A stretch of 64,000 nt of DNA, taken from positions 1-64,000 of the forward strand of contig NZ_VTWS01000003.1 of the NCBI RefSeq assembly GCF_008727875.1. Reading direction: 5' to 3'. The notes below the pieces were generated by a model that had not been told where the DNA came from, made no database searches, and saw nothing but the letters and a program-made list of their open reading frames with translations. Each line of letters starts with the position of its first letter. Positions within the stretch are counted from its first letter, which is position 1. This DNA is from Larkinella humicola. Its GTDB lineage: Bacteria > Bacteroidota > Bacteroidia > Cytophagales > Spirosomataceae. The translations under genes were made by a program, and so were the position numbers. Positions 1 to 64,000 of this stretch are shown piece after piece.

Positions 1-70
1 TAAAGGGGGAGCTTGGAGCGCGAGAAAACTCCCCCTTTAGGGGGCTGGGGGGCAAAAGCGCGGCAGAACG
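1..70. repeat. Partial or variant family A palindromic element
   Basis: The window opens with an inverted repeat (TAAAGGGGGAG near base 1, CTCCCCCTTTAG near base 30) followed by a G-rich stretch and GGGGGGCAAAAGCG. The right-hand part resembles the right end of the two ~130-bp elements at 37.8 and 59.1 kb (TTTAGGGG...GGGGCAAAAAGCG). It is cut by the window edge or divergent, so membership of the family is tentative. Confidence 0.45.
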
Positions 71-146
71 GACCAACCCGGCGGCTTCGGGCAGAACAGC
101 GAAACGATAAAACCGCTGCAAACGTAGGCTTTAACAGGATTTAGGG

Positions 147-154
147 TACATTTG
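147..154 (+). promoter_or_regulatory. Candidate -7 promoter box of the fucosidase gene
   Basis: TACATTTG matches the Bacteroidota -7 consensus TAnnTTTG and lies 31 bp upstream of the ATG at 186. No good TTTG box is visible about 19 bp further upstream, so only half of the promoter is supported. Confidence 0.35.
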
Positions 155-185
155 AGATTATTCCTACAGCCTACTTTTTCGAAAA

Positions 186-1943
186 ATGACTGCAAAACGG
201 CTCCTGCTCCCGCTGTTTTTTCTCCTGACCACACTCCCGGCGGTTTCACAAAAAGCCTTGCCCCAGGCCCAGCGGCTCCAGTGGTGGCAGCAGGACCGCT
301 TCGGTATGTTTATCCATTGGGGACCGGCGACGCTGACGGGCAAAGAAATTAGCTGGTCGCGGGCGGGTTACGGTAAAAGCCGGTATGATTCGCTGTATCT
401 GCGGTTTAATCCCACCCAATTCGATCCGAAAGAATGGGTGCGCCTGGCGAAAGCCAGCGGCCTGAAATACGTTGTGCTCACTGCCAAACACCACGACGGT
501 TTCTGTTTGTGGAACACCAAAACCATTCCCTACAACATCATGTCATCGCCGTTTGGGCGGGACGTTTGCAAGGAACTGGCCGATGCCGTTCACGATGCCG
601 GGCTTGAACTGGGCTGGTATTTTTCGCCCGGCGACTGGAAAGACCCCGACTGCCGCAATCCCGACCGGGAACGAAACGCCGTGTTTGAAACCCGGATGTT
701 GCAGCAACTTACCGAACTGTTGACCAATTACGGCAAAATCAGTCTGCTGTGGATCGATTACGACGGCTGGCCCTGCCCGACCGACCCGAAAAACGTGTAT
801 GAGCTGGCGCATCGCCTGCAACCCGGTATTATCCTGGACAACCGGCTCGAAGCCTTCAACCCCGACGAGTCGCACGGCCAGCCGGGCCGCTACGGCGATT
901 ATGTTACGCCTGAAGGTTTCGTGGCCGGTTATGGCCGTGTTCCCTGGGAAACCTGCACCAATTTAGGCCACCAGTGGGCGTGGCGGTTTGAAGACAAGCC
1001 TCGGGCTGCGAAAGAAGTCGTGCATACGTTACTGCGGTGTGTGGGTGGCAATGGAAACCTACTGCTCAATGTCGGCCCCGACAGCCTGGGGCAGATTCCG
1101 CCCTTGTTTGCCAGCCGTTTGCAGGAAGTCGGGGCCTGGATCAAGCCCCGGGAAGTCGCTATCTACGGCACCAAAGGCGGCCCCTACACCCCCGCTCAGG
1201 AGTATGTCTGTACGCAAAAAGACAACCGGATTTTTCTGCACCTGCTGGCAGGAACCACCAGCGAAGTGGTGTTACCACCCCTGCCCGCGACGATCAAACA
1301 GGCTGCCCTGCTCAATGGCGCGAAGCTGACTTTTTCGCAAAATAAAGAGCAGGTTCGGCTGATCGTGCCGGTTTCAGCGCGCGACTCCATTGCGACGATA
1401 ATCACCCTGACCCTCGACCGCCCGGCTTCGCAACTGGCTCCCATTCTGCCGTTTTCGAAAACCGGGTCGCTGGCCTATGGCAAAAAACCGTCGGCTTCGA
1501 GCGCGGTGGGGCCGTTTCTGCACGATGCGGGGGCCGCTTTCGACGACAACAAGGCGACCTACTGGAAGCTCGGCCGTCGAAGCGATGCTAATTTTGAGGC
1601 TAATTACGGAAAACCGCTTCACTATCAGACGAAAGAAGCCCAGGCTAACTACGAAAGCACCGGCTGGCTGCAGGTTGATTTAGGAAAACCGCAACCCGTT
1701 GGGCAAATCGTGCTGCAGGAATTTCAGCGAAAAAACAACCCGGAGCTGATTCCAAAAATCAGCCGATTCAGCGTGCAGTATCAGAACGGCAACGAATGGG
1801 TAACGCTGGCGACGGGCCGGGAAATGGGCGACGAATGGCGGCAGGAAATTCCGCCCGTCACGGCGCAGCGGTTTCGGTTGGTCATTCTCGAATCATCGGG
1901 CAGCATCGGGGTTAGTGAATTTCAGTTGTTACCACCCAACTAG
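186..1943 (+). CDS. Alpha-L-fucosidase, GH29, with C-terminal discoidin-type domain
   Basis: Secreted glycoside hydrolase of family GH29, which removes alpha-L-fucose from glycans by a retaining mechanism. Residues 1-21 form a signal peptide (hydrophobic run ending AVSQ). The catalytic (beta/alpha)8 domain spans roughly residues 25-340 and shows the family motifs FGMFIHWGP, TAKHHDGFCLW and LLWIDYDGW; the Asp of WID (about residue 191) is the likely nucleophile. A short beta domain follows (about 345-430). Residues about 470-585 resemble an F5/8 type C (discoidin) carbohydrate-binding domain, with WLQVDLGKPQPVGQI and a closing RFRLVILES. The length (585 aa) is normal for GH29 plus an added binding domain. 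It ends 23 bp before the convergent response-regulator gene and has no local partners, so it appears to be a stand-alone gene. The start is chosen because it gives a complete signal peptide. Confidence 0.9.
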   Translation: MTAKRLLLPLFFLLTTLPAVSQKALPQAQRLQWWQQDRFGMFIHWGPATLTGKEISWSRAGYGKSRYDSLYLRFNPTQFDPKEWVRLAKASGLKYVVLTAKHHDGFCLWNTKTIPYNIMSSPFGRDVCKELADAVHDAGLELGWYFSPGDWKDPDCRNPDRERNAVFETRMLQQLTELLTNYGKISLLWIDYDGWPCPTDPKNVYELAHRLQPGIILDNRLEAFNPDESHGQPGRYGDYVTPEGFVAGYGRVPWETCTNLGHQWAWRFEDKPRAAKEVVHTLLRCVGGNGNLLLNVGPDSLGQIPPLFASRLQEVGAWIKPREVAIYGTKGGPYTPAQEYVCTQKDNRIFLHLLAGTTSEVVLPPLPATIKQAALLNGAKLTFSQNKEQVRLIVPVSARDSIATIITLTLDRPASQLAPILPFSKTGSLAYGKKPSASSAVGPFLHDAGAAFDDNKATYWKLGRRSDANFEANYGKPLHYQTKEAQANYESTGWLQVDLGKPQPVGQIVLQEFQRKNNPELIPKISRFSVQYQNGNEWVTLATGREMGDEWRQEIPPVTAQRFRLVILESSGSIGVSEFQLLPPN

Positions 1944-1966
1944 TCAACGAATTACACCCGATGCCC

Positions 1967-2656
1967 TTAATTTTTGAGCCGACCGGATTTTTCTTCCAGC
2001 GCCAGCCGGATCAGATCGACGGTATTTTTGACGCCCACTTTTTTCAGAATACTAGCCCGCTGGTTCGCTACGGTATTGGTGCTGATGTCAAATTTTTTGG
2101 CGATTTCCTGGCTGTTCATCCCTTCCGTCAGACAGGTCAGGATCTGGGCTTCCCGCGAGCTAACCTTGTTCCAGATGGACGAACGGTTTTTGGAAACCTG
2201 GCTGTGGTCTTCTTTTAGGGTGGCCGTTTCGGGCACTACCCAATGTCTGATAATCACCGTCGAAGCACTCGGCGGATAATACAATTCGCCGTCGACCACG
2301 GCCCGAACCGCCCGCAGGATTTCTTCGCGGTCGGTGTCTTTCTGCAAATAACCGGCGGCTCCATACTGCACCGATTTCAGGATGTAATCCTTGTTGTTGT
2401 GCATACTGAACATCAGAATCCGGATTTTGGGGTATTGGCGGGTTATGATCTGCAGGGCTTCGATGCCCGACATGCGGGGCATGGTGATGTCCAGAAACAG
2501 CACGTCCGGCTTCACCACCGGAATCAGATCGATGGCTTCGTCGCCGTCGGGAGCTTCGCCAACCACCTCAATATCAACTTCATCTTCCAGCAAGGTCCGA
2601 ACCCCTTTTCGTACCACAGAATGGTCGTCGGCAACAAGAATTCGTATCGGCATCAT
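1967..2656 (-). CDS. NarL/FixJ-type response regulator
   Basis: Two-component response regulator and probable transcription factor. The receiver domain (residues 5-120) has the acidic pair D10-D11, the phospho-acceptor D56 in FLDITMPRMSG, and a Lys in YLQKDTD. A LuxR/GerE-type helix-turn-helix follows at about 160-220 (SSREAQILTCLTEGMNSQEIAKK is split by the recognition region). Its ATG overlaps the stop of the upstream sensor kinase gene (ATGA), so the two are translationally coupled and form a cognate pair. Both lie downstream of nirB and nirD on the same strand, so the pair most likely controls nitrate/nitrite assimilation, as NarL does in enterobacteria. The assignment as a nitrate regulator is inferred from context and from the sensor of the partner kinase. 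Confidence 0.9.
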   Translation of the reverse strand: MMPIRILVADDHSVVRKGVRTLLEDEVDIEVVGEAPDGDEAIDLIPVVKPDVLFLDITMPRMSGIEALQIITRQYPKIRILMFSMHNNKDYILKSVQYGAAGYLQKDTDREEILRAVRAVVDGELYYPPSASTVIIRHWVVPETATLKEDHSQVSKNRSSIWNKVSSREAQILTCLTEGMNSQEIAKKFDISTNTVANQRASILKKVGVKNTVDLIRLALEEKSGRLKN

Positions 2657-4110
2657 CCGTTCGTAGTGTCTGGTAAAGTGACGGCAACTTTCGTTCCTTT
2701 TTTCAATTTCGACGTAATCGTCAGGTCGCCGTTCATCAAACGGGCCCGGGTGCGCATGTTTTCCAGGCCATTGATGGGCTGAATTCCTTTTTCGTACTTC
2801 GGAGTCGATTTCACGGAAAAACCCTTTCCGTTGTCTTCCACCGTCAATACAATTCGGGGCGCTCGTTGCCAGCTGATCCGGATTTTCTGAGCCTGAGCAT
2901 GCTTGATGGCGTTGTTCAGGGCTTCCTGCGCAATCCGGTACAGGCCAATTTCCACCGCTGGCGGCAGCCTGCTTTCGTCACGATCTCCTTCAAAGATAAC
3001 CTCAATTCCGGATGATCGGGCCGTTTGTTCCGCTAATAATTGCAAGGTTGCGCCCAAACCGAAGTCACCCAGCACCGACGGCATCAGGTTGTGCGACGTC
3101 TGGCGGGTGGTCTGAATAACGTCATAAATCAGCTCGCACAATTCCTCGAACCGTTGCCGGTGTTTGGGTTCCGGAAACGGAATGACCTTTAGTTTTTCAG
3201 CGTGCAGTTTCAGGCCGGTCAGCATCTGCCCGATGCCGTCGTGGAGTTCGCGCGCAAACCGGCGCCGTTCTTCCTCCTGCCCTTCCAGCAAGCCCGCCGA
3301 CCGCACGGTTTCCTCGGCAATCTGCAAACGGTATTTTTCTTCGGTAGCCCGCAAAAGTTCGCGCTGGGTTTTAACCAACTGTTGGTTAGCCACTTCCAGA
3401 TCTGTGTTGGCCACCGCCAGGCTTTCGTTCACCGCCCGCAACGCATCGTCCGATTCGGTCAGTTTCCGAATCACATTTTTGGTATGCGTCACCACCGGCC
3501 GGAAAATCAGCAGCCCTTCGATCAGCAGCGTCAGCAGGGTCGCCACCGTCAGCACCCACTCGATCTGCTCAAGCGACCGAACCCGTTCGAAGCTTTCTTT
3601 ATCGAACTGAAACACGATGGCATTCATCTGATTCAGAAACGAAGGCTCGTCGCGCAGAATGACCTGCAGGGCGGTTTTCCTCTGCTCCGGCGATGCCGAA
3701 GCGACACCGATCCGCACCAGGCTTTGGTACATGGACTGAAAAACCGGCTCGATCTCCGCGAACATTCGGTTGATCTGGCGGCTTTTTCGCACCACATACG
3801 CCTTTTCCATCCGCAAATCGCCGTTCCGCAACTGAATGTGGCTCTGGCTCCAGGTTTGCAGCAGCGCCGAAAACGACGCCGTATCGGCCGTCGGCGTTCC
3901 CGTGGTCCGGAGCAGCGCCAGTTTCGTCAGTCGCTGGCTCAACATGCGTTGCCGACCTGCCACGTTCACCACCCGGCTGTCGTCGTAGTGATCGCTCAGC
4001 GTCTGGCGGATAAACAGCAGCCCGGTCAGCGATAACACGGCTATGCACGTTAACGCCAGAACGTAAAACCGGGTTAACCGGCGGGCTACCTGCTCATCGA
4101 GTTGATTCAT
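2653..4110 (-). CDS. NarX-like membrane sensor histidine kinase
   Basis: Inner-membrane sensor kinase of the HisKA_3 (NarL-partner) class. A first membrane helix lies at about residues 15-35 and a second at about 180-200. The periplasmic part between them is of the PilJ/NarX type and contains VVNVAGRQRMLSQR at about residues 44-57, which resembles the nitrate-binding P-box of NarX (a family comparison, not proof). A coiled coil (about 210-265) leads to the phospho-acceptor helix EEERRRFARELHDGIGQ with His near 290, and then to a HATPase domain (NNAIKHA; DNGKGFS). The gene starts 7 bp after the nirD stop and overlaps the response regulator by ATGA, so it belongs to the nirB-nirD operon. It is expected to sense periplasmic nitrate or nitrite. 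Confidence 0.85.
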   Translation of the reverse strand: MNQLDEQVARRLTRFYVLALTCIAVLSLTGLLFIRQTLSDHYDDSRVVNVAGRQRMLSQRLTKLALLRTTGTPTADTASFSALLQTWSQSHIQLRNGDLRMEKAYVVRKSRQINRMFAEIEPVFQSMYQSLVRIGVASASPEQRKTALQVILRDEPSFLNQMNAIVFQFDKESFERVRSLEQIEWVLTVATLLTLLIEGLLIFRPVVTHTKNVIRKLTESDDALRAVNESLAVANTDLEVANQQLVKTQRELLRATEEKYRLQIAEETVRSAGLLEGQEEERRRFARELHDGIGQMLTGLKLHAEKLKVIPFPEPKHRQRFEELCELIYDVIQTTRQTSHNLMPSVLGDFGLGATLQLLAEQTARSSGIEVIFEGDRDESRLPPAVEIGLYRIAQEALNNAIKHAQAQKIRISWQRAPRIVLTVEDNGKGFSVKSTPKYEKGIQPINGLENMRTRARLMNGDLTITSKLKKGTKVAVTLPDTTNG

Positions 4111-4117
4111 CCGGTCT

Positions 4118-4474
4118 CTATTCTACTCCAATATACACCATTCCGTTGGTCACTTTCACCGGAAAGGTCATAATCTGGTAGCCATCGTCGTTCAGGCACT
4201 GGCCCGTCTGGAGCGAAAACGTCTTTTTGTGGAACGGACAGGCCACTTTCGGCTCGTCGCCCTGGCTACCGATCATGCCCCGCGAAAGGGCCATCTGCTG
4301 GCGGTGCGGGCATTCGTTGTCCGTCGCGTACCATTCGCCCCGGCGCGCAAAATTGTAAATGGCGATCTGGTGACCGTTGATCAGGACACAGGCTCCGCCA
4401 TCGACTGGAACATCCTCGGCCCGGCAGGCCAGATACCATATAATTTCTTCTTTTTCAGCGAATAAAGTTTCCAT
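4118..4474 (-). CDS. nirD: Nitrite reductase small subunit, Rieske type
   Basis: Small subunit of the cytoplasmic NAD(P)H-dependent nitrite reductase, a Rieske-fold protein that works with NirB. The protein (118 aa) shows a Rieske-like arrangement ECPHRQ ... ACPFHKKTF, so the Cys-x-His pairs of a [2Fe-2S] site are retained (C-P-H and C-P-F-H). Many NirD proteins have lost these residues, so cluster binding is plausible here. The frame stays open up to 4570, but that extension would be translated from the palindromic repeats at 4520-4661. The ATG at 4474 gives METLFAEKEE and the normal family length, so it is preferred. The gene sits between nirB and the sensor kinase. Confidence 0.85.
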   Translation of the reverse strand: METLFAEKEEIIWYLACRAEDVPVDGGACVLINGHQIAIYNFARRGEWYATDNECPHRQQMALSRGMIGSQGDEPKVACPFHKKTFSLQTGQCLNDDGYQIMTFPVKVTNGMVYIGVE

Positions 4475-4519
4475 GATTTTTGCGTCTGGAGAAAAGAAAA
4501 TGACAATGATTTGTTCATA

Positions 4520-4661
4520 GCCCACGGTTTTAACCGTGGGGCAACCAACCCGTATACGATACTCCGGCAACCGTTTTAACGGTTTTGGGCGTTGGCCAAA
4601 CCGTTAAAACGGTTTATAATCGGCCTGAAACCTCGCCTGTTCCCACGGTTAAAACCGTGGG
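4520..4661. repeat. Family D: cluster of four hairpins between nirB and nirD
   Basis: Four short palindromes occur in 142 bp: CCCACGGTTTTAACCGTGGG (4521-4540), AACCGTTTTAACGGTT (4569-4584), AAACCGTTAAAACGGTTT (4598-4615) and CCCACGGTTAAAACCGTGGG (4642-4661). The outer two match each other except for the central bases, as do the inner two, so the whole cluster is symmetrical, like a REP pair arrangement. It lies in the nirB-nirD spacer and would form strong hairpins in the operon mRNA. Confidence 0.85.
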
Positions 4662-4689
4662 CTGTTAAATCCAATAAATTCACCGGGGA

Positions 4690-7209
4690 TTACTTCCACT
4701 CCTTTGCCCGTTTCATCTCCCGCAGCGATTCGAATTCTACCGTTGGGTCTTTTTGTTCAGGAACGTTGACGAAGTGGGCAAACCGCTTGCGGAGTTCGGG
4801 GTTGTCAACCACTTCTTTCCATTCGCATTTGAAGGTGTCGACCAGCAACTGCATCTCGCGCTCCAGATCGTCGGCAATGCCCAGCACATCGTCCACGACG
4901 ACGGCTTTCAAATACGTCATGCCGCCTTCCATTTTGTTCATCCAGGTGGCGGTGCGCGTCAGCGGGTCGGCGGTTTTGATGTAAAACATCAGGAACCGGT
5001 CAATGTAGCGGATGCAGGTCTCCTTGTCGACATCCGAAGCCAGCAACTGCGCATGCTGCGGTTTGGAGCCGCCGTTGCCACCGACGTATAGATTCCAGCC
5101 TTTTTCGGTCGCAATAATGCCAAAATCCTTGCTTTGCGCTTCGGCACATTCGCGGATACAGCCCGACACGCCCGACTTGATTTTGTGCGGAGAACGAACG
5201 CCCTTGTAGCGGTCTTCCACTTCGATGGCAAACGACACTGAATCCTGCACCCCGAAACGGCACCAGGTGCTGCCGACGCAGCTTTTCACCGTCCGCAGGG
5301 ATTTGCCGTACGCGTGGCCGCTTTCAAACCCGGCGTTGATCAGTTCTTCCCAGATCAGGGGCAGATCGCCGACGTGGGCACCGAAGAGGTCGATGCGCTG
5401 TCCGCCGGTTATTTTGGTATACAAACCGTATTTTTTGGCCACCTGACCAATCACGATCAGTTTATCGGGCGTAATTTCGCCCCCCGGAATGCGCGGCACG
5501 ACCGAATAGGTGCCGCCTTTCTGGATGTTCGCCAGAAACCGGTCGTTGGAATCCTGAATGGTCGCCCGCCCTTTTTCGAGAATATTTTCGTTCCACAAAC
5601 TCGCCAGAATCGACGCCACCGCCGGTTTGCAAACCTCGCAGCCGTCGCCTTTTCCGAACGTGTCCAGCACGTCGTCAAACGTTTTCAGGCTGTTCATTTT
5701 CACCAGATCCAGCAGTTCCTGGCGGGTGTAATCAATGTGCTCGCAAAGCACATTCCGAACGTAGTGGCCCTGCTGTTTCTGCACGCCCTGAATCAAATCT
5801 TTCACCAACGGCGTACAACCGCCACAACCCGTGCAGGCTTTGGTCGCTTTCTTGAGGGAATCGATGGTCGTGTGGCCGTTTTCACCGATTTCGTGGCACA
5901 GCATCGCCTTGGTAATGGCTTCGCAGGAACAGATCAGCGCATCGTCGGGCAAACCCATGACGCCTGCTCCCGCTTCTTCGCCCCCGCGCGAACCAAGGAT
6001 TAAGTCTTCCGGATCGGGTGGCAGGATGGTTTTATTCTTGCAGGTTTGCAGCAGCATGTTATACTGATCGGCATCGCCCACCAGAATACCGCCCAGCAGC
6101 GTTTTGCCATCGGCCGAAATATTAATGCGCTTGTAAACGCCTTTGGCTTTGTTTTCGTAGGCGATGGTCCGGCAGGACGGTTCGGCAATGAACGGATCAC
6201 CAAAACTGGCGACATCAGTGCCGATCAGCTTCAGCTTGGTCGACATGTCGAACGGTTTGAATTCCTTCTCCTCGCCCATCAACCGGGACGCCACCACCTC
6301 CGCCATTTCGTAACCCGGCGCCACCAACCCATAGATCATGTGGTGAACGACAGCGCATTCGCCAATCGCAAAAACCGCTGGATCAGCCGTTTGCAGGAAA
6401 TTATCGACCACAATACCCCCGCGCGGGTGCGTATCGAGGCCCGTCGCTTTCGCCAGCTCGTCGCGCGGACGAATCCCGGCGGAGATGATCAGCATATCGA
6501 CATCCAGCGTGCTGCCATCCGCAAACTGGATGCCTTTGATGGTGTCCTCGCCCGTAATTTCCTGCGTACTTTTGGAGAGGTGGATGTTCAGGCCCAGCGC
6601 TTCGAGTTGGCGTTGCAGAATACCGGAGCCCGCATCGTCAATTTGCCGGGGCATCAGGCGGGGCGCAAATTCGATCACGTGGGCGGTTTCCAGACCGAGG
6701 TCGAGCAGGGCTTTGGCCGCTTCCAGACCCAGTAAACCGCCCCCCATGACGGCCCCTTTCCGTGCTCTGCGCGCATACGATTGAATGAGGTCCAGGTCTT
6801 CGATGGTGCGGTACACGAACACCCCGTCTTTCTCGACGCCGGCCACGGGTGGTACAAACGCGCCGGAGCCGGTGGCCAGGATCAGATAGTCATAAGGTAC
6901 TACCATGCCGTGGTGCGAACGAACTTCCTTCCGCTTCCGGTCAATGTCCACCACCGGGTCGGTCAAATACAGTTGGATGCCGTTTTCGGCATACCACGAT
7001 TCGGGCGCCATCGTGAGGTCTTCGGCCGTTTTTCCATCGAAATAGGCACTCAAATGGACGCGATCGTAGGCTACCCGCGGTTCTTCCCCAAAAACCGTCA
7101 GGGTAAACTGCACCCCGTTTTTTTGTTTGGCTACTAATTTTTCACAGAATTTGTAGCCTACCATGCCATTGCCTACGACGACGACATGCCTCATTTTGTT
7201 TGTGTTCAT
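4690..7209 (-). CDS. nirB: Nitrite reductase [NAD(P)H] large subunit
   Basis: Large subunit of the assimilatory sirohaem nitrite reductase, which reduces nitrite to ammonium with six electrons from NAD(P)H. Domain order over 839 aa: FAD/NAD-binding pyridine nucleotide oxidoreductase (residues 1-400; VVVGNGMVGYKF, GGGLLGLEAA); BFD-like [2Fe-2S] domain (about 425-480; CSCEAITKAM ... CTGCGG); ferredoxin-like half domain (about 555-620); and sirohaem/[4Fe-4S] domain (about 625-770; CVGSTWCRFG ... SGCIRECAEAQ). All expected cluster cysteines are present and the length is typical. It is transcribed divergently from the sirohaem methyltransferase gene, which makes its cofactor precursor, and is the first gene of the nirB-nirD-sensor-regulator operon. 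Confidence 0.95.
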   Translation of the reverse strand: MNTNKMRHVVVVGNGMVGYKFCEKLVAKQKNGVQFTLTVFGEEPRVAYDRVHLSAYFDGKTAEDLTMAPESWYAENGIQLYLTDPVVDIDRKRKEVRSHHGMVVPYDYLILATGSGAFVPPVAGVEKDGVFVYRTIEDLDLIQSYARRARKGAVMGGGLLGLEAAKALLDLGLETAHVIEFAPRLMPRQIDDAGSGILQRQLEALGLNIHLSKSTQEITGEDTIKGIQFADGSTLDVDMLIISAGIRPRDELAKATGLDTHPRGGIVVDNFLQTADPAVFAIGECAVVHHMIYGLVAPGYEMAEVVASRLMGEEKEFKPFDMSTKLKLIGTDVASFGDPFIAEPSCRTIAYENKAKGVYKRINISADGKTLLGGILVGDADQYNMLLQTCKNKTILPPDPEDLILGSRGGEEAGAGVMGLPDDALICSCEAITKAMLCHEIGENGHTTIDSLKKATKACTGCGGCTPLVKDLIQGVQKQQGHYVRNVLCEHIDYTRQELLDLVKMNSLKTFDDVLDTFGKGDGCEVCKPAVASILASLWNENILEKGRATIQDSNDRFLANIQKGGTYSVVPRIPGGEITPDKLIVIGQVAKKYGLYTKITGGQRIDLFGAHVGDLPLIWEELINAGFESGHAYGKSLRTVKSCVGSTWCRFGVQDSVSFAIEVEDRYKGVRSPHKIKSGVSGCIRECAEAQSKDFGIIATEKGWNLYVGGNGGSKPQHAQLLASDVDKETCIRYIDRFLMFYIKTADPLTRTATWMNKMEGGMTYLKAVVVDDVLGIADDLEREMQLLVDTFKCEWKEVVDNPELRKRFAHFVNVPEQKDPTVEFESLREMKRAKEWK

Positions 7210-7487
7210 AGTTATTAGTAACTATAGTTATAAAACAAACCCGTTTATTTTTTGTACTATTTCAGTAAAATTCCCCAATTACTCCTGAAATACTACGATT
7301 CAAAATTAAACTGATTTTTCCCAATTTCCTATATTTTTATTCGGTCACACCTAAATTTTAATCCTGTTTTTATTGAATTAACTTGTTTTTCCAAATTATG
7401 TCTTTAATTTTGAACCAATAATTCAATAGTTATCAAATACTAACAATAGTACATTTTAACTATTCATCATTACTAAACACCAAAGCG
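7210..7487. promoter_or_regulatory. AT-rich divergent control region between nirB and the sirohaem methyltransferase gene
   Basis: This 278-bp spacer is much more AT-rich than its surroundings. The heptamer ATAGTTA or its complement TAACTAT occurs near both ends: at 7208-7214, 7219-7225 and 7224-7230 on the nirB side (7219-7230 is a perfect 12-bp palindrome, TAACTATAGTTA), and at 7426-7432 and 7457-7463 on the other side (an inverted pair 24 bp apart). This symmetry suggests operators for a regulator acting on both genes, possibly the NarL-like protein. The recurrence is seen in the sequence; the binding is inferred. Confidence 0.5.
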
Positions 7488-8270
7488 ATGAAGCCAAAGC
7501 TTACACTCGTGGGGGCGGGTCCCGGCGACGGCGAATTGATCACCTTGAAAGGGATCAGGGCGCTTCAGAAAGCCGACGTTGTGCTGTACGACGATCTGGC
7601 CAATGACTCCTTACTGGATTTTGCACCCCAACACGCGCTGAAAACCTACGTGGGGAAACGGGCGGGGAAGGCATCGTTTACGCAGGAGGAAATCAACGGG
7701 TTGATTGTGCGGATGGCGCAGGAACACGGCCACGTGGTTCGGCTGAAAGGCGGTGATTCGTACGTATTCGGACGCGGATATGAGGAATACGAACACGTCC
7801 GGCAGTACGGTATTCCGTGCGATGTCGTTCCCGGTGTTTCCAGTTGCATTGCGGTTCCGGCTTCGCAGGGCATTCCGGTCACGTCCCGCGGGGTCAGTGA
7901 AAGCTTCTGGGTCATCACCGGCACCACGCGCCACGGCGAACTGTCCGACGATCTGCGGCTGGCGGTTCAGTCAAAAGCGACGGTGGTGGTGTTGATGGGG
8001 GTGAATAAACTGGCGGAGATCTGCGCACTCTACTGCCAGGCCGGTCGGGGCCATGTCCCGATGGCGGTTATTCAGAACGGAACCCGCATCAACGAACAGA
8101 GTGTGGTGGGTCAGGTCTGGAAAATGCCTCATCTCGTAGCAGAGCATGGCGTGGGGGCGCCGGCTGTGCTGGTGATCGGCGAAGTGGTTGCCCTGCATCC
8201 GGCCTACCTGGCCGAATGCCTGCGCAGCATTTCGGTAGACAGTTTACAGTATTCGGTTTACGGTGGCTGA
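7488..8270 (+). CDS. cobA: Uroporphyrinogen-III C-methyltransferase
   Basis: S-adenosylmethionine-dependent methyltransferase (SUMT) that methylates uroporphyrinogen III at C2 and C7 to give precorrin-2, the precursor of sirohaem. The protein (260 aa) opens with LTLVGAGPGDGELITLKG, the P-loop-like family motif, followed by LKGGDSYVFGRGYEE, VPGVSSCIAVPASQGIPVT and VVVLMGVNKL, all typical of this family. Its place next to nirB fits, because nitrite reductase needs sirohaem. The gene is a stand-alone SUMT with no CysG-type fusion. Its last residues (about QYSVYGG) and its stop are encoded inside the left arm of the palindromic element at 8247-8345, so the natural C-terminus has probably been replaced or extended by repeat sequence. 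Confidence 0.92.
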   Translation: MKPKLTLVGAGPGDGELITLKGIRALQKADVVLYDDLANDSLLDFAPQHALKTYVGKRAGKASFTQEEINGLIVRMAQEHGHVVRLKGGDSYVFGRGYEEYEHVRQYGIPCDVVPGVSSCIAVPASQGIPVTSRGVSESFWVITGTTRHGELSDDLRLAVQSKATVVVLMGVNKLAEICALYCQAGRGHVPMAVIQNGTRINEQSVVGQVWKMPHLVAEHGVGAPAVLVIGEVVALHPAYLAECLRSISVDSLQYSVYGG

Positions 8271-8345
8271 CGCACGGTGGCCAACGCCAGAACAAGCATG
8301 CGTCAGCCACCGTAAACCGAATACTGTAAACCGAATACCGTAAAA
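8247..8345. repeat. Family B palindromic element
   Basis: A perfect 28-bp inverted repeat (8247-8274 against 8299-8326) surrounds a 24-bp loop. The arm begins CAGTATTCGGTTTACGG and the inner end of the stem is GGCTGACGCA. After the right arm a partial second copy of the arm follows (TAAACCGAATACCGTAAAA). The left arm overlaps the last codons and stop of the upstream gene. A related copy lies at 44690-44787 between susC and susD. Confidence 0.9.
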
Positions 8346-8605
8346 AAGCCGATCCGGTGTGGGGGCACCTTTGGATCGGCCAAAACTGGGTTTGTCTATG
8401 TAAAACACAAACGGTTCAAAGAAAATGAAAAAACCGACGTAAAGCAAATCGCTTCATTCCGCCTTATCGGGTCCGGACGACCGGACGAATCGTGTCGTCA
8501 CCCATAAGGCCTGTCCTTTCAGAGGGTTGCCTTTCTCTTACCCGCTTCGGGTATCCTGCTTACTTGTTGCACCGGCCGCTTCTTTTCTTTCAACCCACGT
8601 ATGCC
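8346..8605. other. Intergenic region with two hairpins upstream of the channel gene
   Basis: No gene is seen here. A hairpin lies at 8348-8380 (GCCGATCC against GGATCGGC) with an A-run before it and no T-run after it, so as a terminator it would suit only the minus strand. A second, perfect hairpin GTCCGGACGACCGGAC lies at 8471-8486. An open frame reaches back to a GTG at 8492, but the region lacks coding character before the signal peptide. Confidence 0.4.
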
Positions 8606-10129
8606 ATGAAACTCTACTTCATGCGGTTAGGGCTTCTATGCCTTCTGCTGACTCTTTTTCACACACAACTCCGGGCGCAGGTTTCGCTAACCGGCCAGCT
8701 TCGTACCCGTACGGAACTGCGCGACGGTTTCGGCAATCTGGCACCCAAAAATAGCCGGGCGGCCGCTTTCACGTCGCAACGCACCCGGCTGACGTTCGGT
8801 TACAAATGGGATCGCGTTCTCTTTAACGTTTCCGTGCAGGATGTACGGGTGTGGGGCCAGGACGCTTCCAGCATCAACAGCACCGACGGAAACCGGCTGA
8901 TGATTCACGAAGCCTGGGCCGATCTGACGCTCATCAATGCCGCCGATAGCACGCTGAAATTCAAGCCCATCGACAGGTTATCCCTGAAAATCGGACGCCA
9001 GGAACTGGTGTATGACGACGTCCGCTTGCTGGGCAATCTCGACTGGCTCCAGCAGGCCCGCCGATTCGATGCCGCCATCCTGAAAGCCCAACACCACGGC
9101 TGGGCGCTGGATCTGGGCGTCGGCTTTAACCAGAATTCCGATGCGTTCGGCAACACCGGCACCTACTACACACCCGCCAATGCACCAGCGTCGGCACTTT
9201 CCAACAAAAACGTTTCGCTGGCGATTCCGGGCGGTTTTTTGCCCACCGTCGGGAAAGGCGGGGCGCCGGTGGTGACCAATGCGGTCAGTACCAACGGCCA
9301 GAATCAGCAGTTCAAGGCGTTCCAGATGGCGTATCTCACGCGGAAATTTAACGGGACCAAATTCTCGGCGCTGGTCTTTAAAGACGATTTCTCGAAATAC
9401 CGGATCGACTCGCTGGGCAGTGCTTCAACGGGCTACGTATATGGTCGGCGTTATGACGTTCCGGGCGTTCATTCCCGCCTGACGTACGGCGCGATGCTGA
9501 CAGGACAGGCCACGGTTTCGGCCGCAAAAACCGGTCAGATTCTGTGGCAGGCTTTCGGGTATTTGCAAAGTGGCAAAGACCGCGACGGTTTGCGCATCCG
9601 GAACGCCTATCACTACGGTGCCAACGTCACGTTCCAGAAAGGTTTGCTGAGTGTGAGTCCCGGGTATGAAGTTCTTTCCGGCACCAATGCCGCAACGGCA
9701 AAACCGGGAGAAACCGGTCGTTTCGATCCGCTCTATGGCACACCGCACAAACACTGGGGCTACATGGATTATTTCTACGTGGGCACGGGCGCACCGGCCG
9801 GCGGTTTGAAAGATGCGTTTCTGAAGTTCAAATACGCCGGAAAACGCCTGACGACGGGCCTCGACGTGCATTATTTCGCCCTGGCGGCAACCACGTTTAA
9901 CAAAATGCCCGATGCGGCATCCGGCGCAACACTCGATTCGAAACTGGGCATGGAATTCGACTTTACAGCCACCTACAGCCTGAACAAATTCACGAGCCTG
10001 GAAGCCGGATACGCCCTGATGCGCGGCACGAATTCGCTGGAATATACGAAGCAAAGCACCATGAATCAGAAAGATAAACTGGGAACCTGGACGTATTTGA
10101 TGATCAACATCCGTCCCACTTTCCTCTAA
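8606..10129 (+). CDS. Outer-membrane beta-barrel channel, alginate-export-like
   Basis: Predicted outer-membrane porin-like protein of the alginate export (AlgE-like) family, 507 aa. Residues 1-25 are a signal peptide (MRLGLLCLLLTLFHTQLRAQ is its core). The rest consists of alternating aromatic/hydrophobic strands typical of a beta-barrel, with the early motif QLRTRTELRDGFGN and KIGRQELVYDDVRLLGNLDW, a signature stretch of this family. It ends with strand-like YLMINIRPTFL, a terminal aromatic-residue pattern of barrel proteins. It lies 18 bp before the NarK gene and is probably co-transcribed with it, so the likely substrate is nitrate or nitrite; this is inferred from context only. The ATG at 8606 is chosen over an upstream GTG (8492) because it starts directly at the signal peptide. 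Confidence 0.8.
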   Translation: MKLYFMRLGLLCLLLTLFHTQLRAQVSLTGQLRTRTELRDGFGNLAPKNSRAAAFTSQRTRLTFGYKWDRVLFNVSVQDVRVWGQDASSINSTDGNRLMIHEAWADLTLINAADSTLKFKPIDRLSLKIGRQELVYDDVRLLGNLDWLQQARRFDAAILKAQHHGWALDLGVGFNQNSDAFGNTGTYYTPANAPASALSNKNVSLAIPGGFLPTVGKGGAPVVTNAVSTNGQNQQFKAFQMAYLTRKFNGTKFSALVFKDDFSKYRIDSLGSASTGYVYGRRYDVPGVHSRLTYGAMLTGQATVSAAKTGQILWQAFGYLQSGKDRDGLRIRNAYHYGANVTFQKGLLSVSPGYEVLSGTNAATAKPGETGRFDPLYGTPHKHWGYMDYFYVGTGAPAGGLKDAFLKFKYAGKRLTTGLDVHYFALAATTFNKMPDAASGATLDSKLGMEFDFTATYSLNKFTSLEAGYALMRGTNSLEYTKQSTMNQKDKLGTWTYLMINIRPTFL

Positions 10130-10147
10130 TCATAAACCGTAAAAGCC

Positions 10148-11449
10148 ATGAACGCACCCGTAAATAAACCGCTCGAAACGCTGCCCGTATTCAGTTTCTC
10201 AGGCATTCAGATGAAGACTTTTCACATCACCTGGATGACGTTTTTTGTCTGCTTTTTCGGCTGGTTCGGCCTGGCCCCGCTGATGCCCGCCATCCGCGCC
10301 GACCTAGGACTGACGAAGCCCGAAGTGGGTAACACGATCATTGCCGCCGTGTCGGCCACCATCTTTGCCCGCCTGGTTGTCGGAAAGTTGTGCGACACCT
10401 GGGGACCGCGTAAAACCTACACGGCTTTGCTCGTGCTGGGTGCCTTTCCGGTCATGTTCGTCGGCCTGGCTCACGACTACACCACATTTTTGCTGTTCCG
10501 TCTGGCAATCGGCGTCATCGGTGCCTCGTTTGTCATCACGCAGTTTCATACGTCGGTCATGTTTGCCCCGAAAATCAAGGGAACGGCCAATGCTGTCGCT
10601 GGCGGCTGGGGAAACCTGGGCGGAGGCATCACGCAACTCGCCATGCCTGTGATTATGGCCACGATTATCGGTTTTGGCTACACCAAGCCTGAAGCCTGGC
10701 GGCTGGCGATGATTTTTCCGGGCGTCCTGATGCTCATCATGGCGTTTGTTTATTTCCGCTACACGAAAGACACACCGAACGGCAACTACGATGAGATCCA
10801 ACGTACGACAGTAAAAGGCGAGAAAATAAGCTTCTGGAAAGCCTGCGCCGACATCCGCGTCTGGGCTTTGTCGCTGGCGTATGCCTGCTGCTTCGGCATG
10901 GAAATCACCTTCGACGGGGTGGCGTCGCTCTACTTTTTCGACAATTTCGACATGAAAGAAACCGAAGCCGGTTTCTGGGCCATGCTGTTTGGCTTCATGA
11001 ACATTTTTGCCCGCGCCCTCGGCGGAATCGTCGCCGACAAAGTCGGAAACCAATACGGTATGCGCGGCAAAGGGCTGTTACTGGCCGGTTTGCTGCTGAT
11101 GGAAGGCGTTGGCATTGCGCTTTTCGCGCAGTCGGGCAGCCTGTCGATGGCCATTATTTCCATGATCACCTTTGCGCTGTTCCTGAAAATGGCCAATGGC
11201 AGCACCTACGCCATCGTGCCGTTTGTCAATCCAAAAGCCGTTGGGGTCATTTCGGGGGTGGTCGGTGCCGGTGGTAACATTGGCGGTATGCTGATGGGCT
11301 TCCTGTTCAAATCGCAATCCATCAGCTACGGACAGGCATTCCTCTACATCGGTGGCATTGTTGCAGCGACCGGCCTGTTGCTGTTCCTCGTCAACTTCGG
11401 CAAAACCGCCGTCGTAAAAACCGCCGAAACCGAACTTCAAACCGCTTAA
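10148..11449 (+). CDS. narK: Nitrate/nitrite transporter, NarK family (MFS)
   Basis: Major facilitator superfamily permease for nitrate uptake across the inner membrane, with about 12 membrane helices over 433 aa. Family features include the early motif FFVCFFGWFGLAPLMPAIR, ARLVVGKLCDTWGPRK after helix 2, and the glycine-rich nitrate signature GGWGNLGGGITQ in the first half with its counterpart VVGAGGNIGGMLMGF in the second half. It follows the outer-membrane channel by 18 bp and precedes the nitrate reductase. A family C palindromic element begins 2 bp after its stop. It is a single-copy NarK, not the fused NarK1-NarK2 form. Confidence 0.93.
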   Translation: MNAPVNKPLETLPVFSFSGIQMKTFHITWMTFFVCFFGWFGLAPLMPAIRADLGLTKPEVGNTIIAAVSATIFARLVVGKLCDTWGPRKTYTALLVLGAFPVMFVGLAHDYTTFLLFRLAIGVIGASFVITQFHTSVMFAPKIKGTANAVAGGWGNLGGGITQLAMPVIMATIIGFGYTKPEAWRLAMIFPGVLMLIMAFVYFRYTKDTPNGNYDEIQRTTVKGEKISFWKACADIRVWALSLAYACCFGMEITFDGVASLYFFDNFDMKETEAGFWAMLFGFMNIFARALGGIVADKVGNQYGMRGKGLLLAGLLLMEGVGIALFAQSGSLSMAIISMITFALFLKMANGSTYAIVPFVNPKAVGVISGVVGAGGNIGGMLMGFLFKSQSISYGQAFLYIGGIVAATGLLLFLVNFGKTAVVKTAETELQTA

Positions 11450-11451
11450 AA

Positions 11452-11546
11452 GAATGATGAATAATGGACGATGAACGATGAATTGCTAGCGCACTATATC
11501 ATGCATTGTCCATCATTCATCGTCCATCGTTCATCATTCATCATTC
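11452..11546. repeat. Family C palindromic element before the nitrate reductase gene
   Basis: Imperfect inverted repeat with ~32-bp arms built of degenerate GATGAATGATGAACGATGG-like sequence (left 11452-11483, right to 11546). The loop contains TTGCTAGCGCACTATATC. Reading through it adds a meaningless N-terminal extension (FIVHRSSFII) to the downstream frame, which is why the ATG at 11552 is preferred. A second copy sits at the other end of the gene (15214-15289). Confidence 0.88.
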
Positions 11547-11551
11547 AAACC

Positions 11552-14500
11552 ATGTCTCATCAAACTACCTGTTGCTACTGTGGTGTTGGCTGTGGAATCG
11601 TGGTCAAACAGGAGCAGAACGGACGGCTGACGGTTGAAGGGGATAAAAACCATCCCTCCAATCGCGGCATGCTGTGTTCGAAAGGGATGAATCTGCATTA
11701 TACGGTAATGGATCAGTCGGATCGGTTGCTGTATCCGCAGATGCGACTCAACCGGTCGATGCCGCTGCAACGGGTGAGCTGGGATGCTGCGCTGGAACGC
11801 ACGGCTGCGGTTTTCAAGACCTTCATTCAAAAATACGGGCCGGATTCGGTGGCGTTTTATGTGTCGGGCCAGTGTCTGACGGAAGAATATTACCTGGTCA
11901 ACAAGCTGATCAAAGGCTTTATTGGCTCCAACAACATCGATACCAATTCCCGCCTGTGCATGAGTTCGGCGGTGGTGGGCTACAAAATGTCGCTCGGGGA
12001 AGATTCCGTGCCGGTTTGCTACGACGACATCGAGGAAGCCGACGTTTTTCTGGTGCAGGGTGCTAATCCGGCCTGGTGTCACCCTATTCTCTGGCGACGG
12101 ATCGAAGCCCACAAAGCGGCCAATCCACACGTCAAAATCATTTGCGTCGATCCCCGAAAAACCGATACCGCCCGCTCATCGGATCTGCATTTGCCCCTTC
12201 GCCCCGGCACCGACATTGTGCTCAACAACGCGATGGGTCGGGTACTGATCGAGAACGGCGACATCGACATCGACTTTATCACCCACCACGCCGACGGTTT
12301 TGCGGCCTATCGCGATCAGGTGATGCAGCGTACGATTGAGGAAGCTGCCGACCTGTGCGGTATTTCGCCCGAAGGCATTCGGCAGGCGGCCGACTGGATT
12401 GGCCGCTCCAAAGGCTTTCTGTCGCTCTGGACGATGGGCCTGAACCAGTCGGTGATTGGCGTCAATAAAAACCTGTCACTCATCAATTTACACCTGATTA
12501 CGGGGCGGATTGGCAAACCGGGTAACGGGCCTTTTTCGCTGACGGGACAACCCAATGCGATGGGTGGCCGCGAAACCGGTGGTCTGGCCAATAGCCTCCC
12601 CGCCCACCGCGACGTGTTGAACGCAGCCCACCGCGCCGAGGTGGAAGCCTTCTGGAAGAGTCCGGTCAAGATTGCGCCCAAACCCGGCCTGACCGCTACG
12701 GAAATGTTCGAAGCGCTGGCCGACGATAAACTGAAAGCCATCTGGATCATCAATACAAATCCGCTGGTGAGCATGCCGGATGTCAATGCGGCTGAACTGG
12801 CCTTGAAAAAGGCTCGTTTTGTCGTCGTGCAGGATGTTTCGAACCGCGCGGATACCGTTGGTTTTGCCGATATCGTGCTGCCCGCAGCCGCCTGGCTCGA
12901 AAAAGACGGAACGATGACCAACGCCGAACGGCGAATTGCGTACCTGCCCAAAGTCATCGACGCCCCCGGCGAAGCCTTACCGGATTCGGAAATTCTCTGG
13001 CGGTTTGCGCAGAAAATGGGTTTTGGCGAATCGTTTACTTACGCGAATTGCTCGGAAGTCTATGACGAATACACCCAACTCACGGCCGGAACGAGCATCG
13101 ATGTAACGGGCGTGAGTTATGAACTGCTGAAAAAATACCGGACGATTCAGTGGCCGTTTTCGGCGGAGAATGCCCCTAAATCCCCTAAAGGGGACTTGGA
13201 CGCAGCCAAACCAGATGCAGAAGTCCCCTTTAGGGGATTTAGGGGCGAATCCGAGAAATCGACGGACGTGCCTGCTGACCAAAAACCGTATACTGAAAAC
13301 CGGAAACCGACCCCCGGCACCAAACGACTCTTTACCGATCACCGGTTTTATACCGCCAATGGTCGCGCACAGATTCATGCGGTTCCCGATGAAAACGCGT
13401 CAGAACCCACGGATGAGGACTTTCCGCTGGTGCTGACCACGGGGCGCATCCGCGATCAGTGGCATACGATGACCAAAACCGGTCGGGTGGCCAAACTCAA
13501 TCAGCACAGTCCGCAACCCTTCCTGCAAATCCATCCCGACGATGCAAAAGCGCGGGGCATTCAGGATGGTCAGTTGGTCGAAGTACGGGGTCGGCGGGGC
13601 GAGGTGCGCGTCAAGGTCCAGCTCACCGAGGATGTGCGGCCCGGTTTGTGTTTTCTGCCCATGCACTGGGGCAAAATGCCGACCGGTGGTTCGGTGAAAA
13701 GCAATTTGAACCGCGCCAACAACCTGACGAATGCCCTCATCGATCCCCGTTCGAAAGAACCGGATTTCAAGTTTTCGGCAGTTGAGGTTGTCCCCTACCG
13801 AAAACCGGTTGAGAAAATCGTCATTATCGGGGCCGGGTCGGCGGGTTTGGGTTTTATCAATGCTTACCGAACCCTAAATACGGACGACGAGATTCACGTC
13901 TTTTCCAAAGAAATTTATCCGTTCTACAACCGGGTTCTGCTACCCGATTACATCAGCGGGGCACAGTCGTGGGAGCAACTCGTCAAGTTGCGCGAGGACC
14001 AGTTCGAAGAAGCCAACATCAGGGTTCACAAGGGGGTTGGCATCGTCCACATTGACCGAAAAGCCAAAGTTCTGATCGACAGCAACGGCGTGGAACACAC
14101 CTACGACAAACTGCTGCTCGGTACGGGAAGCCGGGCGTTTATGCCCCGGGGCGTTCCGCCATTACCGGGAATTTTCAACATGCGGTCACGGCTCGATGCC
14201 GATTCGCTGCTGCCTTTTCTGAAGCAACCGGAAGACGGGGCCGAACCGCACACCGTCATTGTGGGGGGCGGTTTGTTGGGGCTGGAACTGGCGGCTTCGC
14301 TGCGTCAGATTAACGTACGGGTGACGGTGATTCAGCGGGCGGGGCGGTTTATGGAACGCCAGATCGATCCGCTGGCGAGTGAGTTGTTGTACCTGGAACT
14401 GAAAGAACGCGGCATCGATGTGTTTTTCAACGAAGAGGTCCAAACGTTTACCGGAACCACCACAGTGGAAGGCATTCAGTTAAAATCAGGCCATAAAATA

Positions 14501-15235
14501 CCGTGTCAGGTCGTGGTGATCGCCATCGGTACGGAGCCGAACATCGAACTGGCGCGGGAAGCCGGACTCGACTGCAACCGGGGCGTGGTGGTAAATGATT
14601 ATCTGCAAACGTCGGACCCGGATATTTTTGCCGCAGGCGAACTGGCGCAGTGGAGTGGTCAGATGTGGGGCATCACGCTGGCCGCCGAGCAGCAGGCCGA
14701 AATAGCCGCCGGTTTTATCGCCGGGGATGTTTCAAAACCGTACCGGGGCAGTGTTTCGATCAGCATCCTGAAAATGGAAGGACTGCATTTGTGCAGCATC
14801 GGAATGGCCGAAACGCCACCGAATGATTCCAGCTACGAAGAAATTGTTTTCATCGACAAATCGAAACGGTATTATAAAAAATGCATCGTTCAGGGCGACA
14901 AGCTCGTGGGGGCCATTTTGATTGGCGACAAGAACGAATTTGCGGAGTTCCGCGACCTGATCGCCAAGGGAACGGAATTGTCGGAAAAACGCCTGCAACT
15001 GCTGCGGGCCAGCAAGGCCGTTGATCCGATGGAGGGCAAACTGGTGTGTTCCTGCAACAGCGTCGGTCAGGGCAATCTGGAGCGCGCCATTCAGACGGGT
15101 TGCACCGACTTCCAGCAGTTGTGCCAGAAAACCGGGGCAGGAACCGGCTGCGGTTCGTGTCGCCCGGAAGTGCGAAGCATTTTGGAAAAGATGAACGAGT
15201 GTGTGCTTTTACAAACGATGAATGATGAACGATGA
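11552..15235 (+). CDS. nasA: Assimilatory nitrate reductase fused to an FAD/NAD and [2Fe-2S] module
   Basis: Cytoplasmic molybdenum enzyme that reduces nitrate to nitrite (1227 aa). Residues 1-55 bind a [4Fe-4S] cluster (C7, C10, C14, C42). The Mo-bisMGD domain runs to about 540, with C136 in SRLCMSSAVVG as the likely Mo ligand. The molybdopterin dinucleotide-binding domain covers about 595-745 (LVLTTGRIRDQWHTMT). From about residue 755 the chain continues into an FAD/NAD(P) oxidoreductase (VIIGAGSAGLGF; GGGLLGLELA) and a BFD-like [2Fe-2S] domain (CSCNSV ... GTGCGSCRPE). The catalytic subunit and electron-input subunit are therefore one polypeptide. Two oddities occur: residues 541-565 are encoded by a palindromic element, with further repeat-like sequence to about 588, and the C-terminal MNDER plus stop come from another repeat. 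The start at 11552 avoids translated repeat sequence. Confidence 0.9.
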   Translation: MSHQTTCCYCGVGCGIVVKQEQNGRLTVEGDKNHPSNRGMLCSKGMNLHYTVMDQSDRLLYPQMRLNRSMPLQRVSWDAALERTAAVFKTFIQKYGPDSVAFYVSGQCLTEEYYLVNKLIKGFIGSNNIDTNSRLCMSSAVVGYKMSLGEDSVPVCYDDIEEADVFLVQGANPAWCHPILWRRIEAHKAANPHVKIICVDPRKTDTARSSDLHLPLRPGTDIVLNNAMGRVLIENGDIDIDFITHHADGFAAYRDQVMQRTIEEAADLCGISPEGIRQAADWIGRSKGFLSLWTMGLNQSVIGVNKNLSLINLHLITGRIGKPGNGPFSLTGQPNAMGGRETGGLANSLPAHRDVLNAAHRAEVEAFWKSPVKIAPKPGLTATEMFEALADDKLKAIWIINTNPLVSMPDVNAAELALKKARFVVVQDVSNRADTVGFADIVLPAAAWLEKDGTMTNAERRIAYLPKVIDAPGEALPDSEILWRFAQKMGFGESFTYANCSEVYDEYTQLTAGTSIDVTGVSYELLKKYRTIQWPFSAENAPKSPKGDLDAAKPDAEVPFRGFRGESEKSTDVPADQKPYTENRKPTPGTKRLFTDHRFYTANGRAQIHAVPDENASEPTDEDFPLVLTTGRIRDQWHTMTKTGRVAKLNQHSPQPFLQIHPDDAKARGIQDGQLVEVRGRRGEVRVKVQLTEDVRPGLCFLPMHWGKMPTGGSVKSNLNRANNLTNALIDPRSKEPDFKFSAVEVVPYRKPVEKIVIIGAGSAGLGFINAYRTLNTDDEIHVFSKEIYPFYNRVLLPDYISGAQSWEQLVKLREDQFEEANIRVHKGVGIVHIDRKAKVLIDSNGVEHTYDKLLLGTGSRAFMPRGVPPLPGIFNMRSRLDADSLLPFLKQPEDGAEPHTVIVGGGLLGLELAASLRQINVRVTVIQRAGRFMERQIDPLASELLYLELKERGIDVFFNEEVQTFTGTTTVEGIQLKSGHKIPCQVVVIAIGTEPNIELAREAGLDCNRGVVVNDYLQTSDPDIFAAGELAQWSGQMWGITLAAEQQAEIAAGFIAGDVSKPYRGSVSISILKMEGLHLCSIGMAETPPNDSSYEEIVFIDKSKRYYKKCIVQGDKLVGAILIGDKNEFAEFRDLIAKGTELSEKRLQLLRASKAVDPMEGKLVCSCNSVGQGNLERAIQTGCTDFQQLCQKTGAGTGCGSCRPEVRSILEKMNECVLLQTMNDER
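13172..13246. repeat. Family A palindromic core inserted in frame in the nitrate reductase gene
   Basis: 75 bp, bounded by GCCCCTAAATCCCC and its inverse GGGGATTTAGGGGC, and encoding exactly 25 residues (541-565; begins APKSPKGDLD, ends VPFRGFRG). The arms are identical to those of the intergenic copy at 37813-37888 (76 bp); only the loop differs, and it is one base shorter, which keeps the frame. About 30 bp downstream, 13277-13312 (CCGTATACTGAAAACCGG) resembles family B arms. Both lie where related nitrate reductases have only a short linker before the GTKRLFTDHRFYT segment. Confidence 0.9.
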
Positions 15236-15289
15236 ACGATGCCTGTATGCGTTAGCCCATTCATCGTCCATCGTTCATCATTCATCATT
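15214..15289. repeat. Family C palindromic element after the nitrate reductase gene
   Basis: Inverted repeat with arms of GATGAATGATGAACGATG-like sequence and a short loop CCTGTATGCGTTAGCCC. The loop core TGCGTTAGC is the near-inverse of GCTAGCGCA in the copy at 11452-11546. It provides the last five codons and the TGA stop of the nitrate reductase gene, and fills the gap up to the next ATG at 15293. Confidence 0.88.
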
Positions 15290-15292
15290 ACA

Positions 15293-16774
15293 ATGAGAGA
15301 TTATTACACCTTGAAAGTCAACCTTCCCGCCGGGATCAGTTCGCCGGGGACGTTGCAGAATGTGCTATCGCTGGCCCGGAATGCCAACGTTCGGAACGTT
15401 CGTTTTGGTGCCCGGCAGCAGTTGCTCATGACGGTGCATTACGAAGACCTGCGTGCGCTGGAAAAAGAGCTGAAAAAGCACCCGATTCCCTACGAAATCA
15501 ATACCGATCAGTATCCCAACATCATCAGTTCGTATTGCGGGGAAGACGTGTTTCGGACGGGGGCGTGGCTGCGGGAGGGTGAATATCACACGGTTCTGGA
15601 TCAGTTTGACGAGCAGCCCCGATTGAAAATAAACCTGTCGGATTCCAACCAGAGTTTCACACCCTTTTTTACGGGTAATCTCAATTTTATCGCGTCTCCC
15701 GAACCGCATTTCTGGTATTTGTACGTCCGCCCGAAGCAAAGCAACACGGTTTTTCGCTGGCCGGAACTCGTCTACACCAACGATCTGGGTCGCCTGGCCA
15801 AAGCCGTTGAAACGGCTCTGCTGGAGGGCGAACCGGACTACCGGGATGCGGAGATGCTGCACAAAACCGTCACGGGTCGGGCGAGCTTTATCACCCAACC
15901 GGCGACGCAGGAGGTCGAACTGCCGGAGTTTTCGTTGCCGTATTACGAAGGGTTCAACCGCTACGGCGAGCGGTCGTGGCTCGGATTGTACCGCCGGGAT
16001 GAGCAGTTTTCCATCGATTTCCTGCTGGATCTTTGTGCGTTATGCCTCAAAACCCGCATCGGTGAAATCTGCGTGACGCCCTGGAAATCACTGATTATTA
16101 AAGGGATTGAAGAAAAAGACCGGGGTGCGTGGTCGTATGTGCTGGCCAAACACAACATCAACGTGCGCCATGCCGCCAATGAACTGGCGTGGCAAACGGA
16201 AGACCACAGCGACGACGGTTTGCAACTGAAAAACTACGTCATCCGGTATTTCGAAAAATACGACATGCGGACGTTCGGGTTGTGCTTTGGTGTACAAACC
16301 CGCCCGAAATCCGAAGTATTCGGCTCCGTGCTGGTGCGCAAACGTCCCCTGCTCCGGATCGGTCAACTGGCGCTTTTCAGTGTGTATGATCTGTATCACA
16401 CCGAGAATTTCAACCCGAACAGCCGGACGTACATCCGGTTCGAAAAAGGATTGTTAAAACCGTTTTTGCCGTACCAGATCGACCGGTTGTGCCGGAAATT
16501 CAGCAACCGCCGTTCGCTCGAAACGGGCAAATCCGTGCGTCTGGAAACGGAAAATCCGGAACCGGCTTTCGCTGCGGCCCATCCGTTGTACCAGTGTCCG
16601 CATTGTTTTACGGTGTATGATCCGCAGTACGGCGACGAACGGCGCGGCATTCCGGCAGGCGTATCATTCAGCCAGTTATCCAGCGACTACACCTGTTCCA
16701 CCTGCGATGCCCCCAAAATCGAACTCCAGGAAATTCAGCTCGAAGTAACCAACCCAACTCCCACTTTTCGATGA
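15293..16774 (+). CDS. Redox protein: nitrite/sulfite reductase-like half domain with C-terminal rubredoxin
   Basis: 493-aa protein with a clear rubredoxin domain at about residues 438-485: YQCPHCFTVYDPQYGDERRG, then SSDYTCSTCDAPK, giving the two CxxC iron ligands. The first ~400 residues resemble the ferredoxin-like and core parts of sirohaem nitrite/sulfite reductases (MRDYYTLKVNLPAGISS; NVRFGARQQLLM; CVTPWKSLIIKG), but the paired cysteine motifs needed for the sirohaem-[4Fe-4S] centre are not evident. It is therefore more likely an electron-transfer or assembly partner than a second nitrite reductase. It sits between the nitrate reductase and the nitrate-reductase-associated protein, with which it overlaps by 4 bp (ATGA). 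A role in passing electrons to the nitrate reductase is inferred. The start is placed at the ATG immediately after the repeat. Confidence 0.78.
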   Translation: MRDYYTLKVNLPAGISSPGTLQNVLSLARNANVRNVRFGARQQLLMTVHYEDLRALEKELKKHPIPYEINTDQYPNIISSYCGEDVFRTGAWLREGEYHTVLDQFDEQPRLKINLSDSNQSFTPFFTGNLNFIASPEPHFWYLYVRPKQSNTVFRWPELVYTNDLGRLAKAVETALLEGEPDYRDAEMLHKTVTGRASFITQPATQEVELPEFSLPYYEGFNRYGERSWLGLYRRDEQFSIDFLLDLCALCLKTRIGEICVTPWKSLIIKGIEEKDRGAWSYVLAKHNINVRHAANELAWQTEDHSDDGLQLKNYVIRYFEKYDMRTFGLCFGVQTRPKSEVFGSVLVRKRPLLRIGQLALFSVYDLYHTENFNPNSRTYIRFEKGLLKPFLPYQIDRLCRKFSNRRSLETGKSVRLETENPEPAFAAAHPLYQCPHCFTVYDPQYGDERRGIPAGVSFSQLSSDYTCSTCDAPKIELQEIQLEVTNPTPTFR

Positions 16775-17247
16775 AACCACAGGCTGTAGAAATCGTTTAT
16801 TTTGCTTTTGAGAACGACTTTGTCGATACCTTTCGCTGCATTCCAATGATTGTCCGCTACAAACTCGACACGTGCGGCATCAAGCTGAAACTCCCGGAAT
16901 GGGTGAAACTGCGGGTCGATGAAAAACGCGAACTGGCAATCCGCCCGTGTTATACCGAATCGGAAATCGAACACTACCGCCAGTATCTGATTCAGCGGGT
17001 GGCCGAGCGTTGCCAGAAAACCGTCAGCGAACTGCCGCCGGTGGAGGCAACCTGGGATATTCTGGGCGAGGTTCCGGGCGAAGTCCAGGAAAAAGCCCTG
17101 GAATTCAACTGTGCGCCCCTGACCCTCCGGCAATGGATTCGGCTGGATGTGCTCCAGCGGTTTGCGCTGATCAAGCTCTGCCGGTCGGGTCACGAAGGAA
17201 AAAACTTTCCCCGTGCTTTGCGGGAATTCGGAATTGCTACGGCTTAA
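16771..17247 (+). CDS. Nitrate reductase associated protein
   Basis: 158-aa protein of the nitrate-reductase-associated family (Nitr_red_assoc), known mainly from cyanobacterial and Bacteroidota nitrate operons, with no established biochemical role. The family pattern is visible at the start (FENDFVDTFRCIPMIVRYKLD) and in KLPEWVKLRVDEK; the rest is helical with no membrane segment or signal peptide. Translation is coupled to the rubredoxin protein gene by an ATGA overlap. It is the last plus-strand gene of the nitrate island and converges on the HD-domain gene. Confidence 0.85.
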   Translation: MKPQAVEIVYFAFENDFVDTFRCIPMIVRYKLDTCGIKLKLPEWVKLRVDEKRELAIRPCYTESEIEHYRQYLIQRVAERCQKTVSELPPVEATWDILGEVPGEVQEKALEFNCAPLTLRQWIRLDVLQRFALIKLCRSGHEGKNFPRALREFGIATA

Positions 17248-17276
17248 AACCGGTCGTTGCTGCCGATGGAAACTGC

Positions 17277-17807
17277 TTATTTTGTAAACATGGGAAGCGG
17301 ATTCAGCGGGTGTCCGAAGAAATTCTTCGCTAATTCTTTGGTCAGAAACCAGTGAAAACCCCGGTTGGGCAACCGCTCCCGGTTTTTCCGGATCTGGTGC
17401 TGGTCGGCCCCGAACGTCAACAGACCCAGCGACACATCGATCCAATCCGCTTTCCGGAAGTTTTCGACGGTTTTCTCGCAATTACCGCGATACGGACTGA
17501 TTTTGTGGTGCCAGTAAATCATCAGCGTAATTTCTTCGATCCACTCTGGTTTCCCGGTTTCGGTCAGGTAGTGTCGGGCCTGCGCCACGGAAGGGTCTAA
17601 ATAATCAATGGTGTGATTGGTCCAGATGCCGATGTCGTGAAAAACGACGGCCAGAGCGTATTTTTCTTCGTTGGTTGCATCCCGATCCAGCAAAAGGCAA
17701 TTCAGAAAAACCCGGTAGACGTGGTTGCGGTATCGGTCATAATCTGCACCAATGACGGGTTTGAAGGTTTGCAGCAAGGCTTCGATGGAGGGATGGGGGT
17801 AGTTCAT
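17277..17807 (-). CDS. HD-domain metal-dependent phosphohydrolase-like protein
   Basis: 176-aa cytoplasmic protein with the HD-type arrangement of metal ligands: an early His in NHVYRVFLN (about residue 24), the paired HD in VVFHDIGIW (about 53-54) and a later Asp in TIDYLDPS. This family hydrolyses nucleotides or other phosphoesters; the substrate here cannot be told. The gene lies 30 bp after the convergent nitrate operon and 15 bp downstream of the nuclease-like gene on the same strand. Confidence 0.72.
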   Translation of the reverse strand: MNYPHPSIEALLQTFKPVIGADYDRYRNHVYRVFLNCLLLDRDATNEEKYALAVVFHDIGIWTNHTIDYLDPSVAQARHYLTETGKPEWIEEITLMIYWHHKISPYRGNCEKTVENFRKADWIDVSLGLLTFGADQHQIRKNRERLPNRGFHWFLTKELAKNFFGHPLNPLPMFTK

Positions 17808-17822
17808 AGATCGGCGGGCAAG

Positions 17823-18740
17823 TCATGCTTTATTCTTTCGCATGGATTGTTTCAAAAGACTTAAAATGTAATCAATATCTTCAAGGTCAGTCAATTTAAT
17901 TTCATACGCTCCGTTCCCCCAATGCCCAACATGTGAGACATCGCGAGTGACATTTTTTTGATCCTGCAAATCGCCACTTTTTAAATTCAGGTAGATTTTA
18001 AGCCCTTTACCTTGCAACACAACATCACAAAATATATTATTATCTACCTTAAAGCCAATGGTTTGTTTCTTGGGCTGAACGGTTATGTTGTCATCCATAT
18101 TCAGTAATCTATCCTTGACGTTCTCGAATAGTTCACGAGTTTCAGAATCCACTTTTTGCAGATGATCTTGCTCCGTATAAACTTTCACTTCTTTACTAAC
18201 GGCTTCTACCGTATCATCTGAACGGGAAATCGTTTTAATACTTTCTTTTGCAGAAGCTTTCTGCACTTGTTCAAAAGATAGTGTATCATTTTCAAATTTT
18301 TTAACCTCCCATAGCTCGATCGGCAAGTCTTTGAAATTTATAGCTTCCCGCTGGTAAGTGGTGAAGAAAGGAGCTACAAAAATCACCTTGGATTGTGTCC
18401 AGTCAACATCCAGCCGCTTCAAACTCTGGTTTTGACTTTCATTATACTCTAAAATAAAATCTGCCTTATTATTCAGCATTAACGACAAATACGCATAGCC
18501 CTGATCAATTACACTAAAGGTTTTATCTCGCTTGTATTCAATAATAACAAACGCTTTCGTCTCCGGATCGAAAGCCAGGGTATCAATCCGAAAATTGTTC
18601 AGCGAAAATTCAGATCGTATAAAATTAAGTCGCAATAAGATTTGCAGATTTTGCTCCGTTAGACGCTGAATTTCCCGTTCCAGTTTGAATGAAACTTCTT
18701 TTATGTGTTCTAATTTATGTCCTATTTTAAACAATGGCAT
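17823..18740 (-). CDS. DUF5655-type protein with PD-(D/E)XK-like N-terminus
   Basis: 305-aa soluble protein. The N-terminal half has a nuclease-like pattern: ID in NNFRIDTLAFD (about residues 51-53), then VIIEYKRDKT (about 67-76), i.e. D ... E-x-K. The C-terminal ~100 residues match the DUF5655 type (KQTIGFKV ... GLKIYLNLKSGDL ... GHWGNGAYEIKL). Proteins of this kind are found in many genomes, often near defence or accessory genes, and their role is not established. The gene is clearly more AT-rich than its neighbours and uses A/T-ending codons, which suggests recent acquisition. Nuclease activity is inferred from the motif only. Confidence 0.7.
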   Translation of the reverse strand: MPLFKIGHKLEHIKEVSFKLEREIQRLTEQNLQILLRLNFIRSEFSLNNFRIDTLAFDPETKAFVIIEYKRDKTFSVIDQGYAYLSLMLNNKADFILEYNESQNQSLKRLDVDWTQSKVIFVAPFFTTYQREAINFKDLPIELWEVKKFENDTLSFEQVQKASAKESIKTISRSDDTVEAVSKEVKVYTEQDHLQKVDSETRELFENVKDRLLNMDDNITVQPKKQTIGFKVDNNIFCDVVLQGKGLKIYLNLKSGDLQDQKNVTRDVSHVGHWGNGAYEIKLTDLEDIDYILSLLKQSMRKNKA

Positions 18741-19093
18741 AGCGATTTGGCTGGTATGGTTACGCTTTAGTGTGCAGGGAATGCGTACTGGCTACGATGC
18801 ATCACAGAGCAAAGCACGCAAAAAAAAATGAAACACCTGAAAACCACTTTGTAATTAATGCATGAAAGCCACCCCAAAGCACTTATACCAAAAGATAAAC
18901 GGTTTCAATCGGTATTTTTTCAGCCTTTCCACAATCTCCGAATGGCTCGAACCGATTCGTTGCGATGGCCTCTCTTCTTAATTTTCAGTCGGCCAACGGG
19001 TCGGAATCGCCCCCCCAACTTGTCGTTTTCACCCCTCCTGATTCCGAAAAAAAACCGTCACTTTTGTTCCATATCAAACCCCTATTCAATACC
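18741..19093. other. Intergenic region without recognised gene
   Basis: 353 bp between the divergent nuclease-like and SRPBCC genes. A frame upstream of 19094 stays open, but it lacks coding character (serine/proline-rich), so it is treated as leader. CACTTTTG at 19059-19066 is one base off the TAnnTTTG box and could drive the downstream gene. Nothing else is seen. Confidence 0.4.
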
Positions 19094-19537
19094 ATGGAAA
19101 AGCTGGAATATACTATTTTGATCGATGCCCCGCGGGAAACCGTGTGGAATATCCTCTGGAACGATGCGACCTATCCGGTATGGACGGCCGTTTTCAGTAA
19201 AGATTCACGGGTAGAAACGGATTGGAAAGAAGGCAGTAAAGTACTCTTTCTGGGCGGAGAACACGAAGGCATGATTTCTTCGATTGCCGCCAACCGGCCC
19301 AACGAATTGATGTCGTTCAAACACCTGGGCGCAATCAAAAACGGGGTTGAAGACTACGACAGTGAAACCACCAAACAATGGGCGGGTGCTCTCGAAAATT
19401 ATAACCTCAAAACCGTCGATGGACAAACCGAACTGACGGTTGATCTGGACGTTACGGAACAGGATAAGGAATATTTCCTGAAAACCTGGCCAACGGCCCT
19501 GGACAAAGTAAAAGAACTGGCGGAAAAAGGGTCGTAA
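19094..19537 (+). CDS. SRPBCC / AHSA1-like small ligand-binding protein
   Basis: 147-aa protein of the START/Bet v1-like (SRPBCC) superfamily, a helix-grip fold that binds small hydrophobic ligands or, in the AHSA1 branch, acts with chaperones. The start YTILIDAPRETVWNILWND is the typical first strand and helix, and the final helix is YFLKTWPTALDKVKELAEKG. No ligand can be predicted. The ATG at 19094 puts the first strand at the N-terminus, as is usual. Its stop is directly adjacent to the stop of the convergent transposase gene. Confidence 0.78.
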   Translation: MEKLEYTILIDAPRETVWNILWNDATYPVWTAVFSKDSRVETDWKEGSKVLFLGGEHEGMISSIAANRPNELMSFKHLGAIKNGVEDYDSETTKQWAGALENYNLKTVDGQTELTVDLDVTEQDKEYFLKTWPTALDKVKELAEKGS

Positions 19538-19990
19538 TCAATCCCACACATACCGCTCATCATACGCCATAGCGTATTTCTGAAAGATGCCCCGGCATTC
19601 GTCCTGAAACGTGGTGTTGCCGTGGTGCTGGTATTGATTGCTGATGTACCGCACTACGGCGTCGACCTGCGACGGATTCACCGAGAACGCGCTATACCCG
19701 TCCTGCCAATAAAAATTTCGGTAGGTGTGGCCTTTCGTCTTCATCCATTTGGACGAGCTTTTCTTTACTTCTTCCAGCAACTTCATGAGGGCGATCTTCT
19801 TCGACAGAATGCACAGAATATGCACATGGTCGTAGTAGCCACCAATTTTTACGGGATTGCATTCCAGTTGCCTGCAAACACCGCCGAGATAGGCATACAA
19901 TTCGTCTTTCACCTCATCGCCGATGATCGGCTCGCGGTATTTGGTGCTAAAAACCAGGTGGACATAGACCTTGGTTAAAGATTGTGGCAT
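19538..19990 (-). CDS. Y1 (HUH) transposase, REP-associated/IS200-like
   Basis: 150-aa single-strand transposase of the Y1_Tnp family. It carries the HUH motif HVH at residues 55-57 (YYDHVHILC), the catalytic tyrosine Y120 in ISNQYQHH, and the conserved FYWQDGYSAFSV between them. The start MPQSLTKVYVHLVFSTKYR at 19990 is the usual family N-terminus; a Met 11 codons upstream is possible but less likely. No tnpB partner and no IS ends are visible. A repeat field with short palindromes lies just upstream (20.1-20.5 kb), as expected for REP-associated tyrosine transposases (RAYTs), which are domesticated and act on REP elements. Distinction from a plain IS200 transposase is inferred from this context. 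Confidence 0.85.
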   Translation of the reverse strand: MPQSLTKVYVHLVFSTKYREPIIGDEVKDELYAYLGGVCRQLECNPVKIGGYYDHVHILCILSKKIALMKLLEEVKKSSSKWMKTKGHTYRNFYWQDGYSAFSVNPSQVDAVVRYISNQYQHHGNTTFQDECRGIFQKYAMAYDERYVWD

Positions 19991-20121
19991 GGTGTACCTG
20001 ATTGAATGGTTTGCCCGATTCAATCATTAGACGATAAGCCCTGCAAAAAGTAATGCCCTGAACCCAAATCGAGTTTAGGGCGATTGTACCTCATCTGCCA
20101 CAAACCTAGCATAATACATAT

Positions 20122-20296
20122 CGATGCCATGTTCGGGATGATGCCGTACCGGTGTCGATGTCGTGTTCGGGATGATGCCATGTTCGGGATGATCCCATGT
20201 TTCGGGATGATCCCATGTTTCGGGATGATCCCATGTTTCGGGACGATCCCATGTTCGGGGTGATCCCATGTTCGGAACGATCCCATGTTCGGGGCG
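20122..20296. repeat. Tandem array of a 17-18 bp unit upstream of the Y1 transposase
   Basis: About ten head-to-tail units of TGATCCCATGTTTCGGGA (18 bp) or the 17-bp version with one T fewer. The central three copies are identical; the outer ones have diverged, and one or two are irregular. There are no spacers. The unit contains no stop in several frames, so it gives spurious repetitive peptides. Confidence 0.88.
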
Positions 20297-20309
20297 ATGG
20301 TGCTGATGA

Positions 20310-20424
20310 TGCCAAAGGGCGTTGCCCCGTGCTAGTGATGATGCCCTTTCAGGGCGGGATGTGGAATTGTTCGCTGCATCGCGCCCCAACGGGGCATTAT
20401 CATTAGCATAGGGCATCGCCCTAT
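20310..20424. repeat. REP-like palindrome cluster
   Basis: Four short palindromes follow the tandem array: GGGCGTTGCCC (about 20317), GCCCTTTCAGGGC (about 20343), GCCCCAACGGGGC (about 20383) and AGGGCATCGCCCT (about 20410), interspersed with GATGATGCC-like words. This layout resembles REP/BIME clusters found beside RAYT genes in Bacteroidota. Confidence 0.75.
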
Positions 20425-20512
20425 GGCTATGGCATGGCACCGGCATGACATCGACACGACACCGACGTCAACATCGACACCGACATGGCCATTGACACCG
20501 TGATGGCACCAC
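20425..20512. repeat. Low-complexity GAC/ATC-rich stretch
   Basis: Simple-sequence region made of imperfect repeats of ACATCGACACCGAC and ATGGCACC words. It joins the REP cluster to the cold-shock gene terminator. No coding potential is supported. Confidence 0.6.
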
Positions 20513-20513
20513 C

Positions 20514-20548
20514 ACAAAAAAACAAAACCCGACACTCAGGCCGGGTTT
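20514..20548 (-). terminator. Rho-independent terminator of the cold-shock gene
   Basis: On the minus strand, AAACCCG and CGGGTTT form a stem around a 10-nt loop (20525-20548), followed by a T-rich tail (complement of AAAAAAACAAAA). It lies 42 bp after the stop of the cold-shock gene. Confidence 0.75.
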
Positions 20549-20589
20549 CTGCTAATCGAAGATTTTCAACGTGCTGCTCCAAAACCGTC

Positions 20590-21045
20590 TCAAACGGCTT
20601 TCTTCACATCACGGGCGTTGGGACCTTTGGCGGTCATTTCCACTTCAAACGTTACTTTGTCGCCGTCTTTCACCGCGTCGACCAAACCGCTGATGTGTAC
20701 AAAAACACTATCCTGCGTTTCCTGATCCTTGATAAAACCGTAGCCTTTCGATTCGTTAAAGAACGTAACCGTACCTTTTCTGATAACTTCCTGCGGGACA
20801 CCCGGTTCTTGTCTGGAAACCCCAATCTGTATATCTTCCGTATTGATCGTTTTCTTCTTCCGAAGATCCGGGGGCGACGACGAGATATTACCGTTTTCAT
20901 CGACATACGCCATCATTTCGTCCAGACCTTTTCCTTTGTCCGAATTGGCTTTCCGCTCCTCTTTCTTTTCCGCCTTCTCTTTATTCTTCTTTTGCCGGTT
21001 CTTTTCTTTCTCTTTTTTATTAAACGTCTCTTGAGTTCTACCCAT
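20590..21045 (-). CDS. Cold-shock domain protein with Lys/Glu-rich N-terminal extension
   Basis: 151-aa protein. Residues about 86-151 form one cold-shock (CspA-like) nucleic-acid-binding domain with RNP1 (KGYGFIKD) and RNP2 (VFVHISGL). The first ~45 residues are almost entirely Lys, Glu, Asn and Gln (starting MGRTQETFNKKEKEKNRQKK), likely a helical, highly charged RNA-binding tail, followed by a linker. Typical Csp proteins have only about 65-70 residues. Longer proteins of this arrangement are common in Cytophagales, so the start is accepted. A terminator follows the gene. The role is presumably RNA chaperoning, inferred from the fold. Confidence 0.85.
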   Translation of the reverse strand: MGRTQETFNKKEKEKNRQKKNKEKAEKKEERKANSDKGKGLDEMMAYVDENGNISSSPPDLRKKKTINTEDIQIGVSRQEPGVPQEVIRKGTVTFFNESKGYGFIKDQETQDSVFVHISGLVDAVKDGDKVTFEVEMTAKGPNARDVKKAV

Positions 21046-21336
21046 AATTCGGTGGTTGTTTTAGTGGAAAATACTTTCTAGCTGCATTACAGGGCTTTCC
21101 CGTCTATCCGGAGGCTTTTTCGATCGGAGAAGATCTGGGATCTGGCAGGGAAGCGGCATTCTGACAGGCAAGGTACTATATTTTTAATCCCCTTCCCGGC
21201 AAATAAGTTCATTATCAACCGGATTGCCTTCAAAAGAAAAGATGAGTTGCCTTTTTAGCCACCTATACGGGTTTTCTCCCGAATGGAATGAATGTGCCAG
21301 TGCCCCAAAATCCCTGAAAACCGGGCGGGGACGCAG
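21046..21336. other. Intergenic region between divergent genes
   Basis: About 290 bp between the divergent cold-shock and HTCS genes. No gene or strong repeat is seen. The promoter of the HTCS gene follows directly at 21337. Confidence 0.4.
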
Positions 21337-21367
21337 TTTGATTTCACGGAGAATACTCCTACTTTTG
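21337..21367 (+). promoter_or_regulatory. Bacteroidota-type promoter of the HTCS gene
   Basis: TTTG (21337-21340), a 19-bp spacer and TACTTTTG (21360-21367) match the Bacteroidota housekeeping promoter (TTTG and TAnnTTTG) in both boxes and in spacing. The expected transcript starts near 21374, about 30 bp before the ATG at 21404. Confidence 0.7.
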
Positions 21368-21403
21368 ATTAGGCCGGATTAATAGTATTAATAGTAGAAA
21401 AAG

Positions 21404-24127
21404 ATGAAATATAGTTTCTTCTTGTTTTTCATCTTCATTTTTGGGAGTTCCTGTTCGAAACCGCAGGGCAAGAAATTTACCATTGGCTTTTCACAGTGTA
21501 CCGGCGCCGACCAATGGCGGCAAACCATGCTCAGTGACATGAAACGGGCGCTGTCGTTTCACCCCGATTATACCCTCTTGTATGAGGATGCGGGCAACAG
21601 TACCGAGAAACAGATCGCGCAAATTCAATCACTTACCAATCGCGACATTGACTTATTGATTATTTCGCCCAACGAAACCGCGCCCATCACCAAAGCCGTC
21701 GATGCGGTTTTTAAGCAAGGCATCCCGGTTATTGTCCTCGACCGGCGGATCGATTCCGAATCCTACAACGCCTACATCGGGGGCGACAACTTCGAAATTG
21801 GGCGGCTGGCCGGTGCGTTCATCGGGAATCACCTCAAGGGAAAAGGTGCCGTGATCGAGGTGAAAGGGCTGGCCGGTTCGTCGCCCGCTCAGGAACGCCA
21901 CCGCGGTTTGCAGCAACAACTCGCCCGGTTTCCCGGAATCCGCGTGGTGGCCGAACTGGACGGCGAATGGGAACGCGACACGGCCCGCCATCGGGCTGAG
22001 GCCAACCTCGCAGCCCTTCAAAAAGCCGACCTGGTTTTCGCCCACAACGACGTCATGGCCCTCGGCGTCTACGAAGTCTGCAAACAACACGGCCTGACGC
22101 GTCAGCTTGAGTTTGTCGGAATCGACGCCCTCCCTGGTCCACAGGGCGGCATGCAACTCGTGACCGACGGACTCCTGAAAGCCTCGTTTCTGTATCCGAC
22201 CGGCGGGGAGGAAGCCATCGAAACCGCCGTGCAGGTGCTGGCGGGTAAAGCCGTCCGGCGCGAAACGACCCTCAATTCGATCCAGATCGACGCGTCCAAC
22301 GTGCGGGCCATCAAAGCCCAGAGCGACAAACTCCTCAGCCAGCAGCAGGATATTGAAAAACAAAGCCAGCGAATCGACGAATTGAAACAAACCTATCTGA
22401 CCCAGCGCAACACGCTGTATGTCACCCTGGCCAGTTTGTTTGTGGTCATTCTGCTCGGGGCCTGGGCCCTGTATCTGGTTCGGCAGAAACAGGCGGCTTA
22501 CCAGATTCTGGCCAAACAAAACGTTGAAATCAGCGAACAGAAAGACCGCATCGAAGCTGTATCGGCCCAGGCCCGGCTGGCAACGGAAGAAAAACTGCGG
22601 TTTTATTCGTACATCTCCCACGAGTTCAACACGCCCCTCAACCTGATTCTGACTCCGGCCGAAGACCTGCTGGCGAAGAAAACCGTCAACCCCTACGAAC
22701 TCAAAACGAATTTATCGCTCATTCGAAAAAACGCGTACCGCCTGTTGCGGCTGGTTGATCAGATGCTGGATTTGCGAAAAACCGACGCCGGCAAACTGCT
22801 TTTGCAGGCCGGTGAACAGGATCTGGTGGCGTTTATCCGGGATATTGTGAGTGATTTTCGCCGAAAAGCCGAGAAAAACCACATCGACCTGCAATTCATT
22901 CCCGCACAATCGATGCTCATGGTGTGGTTCGATCGCGAAAAACTGGATAAAGTCCTGTTCAATCTGCTGTCGAATGCGTTCAAATACACCCCGAAAGGCG
23001 GGCTCATTCACGTTCGGGTCGATCTGTGCGACAACCGGGCGCGGATTCAGGTGCAGGACAACGGAGCGGGCATGAACGCCGAAGAACAGGCCCACGCCTT
23101 TGATTTGTTCTATACGGCTCCCAAACATTTTAACCTCGGCAACGGCGTCGGCCTGGCCCTTTCGCGGGAATTTGTTCACCTGCATTACGGCGAAATCGAC
23201 GTCCGCTCGGAGAAAGACCAGGGCACCACCTTCACCATTCTGCTGCCCTTGGGCAATGCGCATCTGGACCCGACCCAACAGGAAGAAATCCCCGATACCC
23301 GAACGCTCCCGCTGTTGCTGGACGACGACGAAGGCACGCTGATCCCTGCCAGCCCTGCTGCCCCGGTTTCCCGAAAAACCGGTACGCTGGTGCTCATCGA
23401 AGACCATGACGAGTTGCGGCAATACCTGACCACCCGGCTCCGTGAAGAATTTGAGGTCGTGGCCGAAACAACCGCCGAAAAAGGCTGGGAGACCATTCTG
23501 GAAACCATACCCGACCTGATCATCAGCGACGTTATGCTGCCGGGGATGGATGGTTTGCAACTGACCCAGCGCATTAAAAGCGACTTCCGAACCTCGACCA
23601 TCCCGGTTATTCTGCTCACGGCCAAGGGTCAGATGGAAAACCGCATCGAAGGGACCCGCGCCGGAGCCGATGCCTACATCGCCAAACCGTTTCTGATTAC
23701 GTACCTGCTCGAAACGATCCGGACGGCGTTGAACAACCGGGAAAAATGGCAGAAACGGTATATGGGTGATTACCTGACGAAAACGGAAAACCGCCAGGAG
23801 AAAAAATTCCTGAATGAACTCACCGCCCTCATCGAGCAAAACCTGGCCGATCCGTCGTTTGGCGTTGAGCAACTGAGCCGCGAAATGGGCGTTTCGCGCG
23901 TTCAGCTCTACCGGAAAGTCCAGGCCATGCTCGATAAAAATGTCAATGAGTATTTCACCGAAATCCGCCTGAAAAAAGCCAAGGTGTTGCTGGTGGAGAC
24001 CAACAAAGCCATGTCGGAAATCGCCGGTGAAACCGGCTTTAGTTCACCCGCCTACTTCACGACGTTCTTTAAGCAACACACGAAGCAGACGCCTTCGGAA
24101 TACCGCAAATCGCCGGTCGGGGTTTGA
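21404..24127 (+). CDS. Hybrid two-component system with periplasmic sugar-binding sensor domain
   Basis: HTCS regulator (907 aa) that combines sensor kinase, receiver and transcription factor in one inner-membrane protein. Order: signal/lipoprotein-like N-terminus (FIFGSSCSK); periplasmic-binding-protein type 1 sensor (about 25-310; KKFTIGFSQCTGADQW, LDRRIDSES, FAHNDVMALGVYE), as in ribose/fructose-binding proteins; coiled coil and membrane helix (about 343-362); HisKA with His near 406 (YISHEFNTPLNL); HATPase (about 510-625); receiver (about 665-780; DVMLPGMDG); and an AraC-type DNA-binding domain (about 800-905). PBP-type HTCS proteins such as BT1754 of Bacteroides thetaiotaomicron bind fructose and control fructan loci. 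A fructan locus without its own regulator lies at 39-48 kb, so a similar role is possible but inferred. Confidence 0.92.
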   Translation: MKYSFFLFFIFIFGSSCSKPQGKKFTIGFSQCTGADQWRQTMLSDMKRALSFHPDYTLLYEDAGNSTEKQIAQIQSLTNRDIDLLIISPNETAPITKAVDAVFKQGIPVIVLDRRIDSESYNAYIGGDNFEIGRLAGAFIGNHLKGKGAVIEVKGLAGSSPAQERHRGLQQQLARFPGIRVVAELDGEWERDTARHRAEANLAALQKADLVFAHNDVMALGVYEVCKQHGLTRQLEFVGIDALPGPQGGMQLVTDGLLKASFLYPTGGEEAIETAVQVLAGKAVRRETTLNSIQIDASNVRAIKAQSDKLLSQQQDIEKQSQRIDELKQTYLTQRNTLYVTLASLFVVILLGAWALYLVRQKQAAYQILAKQNVEISEQKDRIEAVSAQARLATEEKLRFYSYISHEFNTPLNLILTPAEDLLAKKTVNPYELKTNLSLIRKNAYRLLRLVDQMLDLRKTDAGKLLLQAGEQDLVAFIRDIVSDFRRKAEKNHIDLQFIPAQSMLMVWFDREKLDKVLFNLLSNAFKYTPKGGLIHVRVDLCDNRARIQVQDNGAGMNAEEQAHAFDLFYTAPKHFNLGNGVGLALSREFVHLHYGEIDVRSEKDQGTTFTILLPLGNAHLDPTQQEEIPDTRTLPLLLDDDEGTLIPASPAAPVSRKTGTLVLIEDHDELRQYLTTRLREEFEVVAETTAEKGWETILETIPDLIISDVMLPGMDGLQLTQRIKSDFRTSTIPVILLTAKGQMENRIEGTRAGADAYIAKPFLITYLLETIRTALNNREKWQKRYMGDYLTKTENRQEKKFLNELTALIEQNLADPSFGVEQLSREMGVSRVQLYRKVQAMLDKNVNEYFTEIRLKKAKVLLVETNKAMSEIAGETGFSSPAYFTTFFKQHTKQTPSEYRKSPVGV

Positions 24128-24136
24128 AAAAGCACT

Positions 24137-24448
24137 TCAGGCCATTTTAAGGATCTTTACAATCGTGCCCGGTGCCACCTTTTCAGCCGTGGCCGACGCG
24201 CCCCGGGGCGGAGACGAGTCCACCATTTTTCCTCTTTTTTCGTGGGAAGGAATCCCCATGTACACATCACACAAGAGACCGTGATCCACCGGGCAAACCG
24301 CCTTGTCATTCATCGTTTGAACGATTGCCAACAGGATGGTCTGACCACAAAGCAGACCCCAAACAAGCAGACTCAAGCCTGAAACCGTCGACGTCAATCT
24401 CACTCGACAGGCTTGAAAAGAGCGGCAAAAACCGGCGTTGTTTTGCAT
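24137..24448 (-). CDS. Possible small membrane-anchored protein, unknown
   Basis: Open frame of 103 codons from the ATG at 24448 (an alternative start lies at 24508). It has one hydrophobic segment at about residues 24-42 (LSLLVWGLLCGQTILLAIVQ) followed by a hydrophilic tail ending GTIVKILKMA. It resembles no family I recognise. It converges on the HTCS gene, 9 bp away. The one membrane-like segment and the lack of a better use for this 500-bp gap are the only support, so it may be spurious. Confidence 0.3.
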   Translation of the reverse strand: MQNNAGFCRSFQACRVRLTSTVSGLSLLVWGLLCGQTILLAIVQTMNDKAVCPVDHGLLCDVYMGIPSHEKRGKMVDSSPPRGASATAEKVAPGTIVKILKMA

Positions 24449-24565
24449 AGCATGACCGAAAAGTGGTGAAAAATGAACGTGTTTTTCTACCACAAAGCTG
24501 ACTTTCAACGGCCAATTTGTGTTAACCCAAATCCGACATTCTTTTGCTCATTTTCGCCGGATGAC

Positions 24566-24621
24566 GCTTTCCGGAAAAAAAGATTTTCCGGAAAGCGGGG
24601 CGGCAACCGTTGCCGCCCCGC
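24566..24621 (-). terminator. Double hairpin terminator after the adhesin gene
   Basis: Two adjoining perfect stems: GCGGGGCGGCAAC with GTTGCCGCCCCGC (24595-24621) and GCTTTCCGGAAAA with TTTTCCGGAAAGC (24566-24596). Read on the minus strand they follow the adhesin stop (24630) within 10 bp, and the second loop contains a T-run, so this is a likely transcription terminator. Confidence 0.75.
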
Positions 24622-24629
24622 TTTCCGCT

Positions 24630-27600
24630 TTAATTGGTCTTCAGAACGGTTATAGTTTTGACCTGACCCGGCACCTGCACCCGCACCACCAGCAACCCCG
24701 CCGATTGACCCGCCACCGATAACCGCGCCTGTTCCACTATACCCGCCCGGCCCACGTGGTGTTCACCGAAAAACCGCCCCTGCACATCCATCACCTGCAC
24801 CGTCAGTGGCTGTCCCTCCGCCCCCCGAATCACCAGATCCAGGTGATCGTGGATCGGGTTGCCCAAAACCGCCACCTCCAAAACCGGTTTCTGTTCCGCC
24901 GACAAGCGCGCTCCGGCACACTGATAGGCTTTTGGCGAGCCTTTCAGCACGAAGCTGGAGCCCAGCACCCGGGCCAGCACCGGTGTGCCGTTGGTCACAC
25001 TGCCCGGGGGCGTAAAGTTGTAGGCATGGGCCCCGTTGCCCTTACCCGCATCCTTCAGATCCTGCCGGTAGATGTTGGCCAGCGTACTGCCCAGAACCGT
25101 GATGGTTCCCGGACTGCTTTCGGTATAGAATTCTACCGTCAACGGCGCGTTCGGTTTGTTGCGATCCCAGACCCAGCCCCGGATGCCGCCACAATCCAGT
25201 TTGTCCAGATACCCTTCGAAACTGCCCGTTACCGTCGTCGTCTCGGCCGGGTTGACCGTCAACTGAAAACTCACGCTGTTGGAAGCTCCCGGTCCGTCGG
25301 TGGCTTGATAGGTCAGCACGAACGTCCCCGATTCCGTGGGCGTCCCACTGATGATGCGGTTGGGCATCTCCAGGCTCAACCCCGCTGGCAAACCGCTTAG
25401 ATTATAGCTCAATGATCCACCTTCGGGGTCCGTGAAAGCCACCAGAGTTCCCGAGAAAGGTACGCCCACCTGAGCCACCAGCGGAGCAATCAGCACCGTC
25501 GGCGTTGGGGGTTGGGGCGGTTTATTGCCATCCGGGCTGGTATTGGATTCACAAATCAACACCTTTGGCGAATCTTTCAGCACGAAACTATTGCCCGTTA
25601 CGCGGGCCGAGAGGCTGTGGGGCAAACCGTCTTTCAACGCATCGGGAATGGGCCAGAAGAACGCATGACGCCCGTTGCCCTTGCCCGCATTGAGCAGATC
25701 CTGCCGGAATTCACCCGCCGGAATGGTGGCAATCACCGTCGCGCCATCGAGAATGTCAATGGTGATGACAACATTGGGTTTGTTACGGTCCCAGACCCAG
25801 CCCCGGAAGGTGGCGCAGTCGGCTCCGTAAATAAACCCGTCGAACGAACCGGTAACAGCAGGAGCCGCCACGACGACCGTCACGCTGGCGGGATCACCGA
25901 CACAGTCATTCACGGTACAGGTAGCCTCATAGATAAAGGTACCGGGCGAGGAAGTGGCAACGGTGATGGGTCCCATACCCGAAGAACCACCGGGTCCGGT
26001 CCAGGTGAGTGTACCCGCACAATTGTCGGCGGTCAGCGTTACCGGGGGCGCCCCCTGCGTAACGGTGGTGCTGGTTAAGTTGGGAGCCGACGGCGATACG
26101 ATATTGCTGCTAACCTGGACACTGGCCGAGGCCGTACAGCCGCTGGCGTTCGCTACCGTGACCGAATAGGTACCTGGACTACTGACCAGCACCGTGTTTG
26201 TTTCACCGGGTGTACCCACGACGCCACTGCCGTTGGCAAACGTGTAGCTAGTGCCGCCCGAAGCGGTGAGAGTGACCGAGGTTTGTCCGCAGGTTAAAGG
26301 CCCGTTATCGACCAAGGTCGCCACTGGCAGCGCATTTACTGTCAGGAATTGGGTGGCTGTTGCCCGCATTCCGTTGTTGATCACTTCCAGCTCGAAGGTT
26401 TGCCCCGATGCGGGAGCTGATATGGTCTGACTAAAGTTCGGGTTGCTGCTGGTGCCGGTATACAGAATGTCTTCGTTGGAGAGGGAGGTAAGCGTATAGG
26501 AATAGCTGCCGGTTAGGTTGGCAATGGTGGCGGTAAACGTCACCGGGCTACCCACGCAAACCGCAGTGGGGCTGGGCGCAAAACCGCTGATGAAAGGCGC
26601 GGCTTGCCCGACCGTTATGGTATACGCCGAACCCAGGCCCGAACAGCCGTTGTTGCCCGTGGCCCGAACGGTGATCGTAAAGCTGCCGCTCTCGGTGGGT
26701 GTTCCCGATAAAACCCCGGTGGTTGCCAAACTGAGTCCGCTGGGCAAGGTGCCACTGGCCACCGAATAGCTGTAGGGTGATGTGCCGCCCGACGCCGTAA
26801 AGGTCTGGCTAAAAACCGTACTTACTGTGGCTGTCGTTATGGCCGGATTGCTCACTGTGGGCGCCGAAGGGACGTCATTCACCGTCATAAGCAACGTTCG
26901 TACACAAGCAGGATTGTCTGACGACCGCGCCTGGATAAAGTACTGGCCTGGCGTCAGGTCACTGAACACTCCGCCGGGTTGCCAGTCCGTCCCGTTTCGC
27001 GAATATGAAATCTCCCCGCTCCCGGTCGCACTCACACTGATCGTGCCCGTTGGTAAGGCACACGTAGGCTGCGTAACACGATTGCCCACAAAAGTAGGCG
27101 GGGCCACAACCGTTAGCGTGGTCGTGGCAGTCACGACCGGACAGCCACCACTGGCGGGAACGGTGTACGTAATGGTATAACTGCCAGCGGGGCTGCTGCT
27201 GGGCGTCACGTTTCCCGAACTGCTATTAATTGAAAGGCTCGACGGATGGCTGCTGTAGGTTCCGCCGTTGCTCCCCAGGCCCGAGCGCGTGACCAGCCCC
27301 AGATCACTGGTATTGTTGCAAAATACCGTATTATTATAACCAATGGACGCAGTCGGCAAGGTCGTCACGGTCAGCAATGCCCCCTCCGAATTGGTTCCTC
27401 CCCCCCCGTTGCTGACCACGCAGCGGAAGTAATAACCGTTGATTCCTGAAACCGACGAGATCGTCAGCACTGGCGTATCGGTCCCGCTGTAACCGTCTGA
27501 ATTCGACAGGTTGTTGGGAAAATTGAACGTATGATCGACAGACCGCTGCCACCGGTATGTGGTGGCATTGCTGGCCGCTACGGAAAAACTCACCGGACTC

Positions 27601-30600
27601 GTGCTGCACACCGTCTGCGAAACCGGCTGGGTGCCAATAGTAGGCGTCTCCACGCCCCGGGTGACCGTCACCCGGTACGTTTTGGTCGTTACACCATCCT
27701 CCGCCGTCACCTGCACCTCGATGGAATTGGCCCCCACCGTGAGCGCCAGCGGATCAGAAGCCGCGCCACTGGCTACAGAACCATAACTCCCGCCGTTGCC
27801 CCGGACCTGAATGCCCGCGTTGCTGTTTGCTGACGTAGGCGTCACCGTCAGGCTACTGGTGGCATTGCCGACGGTAGCCGAGTAACTGGTAACACTTGGA
27901 AAAAACGCCGTCGAGAAGCTCCCGACGCTCAGGGTGAGGTTCGACAGGTCGGCACTACCCGATACCACAGACGTACTGACCGAAGCCGTGTTGTTATCCG
28001 AATTGGGGTCCGTTATACCAGACGATACCGTTGCGGTGGTCGTTAGAATATTGCCTTCCGATCCCGGCACGGTTGCCACAACCAGCGTAAAACTGGCGGT
28101 ACCAGCGGTTGGAAAACTGGCCCGACTGCAGGAAACCGTCCCCGTTGTCCCCACCGACGGCGTCGTACAACTCCAGCCACCCGGTGCGATAAGCGAAAAG
28201 AACGTGGTGCTGGCCGAAAGCGGAATCGACAACTGCACTGTGCTGGCGGTGCTGGGTCCCAGGTTGCTGACCTGTCCGGCATAGGTAAGGTTATTGCCCG
28301 CACCAACCGGATCGGGGGTGTCGGAAAAAGTAACCGCCAGATCGGCCGAAGGAGTCAGGCTATTCACATCCGTGGCACTGTTGTTCTCGGGATTGGGGTC
28401 GGTTATACCGCCGGGCGTACTGACCGATGTGGTATTGGACAAACTGCCGGTTGAAGTCGAACTTGTTTCACAAACTGCCACATAGGTCACGGAACCACCC
28501 ACGGGCAAATTCACCTGCTGGCTGATGTTTCCGGTTCCGGATCCCGTCCCCGATGCTCCGCCGGCAAACGTTGCAGTCCAGGCTACCGAGGGGATGGAGA
28601 CCGGAAAATTATCGGTCACCGTTGCCCCGGTTACCGCCAGCGGCCCGGCATTGCTGACGGTTATGGTGTAGGTGGTCGGGGTGCCGGGAGCCAGATTTGA
28701 GACGCCGTCGGTTTTGGTAATGGATAAATCGGCGGAGGGGGCGTCTCCTACGATCAGTACATACGCCGAACCCAGGCCGGAACAGCCGTTGCTGCCCGTG
28801 GCCCGAACCGTGATCGTGAAGCTGCCGCTTTCGGTGGGTGTTCCCGATAAAACCCCGGTGGTTGCCAAACTGAGTCCATTGGGCAAGGTGCCACTGGCGA
28901 CCGAATAGCTGTAGGGTGATGTGCCGCCCGACGCCGTAAAGGTCTGACTGAAAGCCGTACCCGCTGTCGCCGTTGTCACGGCAGGATTACCCACCGTGGG
29001 TCCCGAAGGAACCGCATTGATCGTGAAGCCCAGGTTCCGGGTACAGGTGAGGTTATCCGACGAGCGAATCCGAATGACGTACGAACCCGGATCTAACCCG
29101 CTGAACAAGCCACTGGTTTGCCAATCGGTGCCGTTCCGCGAATACTCAATGGTGCCGTTGCCGGTCGCCGTTACACTGATGGTGCCTGTTGGGGTGGCAC
29201 AGGTTGGCTGGGTAACGCTGCTACCCGCCGACGTGGGCGGGGCCGTTATTGTCAACGTGGTCGTGGCCGTCACGACCGGACATCCCCCATTGGCCGCCAC
29301 GGTGTAGGTCACCGTGTAACTTCCCGGTGTACTGCTCCCGGTCGTTACGCTGCCTGAACTGCTGCTGAGCGATAAACTCGTGGGACTGCTGCTGTAAGTT
29401 CCGCCGTTGTTGTTGAGCCCCGAGCGCGTTACCAACCCCTGCGTGCCACCGGTGGTACACAAGAGCGGATTGATATAGGAAATAGTGACGGTCGGAAGCG
29501 TCGTTACCGTGATGGAAGCCCCACTTGAGTTCACGGGACCTCCTTCGTTACTCACCACACAGCGGAAGTAGTAGCCATTCTGGGCAGAAACCGACGAGAT
29601 GGTCAACACCGGTGTGTCGGTACCACTGTAGACGCCCGAATTGGAGAGGTTGGAAGGAAAGTTGAAGGTATTGTCGGCAGAGCGCTGCCACTGATAGCTG
29701 GTTGCATTGGTGGCAGCTACCGAGAAACTAGCCGGACTGGTGCTGCAAACGGTCTGCGAAACCGGCCCGGTAGTGATCACGGCAACCGGAATGTCCGTTA
29801 CATCCAGAATATACGGTGCTCCGACGCCCGAACAGCCATCGTTGCCCGTGGCCCGAACCGTAATCGTGAAGCTTCCCCCCTCCGTGGGCGTTCCCGATAA
29901 AACGCCCGTCGGAGCCAAACTGAGTCCGTTGGGCAAAGTGCCGCTGGCCACCGAATAACTATAGGGTCCGGTACCGCCCGAAGCCGTGAAGTTCCGGGTG
30001 AAACCCGACCCCGTTGTTGCTGTCGTTACGGTTGGATTGCTCACCGTAACGACAGCAGCCGCATTCACCGTGAACGTGATGTTTCGGGTACAGGTGAGGT
30101 TGGCCGACGAGCGCGCGCGAATCGTGTAGCCACCCGGATTCAATCCACTGAAGGTTCCGCTGGATTGCCAGTCGGTGCCGTTGCGCGAATACTCGATGGT
30201 GCCGCTGCCCGTCGCCGTTACGCTAATCGTACCCGTTGACGTAGCACAGGTGGGCTGGGTGACCGCGTTGCCCGTAAAGGTCGGCGGGGCCGTTATCGTC
30301 AGCGTAGTCGTGGCCGTCACCACCGGACAGCCTCCCCGCGCCGGTACAGTGTAGGTAACCGTGTAACTACCCGGCGTACTGCTCCCGGGCATTACTGCGC
30401 CAAAATCACTGGTGAGCGAGAGACTGGAGGGACTGCTGCTGTAGACTCCTCCGTTGCTGTTATTGCCCGAACGCGACACACCCTGCTGACTACCGTTGGT
30501 ACACAACAACGAATTGGCATAGGAAATCGTCGCCGTGGGTAAGGTCGTCACGGTTAGCAGCACCCCTTCCGAATTGGTGGATTCACCGCCGTTGGCCACC

Positions 30601-30965
30601 ACGCAGCGAAAGTAGGCTCCAGTTACATCCGAAACGGATGAGATCGTCAGCACCGGCGTGTCGGCACCGCTGTAAATACCGGTATTGCTAAGATTAGAAG
30701 GAAAGTTGAAGGTGTTGTCATAGGAACGCTGCCACCGGTAGCTCGTCGCGTTGGTGGCGACGACCGAAAAGCTGACCGGATTGCTGCTGCACACCGTTTG
30801 CGAAACCGGTTGGGTGGTAATGTCCGGAGGGACGAGGGTATGAGTCCGTTCACCGCTATCGTCTCCAAAAATAACAGTTCCGGCCTGAACACCGGTTTGG
30901 CCAAACAGTCCGATTGTCGCCAGAAGCAGCCAGAGGAAACGTAAAGATTTAGCTCTCATAGTCAT
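24630..30965 (-). CDS. Giant repetitive cell-surface protein with T9SS-type C-terminus
   Basis: Secreted protein of about 2111 aa. A signal peptide (FLWLLLATIGLFGQTGVQA) leads into a ~350-aa super-repeat present three times. Each copy contains an Ig-like module (QPVSQTVCSSNPVSFSV), a module beginning SY.N.LLC, a module around TQPTCATSTGTISVTATGSG, and a putative-Ig (He_PIG) module (GTLPNGLSLAPTGVLSGTPT). Between copies 2 and 3 lie two DUF11-like domains (DLSITKTDGVSNLAPG) and a cadherin-like sandwich (DLSNLTLSVGSFSTAFFPS). Near the C-terminus, two copies of a domain with GWVWDRNKPN ... GKGN are joined by another Ig-like unit. The end (LEVAVLGNPIHDHLDLVI ... VKTITVLKTN) is a T9SS type A sorting signal. 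It is likely an adhesin or matrix protein. The ATG at 30965 is preferred over 31004 because it begins close to the signal peptide. Confidence 0.85.
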   Translation of the reverse strand: MTMRAKSLRFLWLLLATIGLFGQTGVQAGTVIFGDDSGERTHTLVPPDITTQPVSQTVCSSNPVSFSVVATNATSYRWQRSYDNTFNFPSNLSNTGIYSGADTPVLTISSVSDVTGAYFRCVVANGGESTNSEGVLLTVTTLPTATISYANSLLCTNGSQQGVSRSGNNSNGGVYSSSPSSLSLTSDFGAVMPGSSTPGSYTVTYTVPARGGCPVVTATTTLTITAPPTFTGNAVTQPTCATSTGTISVTATGSGTIEYSRNGTDWQSSGTFSGLNPGGYTIRARSSANLTCTRNITFTVNAAAVVTVSNPTVTTATTGSGFTRNFTASGGTGPYSYSVASGTLPNGLSLAPTGVLSGTPTEGGSFTITVRATGNDGCSGVGAPYILDVTDIPVAVITTGPVSQTVCSTSPASFSVAATNATSYQWQRSADNTFNFPSNLSNSGVYSGTDTPVLTISSVSAQNGYYFRCVVSNEGGPVNSSGASITVTTLPTVTISYINPLLCTTGGTQGLVTRSGLNNNGGTYSSSPTSLSLSSSSGSVTTGSSTPGSYTVTYTVAANGGCPVVTATTTLTITAPPTSAGSSVTQPTCATPTGTISVTATGNGTIEYSRNGTDWQTSGLFSGLDPGSYVIRIRSSDNLTCTRNLGFTINAVPSGPTVGNPAVTTATAGTAFSQTFTASGGTSPYSYSVASGTLPNGLSLATTGVLSGTPTESGSFTITVRATGSNGCSGLGSAYVLIVGDAPSADLSITKTDGVSNLAPGTPTTYTITVSNAGPLAVTGATVTDNFPVSIPSVAWTATFAGGASGTGSGTGNISQQVNLPVGGSVTYVAVCETSSTSTGSLSNTTSVSTPGGITDPNPENNSATDVNSLTPSADLAVTFSDTPDPVGAGNNLTYAGQVSNLGPSTASTVQLSIPLSASTTFFSLIAPGGWSCTTPSVGTTGTVSCSRASFPTAGTASFTLVVATVPGSEGNILTTTATVSSGITDPNSDNNTASVSTSVVSGSADLSNLTLSVGSFSTAFFPSVTSYSATVGNATSSLTVTPTSANSNAGIQVRGNGGSYGSVASGAASDPLALTVGANSIEVQVTAEDGVTTKTYRVTVTRGVETPTIGTQPVSQTVCSTSPVSFSVAASNATTYRWQRSVDHTFNFPNNLSNSDGYSGTDTPVLTISSVSGINGYYFRCVVSNGGGGTNSEGALLTVTTLPTASIGYNNTVFCNNTSDLGLVTRSGLGSNGGTYSSHPSSLSINSSSGNVTPSSSPAGSYTITYTVPASGGCPVVTATTTLTVVAPPTFVGNRVTQPTCALPTGTISVSATGSGEISYSRNGTDWQPGGVFSDLTPGQYFIQARSSDNPACVRTLLMTVNDVPSAPTVSNPAITTATVSTVFSQTFTASGGTSPYSYSVASGTLPSGLSLATTGVLSGTPTESGSFTITVRATGNNGCSGLGSAYTITVGQAAPFISGFAPSPTAVCVGSPVTFTATIANLTGSYSYTLTSLSNEDILYTGTSSNPNFSQTISAPASGQTFELEVINNGMRATATQFLTVNALPVATLVDNGPLTCGQTSVTLTASGGTSYTFANGSGVVGTPGETNTVLVSSPGTYSVTVANASGCTASASVQVSSNIVSPSAPNLTSTTVTQGAPPVTLTADNCAGTLTWTGPGGSSGMGPITVATSSPGTFIYEATCTVNDCVGDPASVTVVVAAPAVTGSFDGFIYGADCATFRGWVWDRNKPNVVITIDILDGATVIATIPAGEFRQDLLNAGKGNGRHAFFWPIPDALKDGLPHSLSARVTGNSFVLKDSPKVLICESNTSPDGNKPPQPPTPTVLIAPLVAQVGVPFSGTLVAFTDPEGGSLSYNLSGLPAGLSLEMPNRIISGTPTESGTFVLTYQATDGPGASNSVSFQLTVNPAETTTVTGSFEGYLDKLDCGGIRGWVWDRNKPNAPLTVEFYTESSPGTITVLGSTLANIYRQDLKDAGKGNGAHAYNFTPPGSVTNGTPVLARVLGSSFVLKGSPKAYQCAGARLSAEQKPVLEVAVLGNPIHDHLDLVIRGAEGQPLTVQVMDVQGRFFGEHHVGRAGIVEQARLSVAGQSAGLLVVRVQVPGQVKTITVLKTN
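26600..30830 (-). repeat. Three ~1-kb repeated blocks inside the adhesin gene
   Basis: Long in-gene DNA repeats at roughly 30830-29800, 29790-28745 and 27650-26600 encode the Ig/PIG super-repeat. Within the PIG parts, the segments near 26640-26800 and 28770-28940 are almost identical over more than 100 bp, so recent duplication or gene conversion is likely. The block between 28745 and 27650 (DUF11 and cadherin-like domains) is unique. Confidence 0.8.
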
Positions 30966-31090
30966 ATTGTAAAAAGAGGACAAGAATAGGGTTCGGTTCG
31001 ACATGCAAAACTGACATCATATGATCAATTCCCGTTAGCTCAAATCCGACAATCCTTAGCTCCTTTTTACCAAATCACCCGGAAAAGCAT

Positions 31091-31110
31091 AAAAAAGCCC
31101 CTGGCGGGGC
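31091..31110 (-). terminator. Terminator after the propeller-type HTCS gene
   Basis: On the minus strand, GCCCC-GCCA-GGGGC is followed directly by TTTTTT, a short but classical rho-independent terminator. It lies 30 bp after the HTCS stop (31140) and before the adhesin gene, so the two same-strand genes are probably separate transcripts. Confidence 0.7.
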
Positions 31111-31139
31111 GGAAGAAGGTTTAAAAGTAGCAGACCCAT

Positions 31140-34100
31140 TCAGATCTGTGTATAGGCGGAAGGCAACACGCCGTATTTGTCCTGAAATACCCTGGTAAAA
31201 TACGAGAGGCTTTCGAAGCCCACCTGATAGGCGACTTCCGACACGGTGGCGTTACCCATCCGGAGCAGTTCAGCCGCGTGGTCCAGCCGCTGATTGCGGA
31301 TAAACTCCACGGCGGTTTGGTCGGTCAGGGCTTTCAATTTGCGCACCAGTTGCCGCTGGCTCAGGTTCAGTTCTTCTCCGAGCTGCTCAACGCTAAAGCT
31401 GCTGTCGGTCAGATGCTTTTCAATAACGGCTTTCGCTTTCTGCAAAAAAACCTCTTCTTTGGTCTTTCCCGGCCCATCGCCCGGCAGAGTTAATCCGGCT
31501 CTTCCGCTGAAATAAGCCCGCAACCGGCTTTGATTCTGCAACAGGTTCCGCACTCTGGCGACCATTTCGGCTTGATTGAAGGGCTTGGTCAGATAGGCGT
31601 CGGCCCCGATTTCAAAGCCTTCGATGCGGTCTTCAACGGTGGCCCGGGCCGTGAGCATTACCACCGGAATGTGGCTGGTAGCGTCCTGGGTTTTCAGCGC
31701 CCGGCAAAACCCGAAGCCGTCGAGCCGGGGCATCATCAGGTCGCAAATGACGAGATTCGGTAGCAGGGCCGTAGCTTTTTCCAGTCCTTCCTGCCCGTCG
31801 GTGGCTTCGACAATCTGGTAATCGGTTTCAAAAATGCTCCGGACATACAACCGGATGTCGGCATTATCGTCGACGATGAGCAGAATATTCTCCGAACTGG
31901 CCGATTGCAAAGCCGGGCGGGCAGGAGCCTGAATCCGGGGCGCAACGGAATCGATTTCCACCGCTTTCGTCACCAGCGGCAAGGTCACGATGAACGTTGT
32001 GCCGACGCCTTCGGCACTCGTGGCGGTGATGGTTCCGTTCAGTACCCGGACCAGTTCGCTGACCAGTGCCAGACCGATTCCGGAGCCTTCGTAGGTTCGG
32101 ATGGACGGGCGATTGACCTGATAAAACCGCTCGAAGATGCGCCCCAGGTGTGCCGGAGCAATGCCGATTCCGGTGTCTTCGACCGTGACCACCACGCCCT
32201 CTTTTCCGGACTGAGCTGAGTAGTTCACCTCCATGCGCACCGCCTTCCCGGACGGCGTAAACTTGAAGGCATTCGAAAGCAGGTTGGTGACAATTTTTTC
32301 GAGTTTGTCCTGGTCAAAATCCGCCTGGAAAGTCGATTCGGTTTGCACAACGCTAAACGCAATGTTCTGGCTCTCCGCCAGTGAACCGAACGAACTGGCC
32401 AGCATCCGGAAAAAAGCGACCAGATCGCCGGTGCGCAATTCGGGCTGAAGCTGGCCGGCTTCAATTTTGCTCAGGTCGAGCAACTGGTTGATCAGACTGA
32501 GCAACCGGGTGGCACTCCGCTGAATGAGCGGAAACCGGATGTCGTGGGCGTATTCCTGAACCAGTTGTTCGATGGGGCCCAGAATCAGCGTCAGGGGCGT
32601 CCGGAATTCGTGCGAAATGTTTGTAAAAAGCCGGGTTTTGAGCGCGTCCAGTTCGGCCAGCCGACTGGCTTCTTTCTGCTCAAAAACGACCTGTTGCTGG
32701 AGTACAAACCGCTGCATCTGAAAGCGATACCACTGCCAGCCAATCACGGCCAGCACCAGCAGATAAAGGGAATAGGCCCACCAGGTCCGATAGAACGGCG
32801 GACGAACCCGGATCTGGAGTTCGACGGGTTTGCTCCAGACCTCGCCGTCGGCCGACCCCATCATCTCAAACCGGTAGCTGCCGTCGGGCAGGTGGGCGTA
32901 ATTGGCAAAGCGGTTGGTACCGGCCTCCACCCAGTCGCGATCGATGCCCGCCAGCCGGTAGCGGTAGCGGTTTTTACCGGGGTTGATGTAATCCATCACC
33001 CCAAATTCGAGCGTAACCAGATTCTGATCATGCGCCAGTTCGAGCGTTGGTGTCTGTTCGATGGCCTGCGACAGCATGCCTCCGGGACTTCCTACCTCAA
33101 CGGTTTCGTTGTTGATTTTCAGTCCGATGATATTCACCAGCGGTTTGCCAGGGCTCGTCATACCGACCTCCTCCGCCCGGAAGGTCGTCAGCCCATTGAT
33201 GCCTCCGAAGAGCAGTTCGCCCGACACGGTCTTGAAGTAGGAACTGGTGTTAAATTCGTCGTCCTGCAAGCCGTCTGCCTTGGTGTAGTTGCGAAACAGG
33301 CAGGTTTTCGGATTGAACTGGGCCAACCCCCGATTGGTGCTCAGCCAGAGGTTCTTAGAGCCATCGGTCAGAATACCGTATACTACTTTGTTGGGTAATC
33401 CCCGGGCTTCGGTAAAATGCTCGAACAACCCCGTTTGTTTGTCCAGCCGCTCCAGCCCCCCACCCTTCGTTCCAATCCAGAGGTACCGATTCGGTTCGTT
33501 GGGATCGTCGATCACACTCGATACGAAATCGTTGCTCAGGCTCTGCCGGTTGGTTTTGCTGTTTTTATAAATCGAAAAAACCGGTTTGTTCCGGGCGTTC
33601 ATCACTTTGATGAGCCCTTTCTGCGTACCAATCCATAGGGTTCCGTTCCTATCGAAATACAACGCGTAGGTTTCAATTTCGGAACCGCTTTGGGGCATCA
33701 GGGCCTGGTAGTTGAACACCTCGAACGTCTCGGTTTTCGGATAAAACCGGAGCAACTTCCCATTGGTCGCGCCAATCCAGAGGTTTCCGGCCTGGTCTTC
33801 AATCGTCTGATTACCGAAAAACCCGAAGGAAGTATTGGCAGGCAGCGGGTATTTTTTGAGGAGTTTCCAGTCCGGTGAAAACTTGAACAAGTGGTTTTCA
33901 TGCGTTTCGAAATGGACATTGGAAATCCAGTAGGTACCGGTCCGGTCCTGCATCAGATACCGCTGTCGACGGTCGGCTTCGGGCAGGTTCTGATCCAGAA
34001 ACGGCCGAAGCCGGTTGTGGGTGCGGTCGAGTTTCCAATATGAAAACTCAAACCGGGCGTAGGTGTGCCCCTGCCGGTCGACGTACAGATTGGAGAGGGT

Positions 34101-35168
34101 GGTGTTGGGTAAATACGAATGAAATTGTTTGATTTTGGGGTTAAATTTTCGCAGCCCGTAGCCGCTGGTACCGAACCAGAACATTCCGGTTCGGTCTTTT
34201 AAAACACTCGTAATGCTGTAGACGTTGGGCGGAAAAGCTACGAAGGCCTTCTGAGCAGTCAGACTATCCTGCCGGAAAAGCTCGGCGGGCGACATCAGCC
34301 ACATATGGTCGGGGGTGGCGATGGCGATGGTCTGCACATCCATCGCGTATAGCTGTACCCCAAAATACTTTTTTTTGGGCAATGCAATGGTTCTCAATTG
34401 CCCTTTGAACCAGCCTTTGATGTGATCGCTGGTCGATGCAAACCGGAAGCCCTGGCGGGGATCTTCATACACCGAATGTAAATCCAGTACGCCATTCCCA
34501 AACAGACTCAGTTTGGTAGCCTGCGAAGGATTTCGCCAGTTAAATGAAAAAACGCCATAAGCTGCGCCCAGTAACCCCTGTCCGTCCGGTCGAAAATTGA
34601 AGTAGAGGGATGACGCATTGATCTTTTTCTCCTGTATGGCAATGGGTTGAATCCGGACGTGTCGCGTCAGGTCCGCCTGACCCGGCAACTGATTCCGGAG
34701 CGATGCCGGTAAACTGATTTTGAAGATCTTGTTGGTGTACGTTCCCACCCAAATGTTGCCTTCGGGGTCTTCGGCCAGAGTGCGGACCTCATAGTTCCCC
34801 GCATTCGAACTCGTCTGGTCGCTGATGTTGATGTGGTAAAACCGCTGCGTTCGGTCGTCGAACAAATTCAGCCCCTCGGTGACCGTGCCCACCCAAAGCC
34901 GCTGGCGGCTGTCGATCAGCAAGGCTGAGCAATTATCCCCCGAAAGACTAAAATCGTTGTAAGGATCGTGCGTAAAAACCTTGAAATTGTGGCCGTCGTA
35001 GCGGTTGAGCCCGTCTTTGGTAGCCACCCAGATGAATCCTTTCTGGTCCTGCTCGATGTCGAAAATCATGCTCTGCGACAGGCCGTCGGAAATCGTAATC
35101 TCCTGCCAGCCTTTCGGCTGGGCAAAAAGGGCAATCGGCAAAAAAATGAAAACGATCAGGAAACGCAT
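31140..35168 (-). CDS. Hybrid two-component system with beta-propeller sensor
   Basis: Classical HTCS (1342 aa). A signal peptide (MRFLIVFIFLPIALFAQ) is followed by a periplasmic sensor of two seven-bladed Reg_prop propellers (about 20-720; repeated GLIWIGT/NIWVGT-type blades such as GFIWVATKDGLNRYDG) and a Y_Y_Y domain (about 725-795). A membrane helix lies near 800-820, a HisKA domain with His near 853 (TNISHEFRTPLTLILGP) comes next, then HATPase, a receiver with Asp near 1143 (CDLMMPRLDG), and an AraC-type DNA-binding domain (about 1240-1342). Such proteins sense oligosaccharides and switch on polysaccharide utilisation loci. No SusC/D pair is adjacent; the neighbour on the same strand is the adhesin gene. 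Its target is unknown. Confidence 0.93.
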   Translation of the reverse strand: MRFLIVFIFLPIALFAQPKGWQEITISDGLSQSMIFDIEQDQKGFIWVATKDGLNRYDGHNFKVFTHDPYNDFSLSGDNCSALLIDSRQRLWVGTVTEGLNLFDDRTQRFYHINISDQTSSNAGNYEVRTLAEDPEGNIWVGTYTNKIFKISLPASLRNQLPGQADLTRHVRIQPIAIQEKKINASSLYFNFRPDGQGLLGAAYGVFSFNWRNPSQATKLSLFGNGVLDLHSVYEDPRQGFRFASTSDHIKGWFKGQLRTIALPKKKYFGVQLYAMDVQTIAIATPDHMWLMSPAELFRQDSLTAQKAFVAFPPNVYSITSVLKDRTGMFWFGTSGYGLRKFNPKIKQFHSYLPNTTLSNLYVDRQGHTYARFEFSYWKLDRTHNRLRPFLDQNLPEADRRQRYLMQDRTGTYWISNVHFETHENHLFKFSPDWKLLKKYPLPANTSFGFFGNQTIEDQAGNLWIGATNGKLLRFYPKTETFEVFNYQALMPQSGSEIETYALYFDRNGTLWIGTQKGLIKVMNARNKPVFSIYKNSKTNRQSLSNDFVSSVIDDPNEPNRYLWIGTKGGGLERLDKQTGLFEHFTEARGLPNKVVYGILTDGSKNLWLSTNRGLAQFNPKTCLFRNYTKADGLQDDEFNTSSYFKTVSGELLFGGINGLTTFRAEEVGMTSPGKPLVNIIGLKINNETVEVGSPGGMLSQAIEQTPTLELAHDQNLVTLEFGVMDYINPGKNRYRYRLAGIDRDWVEAGTNRFANYAHLPDGSYRFEMMGSADGEVWSKPVELQIRVRPPFYRTWWAYSLYLLVLAVIGWQWYRFQMQRFVLQQQVVFEQKEASRLAELDALKTRLFTNISHEFRTPLTLILGPIEQLVQEYAHDIRFPLIQRSATRLLSLINQLLDLSKIEAGQLQPELRTGDLVAFFRMLASSFGSLAESQNIAFSVVQTESTFQADFDQDKLEKIVTNLLSNAFKFTPSGKAVRMEVNYSAQSGKEGVVVTVEDTGIGIAPAHLGRIFERFYQVNRPSIRTYEGSGIGLALVSELVRVLNGTITATSAEGVGTTFIVTLPLVTKAVEIDSVAPRIQAPARPALQSASSENILLIVDDNADIRLYVRSIFETDYQIVEATDGQEGLEKATALLPNLVICDLMMPRLDGFGFCRALKTQDATSHIPVVMLTARATVEDRIEGFEIGADAYLTKPFNQAEMVARVRNLLQNQSRLRAYFSGRAGLTLPGDGPGKTKEEVFLQKAKAVIEKHLTDSSFSVEQLGEELNLSQRQLVRKLKALTDQTAVEFIRNQRLDHAAELLRMGNATVSEVAYQVGFESLSYFTRVFQDKYGVLPSAYTQI

Positions 35169-35227
35169 TCGAAACTGATTTTGTCATTATAAATACGCAA
35201 AACCGTGCCAAAGAGACTTTCTGTTAG

Positions 35228-35235
35228 CAAAGTTA
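35228..35235 (-). promoter_or_regulatory. Candidate -7 box of the propeller-type HTCS gene
   Basis: TAACTTTG on the minus strand fits TAnnTTTG and lies 60 bp upstream of the start at 35168. No TTTG is seen at the ideal distance upstream, so support is partial. Confidence 0.35.
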
Positions 35236-35313
35236 TGTTGAAACAACACTATTTTATGAGTAAAAACCCATGCAATCGTCGATTTTTGTATCAAACGACG
35301 TCTCTACAAATTT

Positions 35314-35772
35314 ATGGAAATTACCTGCCGATTAGCCACCGAATCTGACCTGATTGAAATTGTAAAAATGCTCTCCGACGACAAGCTGGGAACCTCCCGC
35401 GAGCGTTTTGAACTGCCCCTGCCAAAGACTTACACCGAAGCCTTCGCCCGCATTGTCGGCGATCCGTACCAGGAACTCATGGTAGCGGAGTTGAATGCGG
35501 AAATCGTGGCCACGTTTCAACTGAGTTTCATCCAGTACCTGACCTATCAGGGCGGTATTCGTGCCCAGATCGAAGCCGTGCGGGTTAAATCGGATTACCG
35601 CGGTCAGGGGATTGGGAAAGCGGTTTTTGACTACGCCATTGAACGCGCCCGCTCCAAAGGGGCGCACGTGGTTCAATTAACCACCGACAAAAAACGCCCG
35701 GATGCGATCCGGTTTTACGAATCACTCGGTTTTGTCGACTCCCACGAAGGGATGAAATTACATTTGAGATAG
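35314..35772 (+). CDS. GNAT family N-acetyltransferase
   Basis: 152-aa acetyl-CoA-dependent acetyltransferase of the GNAT fold. The acetyl-CoA-binding motif A is visible as AVRVKSDYRGQGIGKAVFDY (about residues 89-108), preceded by the strand LMVAELNAEIVATFQLSF, and the protein ends with the usual RFYESLGFVDSHEGMKLHL. The substrate is unknown. The next gene starts 3 bp after its stop, so the two probably form an operon. Confidence 0.88.
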   Translation: MEITCRLATESDLIEIVKMLSDDKLGTSRERFELPLPKTYTEAFARIVGDPYQELMVAELNAEIVATFQLSFIQYLTYQGGIRAQIEAVRVKSDYRGQGIGKAVFDYAIERARSKGAHVVQLTTDKKRPDAIRFYESLGFVDSHEGMKLHLR

Positions 35773-35775
35773 ATC

Positions 35776-36366
35776 ATGGAGCTAAAAGACGGTATCCCAA
35801 CATTCTATGCCCCCAGCCAACGCGACTGGCGAACCTGGCTGGAACAAAACCACGCCACCGAAAAATCGGTCTGGCTCATCATCTTCAAAAAAGAAACCGG
35901 TAAACCGAGCGTGTATTATTCGGAAGCCGTGGACGAAGCTCTGTGTTTTGGCTGGATCGACAGCAAAGCCAATACGCGGGACGCCGAGAGCTACTACCAG
36001 TTTTTTGCCCGACGCAGCCCGAAAAGCAACTGGAGCCGGGTAAACAAAGAAAAAGTCGAACGGCTGAACGCGCAAGGCCTGATCGCTGAAGCGGGTTTGA
36101 AGGCCATCGAACTTGCCAAACAAAACGGTACGTGGACCGCCCTGGACGACGTTGAGAACCTCACCATTCCCGAAGACCTTCAAGCCGCCTTTGAAAAAAA
36201 CAATCCCGCGTTCGAGAACTGGAGCAAGTTTGCCCGTTCTGCCAAACGCGGGATTTTAGAATGGATTTTAAACGCAAAAAAAATGGAAACCCGGCAAAAA
36301 AGAATCGAAGAAACCGTTCGACTGGCCGCTGACAATCTCAAAGCCAATTTTCCGAAACCAAAATAG
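35776..36366 (+). CDS. YdeI/OmpD-associated family protein
   Basis: 196-aa soluble protein of the YdeI (bacteriocin-protection-like) family. Signature stretches are FYAPSQRDWRTWLEQNH at the start, EAVDEALCFGWIDSKANT (about residues 53-70) and the C-terminal RGILEWILNAKKMETRQKRI. The molecular function of the family is not firmly known; E. coli YdeI is linked to peptide resistance. It follows the acetyltransferase gene by 3 bp and converges on the oxidoreductase gene. Confidence 0.82.
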   Translation: MELKDGIPTFYAPSQRDWRTWLEQNHATEKSVWLIIFKKETGKPSVYYSEAVDEALCFGWIDSKANTRDAESYYQFFARRSPKSNWSRVNKEKVERLNAQGLIAEAGLKAIELAKQNGTWTALDDVENLTIPEDLQAAFEKNNPAFENWSKFARSAKRGILEWILNAKKMETRQKRIEETVRLAADNLKANFPKPK

Positions 36367-36374
36367 CCAATTGG

Positions 36375-37718
36375 TTAAATGGGCGGCTCCCAGCCTTTTT
36401 CATACTCCCGGCTCCACAGTTTCATAGCTTCCTTGTCGCGGATGTGCCCGTTTTTCGAGTCGATCTCCAGTGCCTTGTTGGTTCGGAAGGAGATGTTGGC
36501 CAAATGGCAAAGCAGCGTGCTTTTGGCCCCATCGTCGATGGTCGAATTCTGCTTTTCTTTTCCGCGAATGGCGTTGAAGAAGTTCACGACGTGCCGGGTC
36601 GACATGTCACCGCCACCGCCCAGTGCCGTGCCGGCTTCCGACCCTTTCGATTGGCTGTCTTTCACCATCTTGCCCTCGCGGTTGTATAGCCGGTAGCCGT
36701 CGCGGTCGACGTACACACTGCCGTTGCTGCCGTAAATGACGGTGCCCCGGTCGCTGCCGTAGGTTTTATAGCCATTCCGGCTTTTGCCGTCCCACTTGAT
36801 GATTTTGTTGCCCGGAAACCGGAAGGTAGCGTCCATCGTATCATACATGGTCCAGCCATCCTCCAGAAAATGCCGTTTGGCAGCTTCAACTGCTACGTGC
36901 TCCGGAAATTCTACCTGCAACGCCCAGCGGGCTACGTCCAGCTCATGCGTCGCGTTGTTGCCACTCTCGGCGGTTCCGTAGTGCCAGCCGTACCAGTGCC
37001 AGTTGTAATCCCAGGTGTCGTGCGTATACGGTCGACGCGGGGCCGGACCCTGAAACAGTTCCCAGTCCAGCCCGGTCGGAACGGGTGCCGCTTTCGGCAG
37101 GGGTACTTCGCCCCGGTTGGCGGTATAAAACGCAACCGCTTTGTAGGGAGTACCGATGGCACCGTTGTGAATCTGGCTGATCACGTCGATCGACTCCAGC
37201 GCTGAGCGTTGCTGGTTGCCCATCTGAATGATCTTGCCGTATTTTTTCTGGATCTCGACCAGAATTTCACCTTCCCGGGGGTTTTGGCTACACGGTTTTT
37301 CGACGTACACGTGCTTGCCCGCCAGAACGGCCAGCCAGGTACCCGGTGCGTGCCAATGGTCGGGCGTCGCGTTGATCAGCACGTCCACATTTTTGTCGGC
37401 AATCACCTTCCGAATGTCGTTTTCCAGCTTCGGTTTGTAGTCGATAAACTTTGAAAACTTCTGAAGCCCCGCTTCCCGCTGTTTTTGCATGACGTCACAC
37501 AAATACACCAGTTCGACATTGCTGTCTTTTTTCGAAATGGGTTCGTAATACGCGCCCAGCCGCCGACCCAATCCGGCAATGGCGACGTTCAGCCGCTCGT
37601 TGGCCCCGATCACTTTGGCGTAACTTTTGGCCGACAGGCCCGTCGCCATCCCGCCAAAAGTGATTCCGGCGGTGCTTAGGGCGGCTTTTTTAATAAAATC
37701 TCTTCTGGAGTTCTCCAT
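36375..37718 (-). CDS. Gfo/Idh/MocA family oxidoreductase with Tat-type signal
   Basis: 447-aa NAD(P)-dependent sugar or inositol dehydrogenase-like protein. The N-terminus (SRRDFIKKAALSTAGITFGG) is a twin-arginine export signal, common in Bacteroidota members of this family, so it probably acts in the periplasm. The Rossmann domain follows (RLNVAIAGLGRRLGAYY), then the conserved VYVEKPCSQNPREG with the family Lys, and the C-terminal alpha/beta domain with HDTWDYNWHWYGWH. The substrate is unknown. The open frame continues to 37844, but the extra 42 residues would be translated from the family A repeat (for example KSPLGDLGA). The ATG at 37718 therefore defines the start. Confidence 0.88.
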   Translation of the reverse strand: MENSRRDFIKKAALSTAGITFGGMATGLSAKSYAKVIGANERLNVAIAGLGRRLGAYYEPISKKDSNVELVYLCDVMQKQREAGLQKFSKFIDYKPKLENDIRKVIADKNVDVLINATPDHWHAPGTWLAVLAGKHVYVEKPCSQNPREGEILVEIQKKYGKIIQMGNQQRSALESIDVISQIHNGAIGTPYKAVAFYTANRGEVPLPKAAPVPTGLDWELFQGPAPRRPYTHDTWDYNWHWYGWHYGTAESGNNATHELDVARWALQVEFPEHVAVEAAKRHFLEDGWTMYDTMDATFRFPGNKIIKWDGKSRNGYKTYGSDRGTVIYGSNGSVYVDRDGYRLYNREGKMVKDSQSKGSEAGTALGGGGDMSTRHVVNFFNAIRGKEKQNSTIDDGAKSTLLCHLANISFRTNKALEIDSKNGHIRDKEAMKLWSREYEKGWEPPI

Positions 37719-37774
37719 TGAAAACAAGTTGCTTAAGATTGATGGATGCTGATACGTCGGCCATCCAGTACATT

Positions 37775-37905
37775 TAGGACTTTTGCCTGATAATTCTGTT
37801 GTACTATAAATTGCCCCTAAATCCCCTAAAGGGGACTTGGACACGCTAAATCCGGATGTAAAAAGTCCCCTTTAGGGGATTTAGGGGCAAAAAGCGAAAA
37901 TCCTA
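37775..37905. repeat. Complete family A element, ~131 bp
   Basis: Terminal inverted repeats TAGGACTTTTGC (37775) and GCGAAAATCCTA (to 37905) enclose TGATAATTCTG and a long internal palindrome of 76 bp (37813-37888; arms GCCCCTAAATCCCC... and ...GGGGATTTAGGGGC). The element resembles a tiny non-autonomous transposable element or large REP unit. The element at 59128-59256 has the same outer layout, and the inner core is the one found inside the nitrate reductase gene. Confidence 0.88.
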
Positions 37906-38022
37906 ACAGTATAAAGAAGCCAACTGGTCAAGAAAAATACTGTCTTTGCTACTGATTTTCAACATTCGGTTTACGCTTTCCGGCCTTGAAGACCGCGGAC
38001 AAAATGGAAAGCTGGCAGGACA

Positions 38023-38490
38023 TCATCCATTCCGCAACCGGGGATCGATCACCAGATCCGATTCTGCAACGATTCGAATATCGGCAAACTGAGGGTGACT
38101 GGCGTGCAGGAGGTAGTTGATTCCGGCTGGTAATACCGACGAAGGAACTCCCAAAGCCAGCGTATCCGGTTTTGTCAGCCAATCCTGAAGGAGGTATTGG
38201 CTTCTGGCATAGGTGTTTTCGTTCCAATACGGCAGCAACTCCTCCGGCTTCACCATGCGCTGGCTGTTTTCAGGAATTTCCAGCGTGAAAAGACGATAGG
38301 ACGGCAAGTGTTCGTAAGGTACCTGCGGCATGTGAACCAGGATTTCTACCAAAGCCAGCGCGGGATGCTCGGCGGTATAAAGAATACCGACACCGGGTGG
38401 ATTCCAGCGGCCGCCGTTCAGCCGGGTTCCTGCTACATCCAAAGGCCGGTCGGCGTATTTCTGGCGGACAACGCGATACACCAACGCCAT
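38023..38490 (-). CDS. RES-domain toxin
   Basis: 155-aa protein of the RES family, toxins that resemble ADP-ribosyltransferases and deplete NAD+ in characterised members. Conserved features are the Arg in VYRVVRQKYAD, the RES-like GGRWNPPGVGILYTAEHPALALVE (about residues 26-49) with its Tyr and Glu, and a late SDLVIDPRL. It lies 2 bp downstream of its antitoxin gene and is certainly co-transcribed with it. Its length is usual for the family. Confidence 0.88.
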   Translation of the reverse strand: MALVYRVVRQKYADRPLDVAGTRLNGGRWNPPGVGILYTAEHPALALVEILVHMPQVPYEHLPSYRLFTLEIPENSQRMVKPEELLPYWNENTYARSQYLLQDWLTKPDTLALGVPSSVLPAGINYLLHASHPQFADIRIVAESDLVIDPRLRNG

Positions 38491-38492
38491 GC

Positions 38493-38927
38493 CTATCCGA
38501 AAATACCGTGATCGATTCGACCCAACACCCGATCAACCAGCGTATAGCCCGTAACCGTATCCAGGGTTTGCAGTGGAGTCTGGTTGTCAAGTTCTCGTAA
38601 TGGTGTACGAAGCCACCCCAAAACCGTTGCCGTCCGCTGATCGAAGGTATCCAGCGCATGATACAGCAGATTTTCGAGCAGCAGCAACCGCTCGGAAGCA
38701 TCCTGACTGATCCGCTGGTCGGTTTTCTGACGGTGCAGGTAACTGGCGGATAAACCCAAAGCCGCAGCGACCTCTTTGTCGGTCAAGCCAACAAGTTGAG
38801 CCACCCGATCGGCTTCCGACCGCAAAACGCCCTGTCGACTGCGCGCAATAATCTCCTGCTCGGTAAACGAGCGAGAGGGAGCGAGTTGATTCCGAAAAGA
38901 ACCCGGAGTAGAAGCGACGGTAGCCAT
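38493..38927 (-). CDS. Xre/MbcA/ParS-type antitoxin (RES partner)
   Basis: 144-aa antitoxin. The first ~90 residues hold an Xre-like helix-turn-helix (GLTDKEVAAALGLSASYLHR), and the C-terminal ~55 residues form the toxin-binding (DUF2384-like) domain with LGWLRTPLRELDNQTPLQTL. It neutralises the downstream RES toxin and, as known for this class, probably represses its own promoter. A GTG start at 38945 is possible, but the ATG at 38927 is favoured because the region just upstream forms an operator-like inverted repeat. Confidence 0.88.
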   Translation of the reverse strand: MATVASTPGSFRNQLAPSRSFTEQEIIARSRQGVLRSEADRVAQLVGLTDKEVAAALGLSASYLHRQKTDQRISQDASERLLLLENLLYHALDTFDQRTATVLGWLRTPLRELDNQTPLQTLDTVTGYTLVDRVLGRIDHGIFG

Positions 38928-38930
38928 ACG

Positions 38931-38968
38931 AGTGAACTTTTTCACTAAGATAACTACACAAGTTCACT
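38931..38968. promoter_or_regulatory. Operator-like inverted repeat of the RES-Xre pair
   Basis: AGTGAACTT (38931-38939) and AAGTTCACT (38960-38968) form a perfect 9-bp inverted repeat 20 bp apart, with an additional TTCACT at 38941-38946 inside. It sits directly upstream of the antitoxin ATG, the expected place for autoregulation. Confidence 0.6.
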
Positions 38969-39212
38969 TTGACAATTTTCCATTTTCGATTTCCTACACC
39001 AACCGCCCCGGCATTCCCTGAATCAAAATCAAAAAAACTTGTAACAAAATCGAAAAGGTATTTCTAAAAATAATCACAAATACCTGTAAATCAACGTTTT
39101 AAAATTATGACTTAATTTGAAATAATTAGAACAATTCCCGCAAGTCCGCTCCGGTGGCTTTTGGTAGCTTTGGTTCATGATCGGCATTTAACCGGGATTT
39201 ACCCTGTCAGAC
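38969..39212. other. AT-rich spacer before the fructan locus, with possible -7 box
   Basis: Divergent, AT-rich spacer. TAGCTTTG at 39165-39172 fits TAnnTTTG and lies 40 bp upstream of the sugar porter ATG; no convincing TTTG is found at the right distance. Nothing else is recognised. Confidence 0.35.
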
Positions 39213-40538
39213 ATGAGTCAAAAACAACGCATCTTCTTTTGGTCCATCACAGCCGCGCTGGGCGGTTTTCTCTTCGGATTCGACACCGCCGTCATCTCGG
39301 GCGTCGAACAATCGTTGCAATCGTTGTGGGGCCTGAGCGTGTGGGAACACGGACTGACGGTTTCGATGGCACTGATCGGAACCGTCATCGGCGCGATGTC
39401 GGGCGGGATTCCCGCCGACCGGTTGGGCCGTAAAACGACCCTGTTCTGGATCGCCATTCTATACCTCGTTTCGTCCATCGGAACGGCCCTGGCGCCCGAG
39501 TGGAATCTCTTTCTGGTATTCCGGTTTCTGGGTGGTTTGGGGGTGGGAGCCTCGTCGGTGGCTGCTCCCATGTACATCACCGAAATTTCCCCGGCCAAAT
39601 CCCGCGGACGGCTGGTCGCGCTGTTTCAGTTCAATGTCGTGCTGGGCATTCTGATTGCCTACCTCTCCAACTACCTGCTGGCGGGGATGGGAGCCGAATC
39701 GTGGCGCTGGATGCTCGGCGTTCAGGCGTTTCCCTCGCTGATTTTTCTGATTGCGGTTCTCAATATTCCGGAAAGTCCGCGCTGGCTTTTGCTCAAGAAA
39801 GGCCGGGTGGAAGAAGCCCGCGAAGTGCTCATCATGATCGATCCGGCAACGGCGGGTCAAACGCTGCTGGCGCTGGAACTCAGTGCCGCCCAGACTCAAA
39901 CGAAAGCCCGGTTATTTTCGTCAACCTACAAAACACCCATCACGCTGGCGGTTTTGTTCGCGGTTTTCAATCAGGTTTCGGGCATCAACGCCATCATTTA
40001 TTACGCCCCCCGAATTTTCGAAATGACCGGTTTAGGCAAGAGTTCAGCCCTGCTGTCGTCCGCCGGTATTGGTTTGATCAACCTCATTTTCACGCTGATT
40101 TCCCTGAACCTGATCGACCGGTTTGGCCGCCGGACGCTGATGAAAATCGGCTCGGTGGGACTCATCCTGACGCTCGGGCTGGTTGCGCGCGCCTTTTACG
40201 TACAGGATTTCAGCGGCATGACGGTACCGTTTCTGCTCTTTGGTTACATCGCCTTCTTCGGTTTCTCGCAGGGCGCGGTGATCTGGGTGTTCATTTCCGA
40301 AATCTTCCCGAACGAAGTCCGCGCCAGCGGGCAGGCGCTGGGCAGCTTCACGCACTGGCTGATGGCCGCCATCATCACCTTCACATTCCCGTATCTGGCC
40401 GAGCATTTCGGCGGAGGAAACACCTTCCTCTTTTTTACCGCCATGATGGTTTTGCAACTGCTTTTTGTCGTGCGGCTCATGCCCGAAACCAAAGGCACCA
40501 GCCTGGAGCAAATCGAAAAAACGTTCGTCGTCCATTAA
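39213..40538 (+). CDS. Sugar porter, MFS (probable fructose importer)
   Basis: 441-aa inner-membrane sugar:proton symporter of the sugar porter family with 12 predicted helices. The family motifs are all present: GGFLFGFDTAVISG in helix 1, GGIPADRLGRK after helix 2, VNIPESPRWLL-like LNIPESPRWLLLKKG before the central loop, NQVSGINAIIYY in helix 7, DRFGRR, and PETKGTSLE after helix 12. It is first in a row with fructokinase, SusC, SusD and GH32, the same set as in known fructan loci of Bacteroides, so fructose is the likely substrate (inferred). Confidence 0.92.
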   Translation: MSQKQRIFFWSITAALGGFLFGFDTAVISGVEQSLQSLWGLSVWEHGLTVSMALIGTVIGAMSGGIPADRLGRKTTLFWIAILYLVSSIGTALAPEWNLFLVFRFLGGLGVGASSVAAPMYITEISPAKSRGRLVALFQFNVVLGILIAYLSNYLLAGMGAESWRWMLGVQAFPSLIFLIAVLNIPESPRWLLLKKGRVEEAREVLIMIDPATAGQTLLALELSAAQTQTKARLFSSTYKTPITLAVLFAVFNQVSGINAIIYYAPRIFEMTGLGKSSALLSSAGIGLINLIFTLISLNLIDRFGRRTLMKIGSVGLILTLGLVARAFYVQDFSGMTVPFLLFGYIAFFGFSQGAVIWVFISEIFPNEVRASGQALGSFTHWLMAAIITFTFPYLAEHFGGGNTFLFFTAMMVLQLLFVVRLMPETKGTSLEQIEKTFVVH

Positions 40539-40580
40539 CGTCACCCGAATCACTCCCTCACCCTATTACGCTCTATTCCA

Positions 40581-41474
40581 ATGACACCTTTAATTACCTG
40601 TTTTGGCGAAATTCTCTGGGACGTATTGCCCACCAGCAAACAGGCCGGTGGAGCGCCGATGAACGTCGCCGTCCACCTTCGCAACTTCGGACTGAACGCC
40701 CAGCTCATCAGCCGGGTGGGCAACGACGAATTGGGACATGAACTGCTGGAATTCGTTGCCCAAAAAGGCCTGCCGCTCGACCGCATCCAGACCGGGCAGT
40801 CACACCTGACGGGCGTTGCCAAAGCGAACATCTCCGACTGCAACGAAGTGACGTACAAAATCGTCCAGCCCGTGGCCTGGGACTACATTCAACTGGAACC
40901 GGGGCTGCTCAAAACCGTTCAGCAAAGCGCGTTTTTCATTTACGGCAGTCTGGCCGCCCGTAGTCCGCAAACCCACGAAACGCTGCTGGCTCTGCTGGCG
41001 GTGGCCCCCCGGAAAGTCTTCGACGTCAACCTTCGGGCTCCTCATTACGAACCGGAAACCGTTCTGGAACTGCTGCAACAGGCCGACATCGCCAAACTCA
41101 ACGAACACGAACTGAGCGAAATCACCGGCTGGTTCGGCGGCCCCGCCGACGCCAAATCGGCGATGTATGGTCTTCGGGAGCGGTTTAACCTCGAAAAACT
41201 GTGCGTAACGCTCGGCGAAAAAGGAGCCTTTCTGCTGGACGAAACCGGCTTTGTCCACCAACCCGGTTTTCCGGTCGAGGTGGAAGATACCATCGGCAGT
41301 GGCGACGCTTTTCTGGCGGCTTTTCTCTACAAAACGCTGCAGGGCGAAACCGCCCAAACCACCCTCGAATTTGCCTGTGCGACGGGCGCGTACGTCGCCA
41401 CCCAACGGGGTGCCACGCCCCCGGTTTCGGAAGAAATACTGGTCAAAAATGCCTTCTGGAAAGAACTGATTTAA
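40581..41474 (+). CDS. Fructokinase-like PfkB carbohydrate kinase
   Basis: 297-aa cytoplasmic sugar kinase of the PfkB/ribokinase family. The substrate-binding N-terminal signature GGAPMNVAVHLRNFG (about residues 23-37) and the ATP-binding/catalytic motif DTIGSGDAFLAAFLY (about 236-250, with the catalytic Asp in GSGD) are clear. It would phosphorylate fructose released by the GH32 enzyme and imported by the upstream porter, giving fructose 6-phosphate. It lies 42 bp after the porter and 49 bp before the SusC start, consistent with one operon. Confidence 0.9.
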   Translation: MTPLITCFGEILWDVLPTSKQAGGAPMNVAVHLRNFGLNAQLISRVGNDELGHELLEFVAQKGLPLDRIQTGQSHLTGVAKANISDCNEVTYKIVQPVAWDYIQLEPGLLKTVQQSAFFIYGSLAARSPQTHETLLALLAVAPRKVFDVNLRAPHYEPETVLELLQQADIAKLNEHELSEITGWFGGPADAKSAMYGLRERFNLEKLCVTLGEKGAFLLDETGFVHQPGFPVEVEDTIGSGDAFLAAFLYKTLQGETAQTTLEFACATGAYVATQRGATPPVSEEILVKNAFWKELI

Positions 41475-41523
41475 CGCTGTATTCCCTACCATCCTGATTC
41501 CTATGATTTTAAAACGTACTCCC

Positions 41524-44500
41524 ATGAACTTAAGAAAAACGCTTTTTATCCTGACGGCCCTGTTGCTGATCGGACCGTTGGCCTGGTCCCAGCGCAAGCT
41601 CTCGGGCTCCGTCCTGGATGCCAAAAATAACGAGCCGCTGGTGGGCGCCAGCATCGTCGTTCCCGGAACGACCACCGGTACTTCGGCGGATGCAGAAGGC
41701 AAGTTTTCGCTCACAATCCCGGAAAGTTCGACCTCCATTCAAGTGTCTTTTATCGGCTATCTGACCCAGGAAGTGCCGGTCAAAGGGCTTGCTACCGTGA
41801 CGGTTTCGCTGGTCTCTGGCGGACAACTCGATGAAGTGGTCGTGCTGGGCTACACCACCGCCCGAAAGGAAGATCTGACCGGGGCCATCGCCGTTATCGA
41901 AGTGGCTGCCACCAAAAACACCAGTTCCGGAAATCCCATGCAGGCTTTGCAGGGCCGCGTGCCGGGTCTGTACATTGAAAAATCAGGAACGCCTTCGGGC
42001 GACGCCAGCCGGATTCTGATTCGGGGTGCCAACACGCTGGGAAACAACGATCCGCTGTACATCATCGACGGGATGCCCACCAAGCGGTCGCAGGTGTTTC
42101 AGAGCCTGAACCCCACGGCCATCCAGTCGATTCAGGTGTTGAAAGATGCGTCATCGGCGTCCATTTACGGGTCGCGGGCGTCGAACGGCGTCATCATTGT
42201 GACGACCAAAAACGGAGCAAATTCCGACGGCAAGCTGAACGTTCAGTTCAATTCCAGCATCTCGGCGCAAACCGAAAAACCGCAACGGTTTAAGATGCTG
42301 AACGCCGTGGATCGCGGGCGGGCGCTCTGGCAGGCGTCGGTCAACGACGGCGTCGATCCGGCTTCCGGCTACGGCGATATTTACAGCTTCGACTGGAACA
42401 AAAACTTCCAGAATCCGGTCCTGAACAGCGTTACCGTCAAACCGTTCGTGGGGGGTGATCAGAATGTTCCGGCGGCTGATACCGACTGGCAAAAAGAGAT
42501 GTACAAAACGGGTTACGTTACCAACAACGACCTGACGATTACGGGCGGAACCAAGACCTCCTCGATTCTGGTCAACGTGAGTTACCTGAATAATTCGGGG
42601 ATGCTGCGTTACACGGGGTATGACCGGCTGACGGGCCGCATCAACGGACTGACCAGCAAATTCGACGGCCGGTTCAAATTTGGGGTGAATCTGCAAATGA
42701 CCAGTTCCCGAGAAACACCCATCGCGACCGATCTCGGCGGAGCGCCAACGCCCGGTCTGGCCGTGACGCTGGCTCCGACCATCCCGGTGTATACCAAAAC
42801 CGGTGACTATGCCGGCCCCATCGGCTCCGGCTATTCGGACCGCAACAACCCGTTGTTCATGCAGTACATCAACCGCTGGGACAAGATCAACCGGACGTTT
42901 GTGTTTGGCAATGTGTTCACCGAAATCGAACCCCTCGCCGGGCTGGTTTTCCGGTCGTCGCTGGGGATGGATAATGCCGGGTACTCCAACAAAAACATCG
43001 AGCAATCGTTCCAGAACGGTTTTATCGCCCGCTCGCTCAACAGCCTGACGCTCAACACGAACAAGTTTTTAAGTCTGACCTGGACCAATACGCTGCGGTA
43101 TAATTTCGCGCTCGGCGACCACAATTTTAAACTACTGGCCGGGGTCGAAGCCATCCGCGACAACCTGAACGATGTGACGTCGTACCGGGAAAACTTCGCC
43201 GTTCAGTCGGAAGAGTTCTTTGTTCTGAGTGCCGCGTCGGGCAACGCCAGCAGCAACGGCACCTCGACCGGCAGCCGCCTGCTCTCGCAATTTGCCCGGA
43301 TCGACTACGGTTTTTCGGATCGCTACCTGGCGGCTGTGACCCTGCGCCGGGACGGTTCCTCGCGATTTGGTGCCGACAACCGCTACGGTTTTTTCCCGTC
43401 GGCTTCGGTGGGCTGGCGGATCGACAAGGAAGCGTTCATGAGTAACGTCCGGGCGATCAGCAACCTGAAACTGCGGGCGGGTGTCGGCCGGATTGGCAAC
43501 CAAGACATCGGGGATTTGGCCCGGTTTGGGTTGTTCGAACCCCGCTACGGAACCCTGGCGTCGCAGGTGCCGAATGGTCACAACGGTTTTTTTGATCAGT
43601 ACTGGAACGTAGGAACGGCCTACGATCTGAACGGTGCCGGTGCGGGAACCCTACCCTCAGGCTTCGTGCAAACGCAGGGTGAAAATACGGCCCTCAAATG
43701 GGAAACCACCAATGAACTGAACGTCGGGCTGGATTTTGCCTTCCTGAACGGGAGTCTGGCAGGGTCGTTTGATTACTTTACCCGGGGAACCAAAGACATT
43801 CTGATCAAGCCGCCCGTCGCGTCGGCGGTGGGCGAAGGGCAGTTAAAATTTGTGAACGGAGCTACGAAAACCAACAAAGGATTCGAACTATCGCTGGCGT
43901 ATTTCGGCAAACCCATCGGCGATTTCACGTACAGCATCTCGACGAATTTTGCCCGGTTCCGCGACAAAATAACGGTTTTACCGGAAGAAGTTCGCTCGGC
44001 TTTTGCGGGCAATGCGGTTACGACGATCATCGGGCATTCGCAACTGGATTTGTTCGGCTACCGCGCCGACGGTATTTTCCAGAATCAGGAAGAAGTGACC
44101 AGCCACGCAACGCAGGTGGGAGCCGCTCCGGGCCGAATCCGGTACCGCGACCTCAACGGCGACAAGAAGATCGACGCGCTGGATCAGGAGTTTTTCGGCA
44201 CCACACTGCCCGGTCTGGAATACGGAACCCGCATAGACCTGGGTTACAAAAACTTCGATTTCTCGGTCTTCGGATCGGGTATTGCCGGCCGGACCGGTTT
44301 CGACTCCTACACGTTCTACAATAACTTCATCCGCGGACGCGACAACGTCGGGCCGGGGGTTTTCAACGCCTGGAGTCCGCAGAACACCTCGTCGACCATT
44401 CCGTCGCTGACGCTGTCGGATGGCAACAACGAAACGCGCACCTCGGATTATTTCAACGTCAACACCTCGTATTTCAAGATCCGGAATGTGCAGGTCGGCT

Positions 44501-44682
44501 ACACCTTCCCCAAAGAGGCCATCGGGAAAGTGGGCTTGACGAGCCTGCGCCTGTACGGAATGGTCGAGAACGTGTTCTGGCTGAAAAACAAAACCTTCCT
44601 GGGTCCCGATCCGGAGCGGGTCGATGTCAACGCCGTCGCCGTGCCGCGTACGTTCACCTTTGGTTTAACTGTGTCATTCTAA
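41524..44682 (+). CDS. SusC/RagA-type TonB-dependent outer-membrane transporter
   Basis: Outer-membrane TonB-dependent transporter (1052 aa) that imports oligosaccharides with a SusD lid. Signal peptide at residues 1-23 (FILTALLLIGPLAWSQ). A carboxypeptidase-regulatory-like domain follows (RKLSGSVLDAKNNEPLVGAS), then a TonB-box-like stretch (DEVVVLGYTTARKEDLTGAI), the plug (about 110-230; RGANTLGNNDPLYIIDGMP; KDASSASIYGSRASNGVI) and a long beta-barrel ending in PRTFTFGLTVSF with the terminal Phe. The ATG at 41524 is favoured over 41503 because it starts at the signal peptide. The substrate is probably a fructan, from context. Confidence 0.93.
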   Translation: MNLRKTLFILTALLLIGPLAWSQRKLSGSVLDAKNNEPLVGASIVVPGTTTGTSADAEGKFSLTIPESSTSIQVSFIGYLTQEVPVKGLATVTVSLVSGGQLDEVVVLGYTTARKEDLTGAIAVIEVAATKNTSSGNPMQALQGRVPGLYIEKSGTPSGDASRILIRGANTLGNNDPLYIIDGMPTKRSQVFQSLNPTAIQSIQVLKDASSASIYGSRASNGVIIVTTKNGANSDGKLNVQFNSSISAQTEKPQRFKMLNAVDRGRALWQASVNDGVDPASGYGDIYSFDWNKNFQNPVLNSVTVKPFVGGDQNVPAADTDWQKEMYKTGYVTNNDLTITGGTKTSSILVNVSYLNNSGMLRYTGYDRLTGRINGLTSKFDGRFKFGVNLQMTSSRETPIATDLGGAPTPGLAVTLAPTIPVYTKTGDYAGPIGSGYSDRNNPLFMQYINRWDKINRTFVFGNVFTEIEPLAGLVFRSSLGMDNAGYSNKNIEQSFQNGFIARSLNSLTLNTNKFLSLTWTNTLRYNFALGDHNFKLLAGVEAIRDNLNDVTSYRENFAVQSEEFFVLSAASGNASSNGTSTGSRLLSQFARIDYGFSDRYLAAVTLRRDGSSRFGADNRYGFFPSASVGWRIDKEAFMSNVRAISNLKLRAGVGRIGNQDIGDLARFGLFEPRYGTLASQVPNGHNGFFDQYWNVGTAYDLNGAGAGTLPSGFVQTQGENTALKWETTNELNVGLDFAFLNGSLAGSFDYFTRGTKDILIKPPVASAVGEGQLKFVNGATKTNKGFELSLAYFGKPIGDFTYSISTNFARFRDKITVLPEEVRSAFAGNAVTTIIGHSQLDLFGYRADGIFQNQEEVTSHATQVGAAPGRIRYRDLNGDKKIDALDQEFFGTTLPGLEYGTRIDLGYKNFDFSVFGSGIAGRTGFDSYTFYNNFIRGRDNVGPGVFNAWSPQNTSSTIPSLTLSDGNNETRTSDYFNVNTSYFKIRNVQVGYTFPKEAIGKVGLTSLRLYGMVENVFWLKNKTFLGPDPERVDVNAVAVPRTFTFGLTVSF

Positions 44683-44689
44683 CGTATAC

Positions 44690-44787
44690 GGTATTCAGTT
44701 TACAGTTTTCGGTTTTCGGTAGCTGACGCACGAACAAGAACGCGTCAGCCCGCCGAAAACGGTAAACCGAATACCGAAAACCGCTCT
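44690..44787. repeat. Family B palindromic element between susC and susD
   Basis: Imperfect inverted repeat whose centre is GCTGACGCACGAACAAG...GCGTCAGC, identical in its stem to the core at 8247-8345. The outer arms are variants of CGGTATTCGGTTTACGG. It lies in the 119-bp susC-susD gap and would form a hairpin in the mRNA, so it could reduce susD relative to susC. Confidence 0.85.
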
Positions 44788-44801
44788 AAAGCCTTCAAAT
44801 C

Positions 44802-46520
44802 ATGAAAAATAAAGCACTTTCCCTCCTTCTGATTGCCGCCGGGACGTTACTAACTTCCGCTTGCAAGGACTTTCTGGAGTACCAGCCCCAGGGCACACTT
44901 TCGTCTGACAATATCAAGAGTGCCTCGAATGCCGATGCACTTGTCACGGCGGCCTATGCATCCATTGGCAACGGCGAAATGATCGGCCCCATCGCCAGCA
45001 TGTGGGTCTACGGCAGCATCCGGTCCGACGATGCCTACAAAGGCGGTGGTGGGGTGGCCGATCTGGAAGACCTCAACTTCTACGAGCAGCACAATCTGAC
45101 GCAGCCCCAGCAGGGGGGCGGTTTGTATCACCCGTACACCTGGGAAAATTACTACAAGGCCATTTCCCGTGCCAACGTGGCCCTGCGTTCGATCACGGCC
45201 CTAACCGATGCGAGTTTTCCGGAGCGGAAAACCCGGCTGGCGGAGTTGCGGTTTTTGCGGGGACACGCCCATTTCATGCTGAAAATGCTGTTCAAGAACA
45301 TTCCGTACATCGATGAAACGCTGTCGAACGAGCAGATTCTGACCGTTTCGAACCGGGCGATGACCAATGATCAGTTGTGGGACAAAATTGCGGCGGATTT
45401 TCAGGCTGCGGTGGACAATCTGCCCGAAAAACAGACGCAGGTGGGCCGGGCCAACAAACTGTCGGCGGCTGCGTATCTGGCCAAACTGCGGTTGTATCAG
45501 GCTTACGAACAGGACGATAACAACAAGGTGACGAGCATCAATAAAACCAAGTTGCAGGAAGTGGTGAAGCTGACCGATCTGGTGATCAACTCGGGCAAAT
45601 ACAACCTGCAACCCGATTTTGCGGAGAACTTCCTCCCGGAATTCGACAACGGCGTCGAGTCGGTTTTTGCGGTTCAGTATTCGATCAACGACGGAACGAC
45701 GGTGGGTCGGCTCAACTTCGAAACCGGCCTAAACTATCCCCACGGCGCTCCGCAATACGGCTGCTGCGGTTTTCACCAGCCCAGCCAGAACCTCGCCAAC
45801 GCCTTCGGGACCGATGCCAACGGATTGCCCAAACTGGACACGTTCAACGATGCGGTCATCGATTTCAAAACCGCCACCGTCGACCCGCGCGTGGACCACA
45901 CCATCGGCATCGACGGACACCCTTACAAATACAATCCGGCCATTCTCTTCAGCAACAGTTGGGTGCGCGATCCGGGCGTCTACGGTTTTTTTCAGAGCAT
46001 GAAAGAACAACAGGCCGCGACCAGTTCGACCTATAAAAAACAGGGGCCGTTTATCGGTACCTCAAAAAACATCGACATCATCCGGTATGCCGACGTGTTG
46101 CTCTGGCAGGCCGAAGCCTACATCGAACTGGGGCAACCGGCACTGGCCTTACCGCTGATCAACAAGATCCGGGCGCGGGCAGCCGCCAGCACCGGGCGCA
46201 CCAAAAAGGCGGATGGCACCAACCCGTCCAACTACCTGATCAAACCGTATGAGGCCACGAACTGGACACAGGCCTACGCCCGGAAAGCCCTGCAGTTTGA
46301 ACGGCGGCTGGAGTTTGCCACCGAAAGTCCGCGCTTCTTCGACCTCGTTCGCTGGGGCATTGCCGAACCGACGCTGAATGCCTACATTGCCAAGGAGAAA
46401 ACCCGGCGGTCGTTTCTGAGCGGAGCCAAATTTACGGCGGGGCGCGACGAATACCTGCCGATTCCGCAGCGCGAAATCAATTTTACGAAGGGTCTGTATC
46501 AGCAGAACCCCGGATTTTAA
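44802..46520 (+). CDS. SusD/RagB-type surface glycan-binding lipoprotein
   Basis: 572-aa outer-membrane lipoprotein that caps the SusC channel and binds the glycan. Lipoprotein signal LLLIAAGTLLTSAC with Cys21, then the SusD-like N-terminal part (KDFLEYQPQGTLSSDNIKSA) and the tetratricopeptide-like core (RFLRGHAHFMLKMLFKNIPY; RYADVLLWQAEAYIELGQ). The C-terminal SusD domain ends with YLPIPQREINFTKGLYQQNPGF, the usual family ending. It is separated from susC by a family B repeat but is otherwise part of the same unit. Confidence 0.93.
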   Translation: MKNKALSLLLIAAGTLLTSACKDFLEYQPQGTLSSDNIKSASNADALVTAAYASIGNGEMIGPIASMWVYGSIRSDDAYKGGGGVADLEDLNFYEQHNLTQPQQGGGLYHPYTWENYYKAISRANVALRSITALTDASFPERKTRLAELRFLRGHAHFMLKMLFKNIPYIDETLSNEQILTVSNRAMTNDQLWDKIAADFQAAVDNLPEKQTQVGRANKLSAAAYLAKLRLYQAYEQDDNNKVTSINKTKLQEVVKLTDLVINSGKYNLQPDFAENFLPEFDNGVESVFAVQYSINDGTTVGRLNFETGLNYPHGAPQYGCCGFHQPSQNLANAFGTDANGLPKLDTFNDAVIDFKTATVDPRVDHTIGIDGHPYKYNPAILFSNSWVRDPGVYGFFQSMKEQQAATSSTYKKQGPFIGTSKNIDIIRYADVLLWQAEAYIELGQPALALPLINKIRARAAASTGRTKKADGTNPSNYLIKPYEATNWTQAYARKALQFERRLEFATESPRFFDLVRWGIAEPTLNAYIAKEKTRRSFLSGAKFTAGRDEYLPIPQREINFTKGLYQQNPGF

Positions 46521-46643
46521 CCGAGTGCTATACCTATGTGAAAGGTGGATGACGGCCGGGATGCGGTTTTGCTTCGGCAACCCCTTCCGGCCCCATCTGC
46601 CGCCCGATGCATCCTATTTTGTACATTGACAAATCCTATCCGT

Positions 46644-48173
46644 ATGCATAACTTGCTCGCTTTCGTTGGTATGTTGCTCCTGAGCAACTCCTTTTCCTTT
46701 AGCCAGATGAATCAACCCGTCGTTGCGGCAAGTCCGGAACCCCATCGCCCGCAGTTTCATTTTTCGCCCAAAGCGCACTGGATGAACGATCCCAACGGAA
46801 TGGTCTATTTCAACGGGACGTATCACCTGTTTTTTCAGTATTACCCCGACGGCACCACCTGGGGGCCGATGCACTGGGGGCACGCGACCAGCAAGGATCT
46901 GGTCCGGTGGCAGGAACAGCCGATTGCACTTTTCCCGGATAGTCTGGGGTATATCTTTTCGGGCAGTGCGGTGGTCGATGTGAACAATACGACCGGTTTT
47001 GGCAAAAACGGGCAGACGCCCCTGGTCGCCATTTTTACGCACCACAACCCGGTTCTGGAAAAACAGAAGACGGGAAAACACGAATACCAGAGCCTGGCCT
47101 ACAGCCTCGACGAAGGCAAAACCTGGACCAAATACGCCGGAAACCCGGTGTTGCCCAACCCCGGCATTACCGATTTTCGTGACCCGAAAGTGCGCTGGTA
47201 TGAACCGCAGAAGAAGTGGATCATGACGCTGGCGACCAAAGACCGAATCACGTTTTATTCCTCCCCTGACCTGAAAAACTGGACCCGGGAAAGCGAGTTT
47301 GGCAGCACCGTCGGGGCGCACGGCGGGGTCTGGGAATGTCCGGACCTGTTCCCGCTGACCCACAACGGCAAAACCGTCTGGACGTTGCTGGTGAGCATCA
47401 ACCCCGGCGGCCCCAATGGCGGCTCGGCAACCCAGTATTTCGTGGGTGATTTCGACGGAAAAACCTTCAAACCGTATTCGACCGAAACGAAGTGGCTGGA
47501 TTACGGAACCGATAATTACGCCGGGGTGACGTTTGCCAACACCGGCAATCGGGTGGTTCTCATGGGTTGGATGAGCAACTGGCAGTATGCCAACGTCGTG
47601 CCGACCACTGCCTGGCGCAGTGCCACCACCGTGCCCCGTGAACTGGGTCTGAAAGAAGTGAACAAGCAATTCTTTCTGACGTCGGTACCGGTAAACGAAC
47701 TCGGCGCCCTGAATCAGGAAACCGTGTTGGTCAACAACCTGACGGTGAAAGACCGGTATGAGCTGACGGCCAAAACCCGGAATGAGTCGGGCCTGTTCCG
47801 GCTGGAACTCACCACCGAAACTGCCGGCGATTTTGCCATTGTGCTGGCCAATGAACAGGGGAATGAGGTGGTGATCGGGTATGATAAAACCGCGAATGCG
47901 TACTACATCGACCGGAGCAAAGCGGGAAAAACCGGTTTTGAGAAAGGCTTTGGCAAGCGGCATACGGCCCCACGTTTGTCGGTCGATCCGCAACTTTCGC
48001 TCACGCTGCTGGTCGATGTGGCTTCGGTCGAGCTGTTTGCCGACGGCGGACTGACCGTGATGACGGACATCTTTTTCCCGGATACAGACCTCACCAAACT
48101 CGTTATCAAATCGGCATCGGGAATCGTCATTCCGACCCTGGAATACACGAAGCTGACGTCTTCGGTGAACTAG
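46644..48173 (+). CDS. GH32 fructan hydrolase (levanase/inulinase type)
   Basis: 509-aa secreted beta-fructosidase. Residues 1-21 are a signal peptide (LLAFVGMLLLSNSFSFSQ). The five-bladed propeller contains all three catalytic acids: nucleophile D49 in HWMNDPNGMVY, transition-state stabiliser D180 in FRDPKVRW, and acid/base E231 in WECPDLFPL. A C-terminal beta-sandwich (about 360-509) follows. It releases fructose from levan, inulin or sucrose; the exact linkage preference cannot be read. It closes the fructan locus. The ATG at 46644 is chosen because an upstream frame to 46545 is not signal-like. Confidence 0.93.
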   Translation: MHNLLAFVGMLLLSNSFSFSQMNQPVVAASPEPHRPQFHFSPKAHWMNDPNGMVYFNGTYHLFFQYYPDGTTWGPMHWGHATSKDLVRWQEQPIALFPDSLGYIFSGSAVVDVNNTTGFGKNGQTPLVAIFTHHNPVLEKQKTGKHEYQSLAYSLDEGKTWTKYAGNPVLPNPGITDFRDPKVRWYEPQKKWIMTLATKDRITFYSSPDLKNWTRESEFGSTVGAHGGVWECPDLFPLTHNGKTVWTLLVSINPGGPNGGSATQYFVGDFDGKTFKPYSTETKWLDYGTDNYAGVTFANTGNRVVLMGWMSNWQYANVVPTTAWRSATTVPRELGLKEVNKQFFLTSVPVNELGALNQETVLVNNLTVKDRYELTAKTRNESGLFRLELTTETAGDFAIVLANEQGNEVVIGYDKTANAYYIDRSKAGKTGFEKGFGKRHTAPRLSVDPQLSLTLLVDVASVELFADGGLTVMTDIFFPDTDLTKLVIKSASGIVIPTLEYTKLTSSVN

Positions 48174-48193
48174 AAACGTTGCAAAGGTATACG

Positions 48194-48553
48194 TTACGCC
48201 AACTGCTGGCGAATGGTCGGGAGGTGCAGCTTGTTCGGATCAGTCCGGAGCCGTAGTTCGGTGTATTCATACGCTTCTTCAAACAAATCCTGAAGCTCGT
48301 GGACGTACTGGAGATACCGGCGGGTTTGCACACACAGCCAGCAATTCATGCCCGGAATGAGTCGGGAATCTTCAAAAATCCAGGAGTTGGCAGAAGGGTC
48401 CGGCCAGTAGCCAAAAGCGATGAGCCAGGGTTTGGTGAGCTTGATGGGCTGGGGACGATTGGGCGGCTGAAGTTCTTTCAGAAGCGTTTCGGTCAACAGG
48501 ACGGGCTCATTGTGAATGAGGTAATAGCGATTCGGTTTGGGACGGTGGAGCAT
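48194..48553 (-). CDS. Hypothetical protein, 119 aa
   Basis: Small soluble protein I do not recognise. It starts MLHRPKPNRYYLIHNEPVLL and has two Trp-rich patches (KPWLIAFGYWPDPSANSW and GMNCWLCVQTRRYLQYVHEL), so a folded domain is likely. No signal peptide or membrane helix is visible. It converges on the GH32 gene (20 bp apart) and stands alone. Its composition looks coding, and the pattern of a short helix ending LRLRTDPNKLHLPTIRQQLA appears genuine. Confidence 0.6.
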   Translation of the reverse strand: MLHRPKPNRYYLIHNEPVLLTETLLKELQPPNRPQPIKLTKPWLIAFGYWPDPSANSWIFEDSRLIPGMNCWLCVQTRRYLQYVHELQDLFEEAYEYTELRLRTDPNKLHLPTIRQQLA

Positions 48554-48681
48554 CCTTCAGAGATAACGTGAGGTTTTACTAAAATACGTAGAAAAGCAGA
48601 ATACAAGTAACTTGTATTAATAAATCGTTACATAAGTTTAGCAACCGGTACAAAACCGCTTAAAATAAGCGGTTTTGTAGC

Positions 48682-49824
48682 TTATAACAGCAACGAATCG
48701 ACCCGGTGGGCGTGTACCATCCCGTAGGTTTCCGACCAGGTAAAAATCGTAAAACGACCGTCCTGCGAAGCCACCAGCGCCACCGCATCCCGTTGGTCGA
48801 ACACAAACTGAGCTGCCGACAGGTGCCGGGTTCCGCCCGTCTGCGTGGGTTGTACCTTCGCGGGTTTGTTGCCAATAACCGGTTCGGTCATGATGATCTG
48901 CTCCACCCGGTCGGTGGTTTCAGAACGGCCTATTTTGGCACCAAATCCCAGCACTTCGTAGCGATCGTTGATGATGGTCGCGCCATCGACCGAGGTCAGA
49001 CCGGCAATGGCCTCGACGGCCAGATTCACCGCTCCCCGCCATACGTTCTGACTGGCCGCGTCTGATTCCTGCTGCAACAGATCGGCCAGCCGCGAAAATA
49101 CCGGCACCACCGGATACAAAATGGGCTGAAGAATGGAACTTCGCCAGGCCTGACTGGCCGACGGAACCACCAGCAGCGAACCACCCCGGCCGTGCGCCCG
49201 CATGGAAACCGCCAGCTGCACCAGAATGTTCATCGAATCGTTCCAGAACGACGGCAGCGTAAATCCCAGCATGGAGGTGACGACAAACGGGCAGTCGGGC
49301 GTTCGGGCGGTGCCTTCGTCCACGATTTTAATCTGATCGCCTTTCAGAATGGCGACGTTGACAAACTTGCCAAAACCGTCCATTCGCCGGTGTTTGATGA
49401 CGAGCAGACCGGGTTCGATCACTTCCAGCACGAGGCAGTTGCCCGGAATTTCGCGGGTAGTGCCCCAGATGTACAATTCTTCGTTTTCGTGCCAGACGCC
49501 CAGATGAATGCCGGGGCGCTCGACGGCGGGGGCCAGTTTGGTCAGAACGGCGGGGGTAAACCGCAGGCGGTACCCAAAAATCAGGGGTTCTCCTGCTTGC
49601 TCGGGGGGCAAAAAGGCCAGCGTCACTTTGGGCGATACGCCTTCTTCGTGCCGCAGGCTGGCCCAGAAAGCCGTATCGATCATGGCTTCAATTTCCGGCG
49701 CATAAGGCTGATGCCCGGTGTCCTCCCCGCCATTGCGGGTTGCCGTTGCAAAGTGATGGGCAAAATAGGTTTCTATGGTTCCGGATACCAGCCGGGCCGC
49801 CTGATAAGTTGATTCAGCGTACAT
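48682..49824 (-). CDS. DisA/DAC-like nucleotide-binding protein (DACNV sensor type)
   Basis: 380-aa soluble protein. The C-terminal ~120 residues resemble the diadenylate cyclase (DAC) fold of DisA: DGATIINDRYEVLGFGAKI (about 274-292) carries the DGA motif, and GGTRHLSAAQFVFDQRDAVA (about 332-351) corresponds to the RHR motif but has Leu in place of the second Arg. The first ~200 residues would be the DACNV-type sensor domain that accompanies such variants. Active DAC enzymes make c-di-AMP from two ATP; the changed motif raises the possibility that this one binds a nucleotide instead of making it. It is divergent from the PAS kinase gene. Confidence 0.7.
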   Translation of the reverse strand: MYAESTYQAARLVSGTIETYFAHHFATATRNGGEDTGHQPYAPEIEAMIDTAFWASLRHEEGVSPKVTLAFLPPEQAGEPLIFGYRLRFTPAVLTKLAPAVERPGIHLGVWHENEELYIWGTTREIPGNCLVLEVIEPGLLVIKHRRMDGFGKFVNVAILKGDQIKIVDEGTARTPDCPFVVTSMLGFTLPSFWNDSMNILVQLAVSMRAHGRGGSLLVVPSASQAWRSSILQPILYPVVPVFSRLADLLQQESDAASQNVWRGAVNLAVEAIAGLTSVDGATIINDRYEVLGFGAKIGRSETTDRVEQIIMTEPVIGNKPAKVQPTQTGGTRHLSAAQFVFDQRDAVALVASQDGRFTIFTWSETYGMVHAHRVDSLLL

Positions 49825-49994
49825 CGTCTAAAGAAAGCAATACTGCACTGAAAAGATTCGAAAGCTACCTTTTAGTTCCCGTTTTGAAACTACCCGGGCC
49901 GGAACCTTGGCTCATCGTCCAGTTCTTCCCGAATTCAGCGATAAAAAAAGCCTGAACGTACGATTGGAAGGGTCCCAGGCGCTAATAATTCAGC

Positions 49995-50002
49995 TACCTT
50001 TG
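49995..50002 (+). promoter_or_regulatory. Candidate -7 box of the PAS histidine kinase gene
   Basis: TACCTTTG matches TAnnTTTG. A transcript starting about 7 bp later would include the GTG at 50048 but not the ATG at 49907, which supports the later start of the kinase. Confidence 0.4.
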
Positions 50003-50047
50003 GTTATTTTCAGCGTATATTACGTTTATAAGCGACGAAAATTGCCT

Positions 50048-52042
50048 GTGAATACAGATCTAGGAACGGGCGGGGACGCCCAGGACAGCACGACCGAAGG
50101 AATGGCGCGGGCGGAAGAGCGTTTTCGGAACCTCATCGCTCAGGCTCCGGTAGCCATCAGCATTCTGAATGGGAAAAATCTGGTGATTGAAACGGTCAAC
50201 GATGCCATGCTGGAGTTGTGGGGAAAAGAGGCTTCCATCCTTAATCGTCCCCTGTCCGACGCCCTGCCCGAAATTCAGGATCAGGGATTTATCGAATTGT
50301 TAAAAAACGTCTACGCCACAGGCGTTCCTCACTATGGTTTTGAGAGGCTGGCGCATTTGCACCGCAACGGGCAACTGGAAGAAGCTTATTTCAATTTTGC
50401 GTATGCCCCGATGCGGGAAGATGGGAAGCGTATCAACGCCGTCATGGTGCTGGCGACCGAGGTAACGCCCCAGGTGAAGGCAAAACTCGCGCTGAAAGAA
50501 AGCGAACAGCGGTTTCGCAACCTGATCGAAGAAGCACCAGCGGCCATGAGCCTGTTTGTCGGCCCGGATATGATCGTCGAACTGCCCAACGAAGCGATGC
50601 TGAAGTTTTGGGGAAAAGGAGATACGGTTATCGGAAAACCACTCCGGGAAGCCCTTCCTGAGCTGGTAGGGCAACCGTTCCTGGATATTCTGGATGAGGT
50701 TTACCGAACCGGCGTTGAATTTTCGTCGCAGGAGTCCGAAGCCCGGTTGGTGGTGGACGGCAAACCCGGCATCTACTATTTCAATTTTACGTATAAACCG
50801 CTGCGCAATGCCGACGGCGAGGTGTATGCCATCCTGGACGTTGCCATTGACGTAACCGAGCAGGTGCTAGCCCGCCGGAACGTGGAAGCGAGTGAATTGC
50901 GGTTTCGCACCCTCATGGAGGCCATTTCCCCCATGACCTGGACGAACACGCCCGCCGGTGAAGTTAATTTTTACAACCAGCAATGGTACACCTATACCGG
51001 GCTGGATTATGAGCAGACCAAAGCCTGGGGCTGGCGGGCGGTGGTGCATCCCGACGACCTGCCCTACACCCTGGAAACTTATTTGAAAGCGCTGAAAAGC
51101 GGGGAGGTGTTTGTGGTCGAAAACCGCTACCGGCGGGGTTCCGATGGCATGTACCGCTGGCATCTGAACCGGGCGCTGCCCATTCGGGACGAAACCGGAG
51201 CCATTACGCTCTGGGTAGGAACGGCCACCGACATTCACGAACAGAAACGAATCGAAGCCGAACTGGAAAGTCAGGTTCAGGCGCGGACGCGGGAACTGAA
51301 AGAATCGAACCAGGATTTACGCCGTTCGAACGAAAACCTGACGCGGTTTGCCTACGTGGCGTCCCACGATTTGCAGGAACCACTGCGCAAAATTCAGTCG
51401 TTTGGCAGTCTCCTGCAAACACAGTATGCCGGAGGCCTGGGCGACAATGGCCTGGATCTGATCAACCGCATGCAATCCTCGGCGGGGCGTATGTCGGAGT
51501 TAATCAAGGACTTGCTGGCGTATTCCCGGATTTCAACCCGCCAACAGACTTTTGACCCGGTTTCCTTGACCCACATTCTGACGAAGGTATTGGAAACGCT
51601 GGAATGGCAGATTCAGCAGGCCGGGGCCGCCATTCGGAGCGATGCTTTACCGACAATCAACGGTGATGAATCTCAATTGGGGCAGCTCTTTCAGAACCTG
51701 TTGTCCAACGCCATCAAGTTCAGGCGACCGGATTCCGCGCCCGCCGTTCAGATCAGCTACGCGAAACGGTCCGCTTCCGATTTGCCCCCCGCAGTACGAA
51801 CCACCCGGCAAGTCAGCCATTACCACCAAATCAGCGTCACCGACAACGGGATTGGCTTCGACGAAAAACACGCCGACCGGATTTTTGAAGTCTTTCAACG
51901 GTTACACGGAAAATCGGCCTACAGCGGTACGGGCGTGGGTCTGGCGATCTGCCAAAAAGTAGTCGAAAACCACGGTGGAGCCATCACTGCCCACAGCCAG
52001 CCCGGGCAGGGCAGCACGTTCCGGGTTTATCTGCCGGTGTGA
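50048..52042 (+). CDS. Multi-PAS sensor histidine kinase
   Basis: Soluble sensor kinase of about 664 aa. Three PAS domains follow one another: about 20-145 (RFRNLIAQAPVAISILNGKN), about 150-275 (RFRNLIEEAPAAMSLFVGPD) and about 285-400 (RFRTLMEAISPMTWTNTPAG, ending in a PAC motif with WVGTATDIHEQKR). Then comes HisKA with H440 (YVASHDLQEPLRKIQSF) and HATPase (NLLSNAIKFR; GTGVGLAICQKVVENHGG). There is no membrane helix in the favoured form. The start is uncertain: an ATG at 49907 would add 47 residues, including a hydrophobic stretch, but the TAnnTTTG box at 49995 points to the GTG at 50048. No receiver gene is adjacent; the orphan receiver at 55.1 kb may be a partner. Confidence 0.85.
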   Translation: MNTDLGTGGDAQDSTTEGMARAEERFRNLIAQAPVAISILNGKNLVIETVNDAMLELWGKEASILNRPLSDALPEIQDQGFIELLKNVYATGVPHYGFERLAHLHRNGQLEEAYFNFAYAPMREDGKRINAVMVLATEVTPQVKAKLALKESEQRFRNLIEEAPAAMSLFVGPDMIVELPNEAMLKFWGKGDTVIGKPLREALPELVGQPFLDILDEVYRTGVEFSSQESEARLVVDGKPGIYYFNFTYKPLRNADGEVYAILDVAIDVTEQVLARRNVEASELRFRTLMEAISPMTWTNTPAGEVNFYNQQWYTYTGLDYEQTKAWGWRAVVHPDDLPYTLETYLKALKSGEVFVVENRYRRGSDGMYRWHLNRALPIRDETGAITLWVGTATDIHEQKRIEAELESQVQARTRELKESNQDLRRSNENLTRFAYVASHDLQEPLRKIQSFGSLLQTQYAGGLGDNGLDLINRMQSSAGRMSELIKDLLAYSRISTRQQTFDPVSLTHILTKVLETLEWQIQQAGAAIRSDALPTINGDESQLGQLFQNLLSNAIKFRRPDSAPAVQISYAKRSASDLPPAVRTTRQVSHYHQISVTDNGIGFDEKHADRIFEVFQRLHGKSAYSGTGVGLAICQKVVENHGGAITAHSQPGQGSTFRVYLPV

Positions 52043-52214
52043 GTGATTCGTGCTAAAATAAATGATTAGCAGTGCGGTATGAGTCGTATCGCAATCCCAT
52101 TCGTTTTGGCAGATGCCGATTTGGTTACCTTGAAGCAGGTAGTCAGTATCGGGTCAAAATAGTCTCATCCTACAAACTGATGCCAGATCAGAAATACCCC
52201 TACTCCATAAAAAC

Positions 52215-52266
52215 GCTTTTCCCATCCCTAAATCTCGAAAGACCGATGTTTAGGGATGGGAAAAGC
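52215..52266 (-). terminator. Strong terminator after the lipoprotein gene
   Basis: A perfect 18-bp inverted repeat (arms GCTTTTCCCATCCCTAAA, 52215-52232, and its complement, 52249-52266) with a 16-nt loop. On the minus strand it is followed by GTTTTTAT. It begins 18 bp after the lipoprotein stop. The stem is unusually long for a terminator. Confidence 0.85.
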
Positions 52267-52283
52267 TTGTTCGGCTTGGGAAA

Positions 52284-53222
52284 TTACTGCTGACCCTGGT
52301 TGAGTTGGGTTACATTGTAGGTATAAATGTCCTTCATGGTGAGGCCTTGGTTGGTAGTCCGATTGCTTTCTACAATCTGATTGTCCTCGTTCAGGATATA
52401 CCCATATGACCAATCAAAACCGATCGTATTCGTCGGGATAAAGCGGGTCTGATAGCGTCGGGGAAGATGCGTCCGTAGCTTCCCAAAAATGGGTTGAAAC
52501 TCATCGATGTAAGGCAGATTCCAGGGGTTGAGCGGTAGGTTATCCGCCACTAAACCTGTCCAAAGTTGGCCACCAGGACCCGTCGATTGCAAATTGCCCG
52601 CGTAGGGGCCGACTTTGTCGTAAGAAAAAGTTGTCTCAAAGTCCTGCTCACTAACGGTCTTAATCAGGTCACCTTCCGCATTATAGGTCAAAACAACCTT
52701 ATCATTGCCATTTTCTTTGATGGCTATCAATTTGCCTGCCCCGTTGTAGTGATAAGTCAGCACCGGCTCATAGCTGCCAGGCTGTCCGTCCATGCTGAAA
52801 TTGAGGTATTTGGCCTCGTAACACCGACCACTGCCATCCAACTTATAAGTCCATACGGATTGTTTCTGAAAAATACCGCTGTTGTTTTTTTTAGAAATTG
52901 TTGCCGTAATGGTTTTGTTGTCGTACGTATAATCGAAGCGTTGGGAGGAACCCCGCAGCACGGTCGCTACCTTGCCTCCTTCCCGCGGATATTGAAAGAT
53001 GATTTGGTGGGCATTTCCCTGCGAGTCCGACCCGTCTATTTTTTTTACCTGATACTGCTTGCGCATCTGGCCCTGGCTGTCGGTCATTACCGATTCACGG
53101 TCGGTTGGTTTGGCCGCTGGTGTCAGGGGATCTATTACCTGGTTTTTGTCACAGGAGGTTAAGCCTGTTGCTACACTTAGACTAACTAAAACAATAGCAC
53201 ACGATTTCACTAACTGGTTCAT
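52284..53222 (-). CDS. Lipoprotein with YD-repeat-like strands (DUF4595-like)
   Basis: 312-aa predicted lipoprotein. The signal sequence AIVLVSLSVATGLTSC ends at a lipobox Cys (about residue 25), so the protein is probably at the cell surface or in the periplasm. The mature part contains repeated short strand pairs such as FDYTYDNKTITATISKK, LTYHYNGAGKLIAIKENGN and VLTYNAEGDLIKTV, which resemble YD-like repeats of Bacteroidota DUF4595-type proteins. The function is unknown. The ATG at 53222 gives the proper lipoprotein signal; an upstream frame start at 53279 does not. A strong hairpin terminator follows. Confidence 0.75.
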   Translation of the reverse strand: MNQLVKSCAIVLVSLSVATGLTSCDKNQVIDPLTPAAKPTDRESVMTDSQGQMRKQYQVKKIDGSDSQGNAHQIIFQYPREGGKVATVLRGSSQRFDYTYDNKTITATISKKNNSGIFQKQSVWTYKLDGSGRCYEAKYLNFSMDGQPGSYEPVLTYHYNGAGKLIAIKENGNDKVVLTYNAEGDLIKTVSEQDFETTFSYDKVGPYAGNLQSTGPGGQLWTGLVADNLPLNPWNLPYIDEFQPIFGKLRTHLPRRYQTRFIPTNTIGFDWSYGYILNEDNQIVESNRTTNQGLTMKDIYTYNVTQLNQGQQ

Positions 53223-53363
53223 TGTAGTTGTTTTTGTTGTGTTTGATTGATTGAACACAACAAAGGTATAGCTGCTCACATCGCCTGACTACGCCCAATC
53301 AACAGCAGGTAGCCATGCGTGAATAGTTAGCAGAAAGGAGCCGCTATGATCCATTTAGATTTG

Positions 53364-53417
53364 CCAGCACCGGGAAACATCCAGTTCCCGGCAGCGAACC
53401 TCCCAGGCTGGATCGAT
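53364..53417 (-). pseudogene. 54-bp remnant of a response-regulator gene
   Basis: 49 of 54 bases match 55211-55264, an internal piece of the response regulator gene at 55130-55531, in the same orientation. The remnant still reads IDPAWEVRCRELDVSRCW on the minus strand, then runs into a stop. The rest of the 321-bp gap (53280-53600) shows no gene. It is a relic of a duplicated receiver gene. Confidence 0.8.
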
Positions 53418-53600
53418 AATATTGGGAATACCTATCTGGGGTCTACAGATTTAAGTTCCGGGATAGTTTCTGGTTTTTTCAACTTTGAAGATGGACCAAC
53501 GCCAGAATCATTGTGAAAACGTTCAATTTTTAAAACCAACATTTTCGCCAGTGAGGGAGTTGAAGCTTCAGTACTTATTTTTTTAGAGCACTCCCGTACA

Positions 53601-54935
53601 ATGCAAATCCGACTTTATCAGTATTGGCAATCCCTACAGGAGTCGCTCTGGTTCGTTCCAACGCTCATGGTGTTGGCCTCCTTTGGAATGGCCTACGGAT
53701 TGATCACCTTCGACGCTGAAACGTCCTTTGATGGCGCCAAGCGATTTCCGCTCTTATTCGGTGCAGGGGCCGAAGGCTCCCGGAGCATGTTAACGGCCAT
53801 TGCCGGATCCATGTTAACGGTCGCTGCCCTGGTTTTTTCCTTGACCCTCTCGACCATTACCCAGGTAAGTAGCCAATATTCGCCCAGAGTGCTGCGCAAT
53901 TTCATGCGCGACCGCAGCAATCAGGTTGTTATGGGTTATTTTGTTGGCGTATTCGCTTACTGTCTCATCGTACTCGGAACCATTCGCGGCACCGAAGAAC
54001 AAAAGTTTGTACCGTCAACAGCGGTTTTGATGGGATTGCTCCTGGCGTTGGGGGGCGTGGCCGCCCTCATTTTTTTTATTCATCACATCGCCGAATCCCT
54101 GCAGACAGGTACGATTGTGGAACACATCAGCCACGAAACGCTCAAGGTAATCGATGAGTTATTTCCCGGTGAATCTGAAAAACCGGTTGAAACAGCCTCT
54201 GGGGATGATGCTCGCTGGCGCCGTGTCGAGACCCAGTCCGGCTGGCAACCGGTTTTATCCACAAAGGCGGGCTACATTCAGCACATCGACCTGGATGAAG
54301 TTCTTCGCTGGGCGATCGACCACCGGGCCTTACTGCGTGTAGAGCAGACCATTGGCTCTTTTGTGGGCGAAAAAGCACTGCTTTTCAGTGTACGTTTCAA
54401 CGGCGAAAAGCCCGGCATCTTCGATTCCAATCATCTTCATAAACTATTGGATCAAATAGCGATCGGTCGTCATCGAAACATCGAACAGGATGTCACTTTC
54501 GGAATTCAACAATTGGTGGATATTGCCCTAAAAGCACTTTCTCCCGGGATTAACGATACGACGACCGCAATTATGGCGATAGACTACGCAGGTGCCATTA
54601 TGGAGCGACTGGCATCCCGAAATTTTCCTGCGCCGTTTCGCACCGATAACGGGCAACTTCGTATCCTGATCCGGCCCGTTGGCTTTGATCATTACCTCCG
54701 GCAAACCTTCGATCTGATCCGGATCAATGCCAAAGGAAATCACGCGGTAATCCGGCGTTTGATGCGTGCGCTGTCTTTAGTCGGTAGCCAGTGCCTGGAC
54801 GATGATCGGAAGACCCTCATTCGCGAACAGGCCCGCCTTCTGTTGCAATATGCGGAGCAGACGTTGACAACCCCCTATGAAAAGCGGCAAGTGCAGGCTT
54901 TGTATCATGAAATGGCGAGTTCCTGGTCAAACTGA
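53601..54935 (+). CDS. DUF2254 family inner-membrane protein
   Basis: 444-aa membrane protein. Four hydrophobic segments lie in the first half (about residues 15-37, 60-85, 112-130 and 138-162), with the family motif TVAALVFSLTLSTITQVSSQYSPRV split between the second helix and the following loop. The soluble C-terminal half starts near residue 165. It contains LKALSPGINDTTTAIMAIDY, a typical DUF2254 stretch. The function of the family is unknown. It is flanked by the response-regulator remnant on one side and the intact response regulator on the other. Confidence 0.85.
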   Translation: MQIRLYQYWQSLQESLWFVPTLMVLASFGMAYGLITFDAETSFDGAKRFPLLFGAGAEGSRSMLTAIAGSMLTVAALVFSLTLSTITQVSSQYSPRVLRNFMRDRSNQVVMGYFVGVFAYCLIVLGTIRGTEEQKFVPSTAVLMGLLLALGGVAALIFFIHHIAESLQTGTIVEHISHETLKVIDELFPGESEKPVETASGDDARWRRVETQSGWQPVLSTKAGYIQHIDLDEVLRWAIDHRALLRVEQTIGSFVGEKALLFSVRFNGEKPGIFDSNHLHKLLDQIAIGRHRNIEQDVTFGIQQLVDIALKALSPGINDTTTAIMAIDYAGAIMERLASRNFPAPFRTDNGQLRILIRPVGFDHYLRQTFDLIRINAKGNHAVIRRLMRALSLVGSQCLDDDRKTLIREQARLLLQYAEQTLTTPYEKRQVQALYHEMASSWSN

Positions 54936-55129
54936 TCCTATTTGCTCATGCGTTACGCAAATCACAACTTGCCCTCTTTGATTCAGTCTTCGACTCGAAT
55001 TGAATTCGACGGTTGCCCTAAGCTTTATTTATGTCTTTTGAAGTTCTTTCTGGTAACCGATAAAACCAAAAGGGCTATTTTAAAGACATTGGCTAGTCGG
55101 CCAACCTGCTCTACCGCTGGCGCACAGAC

Positions 55130-55531
55130 CTATCCTGATCGCGAATCAAACAGAGGGCCACAAATCTGCTGGACAAATTCCTGCCAGGCGGTGTAGTCCG
55201 TCGGTTTGACCCAGCACCAGGAAACATCCAGTTCGCGGCAGCGAACCTCCCAGGTGGGGTCGATTTCGGAACTCATCCACGCAAACGGAACGGTCTTTAG
55301 TGCGGGTCTTGACCGGAGTAATTCCGTCAGTTCCAGTCCGTCCATCCGGGGCAGGTGGTAGTCGATCAAAATCAGACTGGGAACCGTCACGGCACTGTCC
55401 AGGTAGGTCAACAGGCTGGCTGCATCGCTAAACGGATTGAGCTGGCAGGTACCGCCAATCTGCAACATGGCTTTTTGCATCAGCCACAAGTCATCTTCAT
55501 CGTCGTCAACTACCAATACAAGTGGCTTCAT
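55130..55531 (-). CDS. Single-domain response regulator (CheY-like)
   Basis: 133-aa receiver domain without an output domain. Visible residues are the acidic cluster VVDDDEDD (residues 7-14), the phospho-acceptor Asp in LILIDYHLPRMDGLEL (about 57), and the Lys in CWVKPTDY. Stand-alone receivers of this type in Cytophagales relay phosphate between kinases. No kinase gene is adjacent. A 54-bp relic of a close paralogue lies 1.8 kb away on the other side of the DUF2254 gene. Confidence 0.88.
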   Translation of the reverse strand: MKPLVLVVDDDEDDLWLMQKAMLQIGGTCQLNPFSDAASLLTYLDSAVTVPSLILIDYHLPRMDGLELTELLRSRPALKTVPFAWMSSEIDPTWEVRCRELDVSWCWVKPTDYTAWQEFVQQICGPLFDSRSG

Positions 55532-55717
55532 AAAGATCTGTTAACGGGCAGACGCCTGTACAACAGGGGCGTTGTCGTACTTTTCCCAGGACCGAGAAAA
55601 CTCGTTTTTTTCTAAACTCGTTTCCGGCTGATTTGTTCGACACAGTATGAAGGGTGGTACTCCGGGCGGTTTTTGAAGGATCGGTTGTTTTCATCCAGCC
55701 CTTCAATAGCATCTCCT

Positions 55718-56595
55718 CTATTGCGCAACCGTCGCGCCATTCGTTTTCAGTACCTTGTGAAAAAACAAAAGGTGATAGGGCAACGAGTTTTCCCAATAGT
55801 CCCAGGTATGCCCGCCGGGATGTTCGGTGTAGTCGTGGGGAGTCTGGTTGTAGACCAGCCGCCGGTGTAACTCCCGGTTGGGCTCGATCAGAAAATCATC
55901 TACCCCGCAGTCAATGATCAGCTTCAGCCCGTTGGCTTTCATTTTATCGGCCATAAAGACCACCGAATGATCGGCATACGGATCGGGCGTCTTGCCCAAC
56001 GGACCGAGAATCCGCTCAAACCGGGGCGCAATCTGTTTGGCAAATTCGGGTGTAATCCGCCAGTGCGTCGGGTTCAGATCCAGCGCCCCGCTCATGCTCC
56101 CGGCGGCACAGTACAGATCGGGGTGGCGCGTCGCCAGGTACAACGCCCCGTGGCCACCCATGCTCAGGCCCGTAATGACACGCCCTTTTCGATCCCGAAT
56201 CGTGCGGTACGTTTGGTCGATTTTTGCCAGCACTTCTTTCGTGAGGTAGGTTTCAAACTGGCTGTCTTTCTGAAACGGACTGTCCAGGTACCCGCTCAGG
56301 TTTTGCCCTCCGGGGTTACGATGATCAGGTTGTACTGGTCAGCCAGGTTGTGCAGCAGCATTTTGTCGGGCGTACTCGACAGCCAGTCGCTGAACCGCCC
56401 GCCCCCGCCGTGGAGCAGGTACAAAACCGGGTAAGCGGCTTTGCTTTTGGCATAGGAATTCGGCAGAACCACAGCCGCGCGCAGGGTTTTCTGCATCACC
56501 GCACTGGGTATGTCCAGCGAATCGACTTTGGCACCAACCGAAACGGCACCAGTCAGCAACAGAGCGAAAAAGAGAAGGTAACGAAATGGATTCAT
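55718..56595 (-). pseudogene. Esterase (tributyrin esterase/esterase D-like), frameshifted
   Basis: Two frames together make one alpha/beta-hydrolase. The first (56595-56296, 99 aa) holds the signal peptide (YLLFFALLLTGAVSVGA) and the oxyanion region VLYLLHGGGGRFSDW, then stops after VTPEGKT. The second continues in another frame from 56296 (SGYLDSPFQKDSQFETYL) to 55718, with the nucleophile Ser in ITGLSMGGHGALYL and the late His in HPGGHTWDYW. Adding one base near 56297 would restore an uninterrupted protein of about 291 aa, so a single-base deletion (or a sequencing error) splits the gene. It lies 39 bp downstream of a related intact esterase gene. Confidence 0.8.
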
Positions 56596-56634
56596 GGACG
56601 GTTTTAGTCAAAAGTTGAGCAAATCAGAAAGCCA

Positions 56635-57789
56635 TTAGCGGAAAAGTAGCGGCACATATTCGTTGAGATACTGCCGCCAGTTGGTCCAGGTGTGCCCCCC
56701 CGCCGTTTCCTTGTACTGGTACTTGATCTGATGTTTATCGAGCAGCGCCATCGTTTTTTTATTGGCATCCATCACAAAATCGTCTTTGCCAATTTCAATC
56801 CAGAACAGCTTCTTGTTTTTGTTAAAACCGGGATCATTCAGCGCACGGGCATATTTGGTTTCGGCTTCGTCGATGGTGGCACCGAAAAACCCGGAGCTGA
56901 ATACGCCCACATAATTGAACAGTTCGGGGCGGGTCAGCGTCACATCCAACGTTTGAAAACCGCCCATTGACAGCCCGGCAATGGCCCGGTTTTCGCGATT
57001 CGGCTGCGTCCTATAAGTTTTCTCCACGTAGGGCATGATTTCTTTCAGCAGTTCATCGGCAAACAACGCCCGCATCTGCTGCATCGCAGCCGGATTGGGC
57101 ATTCCCGATGACGGCGGCAGCGGCATGCTGCCGTTGGGCATCACCACAATCATGGGTTTGGCCTGCCCGGCCGCCAGCAGGTTGTCGAGAATGAACCCCG
57201 CACGACCGACTGTCGGCCAGCCGGAATCGTCATCTCCCCCGCCGTGGAGCAAATAAAAAACCGGGTATTTCGTCGTTCCTTTTTCGTAGCCCGGTGGCGT
57301 ATACACATGCATCCGGCGCGCCATACCCAGTGTGCTGGACTGATACCAAACCTGCCGCAATTCGCCGTGGGGCACCGGGCGGTTATCCTGAAAAACCGTC
57401 TCCGCTCCCGGCAACGCCATCACATTCTCCAGACTGCTCATCCCCTGCTTGATCACCGGATTTTTGGGATCCATCGTCCGAACGCCATCGACCGTCAGCG
57501 TATACGTGTAGTAATCGGGTTTCAGGGGGCCAACCGTCACCGACCAGACGCCATTCGCATCTTTCGTGAGATTCAGCGGTTTCATGACCGTCATAAAGTC
57601 GCCCACCACCGTCACCTCGCTGGCTTTGGGTGCGTAAAGCTGAATCGCAACCCGGTTGTCGGTCAGCACTTTGGGCGATTTGAGCGTATCATTGGGTGTA
57701 GGTTGCCGCGGGGGTGTTTGCGCCAGGGTCTGAAAACCCAAAAGGAGGGCCGTGATCAGCAACCCACAGGAGGTAAGCATACGATTCAT
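56635..57789 (-). CDS. Secreted esterase with N-terminal early-set domain (feruloyl-esterase-like)
   Basis: 384-aa exported alpha/beta-hydrolase. Signal peptide at residues 1-23 (GLLITALLLGFQTLAQ). An early-set (CBM48-like) domain covers about 40-130 (VAIQLYAPKASEVTVVGDF), and the esterase domain follows (YPVFYLLHGGGDDDSGW; nucleophile Ser in AIAGLSMGGFQTLDV near 272; late His in ETAGGHTWTNW). Proteins of this layout are often xylan esterases in Bacteroidota; the substrate is not certain here. It is upstream of, and homologous in its catalytic part to, the frameshifted esterase, so the pair arose by duplication or joint acquisition. Confidence 0.87.
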   Translation of the reverse strand: MNRMLTSCGLLITALLLGFQTLAQTPPRQPTPNDTLKSPKVLTDNRVAIQLYAPKASEVTVVGDFMTVMKPLNLTKDANGVWSVTVGPLKPDYYTYTLTVDGVRTMDPKNPVIKQGMSSLENVMALPGAETVFQDNRPVPHGELRQVWYQSSTLGMARRMHVYTPPGYEKGTTKYPVFYLLHGGGDDDSGWPTVGRAGFILDNLLAAGQAKPMIVVMPNGSMPLPPSSGMPNPAAMQQMRALFADELLKEIMPYVEKTYRTQPNRENRAIAGLSMGGFQTLDVTLTRPELFNYVGVFSSGFFGATIDEAETKYARALNDPGFNKNKKLFWIEIGKDDFVMDANKKTMALLDKHQIKYQYKETAGGHTWTNWRQYLNEYVPLLFR

Positions 57790-58065
57790 AGAAATTTTGG
57801 CTAAAGGTTGGTGTGCCAGTGGCGGCTTTCACCAAAAATAGGGAAAGGTTTCATATTGTAAAAAATACAGAAAGGTTTTTTTGAAGTATTAGGAGATCAA
57901 GTAGTACATTTTTTCACCTGCGGTTCTTCTCCCTGCCCGCATCGATCCGTCAATTATCCGCTTTTCGACCCTGCTTATTCACCCAACACCGCCCGGTATC
58001 GCTTCCGGCTGGACTTGGCGGTATTCGCAACCGTATTTTTGACCGGAAATAACAAATACACTACG

Positions 58066-58620
58066 ATGAAATTGATCCTCTTTACCTTGTTGCTTGCCGG
58101 TATGATGACCGCAGAACCCGCCAAGGCCGATTGTCCACCCGTGGTGGCCGACGGCAAAATCCACGGCATTTTACCCGTTTTCAATCAAAAAGTGGCCTAT
58201 ACCGAGGTGGTCGATTGCGGCAGTGTGTCGCAGATCGACCTGTTCCGACGCGCCCGGTTGTGGGCGGCAAAATCGTTCCGGTCGGCCGGTGAAACCTTCA
58301 ATGTGAGTGACAAGGAAACCGGTGATCTGGTTGGGAAAGCCGTTCAGGTGGTCACCCTGCCACGTTCCGAAACTTCCACCGGCGGTGTTTATTCCTTCCG
58401 TTACACCTTCGTAATCGAATGCGCCAACCGCAAATACCGGGCAACGATCACGCAGGTTGAACTCCTCGAAGGCGGTATGGATTCAAAGTCTGTTCCGGTT
58501 GAAGTCTATTGCCAGAAGAATGACAAGGATGTACGGGCGATGTATACAGAACTCGACAAACACCTCAAAAGTGTGCTGGCGTCGCTTCAGGACGAGGTGA
58601 AAAATTACAAAGCGTTTTGA
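58066..58620 (+). CDS. DUF4468-like exported protein
   Basis: 184-aa protein with a signal peptide (LILFTLLLAGMMTAEPAKA). The mature part (FNQKVAYTEVVDCGSVSQID ... YSFRYTFVIECANRKYRATI) resembles the DUF4468 (TBP-like fold) family, known only from Bacteroidota and of unknown role. A -7 box TATTTTTG lies at 58034-58041, which supports the ATG at 58066 over 58015. The next gene starts 3 bp after its stop. Confidence 0.72.
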   Translation: MKLILFTLLLAGMMTAEPAKADCPPVVADGKIHGILPVFNQKVAYTEVVDCGSVSQIDLFRRARLWAAKSFRSAGETFNVSDKETGDLVGKAVQVVTLPRSETSTGGVYSFRYTFVIECANRKYRATITQVELLEGGMDSKSVPVEVYCQKNDKDVRAMYTELDKHLKSVLASLQDEVKNYKAF

Positions 58621-58623
58621 TTC

Positions 58624-59124
58624 ATGAACCGCACCGTCTCCTATTTTGCCGGTCCCGAACTGGTCTGGGTTCTGATGCTGGCCTTTACCGCCTTGCTGGC
58701 GGCTCGCAACCCGGGTACGGACGCCGGCAATGAGCAATTGCTGAGTTTTGGCTGGTTTTTGCCGCTCCTTGGCGTGTGTTTGTCGTTTGTTCCCCTGTTC
58801 TGGGCTCCCGGCAGCCCGTGGTGGTGGCTGCTCCGGATTGTCCTGGGCGGTTGCGTCGGCATTGTGATTTTGGTTACGATTCTTTGCGAAGCGGTCGATT
58901 ACCACGACAGTCGCAATTCGGGCGTTGGCACCGGCTACATCGTCTTCATCAGCCTGGGCTATCTGGCGTTGTTCGCCAGTGCCGCTGTAGCCATTTTGTT
59001 CTTTCTTACGAAGTGGAATTTTCTGCCGGTGCTGAAATGGGGATTGATTGTCCTTGGCTGTTTAACGGCTTTTTTCAGCCTGATTTTCTGGATTGCCTCC
59101 TTCGGAAAAAATGCCGCTTCCTGA
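58624..59124 (+). CDS. Small four-helix membrane protein, unknown
   Basis: 166-aa protein with four to five hydrophobic segments (about residues 9-27, 41-59, 66-87, 103-128 and 136-158) and short loops, so an integral inner-membrane protein. It resembles no family I can name. It is translationally close (3 bp) to the DUF4468-like gene and probably shares its transcript. A family A element starts 3 bp after its stop. Confidence 0.65.
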   Translation: MNRTVSYFAGPELVWVLMLAFTALLAARNPGTDAGNEQLLSFGWFLPLLGVCLSFVPLFWAPGSPWWWLLRIVLGGCVGIVILVTILCEAVDYHDSRNSGVGTGYIVFISLGYLALFASAAVAILFFLTKWNFLPVLKWGLIVLGCLTAFFSLIFWIASFGKNAAS

Positions 59125-59127
59125 GCA

Positions 59128-59256
59128 TAGGACTTATGTCTGATAATTCTGATGCACTTGCTTTTTGCCCCGTTCCCCTAAAGGGGACTTGGACACGGCA
59201 CTACCCGGATCAAAAAGTCCCCTTTAAGGGAACGGGGCAAAAAGCGAAAGTCCTGA
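59128..59256. repeat. Complete family A element, ~129 bp
   Basis: Same plan as the element at 37775-37905: TAGGACTTATG at the left, GCGAAAGTCCT at the right, TGATAATTCTG just inside, and a 73-bp palindromic core (59167-59239) with CCCCTAAAGGGGACTTGGAC. The outer arm of the core differs (GCCCCGTT...AACGGGGC), and both sides have changed together so that pairing is kept. Confidence 0.88.
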
Positions 59257-59281
59257 GCAATTCCTTCCATTTTTCCCATAA

Positions 59282-59316
59282 AAAACGCCCGGAAGGCGAA
59301 CCTTACCGGGCGTTTT
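59282..59316. terminator. Bidirectional terminator between convergent units
   Basis: AAAACGCCCGGAAGG and CCTTACCGGGCGTTTT form a stem with a tiny loop. A-runs on one side and T-runs on the other suit termination in both directions, i.e. of the membrane protein gene (plus) and panD (minus). Confidence 0.8.
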
Positions 59317-59389
59317 CAAGAAAGGCTGACACGTCTAAAACCGTCAGCGCTCTGTGTTACGATACGTTTTTCGAGTTGGGTTAATTCAA

Positions 59390-59743
59390 TCAGGCCGTCA
59401 CCAGACGGTTATTCCCATCGGGAAAAACGACCACTGGCTTGTACGATTTAGCGTCATCGGCGGCCAGCATGGTGTAAGACAGAATAATGATGATGTCGCC
59501 GATCTGCGCCTTGCGGGCGGCTGCACCGTTGAGGCAGATGATGCCCGTGCCGCGTTCTCCTTTGATCACATAGGTGATCAGACGTTCCCCGTTGTTGTTG
59601 TTCACAATGTGAACCTGCTCATGCTCAAGCATGCCTGCCGCATCCATCAGATCTTCGTCGATGGTAATGCTACCAACGTAGTTCAGTTCGGCCTGCGTCA
59701 CCCGGGCTCGATGAATTTTGGACTTCATTAGAGTTAGAAACAT
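59390..59743 (-). CDS. panD: Aspartate 1-decarboxylase
   Basis: 117-aa pyruvoyl-dependent enzyme that converts L-aspartate to beta-alanine, for pantothenate, CoA and the phosphopantetheine arm of carrier proteins. The self-cleavage site is Gly24-Ser25 in [14 protein letters not shown], and [11 protein letters not shown] contains the conserved Lys. The start at 59743 puts the Ser at position 25, as in E. coli; a Met at 59728 is an alternative. It follows the NRPS gene by 100 bp on the same strand, so shared transcription is possible. Beta-alanine could serve cofactor supply or be a peptide building block (inferred). Confidence 0.93.
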
Positions 59744-59843
59744 AGCTATATGGTTAGATGGATAAGATGCAATTCAAAGACACTACCTGCTGGCCGGAGT
59801 TTCTGTTGACAGCGTTTGATTCAAAACACAACCGGGTGCCGGT

Positions 59844-62800
59844 TTAGCATTGATCCAGCACATTCTGCAGAATCCGGGCAAACTCCTTGTCGTTGGGAGG
59901 TGTGAACAGATTCATGTGATCGCCGGGAACCTCATGGATTTTGATGCCTTTGAGCGCAAACGGTTTCCAGCCCAGAAATTCGAAGTCTTTCTTGTAAGCA
60001 ATTTGCTTGGTGGCCCGGAAAAGCGTGATCGTCACGTCCTGAGGAGCCAGGCGGTAGTTGCGGGCGGCAATCCGGTTTGTTTCATTGACTTTGTAATAAT
60101 TGCCATGAAACACTTTCAGGTAATCTTCCTTGTACCGAATCCGGCGGTACCACTGATTGACTCTGCGTTTCAGCGATTCGGCTTTTTCTTTGATCGTTTC
60201 GCGGGGGTATTTTCGCAGCAGCGTAAAAATATACAGCCGCTCCTTCAGCAAGGTGGTCGAATCGGTCCACACCCGTTTTAACCACGGATCGTAGAAGTTC
60301 GATTGATCGGCATACGAATCGAACATCGCCAGCAATTTTACCTCTCTGCCCCGCTCCTTCAATTGCCTGCTCATTTCGTAGGCAATGATACCGCCGAAGG
60401 AGTAACCCGCCAGCGCATACGGACCGTCCGGATTTTTGGCCATGATCGCGTCGATGTAGTAAGCCGCAATGGCTTCGATGCTGTCCAGCGGTTCGTCTTC
60501 GCTGTTGATCCCTTTCGCCTGAAGTCCGTAAACCGGCTGATCCGGGTGCATGTTGATGGCCAGGGTGTTGAACAACAACACGTGCAAACCGGCTCCGTGG
60601 ACGATGTACAATGGCGTTTTGGTTCCCTGCGGTTTGATGGGCACCAGCGAATCCCAGCTCACCGACCGGCCGTTCATGTGCAGGGTCGAAGCCAGTTTTT
60701 CGACGGTCGGGTATTCGAACAACAGCGACAGCGGCAGTCGTTTGCCGGTTTTTTTCTCCAGCCGGGTCATCACCTGCACGGCAATCAGCGAGTGTCCTCC
60801 CAGTTCGAAAAAGTTGTCGAGTACGCTTATTTTCTCCAGCCGTAAACACTCCATCCAGATGTCGGCCACCAGCTTTTCGACGTCGGTCCGCGGGGCCATA
60901 AAGTTGCTGCGGTTTTCGACATCGTCCAGCATCGGATCGGGCAACGCCTTCCGGTCTATTTTGCCGTTGGGCGTCAGGGGCATCCGGGCCAGCACCACAA
61001 AGGTGTTCGGAACCATGTAGTCGGGCAGGTGCTGCCGGATTTGCTCTTTCCACCCCTGAAGCTGCTCCTGCGGAACCACCAGATTGTGTTTGAAAGGGTT
61101 GCGGGAGACGTCCGTCAGCGACACGTTTTCGACCGGAATGGACGCAGGCCGGGCCGGAATCCGGTTCGGCTGATCGTTCGGGATAAAAACAACGTCCAGC
61201 CGGTTATCGGAGCCATCACCCGCCCAGCGGACGTGTGTGGTAAACCGGTGTTTTTGACCAATCGACCACAACGCAGCGGGGTCGACGCTGACCGGGATGG
61301 TGGACAATTTTTGTTTGGCCTCCACCAGCAGGGTATCATCGCTTAAACCGTCGATGTCCTGAATCAGCGTATAATCTTCAGCCGTGCGGCTGTTGAAAAC
61401 ATGACGGAGTTGCACAACCGATCCGGGATGGGTCGAAAGGCTCTGTTCAAGGGTCTCCAAGGCGTAGTTGGGGTTCCAGTCGATGACGGCATCGGCTTCG
61501 GCCACTTCGGGCGGATTGCCGACGTACAGCCAGATGTCGTAGTGGTGCTTCGTGGTTTCGTTCAGGAATTTCCCTTCGCGAAGCTGAATATCGACCGCCG
61601 AAATGGCGGGAATGACTTGCGGCAGAACGTAAAAATAAGCCGGGTCAGCCATGAGCTCATCCTCGATGAACAGCCGCCGGTCGATGATCTTTTTGAAGTC
61701 CGCGACGGTATTTTCGGCCGACGAACGGGGAAATTGATCGAAGGTGTGGTGCATCCGCAGGGTTCCTTTGCCCTGCATGTCTCCAATAAAAATACAACCG
61801 CCCGGTGCCACTTTTTTAACAGCTTCCTCAATCACCCGTTGTAAATACTGGGTATCCGGAAAGTACTGGGCCACACTGTGAATCAGCACCAGATCGAGCG
61901 AAGCATCCGGAACTGCACTGAAATCGTCGGCATTGCCAACGGCGGTTTTCACATTCCGCCACTTGGCCGCATCCAGTGCCAGCTTCTCCCGCAAATTTTC
62001 GATGGCCGTCGCCGAATAGTCCGTTCCGATGTAGAGCGTCGATGCGGGCGCCAGTTCAAAAAGCAACTGTCCGGCCCCGCAACCCACTTCCATAATCCGT
62101 TTCGGACCCAACGCTCTGATGCGTCGGATCGATTGCTGCACCCAGTCGTCAATTTCTTCCTTAACGTCTTTTTTACCGCTCAACTGCTCGGCAATGGCCA
62201 GTTCAAGCACCTGCTCCGACGAGTTCTGCTCCTTTTCGTGTTCGACCCCGACGTTGTAAATCATGTCCCAGCGTTCCTGCCAACTGGGGGCTTTGTCGTT
62301 TGTCGGAACCGACTCCGGCACGACGTAGGCCACCAACACCTGATCGCCCGAGCGGGTCTCGTGGGCGATCACCGCCGTTTGCTTCACCTCGGCGATGGTG
62401 CCGATGACGTTCTCGATTTCGCCGAGTTCAATCCGGTGTCCCCGGATTTTCACCTGATGGTCGATCCGGCCCAGGCACTGGATTTCGCCGTTTTCCAGAA
62501 ATTTTCCCAGATCGCCGGTGCGGTACATCGTGCCGCCGGCCGATTTGTCAAACGGATTTTTCAAAAACCGTTCAGTAGTCAACTCCGGCCGGTTCATATA
62601 CCCCCGGCCAACGCTATCACCGCCGATGACAATTTCGCCCACCGTGCCAATGGCTACCGGTTTCAAAAATTCGTCCAGAATGTAGGCCTGCATATTGCCG
62701 ATGGGTCGGCCAATCGTGATGGCTTCGCCTTTCTCAATCTTCTTGACAGTGGCCCAAACCGTGGTTTCCGTTGGACCGTACACGTTCCACAATTCCGAAC

Positions 62801-64000
62801 AGAGGGTCGTCAGTTTATCGGCCAGATCGTTCGAGAGGGCTTCTCCTCCGCAAAGTGCCTTCACGGGCAACGGGCTGTTCCAACCGGCATCGAGCAACAT
62901 CCGGTAGGTCGAGGGCGTGGCCTGCACGATACTAACCCGCTCAGATCGAACCAGATCCAGCAACAACCGGCCATCGCGGGCAACGGCCAGATCCGCCAGT
63001 AGCACGGTGGCTCCCACCAGCAGGGGCAGGAAAAGCTCCAGTCCGGCAATGTCGAACGAGATGGTCGTAACGGCCAGCAGCACGTCGTCTTCGCCGATGC
63101 CGGGGGCCGTCATCATGCCCCACATGAAGTTGACCAGATTCCGGTGTTCGATCAGAACGCCCTTCGGTTTTCCCGTCGAACCGGAGGTGTAAAGCACATA
63201 CGCCAGATCAGTCCCCGCAGCCCGGCCTACCGGTTCTTCCTTCGAGAGTGTTTTGGAATCCGCCAGGGCTTTTTCAATCAGCCGTTCGGGCGACTCGCTT
63301 TTCAGCCGACCCTGCTGGCTGGCCGACGTCAGTAGGAGCTTGGCCGACGAGTCGGTCAGCATGAACGAAATTCGTTCGGGCGGATAAGCCGTATCGAGCG
63401 GCAAATAAGCGGCTCCGGCTTTCAGAACGGCCAGCAATGCGATCACCATTTCCGGCGAACGGTCGACGGCTACGCCGACAATATCCCCGGTCTGAATCCC
63501 GGCCTGAATCAGGTAGTGCGCCAACTGGCTGGCGGTTTCGTTCAAGGTCCGGTAGCTGATTTCCTGCTGGTTAAACCGGATGGCGGTTTTAGTCGGGTAC
63601 CGGGCTGCGGTTTGGGCAATGAGCTCGTGCAGGGGTGTGTGTTTCGGATAATGGGCCTCCGTATCATTCCACTGATCCAGTTGTTCGCTTAGTCTGTTTT
63701 CCGAAGCAAATGGAATCTCCCCGATCACCACAGAAGGGTTTGCGACAACCGTTTTTAACAGATTGGTGAAATCATCCATCATTCGGCCCATCGTTTCCGC
63801 GCTAAAAAGCTGCGTGTTATACGCACATTCCAGCGTCAGGGCCTTCTCGGAACCGGTAGCATTAAAAAACACTTCGAAGTTTTCGTAGGCTTTGGGATGG
63901 TTGATCAATTCGTGCGTCAGGCCCTGAAAATGAACGCCGTCATTCATTCCCATATCGATGTTAAAAACGATGGGAACCAGCGGGATCCGCGACGCATCGC
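59844..64000 (-). CDS. Non-ribosomal peptide synthetase, final module (5' end outside the window)
   Basis: Partial gene, open to the right edge; the ATG at 63953 is internal, because the frame continues upstream with a condensation-domain sequence. Order from the edge: end of a condensation domain; adenylation domain (YTSGSTGKPKGVLIEH, VYGPTETTVWA, YRTGDLGKF, RGHRIELGEIE); a methyltransferase inserted between A8 and A9 (RIMEVGCGAGQLLFEL); A9-A10 (LPDYMVP, NGKIDRKAL); carrier protein with its Ser in FFELGGHSLIAV; and thioesterase with ALAGYSFGGIIAYE and late His in VPGDHMNLF. My hand-aligned specificity residues read D-I-L-Q-L-G-V-V-W-K, close to glycine codes, so an N-methylglycine terminal residue is a guess. 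As the thioesterase ends the chain, this is the release module. panD follows. Confidence 0.92.
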   Translation of the reverse strand, partial: DASRIPLVPIVFNIDMGMNDGVHFQGLTHELINHPKAYENFEVFFNATGSEKALTLECAYNTQLFSAETMGRMMDDFTNLLKTVVANPSVVIGEIPFASENRLSEQLDQWNDTEAHYPKHTPLHELIAQTAARYPTKTAIRFNQQEISYRTLNETASQLAHYLIQAGIQTGDIVGVAVDRSPEMVIALLAVLKAGAAYLPLDTAYPPERISFMLTDSSAKLLLTSASQQGRLKSESPERLIEKALADSKTLSKEEPVGRAAGTDLAYVLYTSGSTGKPKGVLIEHRNLVNFMWGMMTAPGIGEDDVLLAVTTISFDIAGLELFLPLLVGATVLLADLAVARDGRLLLDLVRSERVSIVQATPSTYRMLLDAGWNSPLPVKALCGGEALSNDLADKLTTLCSELWNVYGPTETTVWATVKKIEKGEAITIGRPIGNMQAYILDEFLKPVAIGTVGEIVIGGDSVGRGYMNRPELTTERFLKNPFDKSAGGTMYRTGDLGKFLENGEIQCLGRIDHQVKIRGHRIELGEIENVIGTIAEVKQTAVIAHETRSGDQVLVAYVVPESVPTNDKAPSWQERWDMIYNVGVEHEKEQNSSEQVLELAIAEQLSGKKDVKEEIDDWVQQSIRRIRALGPKRIMEVGCGAGQLLFELAPASTLYIGTDYSATAIENLREKLALDAAKWRNVKTAVGNADDFSAVPDASLDLVLIHSVAQYFPDTQYLQRVIEEAVKKVAPGGCIFIGDMQGKGTLRMHHTFDQFPRSSAENTVADFKKIIDRRLFIEDELMADPAYFYVLPQVIPAISAVDIQLREGKFLNETTKHHYDIWLYVGNPPEVAEADAVIDWNPNYALETLEQSLSTHPGSVVQLRHVFNSRTAEDYTLIQDIDGLSDDTLLVEAKQKLSTIPVSVDPAALWSIGQKHRFTTHVRWAGDGSDNRLDVVFIPNDQPNRIPARPASIPVENVSLTDVSRNPFKHNLVVPQEQLQGWKEQIRQHLPDYMVPNTFVVLARMPLTPNGKIDRKALPDPMLDDVENRSNFMAPRTDVEKLVADIWMECLRLEKISVLDNFFELGGHSLIAVQVMTRLEKKTGKRLPLSLLFEYPTVEKLASTLHMNGRSVSWDSLVPIKPQGTKTPLYIVHGAGLHVLLFNTLAINMHPDQPVYGLQAKGINSEDEPLDSIEAIAAYYIDAIMAKNPDGPYALAGYSFGGIIAYEMSRQLKERGREVKLLAMFDSYADQSNFYDPWLKRVWTDSTTLLKERLYIFTLLRKYPRETIKEKAESLKRRVNQWYRRIRYKEDYLKVFHGNYYKVNETNRIAARNYRLAPQDVTITLFRATKQIAYKKDFEFLGWKPFALKGIKIHEVPGDHMNLFTPPNDKEFARILQNVLDQC

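Follow-up and report, generated by a model that had tools for sequence, protein, structure and literature searches.

A palindromic repeat carried in frame within an inter-domain linker of a nitrate reductase gene in Larkinella humicola

The gene for a fused nitrate reductase of Larkinella humicola contains a perfect palindrome within its reading frame, and a copy with the same arms lies outside genes on the same contig. The question is how such a sequence came to lie inside a metabolic enzyme, and what it adds there. The window analysed is the whole stretch of 64,000 nucleotides that holds this gene, and its features are collected in Table 1. The palindrome belongs to a repeat family termed family A. 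The reading favoured here, with a probability of about 83%, is that a mobile palindromic repeat of this family was inserted into a tolerant linker between two domains of the nitrate reductase and is translated as about 25 extra residues.

Table 1. Positions of the host gene, the repeat copies and the neighbouring transposase-like gene in the window
Feature	Position	Strand	Evidence
Host gene: molybdopterin nitrate reductase catalytic subunit (NasC/NarB-like) with NirB-like FAD/NADH and BFD [2Fe-2S] module	11552..15235, stop included	+	ORF, Pfam, NCBIfam
Hypervariable linker of nitrate reductase, residues 536-588	13157..13315	+	Alignment
Family A palindromic element, 25 codons, residues 541-565	13172..13246	+	Perfect 26-bp inverted repeat, 23-nt loop; same 75 bp in L. 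punicea
Family A left arm, GCCCCTAAATCCCCTAAAGGGGACTT	13172..13197	+	Inverted-repeat search
Family A right arm, perfect complement of left arm	13221..13246	+	Inverted-repeat search
Apparent diverged piece of second repeat family (copies begin GCGTCAGCCACCGTAAACCG), in frame	13279..13312	+	Repeat and pattern searches; similar stretch in L. knui linker
Y1_Tnp (RAYT-like) gene	19538-20023	-	Profile match
Array of 17-18-bp units (TTCGGGATGATCCCATG) upstream of Y1_Tnp gene	20115-20298		
Family A copy outside nitrate reductase, arms identical, 24-nt loop	37813..37888	+	Inverted-repeat search
Third family A copy of the window, variant outer arms	59160..59245	+	Inverted-repeat search

The arms of the element in nitrate reductase are complementary at 26 of 26 positions with 23 nt between them, and the 75 bp translate in frame as APKSPKGDLDAAKPDAEVPFRGFRG. 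Perfect 26-bp arms with a spacer of 3-60 are expected about 1e-9 times per 64 kb at the composition of the window. The RNA of the hairpin folds at -53.9 kcal/mol vs a mean of -23.0 for shuffled sequences (z = -10.4), and 0 of 200 shuffles equalled it. The original prediction had described a 75-bp core carried as 25 codons, with the arms of an intergenic copy and a loop one base shorter; the inverted repeat does lie in frame within 11552-15232, and the two loops measure 23 and 24 nt. The accompanying idea that the loop had been shortened to give a multiple of 3 describes the nitrate reductase copy and fails as a rule, since four of the five internal coding copies in the genome have a 77-nt core and the frame is made good by the bases beside the core. 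In the 75-bp copy four of the six frames are open, because stops occur in the arms only in the third frame, and from its sequence an insertion in a suitable phase would add roughly 25 residues, most of them hydrophilic, and no stop. The nitrate reductase copy consists of the core only, without further outer arms; outer arms of the GGACTTTCGCTTTT type are present in many of the 30 family A copies displayed.

The host gene encodes 1227 residues (coding 11552-15232). The ORF listing opens at 11471, and the ATG at 11552 was chosen, which fits relatives. Pfam domains are Molybdop_Fe4S4 at residues 3-52, Molybdopterin at 58-486, Molydop_binding at 626-740, Pyr_redox_2 at 755-1036 and Fer2_BFD at 1164-1212. 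The nearest NCBIfam profiles are of the assimilatory type, every one of them below its cut-off, and the nearest solved chains are periplasmic nitrate reductase. The gene is present in all nine Larkinella genomes. With the linker excluded, L. humicola and L. punicea have 169 synonymous vs 36 non-synonymous codon differences, which points to a gene that remains under constraint. The enzyme had been called essential-looking; it is a metabolic enzyme, and its assimilatory type, as judged from profiles below cut-off, means that it is probably required only on nitrate, and RibD, described below, is the stronger case. Another palindromic repeat (AACGATGAATGATGAACGATG / CATCGTCCATCGTTCATCATTCATCATT) flanks the gene on both sides, at 11454-11545, where the left arm was judged by eye, and at 15214-15289; the right-hand palindrome provides the final codons and the stop of nitrate reductase (MNDER, then stop).

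Family A is a dispersed repeat family in L. humicola. In the 7.86-Mb genome its arm pattern, with up to 1 mismatch, has 104 forward and 103 reverse matches, and the reversed control has none on either strand. A stricter oriented pattern has 64 matches. A census that allowed up to 2 mismatches in each arm reduced 96 clustered places to 81 distinct full copies, which is a minimum of at least 81, and contexts labelled intergenic were judged by eye. The core of these 81 copies is 77 nt long in 36, 76 nt in 25 and 75 nt in seven, and is mostly 75-78 nt. A search of 59 genomes from the order with the loop pattern gave 94 matches in L. humicola, 214 in L. punicea, 51 in L. terrae, two in L. knui and one in the Larkinella genome G007, counts in which a single copy may appear twice because the pattern is nearly palindromic. 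The other 54 genomes, Larkinella sp. C7 included, have no match to this pattern. With five matching genomes among the 59, all of them Larkinella, the family is lineage-specific. L. punicea also has a tandem array of six family A copies, regularly spaced at 92 bp and identical in their loops (G006:C4:46794-47293).

Comparison among Larkinella species separates filled from empty sites in nitrate reductase. The 75-bp insert is present in two of nine species, L. humicola and L. punicea, and absent from seven. In L. punicea the same codon position holds a 75-bp insert without a single difference, and this is a separate assembly, for which reason an assembly error, one of the outcomes that the original prediction had allowed for, is unlikely. 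The insert is absent from the six linkers that were read (C7, L. knui, L. rosea, L. terrae, L. arboricola and the Larkinella genome G001), and in G007 its absence is taken from the spacing of two matches that lie just 9 bases apart at the linker. The linker reading covered 29 of 30 loci, the remaining locus (L059) stopping short of the linker. The residues of the core are thus an extra segment, as had been predicted, and none of the repeat-free relatives compared within Larkinella has the same residues at this position. Between L. humicola and L. punicea, 212 of 3483 positions differ outside the linker and none of the 75 in the element; a simple calculation puts the probability that 75 positions stay unchanged at about 0.009, an outcome not expected from plain shared descent. 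From these sequences the element is probably young, homogenised or constrained. A blockwise comparison of the two species gave no obvious transferred tract adjoining it. Pairwise DNA identities outside the linker among L. humicola, L. punicea and C7 are 93.9, 93.7 and 93.4% (L. punicea-L. humicola 93.9, C7-L. humicola 93.7). The three species being nearly equidistant, loss in C7 or transfer of the linker could also account for the distribution.

The site itself is variable well beyond Larkinella. In an alignment of the query with 76 of 78 loci, the linker, bounded by residues 535 and 589, is 7 to 70 residues long and takes 27 distinct lengths among 77 sequences. The next most length-variable place has a range of 15 residues, and the alignment therefore marks the linker as the most length-variable place of the protein. 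Distant relatives, for example Aquimarina, Arenibacter and Saprospiraceae, have a linker of 7 residues. The predicted position between the Mo domain and the dinucleotide-binding domain agrees with the borders of the Molybdopterin and Molydop_binding domains. In an AlphaFold model of residues 1-753, built with 22 sequences, residues 543-591 are the least confident stretch (10-residue means of 27-39) and have no secondary structure, so that the insert is predicted to be disordered.

The core is followed in the same linker by a further repeat-like stretch. The sequence ACCGTATACTGAAAACCG at 13285-13302 has five matches in the window with up to 3 mismatches vs 0.05 expected. It has 18 matches in 284 kb of L. 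humicola, some of them overlapping and the five of the window included, and the reversed control has none; the 284 kb comprise the window and the surroundings of family A copies and are not a random sample. The residues after the core, up to about 13312, are absent from the nitrate reductase of L. punicea. The earlier suggestion that repeat-like sequence continues to about 13312, so that about 45 residues are repeat-derived, is supported as to its repeat-like nature and not as to a single family: from the sequence, two dissimilar families seem each to have contributed a piece.

Searches also showed other repeats in the linker of other species. Repeats of the CGAATAACGAATA type are found in the linkers of C7 (nine matches in its genome, three of them overlapping, giving seven places) and L. 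terrae (five matches), the linker being included in both counts and the control giving none. Elsewhere in the same genome, the linker repeat has its longest match over 32 bp (96.9%) in L. terrae and over 39 bp (84.6%) in C7. A CGAATAACGAATA-type copy in L. humicola (L298) is by eye a perfect inverted repeat, and the C7 and L. terrae copies are imperfect. The linker of Spirosoma arboris contains a 36-bp stretch of which 35 bases match another, apparently intergenic, copy. Flavobacterium sp. SUN052 (as listed) shares this element; its GC-rich foot pattern recurs with nine matches, linker included, and its exact loop pattern matches the linker copy only. In Dyadobacter sp. CY312, a 40-bp stretch of the linker matches another copy at 92.5%. 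Patterns made for the linkers of S. fluviale, L. rosea, D. luteus and D. psychrotolerans matched only their own linker copy in each genome. Linker repeat pieces thus recur in the same genome in five genomes, SUN052 on weak evidence, and they belong to three types besides family A. The CGAATA and ACCGTAA types are both built of 7-nt units and are perhaps related. The linkers of Fibrisoma, D. beijingensis, Telluribacter, Rudanella and others have a repeat-like look by eye. The repeat-like linker of Spirosoma telluris (L220) has an in-frame stop, reflecting a broken gene or an assembly error, and the frame is therefore not always kept. In Spirosoma lacussanchae (L168), an N run and low-complexity sequence coincide exactly with the linker, which is what a hairpin that prevented assembly might leave behind. 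This linker survey covers one protein, nitrate reductase.

Family A is also found in other genes of L. humicola. A copy was taken as internal where at least 60 open codons lie on both sides in one frame, which holds for six of the 81 copies. One of these (L117) was dropped as a matter of judgement, its composition giving it the look of an antisense shadow ORF. Another candidate (L120) also looks like a shadow ORF and ends one residue past the element, and it does not qualify as internal. The genome-wide search suggested by the original prediction therefore yields 81 full copies with five inside genes. All five are in recognisable genes with Pfam domains, namely nitrate reductase, RibD, a LanB-type dehydratase, a barrel-domain protein and a DUF5107 protein, and all are read in the xPKSPKGD frame or in a variant of this frame. 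In two more proteins, a sodium:solute symporter and an MFS transporter, the C-terminus is made up by a family A copy. Copies close to an N-terminus (L009, L029, L081, L084, L134, L140 and others) were left out of the internal count because translation may start downstream of them. In a separate set of 20 regions, a long ORF runs through the element in seven (L273-L279) and in none of the other 13 (L281 lies within L282). Several of these regions were picked by matches to an element-containing peptide, which makes the set unfit to test frame preference, and the frame count is that of the L. humicola census alone. The signal-peptide n-region is seemingly formed by family A in L273, L274 and L276 of L. 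punicea and in L141 (element at 1682) and L084 of L. humicola. By eye, no ATG lies between the element and the hydrophobic stretch in L273, L274, L276 and L141 (1682), and the element is therefore probably part of the n-region; L084 would be a case of the other open frame.

Comparison of these host genes among species gives several states of insertion. RibD, identified by TIGR00326, is usually an essential enzyme. It carries inserts in L. humicola and L. punicea and has an empty site in the other seven Larkinella, which by comparison of the genes makes it the clearest apparent case of a family A insertion with empty sites. The two RibD inserts differ strongly from each other. The RibD of L. 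punicea (L244) has by eye an apparently nested insert, in which a second arm pair (GCCCCTAAAGTCG / CGACTTTAGGGGC) surrounds a family A-like core, all in frame. The copy in the LanB-type dehydratase lies between Lant_dehydr_N and Lant_dehydr_C, and this linker has an insert in both L. humicola and L. terrae with opposite loop orientations. In the barrel-domain protein (PF13568) the copy is in the part preceding the beta-barrel. Six of nine loci were parsed for this protein; the insert is present in L. humicola, L. punicea, L. knui and L. terrae, degraded in C7 and absent from L. rosea. In the C7 locus (L312), the degraded remains of a family A copy persist within a coding linker though the C7 genome is without a pattern match, as if coding copies outlast intergenic ones. 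In the DUF5107 protein the copy is outside the DUF5107 domain. Overall, alignment and domain borders place the internal copies in what appear to be linkers or loops.

The means by which family A moves was sought in the neighbouring genes and at the insertion sites. A Y1_Tnp gene about 3-4.5 kb from nitrate reductase is present also in L. punicea, C7 and L. knui, and L. humicola has seven Y1_Tnp matches in all. No family A copy was found within about 1.5 kb of 20 Y1_Tnp loci, of which just three (L064, L067 and L077) are from copy-rich genomes. Four larger Y1_Tnp regions of L. humicola, one of them overlapping L077, contain one copy, about 1.3 kb from a partial gene. The other three L. humicola matches, that of the window included, have by coordinates no family A within 5 kb. 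A RAYT as mobiliser was therefore set aside, no copy being seen to flank Y1_Tnp; given the partial sampling, this role is unproven rather than excluded. At the ends of the nitrate reductase insert, GAAT is seen by eye on both sides in L. humicola and GAA only in L. punicea. No target-site duplication was seen by eye in RibD. A MITE-like duplication is thus inconsistent across the two genes compared. The tetramers GTAG or CGTC, or their complement, lie within 12 nt of the hairpin foot in 12 of 80 distinct copies vs 23 of 80 for the reversed tetramers, and there is no enrichment. The window also contains three diverged copies of a long segment at 26622-30780.

Under the reading favoured here, family A copies would insert widely by transposition, and an intragenic copy would survive only where it leaves the frame intact and the site can accommodate a disordered loop. 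This would be a selective filter and not targeting, which is possible and not needed: removal of gene-damaging copies would leave survivors in linkers, loops and tails. The ribosome would translate straight through the hairpin, the enzyme with the insert would still be active, and the element itself would serve no purpose in the protein. Such a filter would also account for the presence of other repeat families in the same linker of other genera. A broader view is that this one linker is a shared landing place, where repeat families unlike one another, two or three of them in Larkinella and further ones in Spirosoma and Dyadobacter, have been written independently as protein across the bacterial family. 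On this view intergenic palindromes would continually provide Bacteroidota with new protein segments, among them RibD loops and the n-regions of signal peptides. On balance we lean towards this broader view, with little more than even confidence. The repeats appear to supply new stretches of protein.

The occurrence of dissimilar-looking repeats (family A, the CGAATA and ACCGTAA types, the Spirosoma type and the Dyadobacter type) in the same linker of different species would also fit a true hot spot, where the DNA or its transcription attracts repeats beyond what tolerance allows, as would the LanB copies that share a linker with opposite loop orientation in L. humicola and L. terrae. Inversion between the arms can give the opposite orientation, however, other genes also host copies (five of 81 being internal to genes), and tolerance alone predicts the same pattern; a hot spot is considered unlikely. 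Identity of all 75 bases with L. punicea, against 212 differences in 3483 positions of the gene, might instead indicate that the peptide or the mRNA hairpin has been co-opted for a selected role. Retention of the barrel-protein copy in L. knui, which has two pattern matches, and of a remnant in C7, which has none, points the same way. Such co-option is rather improbable in view of the strong difference between the RibD inserts of L. humicola and L. punicea, the other sequences or short linkers of relatives and the predicted disorder of the insert.

A protein free of the insert would result if the ribosome bypassed the hairpin or if the piece of mRNA were removed. The very stable stem and a length that is a multiple of 3 are what such a process might use, but no stop interrupts the frame and a bypass is unnecessary, the four other internal copies are open as well, and no Rfam match was found in 11000-16000, all of which makes bypass very improbable. 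An artefact of assembly or sequencing would be conceivable in draft assemblies, in which palindromes can assemble poorly, as at the N run in the same linker of S. lacussanchae. It is hardly credible for a sequence of the same 75 bp in a separate assembly, with its frame kept and with similar inserts in several genes and species. Insertion of a mobile palindrome into a tolerant linker accordingly remains the preferred reading.

Larkinella is a free-living genus. Discussion of in-frame palindromes has centred on Rickettsia and on some genomes rich in REPs; the present ones occur in a bacterium with a 7.9-Mb genome. The original prediction had regarded protein-coding palindromes as established in Rickettsia and new for a Bacteroidota nitrate reductase. 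The Rickettsia part is correct, and in the portions of the literature consulted palindromes in proteins are described also for Wolbachia, for ERIC and for REPs of O. terrae, Thauera and Xanthomonas (PMC3733652, PMC3767692, PMC2229807). As to the host enzyme, a search of open-licence papers, with queries mostly without nitrate reductase by name, found none on a palindrome in a Bacteroidota nitrate reductase. The ideas of linker tolerance and of hot spots are not new, the former having been proposed in PMC3733652 and the latter left open in PMC3767692, as far as the consulted parts of these papers go. As far as these searches show, three things are new: family A of the Bacteroidota, the addition of nitrate reductase and RibD to the hosts, each with its site empty in sister species, and the sharing of one linker by several dissimilar repeats.

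Family A would, by analogy, work like the palindromic elements of Rickettsia and like intragenic REPs. Ogata et al. (2000, 2002) have reported Rickettsia palindromic elements (RPE) as in-frame palindromes in metabolic genes, with solvent-exposed segments, according to the portions seen of PMC3767692, PMC10969869 and PMC2229807. An active guanylate kinase of Rickettsia carries an in-frame RPE (cited from parts of the same three papers and of PMC3733652). Family A likewise consists of dispersed palindromes found in frame inside metabolic genes, a likeness drawn from descriptions. It differs, on the same partial accounts, in its core of mostly 75-78 bp vs about 100-150 bp in RPE, in its Bacteroidota host, and in having 5 of 81 copies internal to genes where nearly half of the first reported RPEs were in ORFs. 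In Wolbachia, a biotin ligase gene contains a WPE and an extended RPE-4 in the same region, and hot spots were not excluded by the authors in the part available (PMC3767692). These are also protein-coding palindromes, compared here by description, but Wolbachia are intracellular alphaproteobacteria. The excerpts of PMC3733652 describe GTAG / CGTC REPs as short hairpins mostly between genes, with some wholly within ORFs, propose flexible linkers as tolerant sites, give recB of two Xanthomonas species as having a REP at about the same site, and list CGTC repeats in Bacteroidetes. Compared with what is described there, family A is similarly a short hairpin, mostly intergenic, with linker sites, but it is longer, the tags are not enriched at its feet, and the shared site holds several dissimilar families. 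ERIC and Yersinia RU-2 are small repeats fused in frame to genes, one of which forms part of a signal peptide, and target-site duplications are tabulated for both in the section consulted of PMC2229807, whereas none is clear in family A. What Larkinella offers beside these systems is empty sites in close relatives, several insertion states per gene (RibD, the barrel protein and nitrate reductase) and different repeats in one linker. An old question thereby becomes testable, namely whether small mobile hairpins create new protein sequence and whether the protein is affected.
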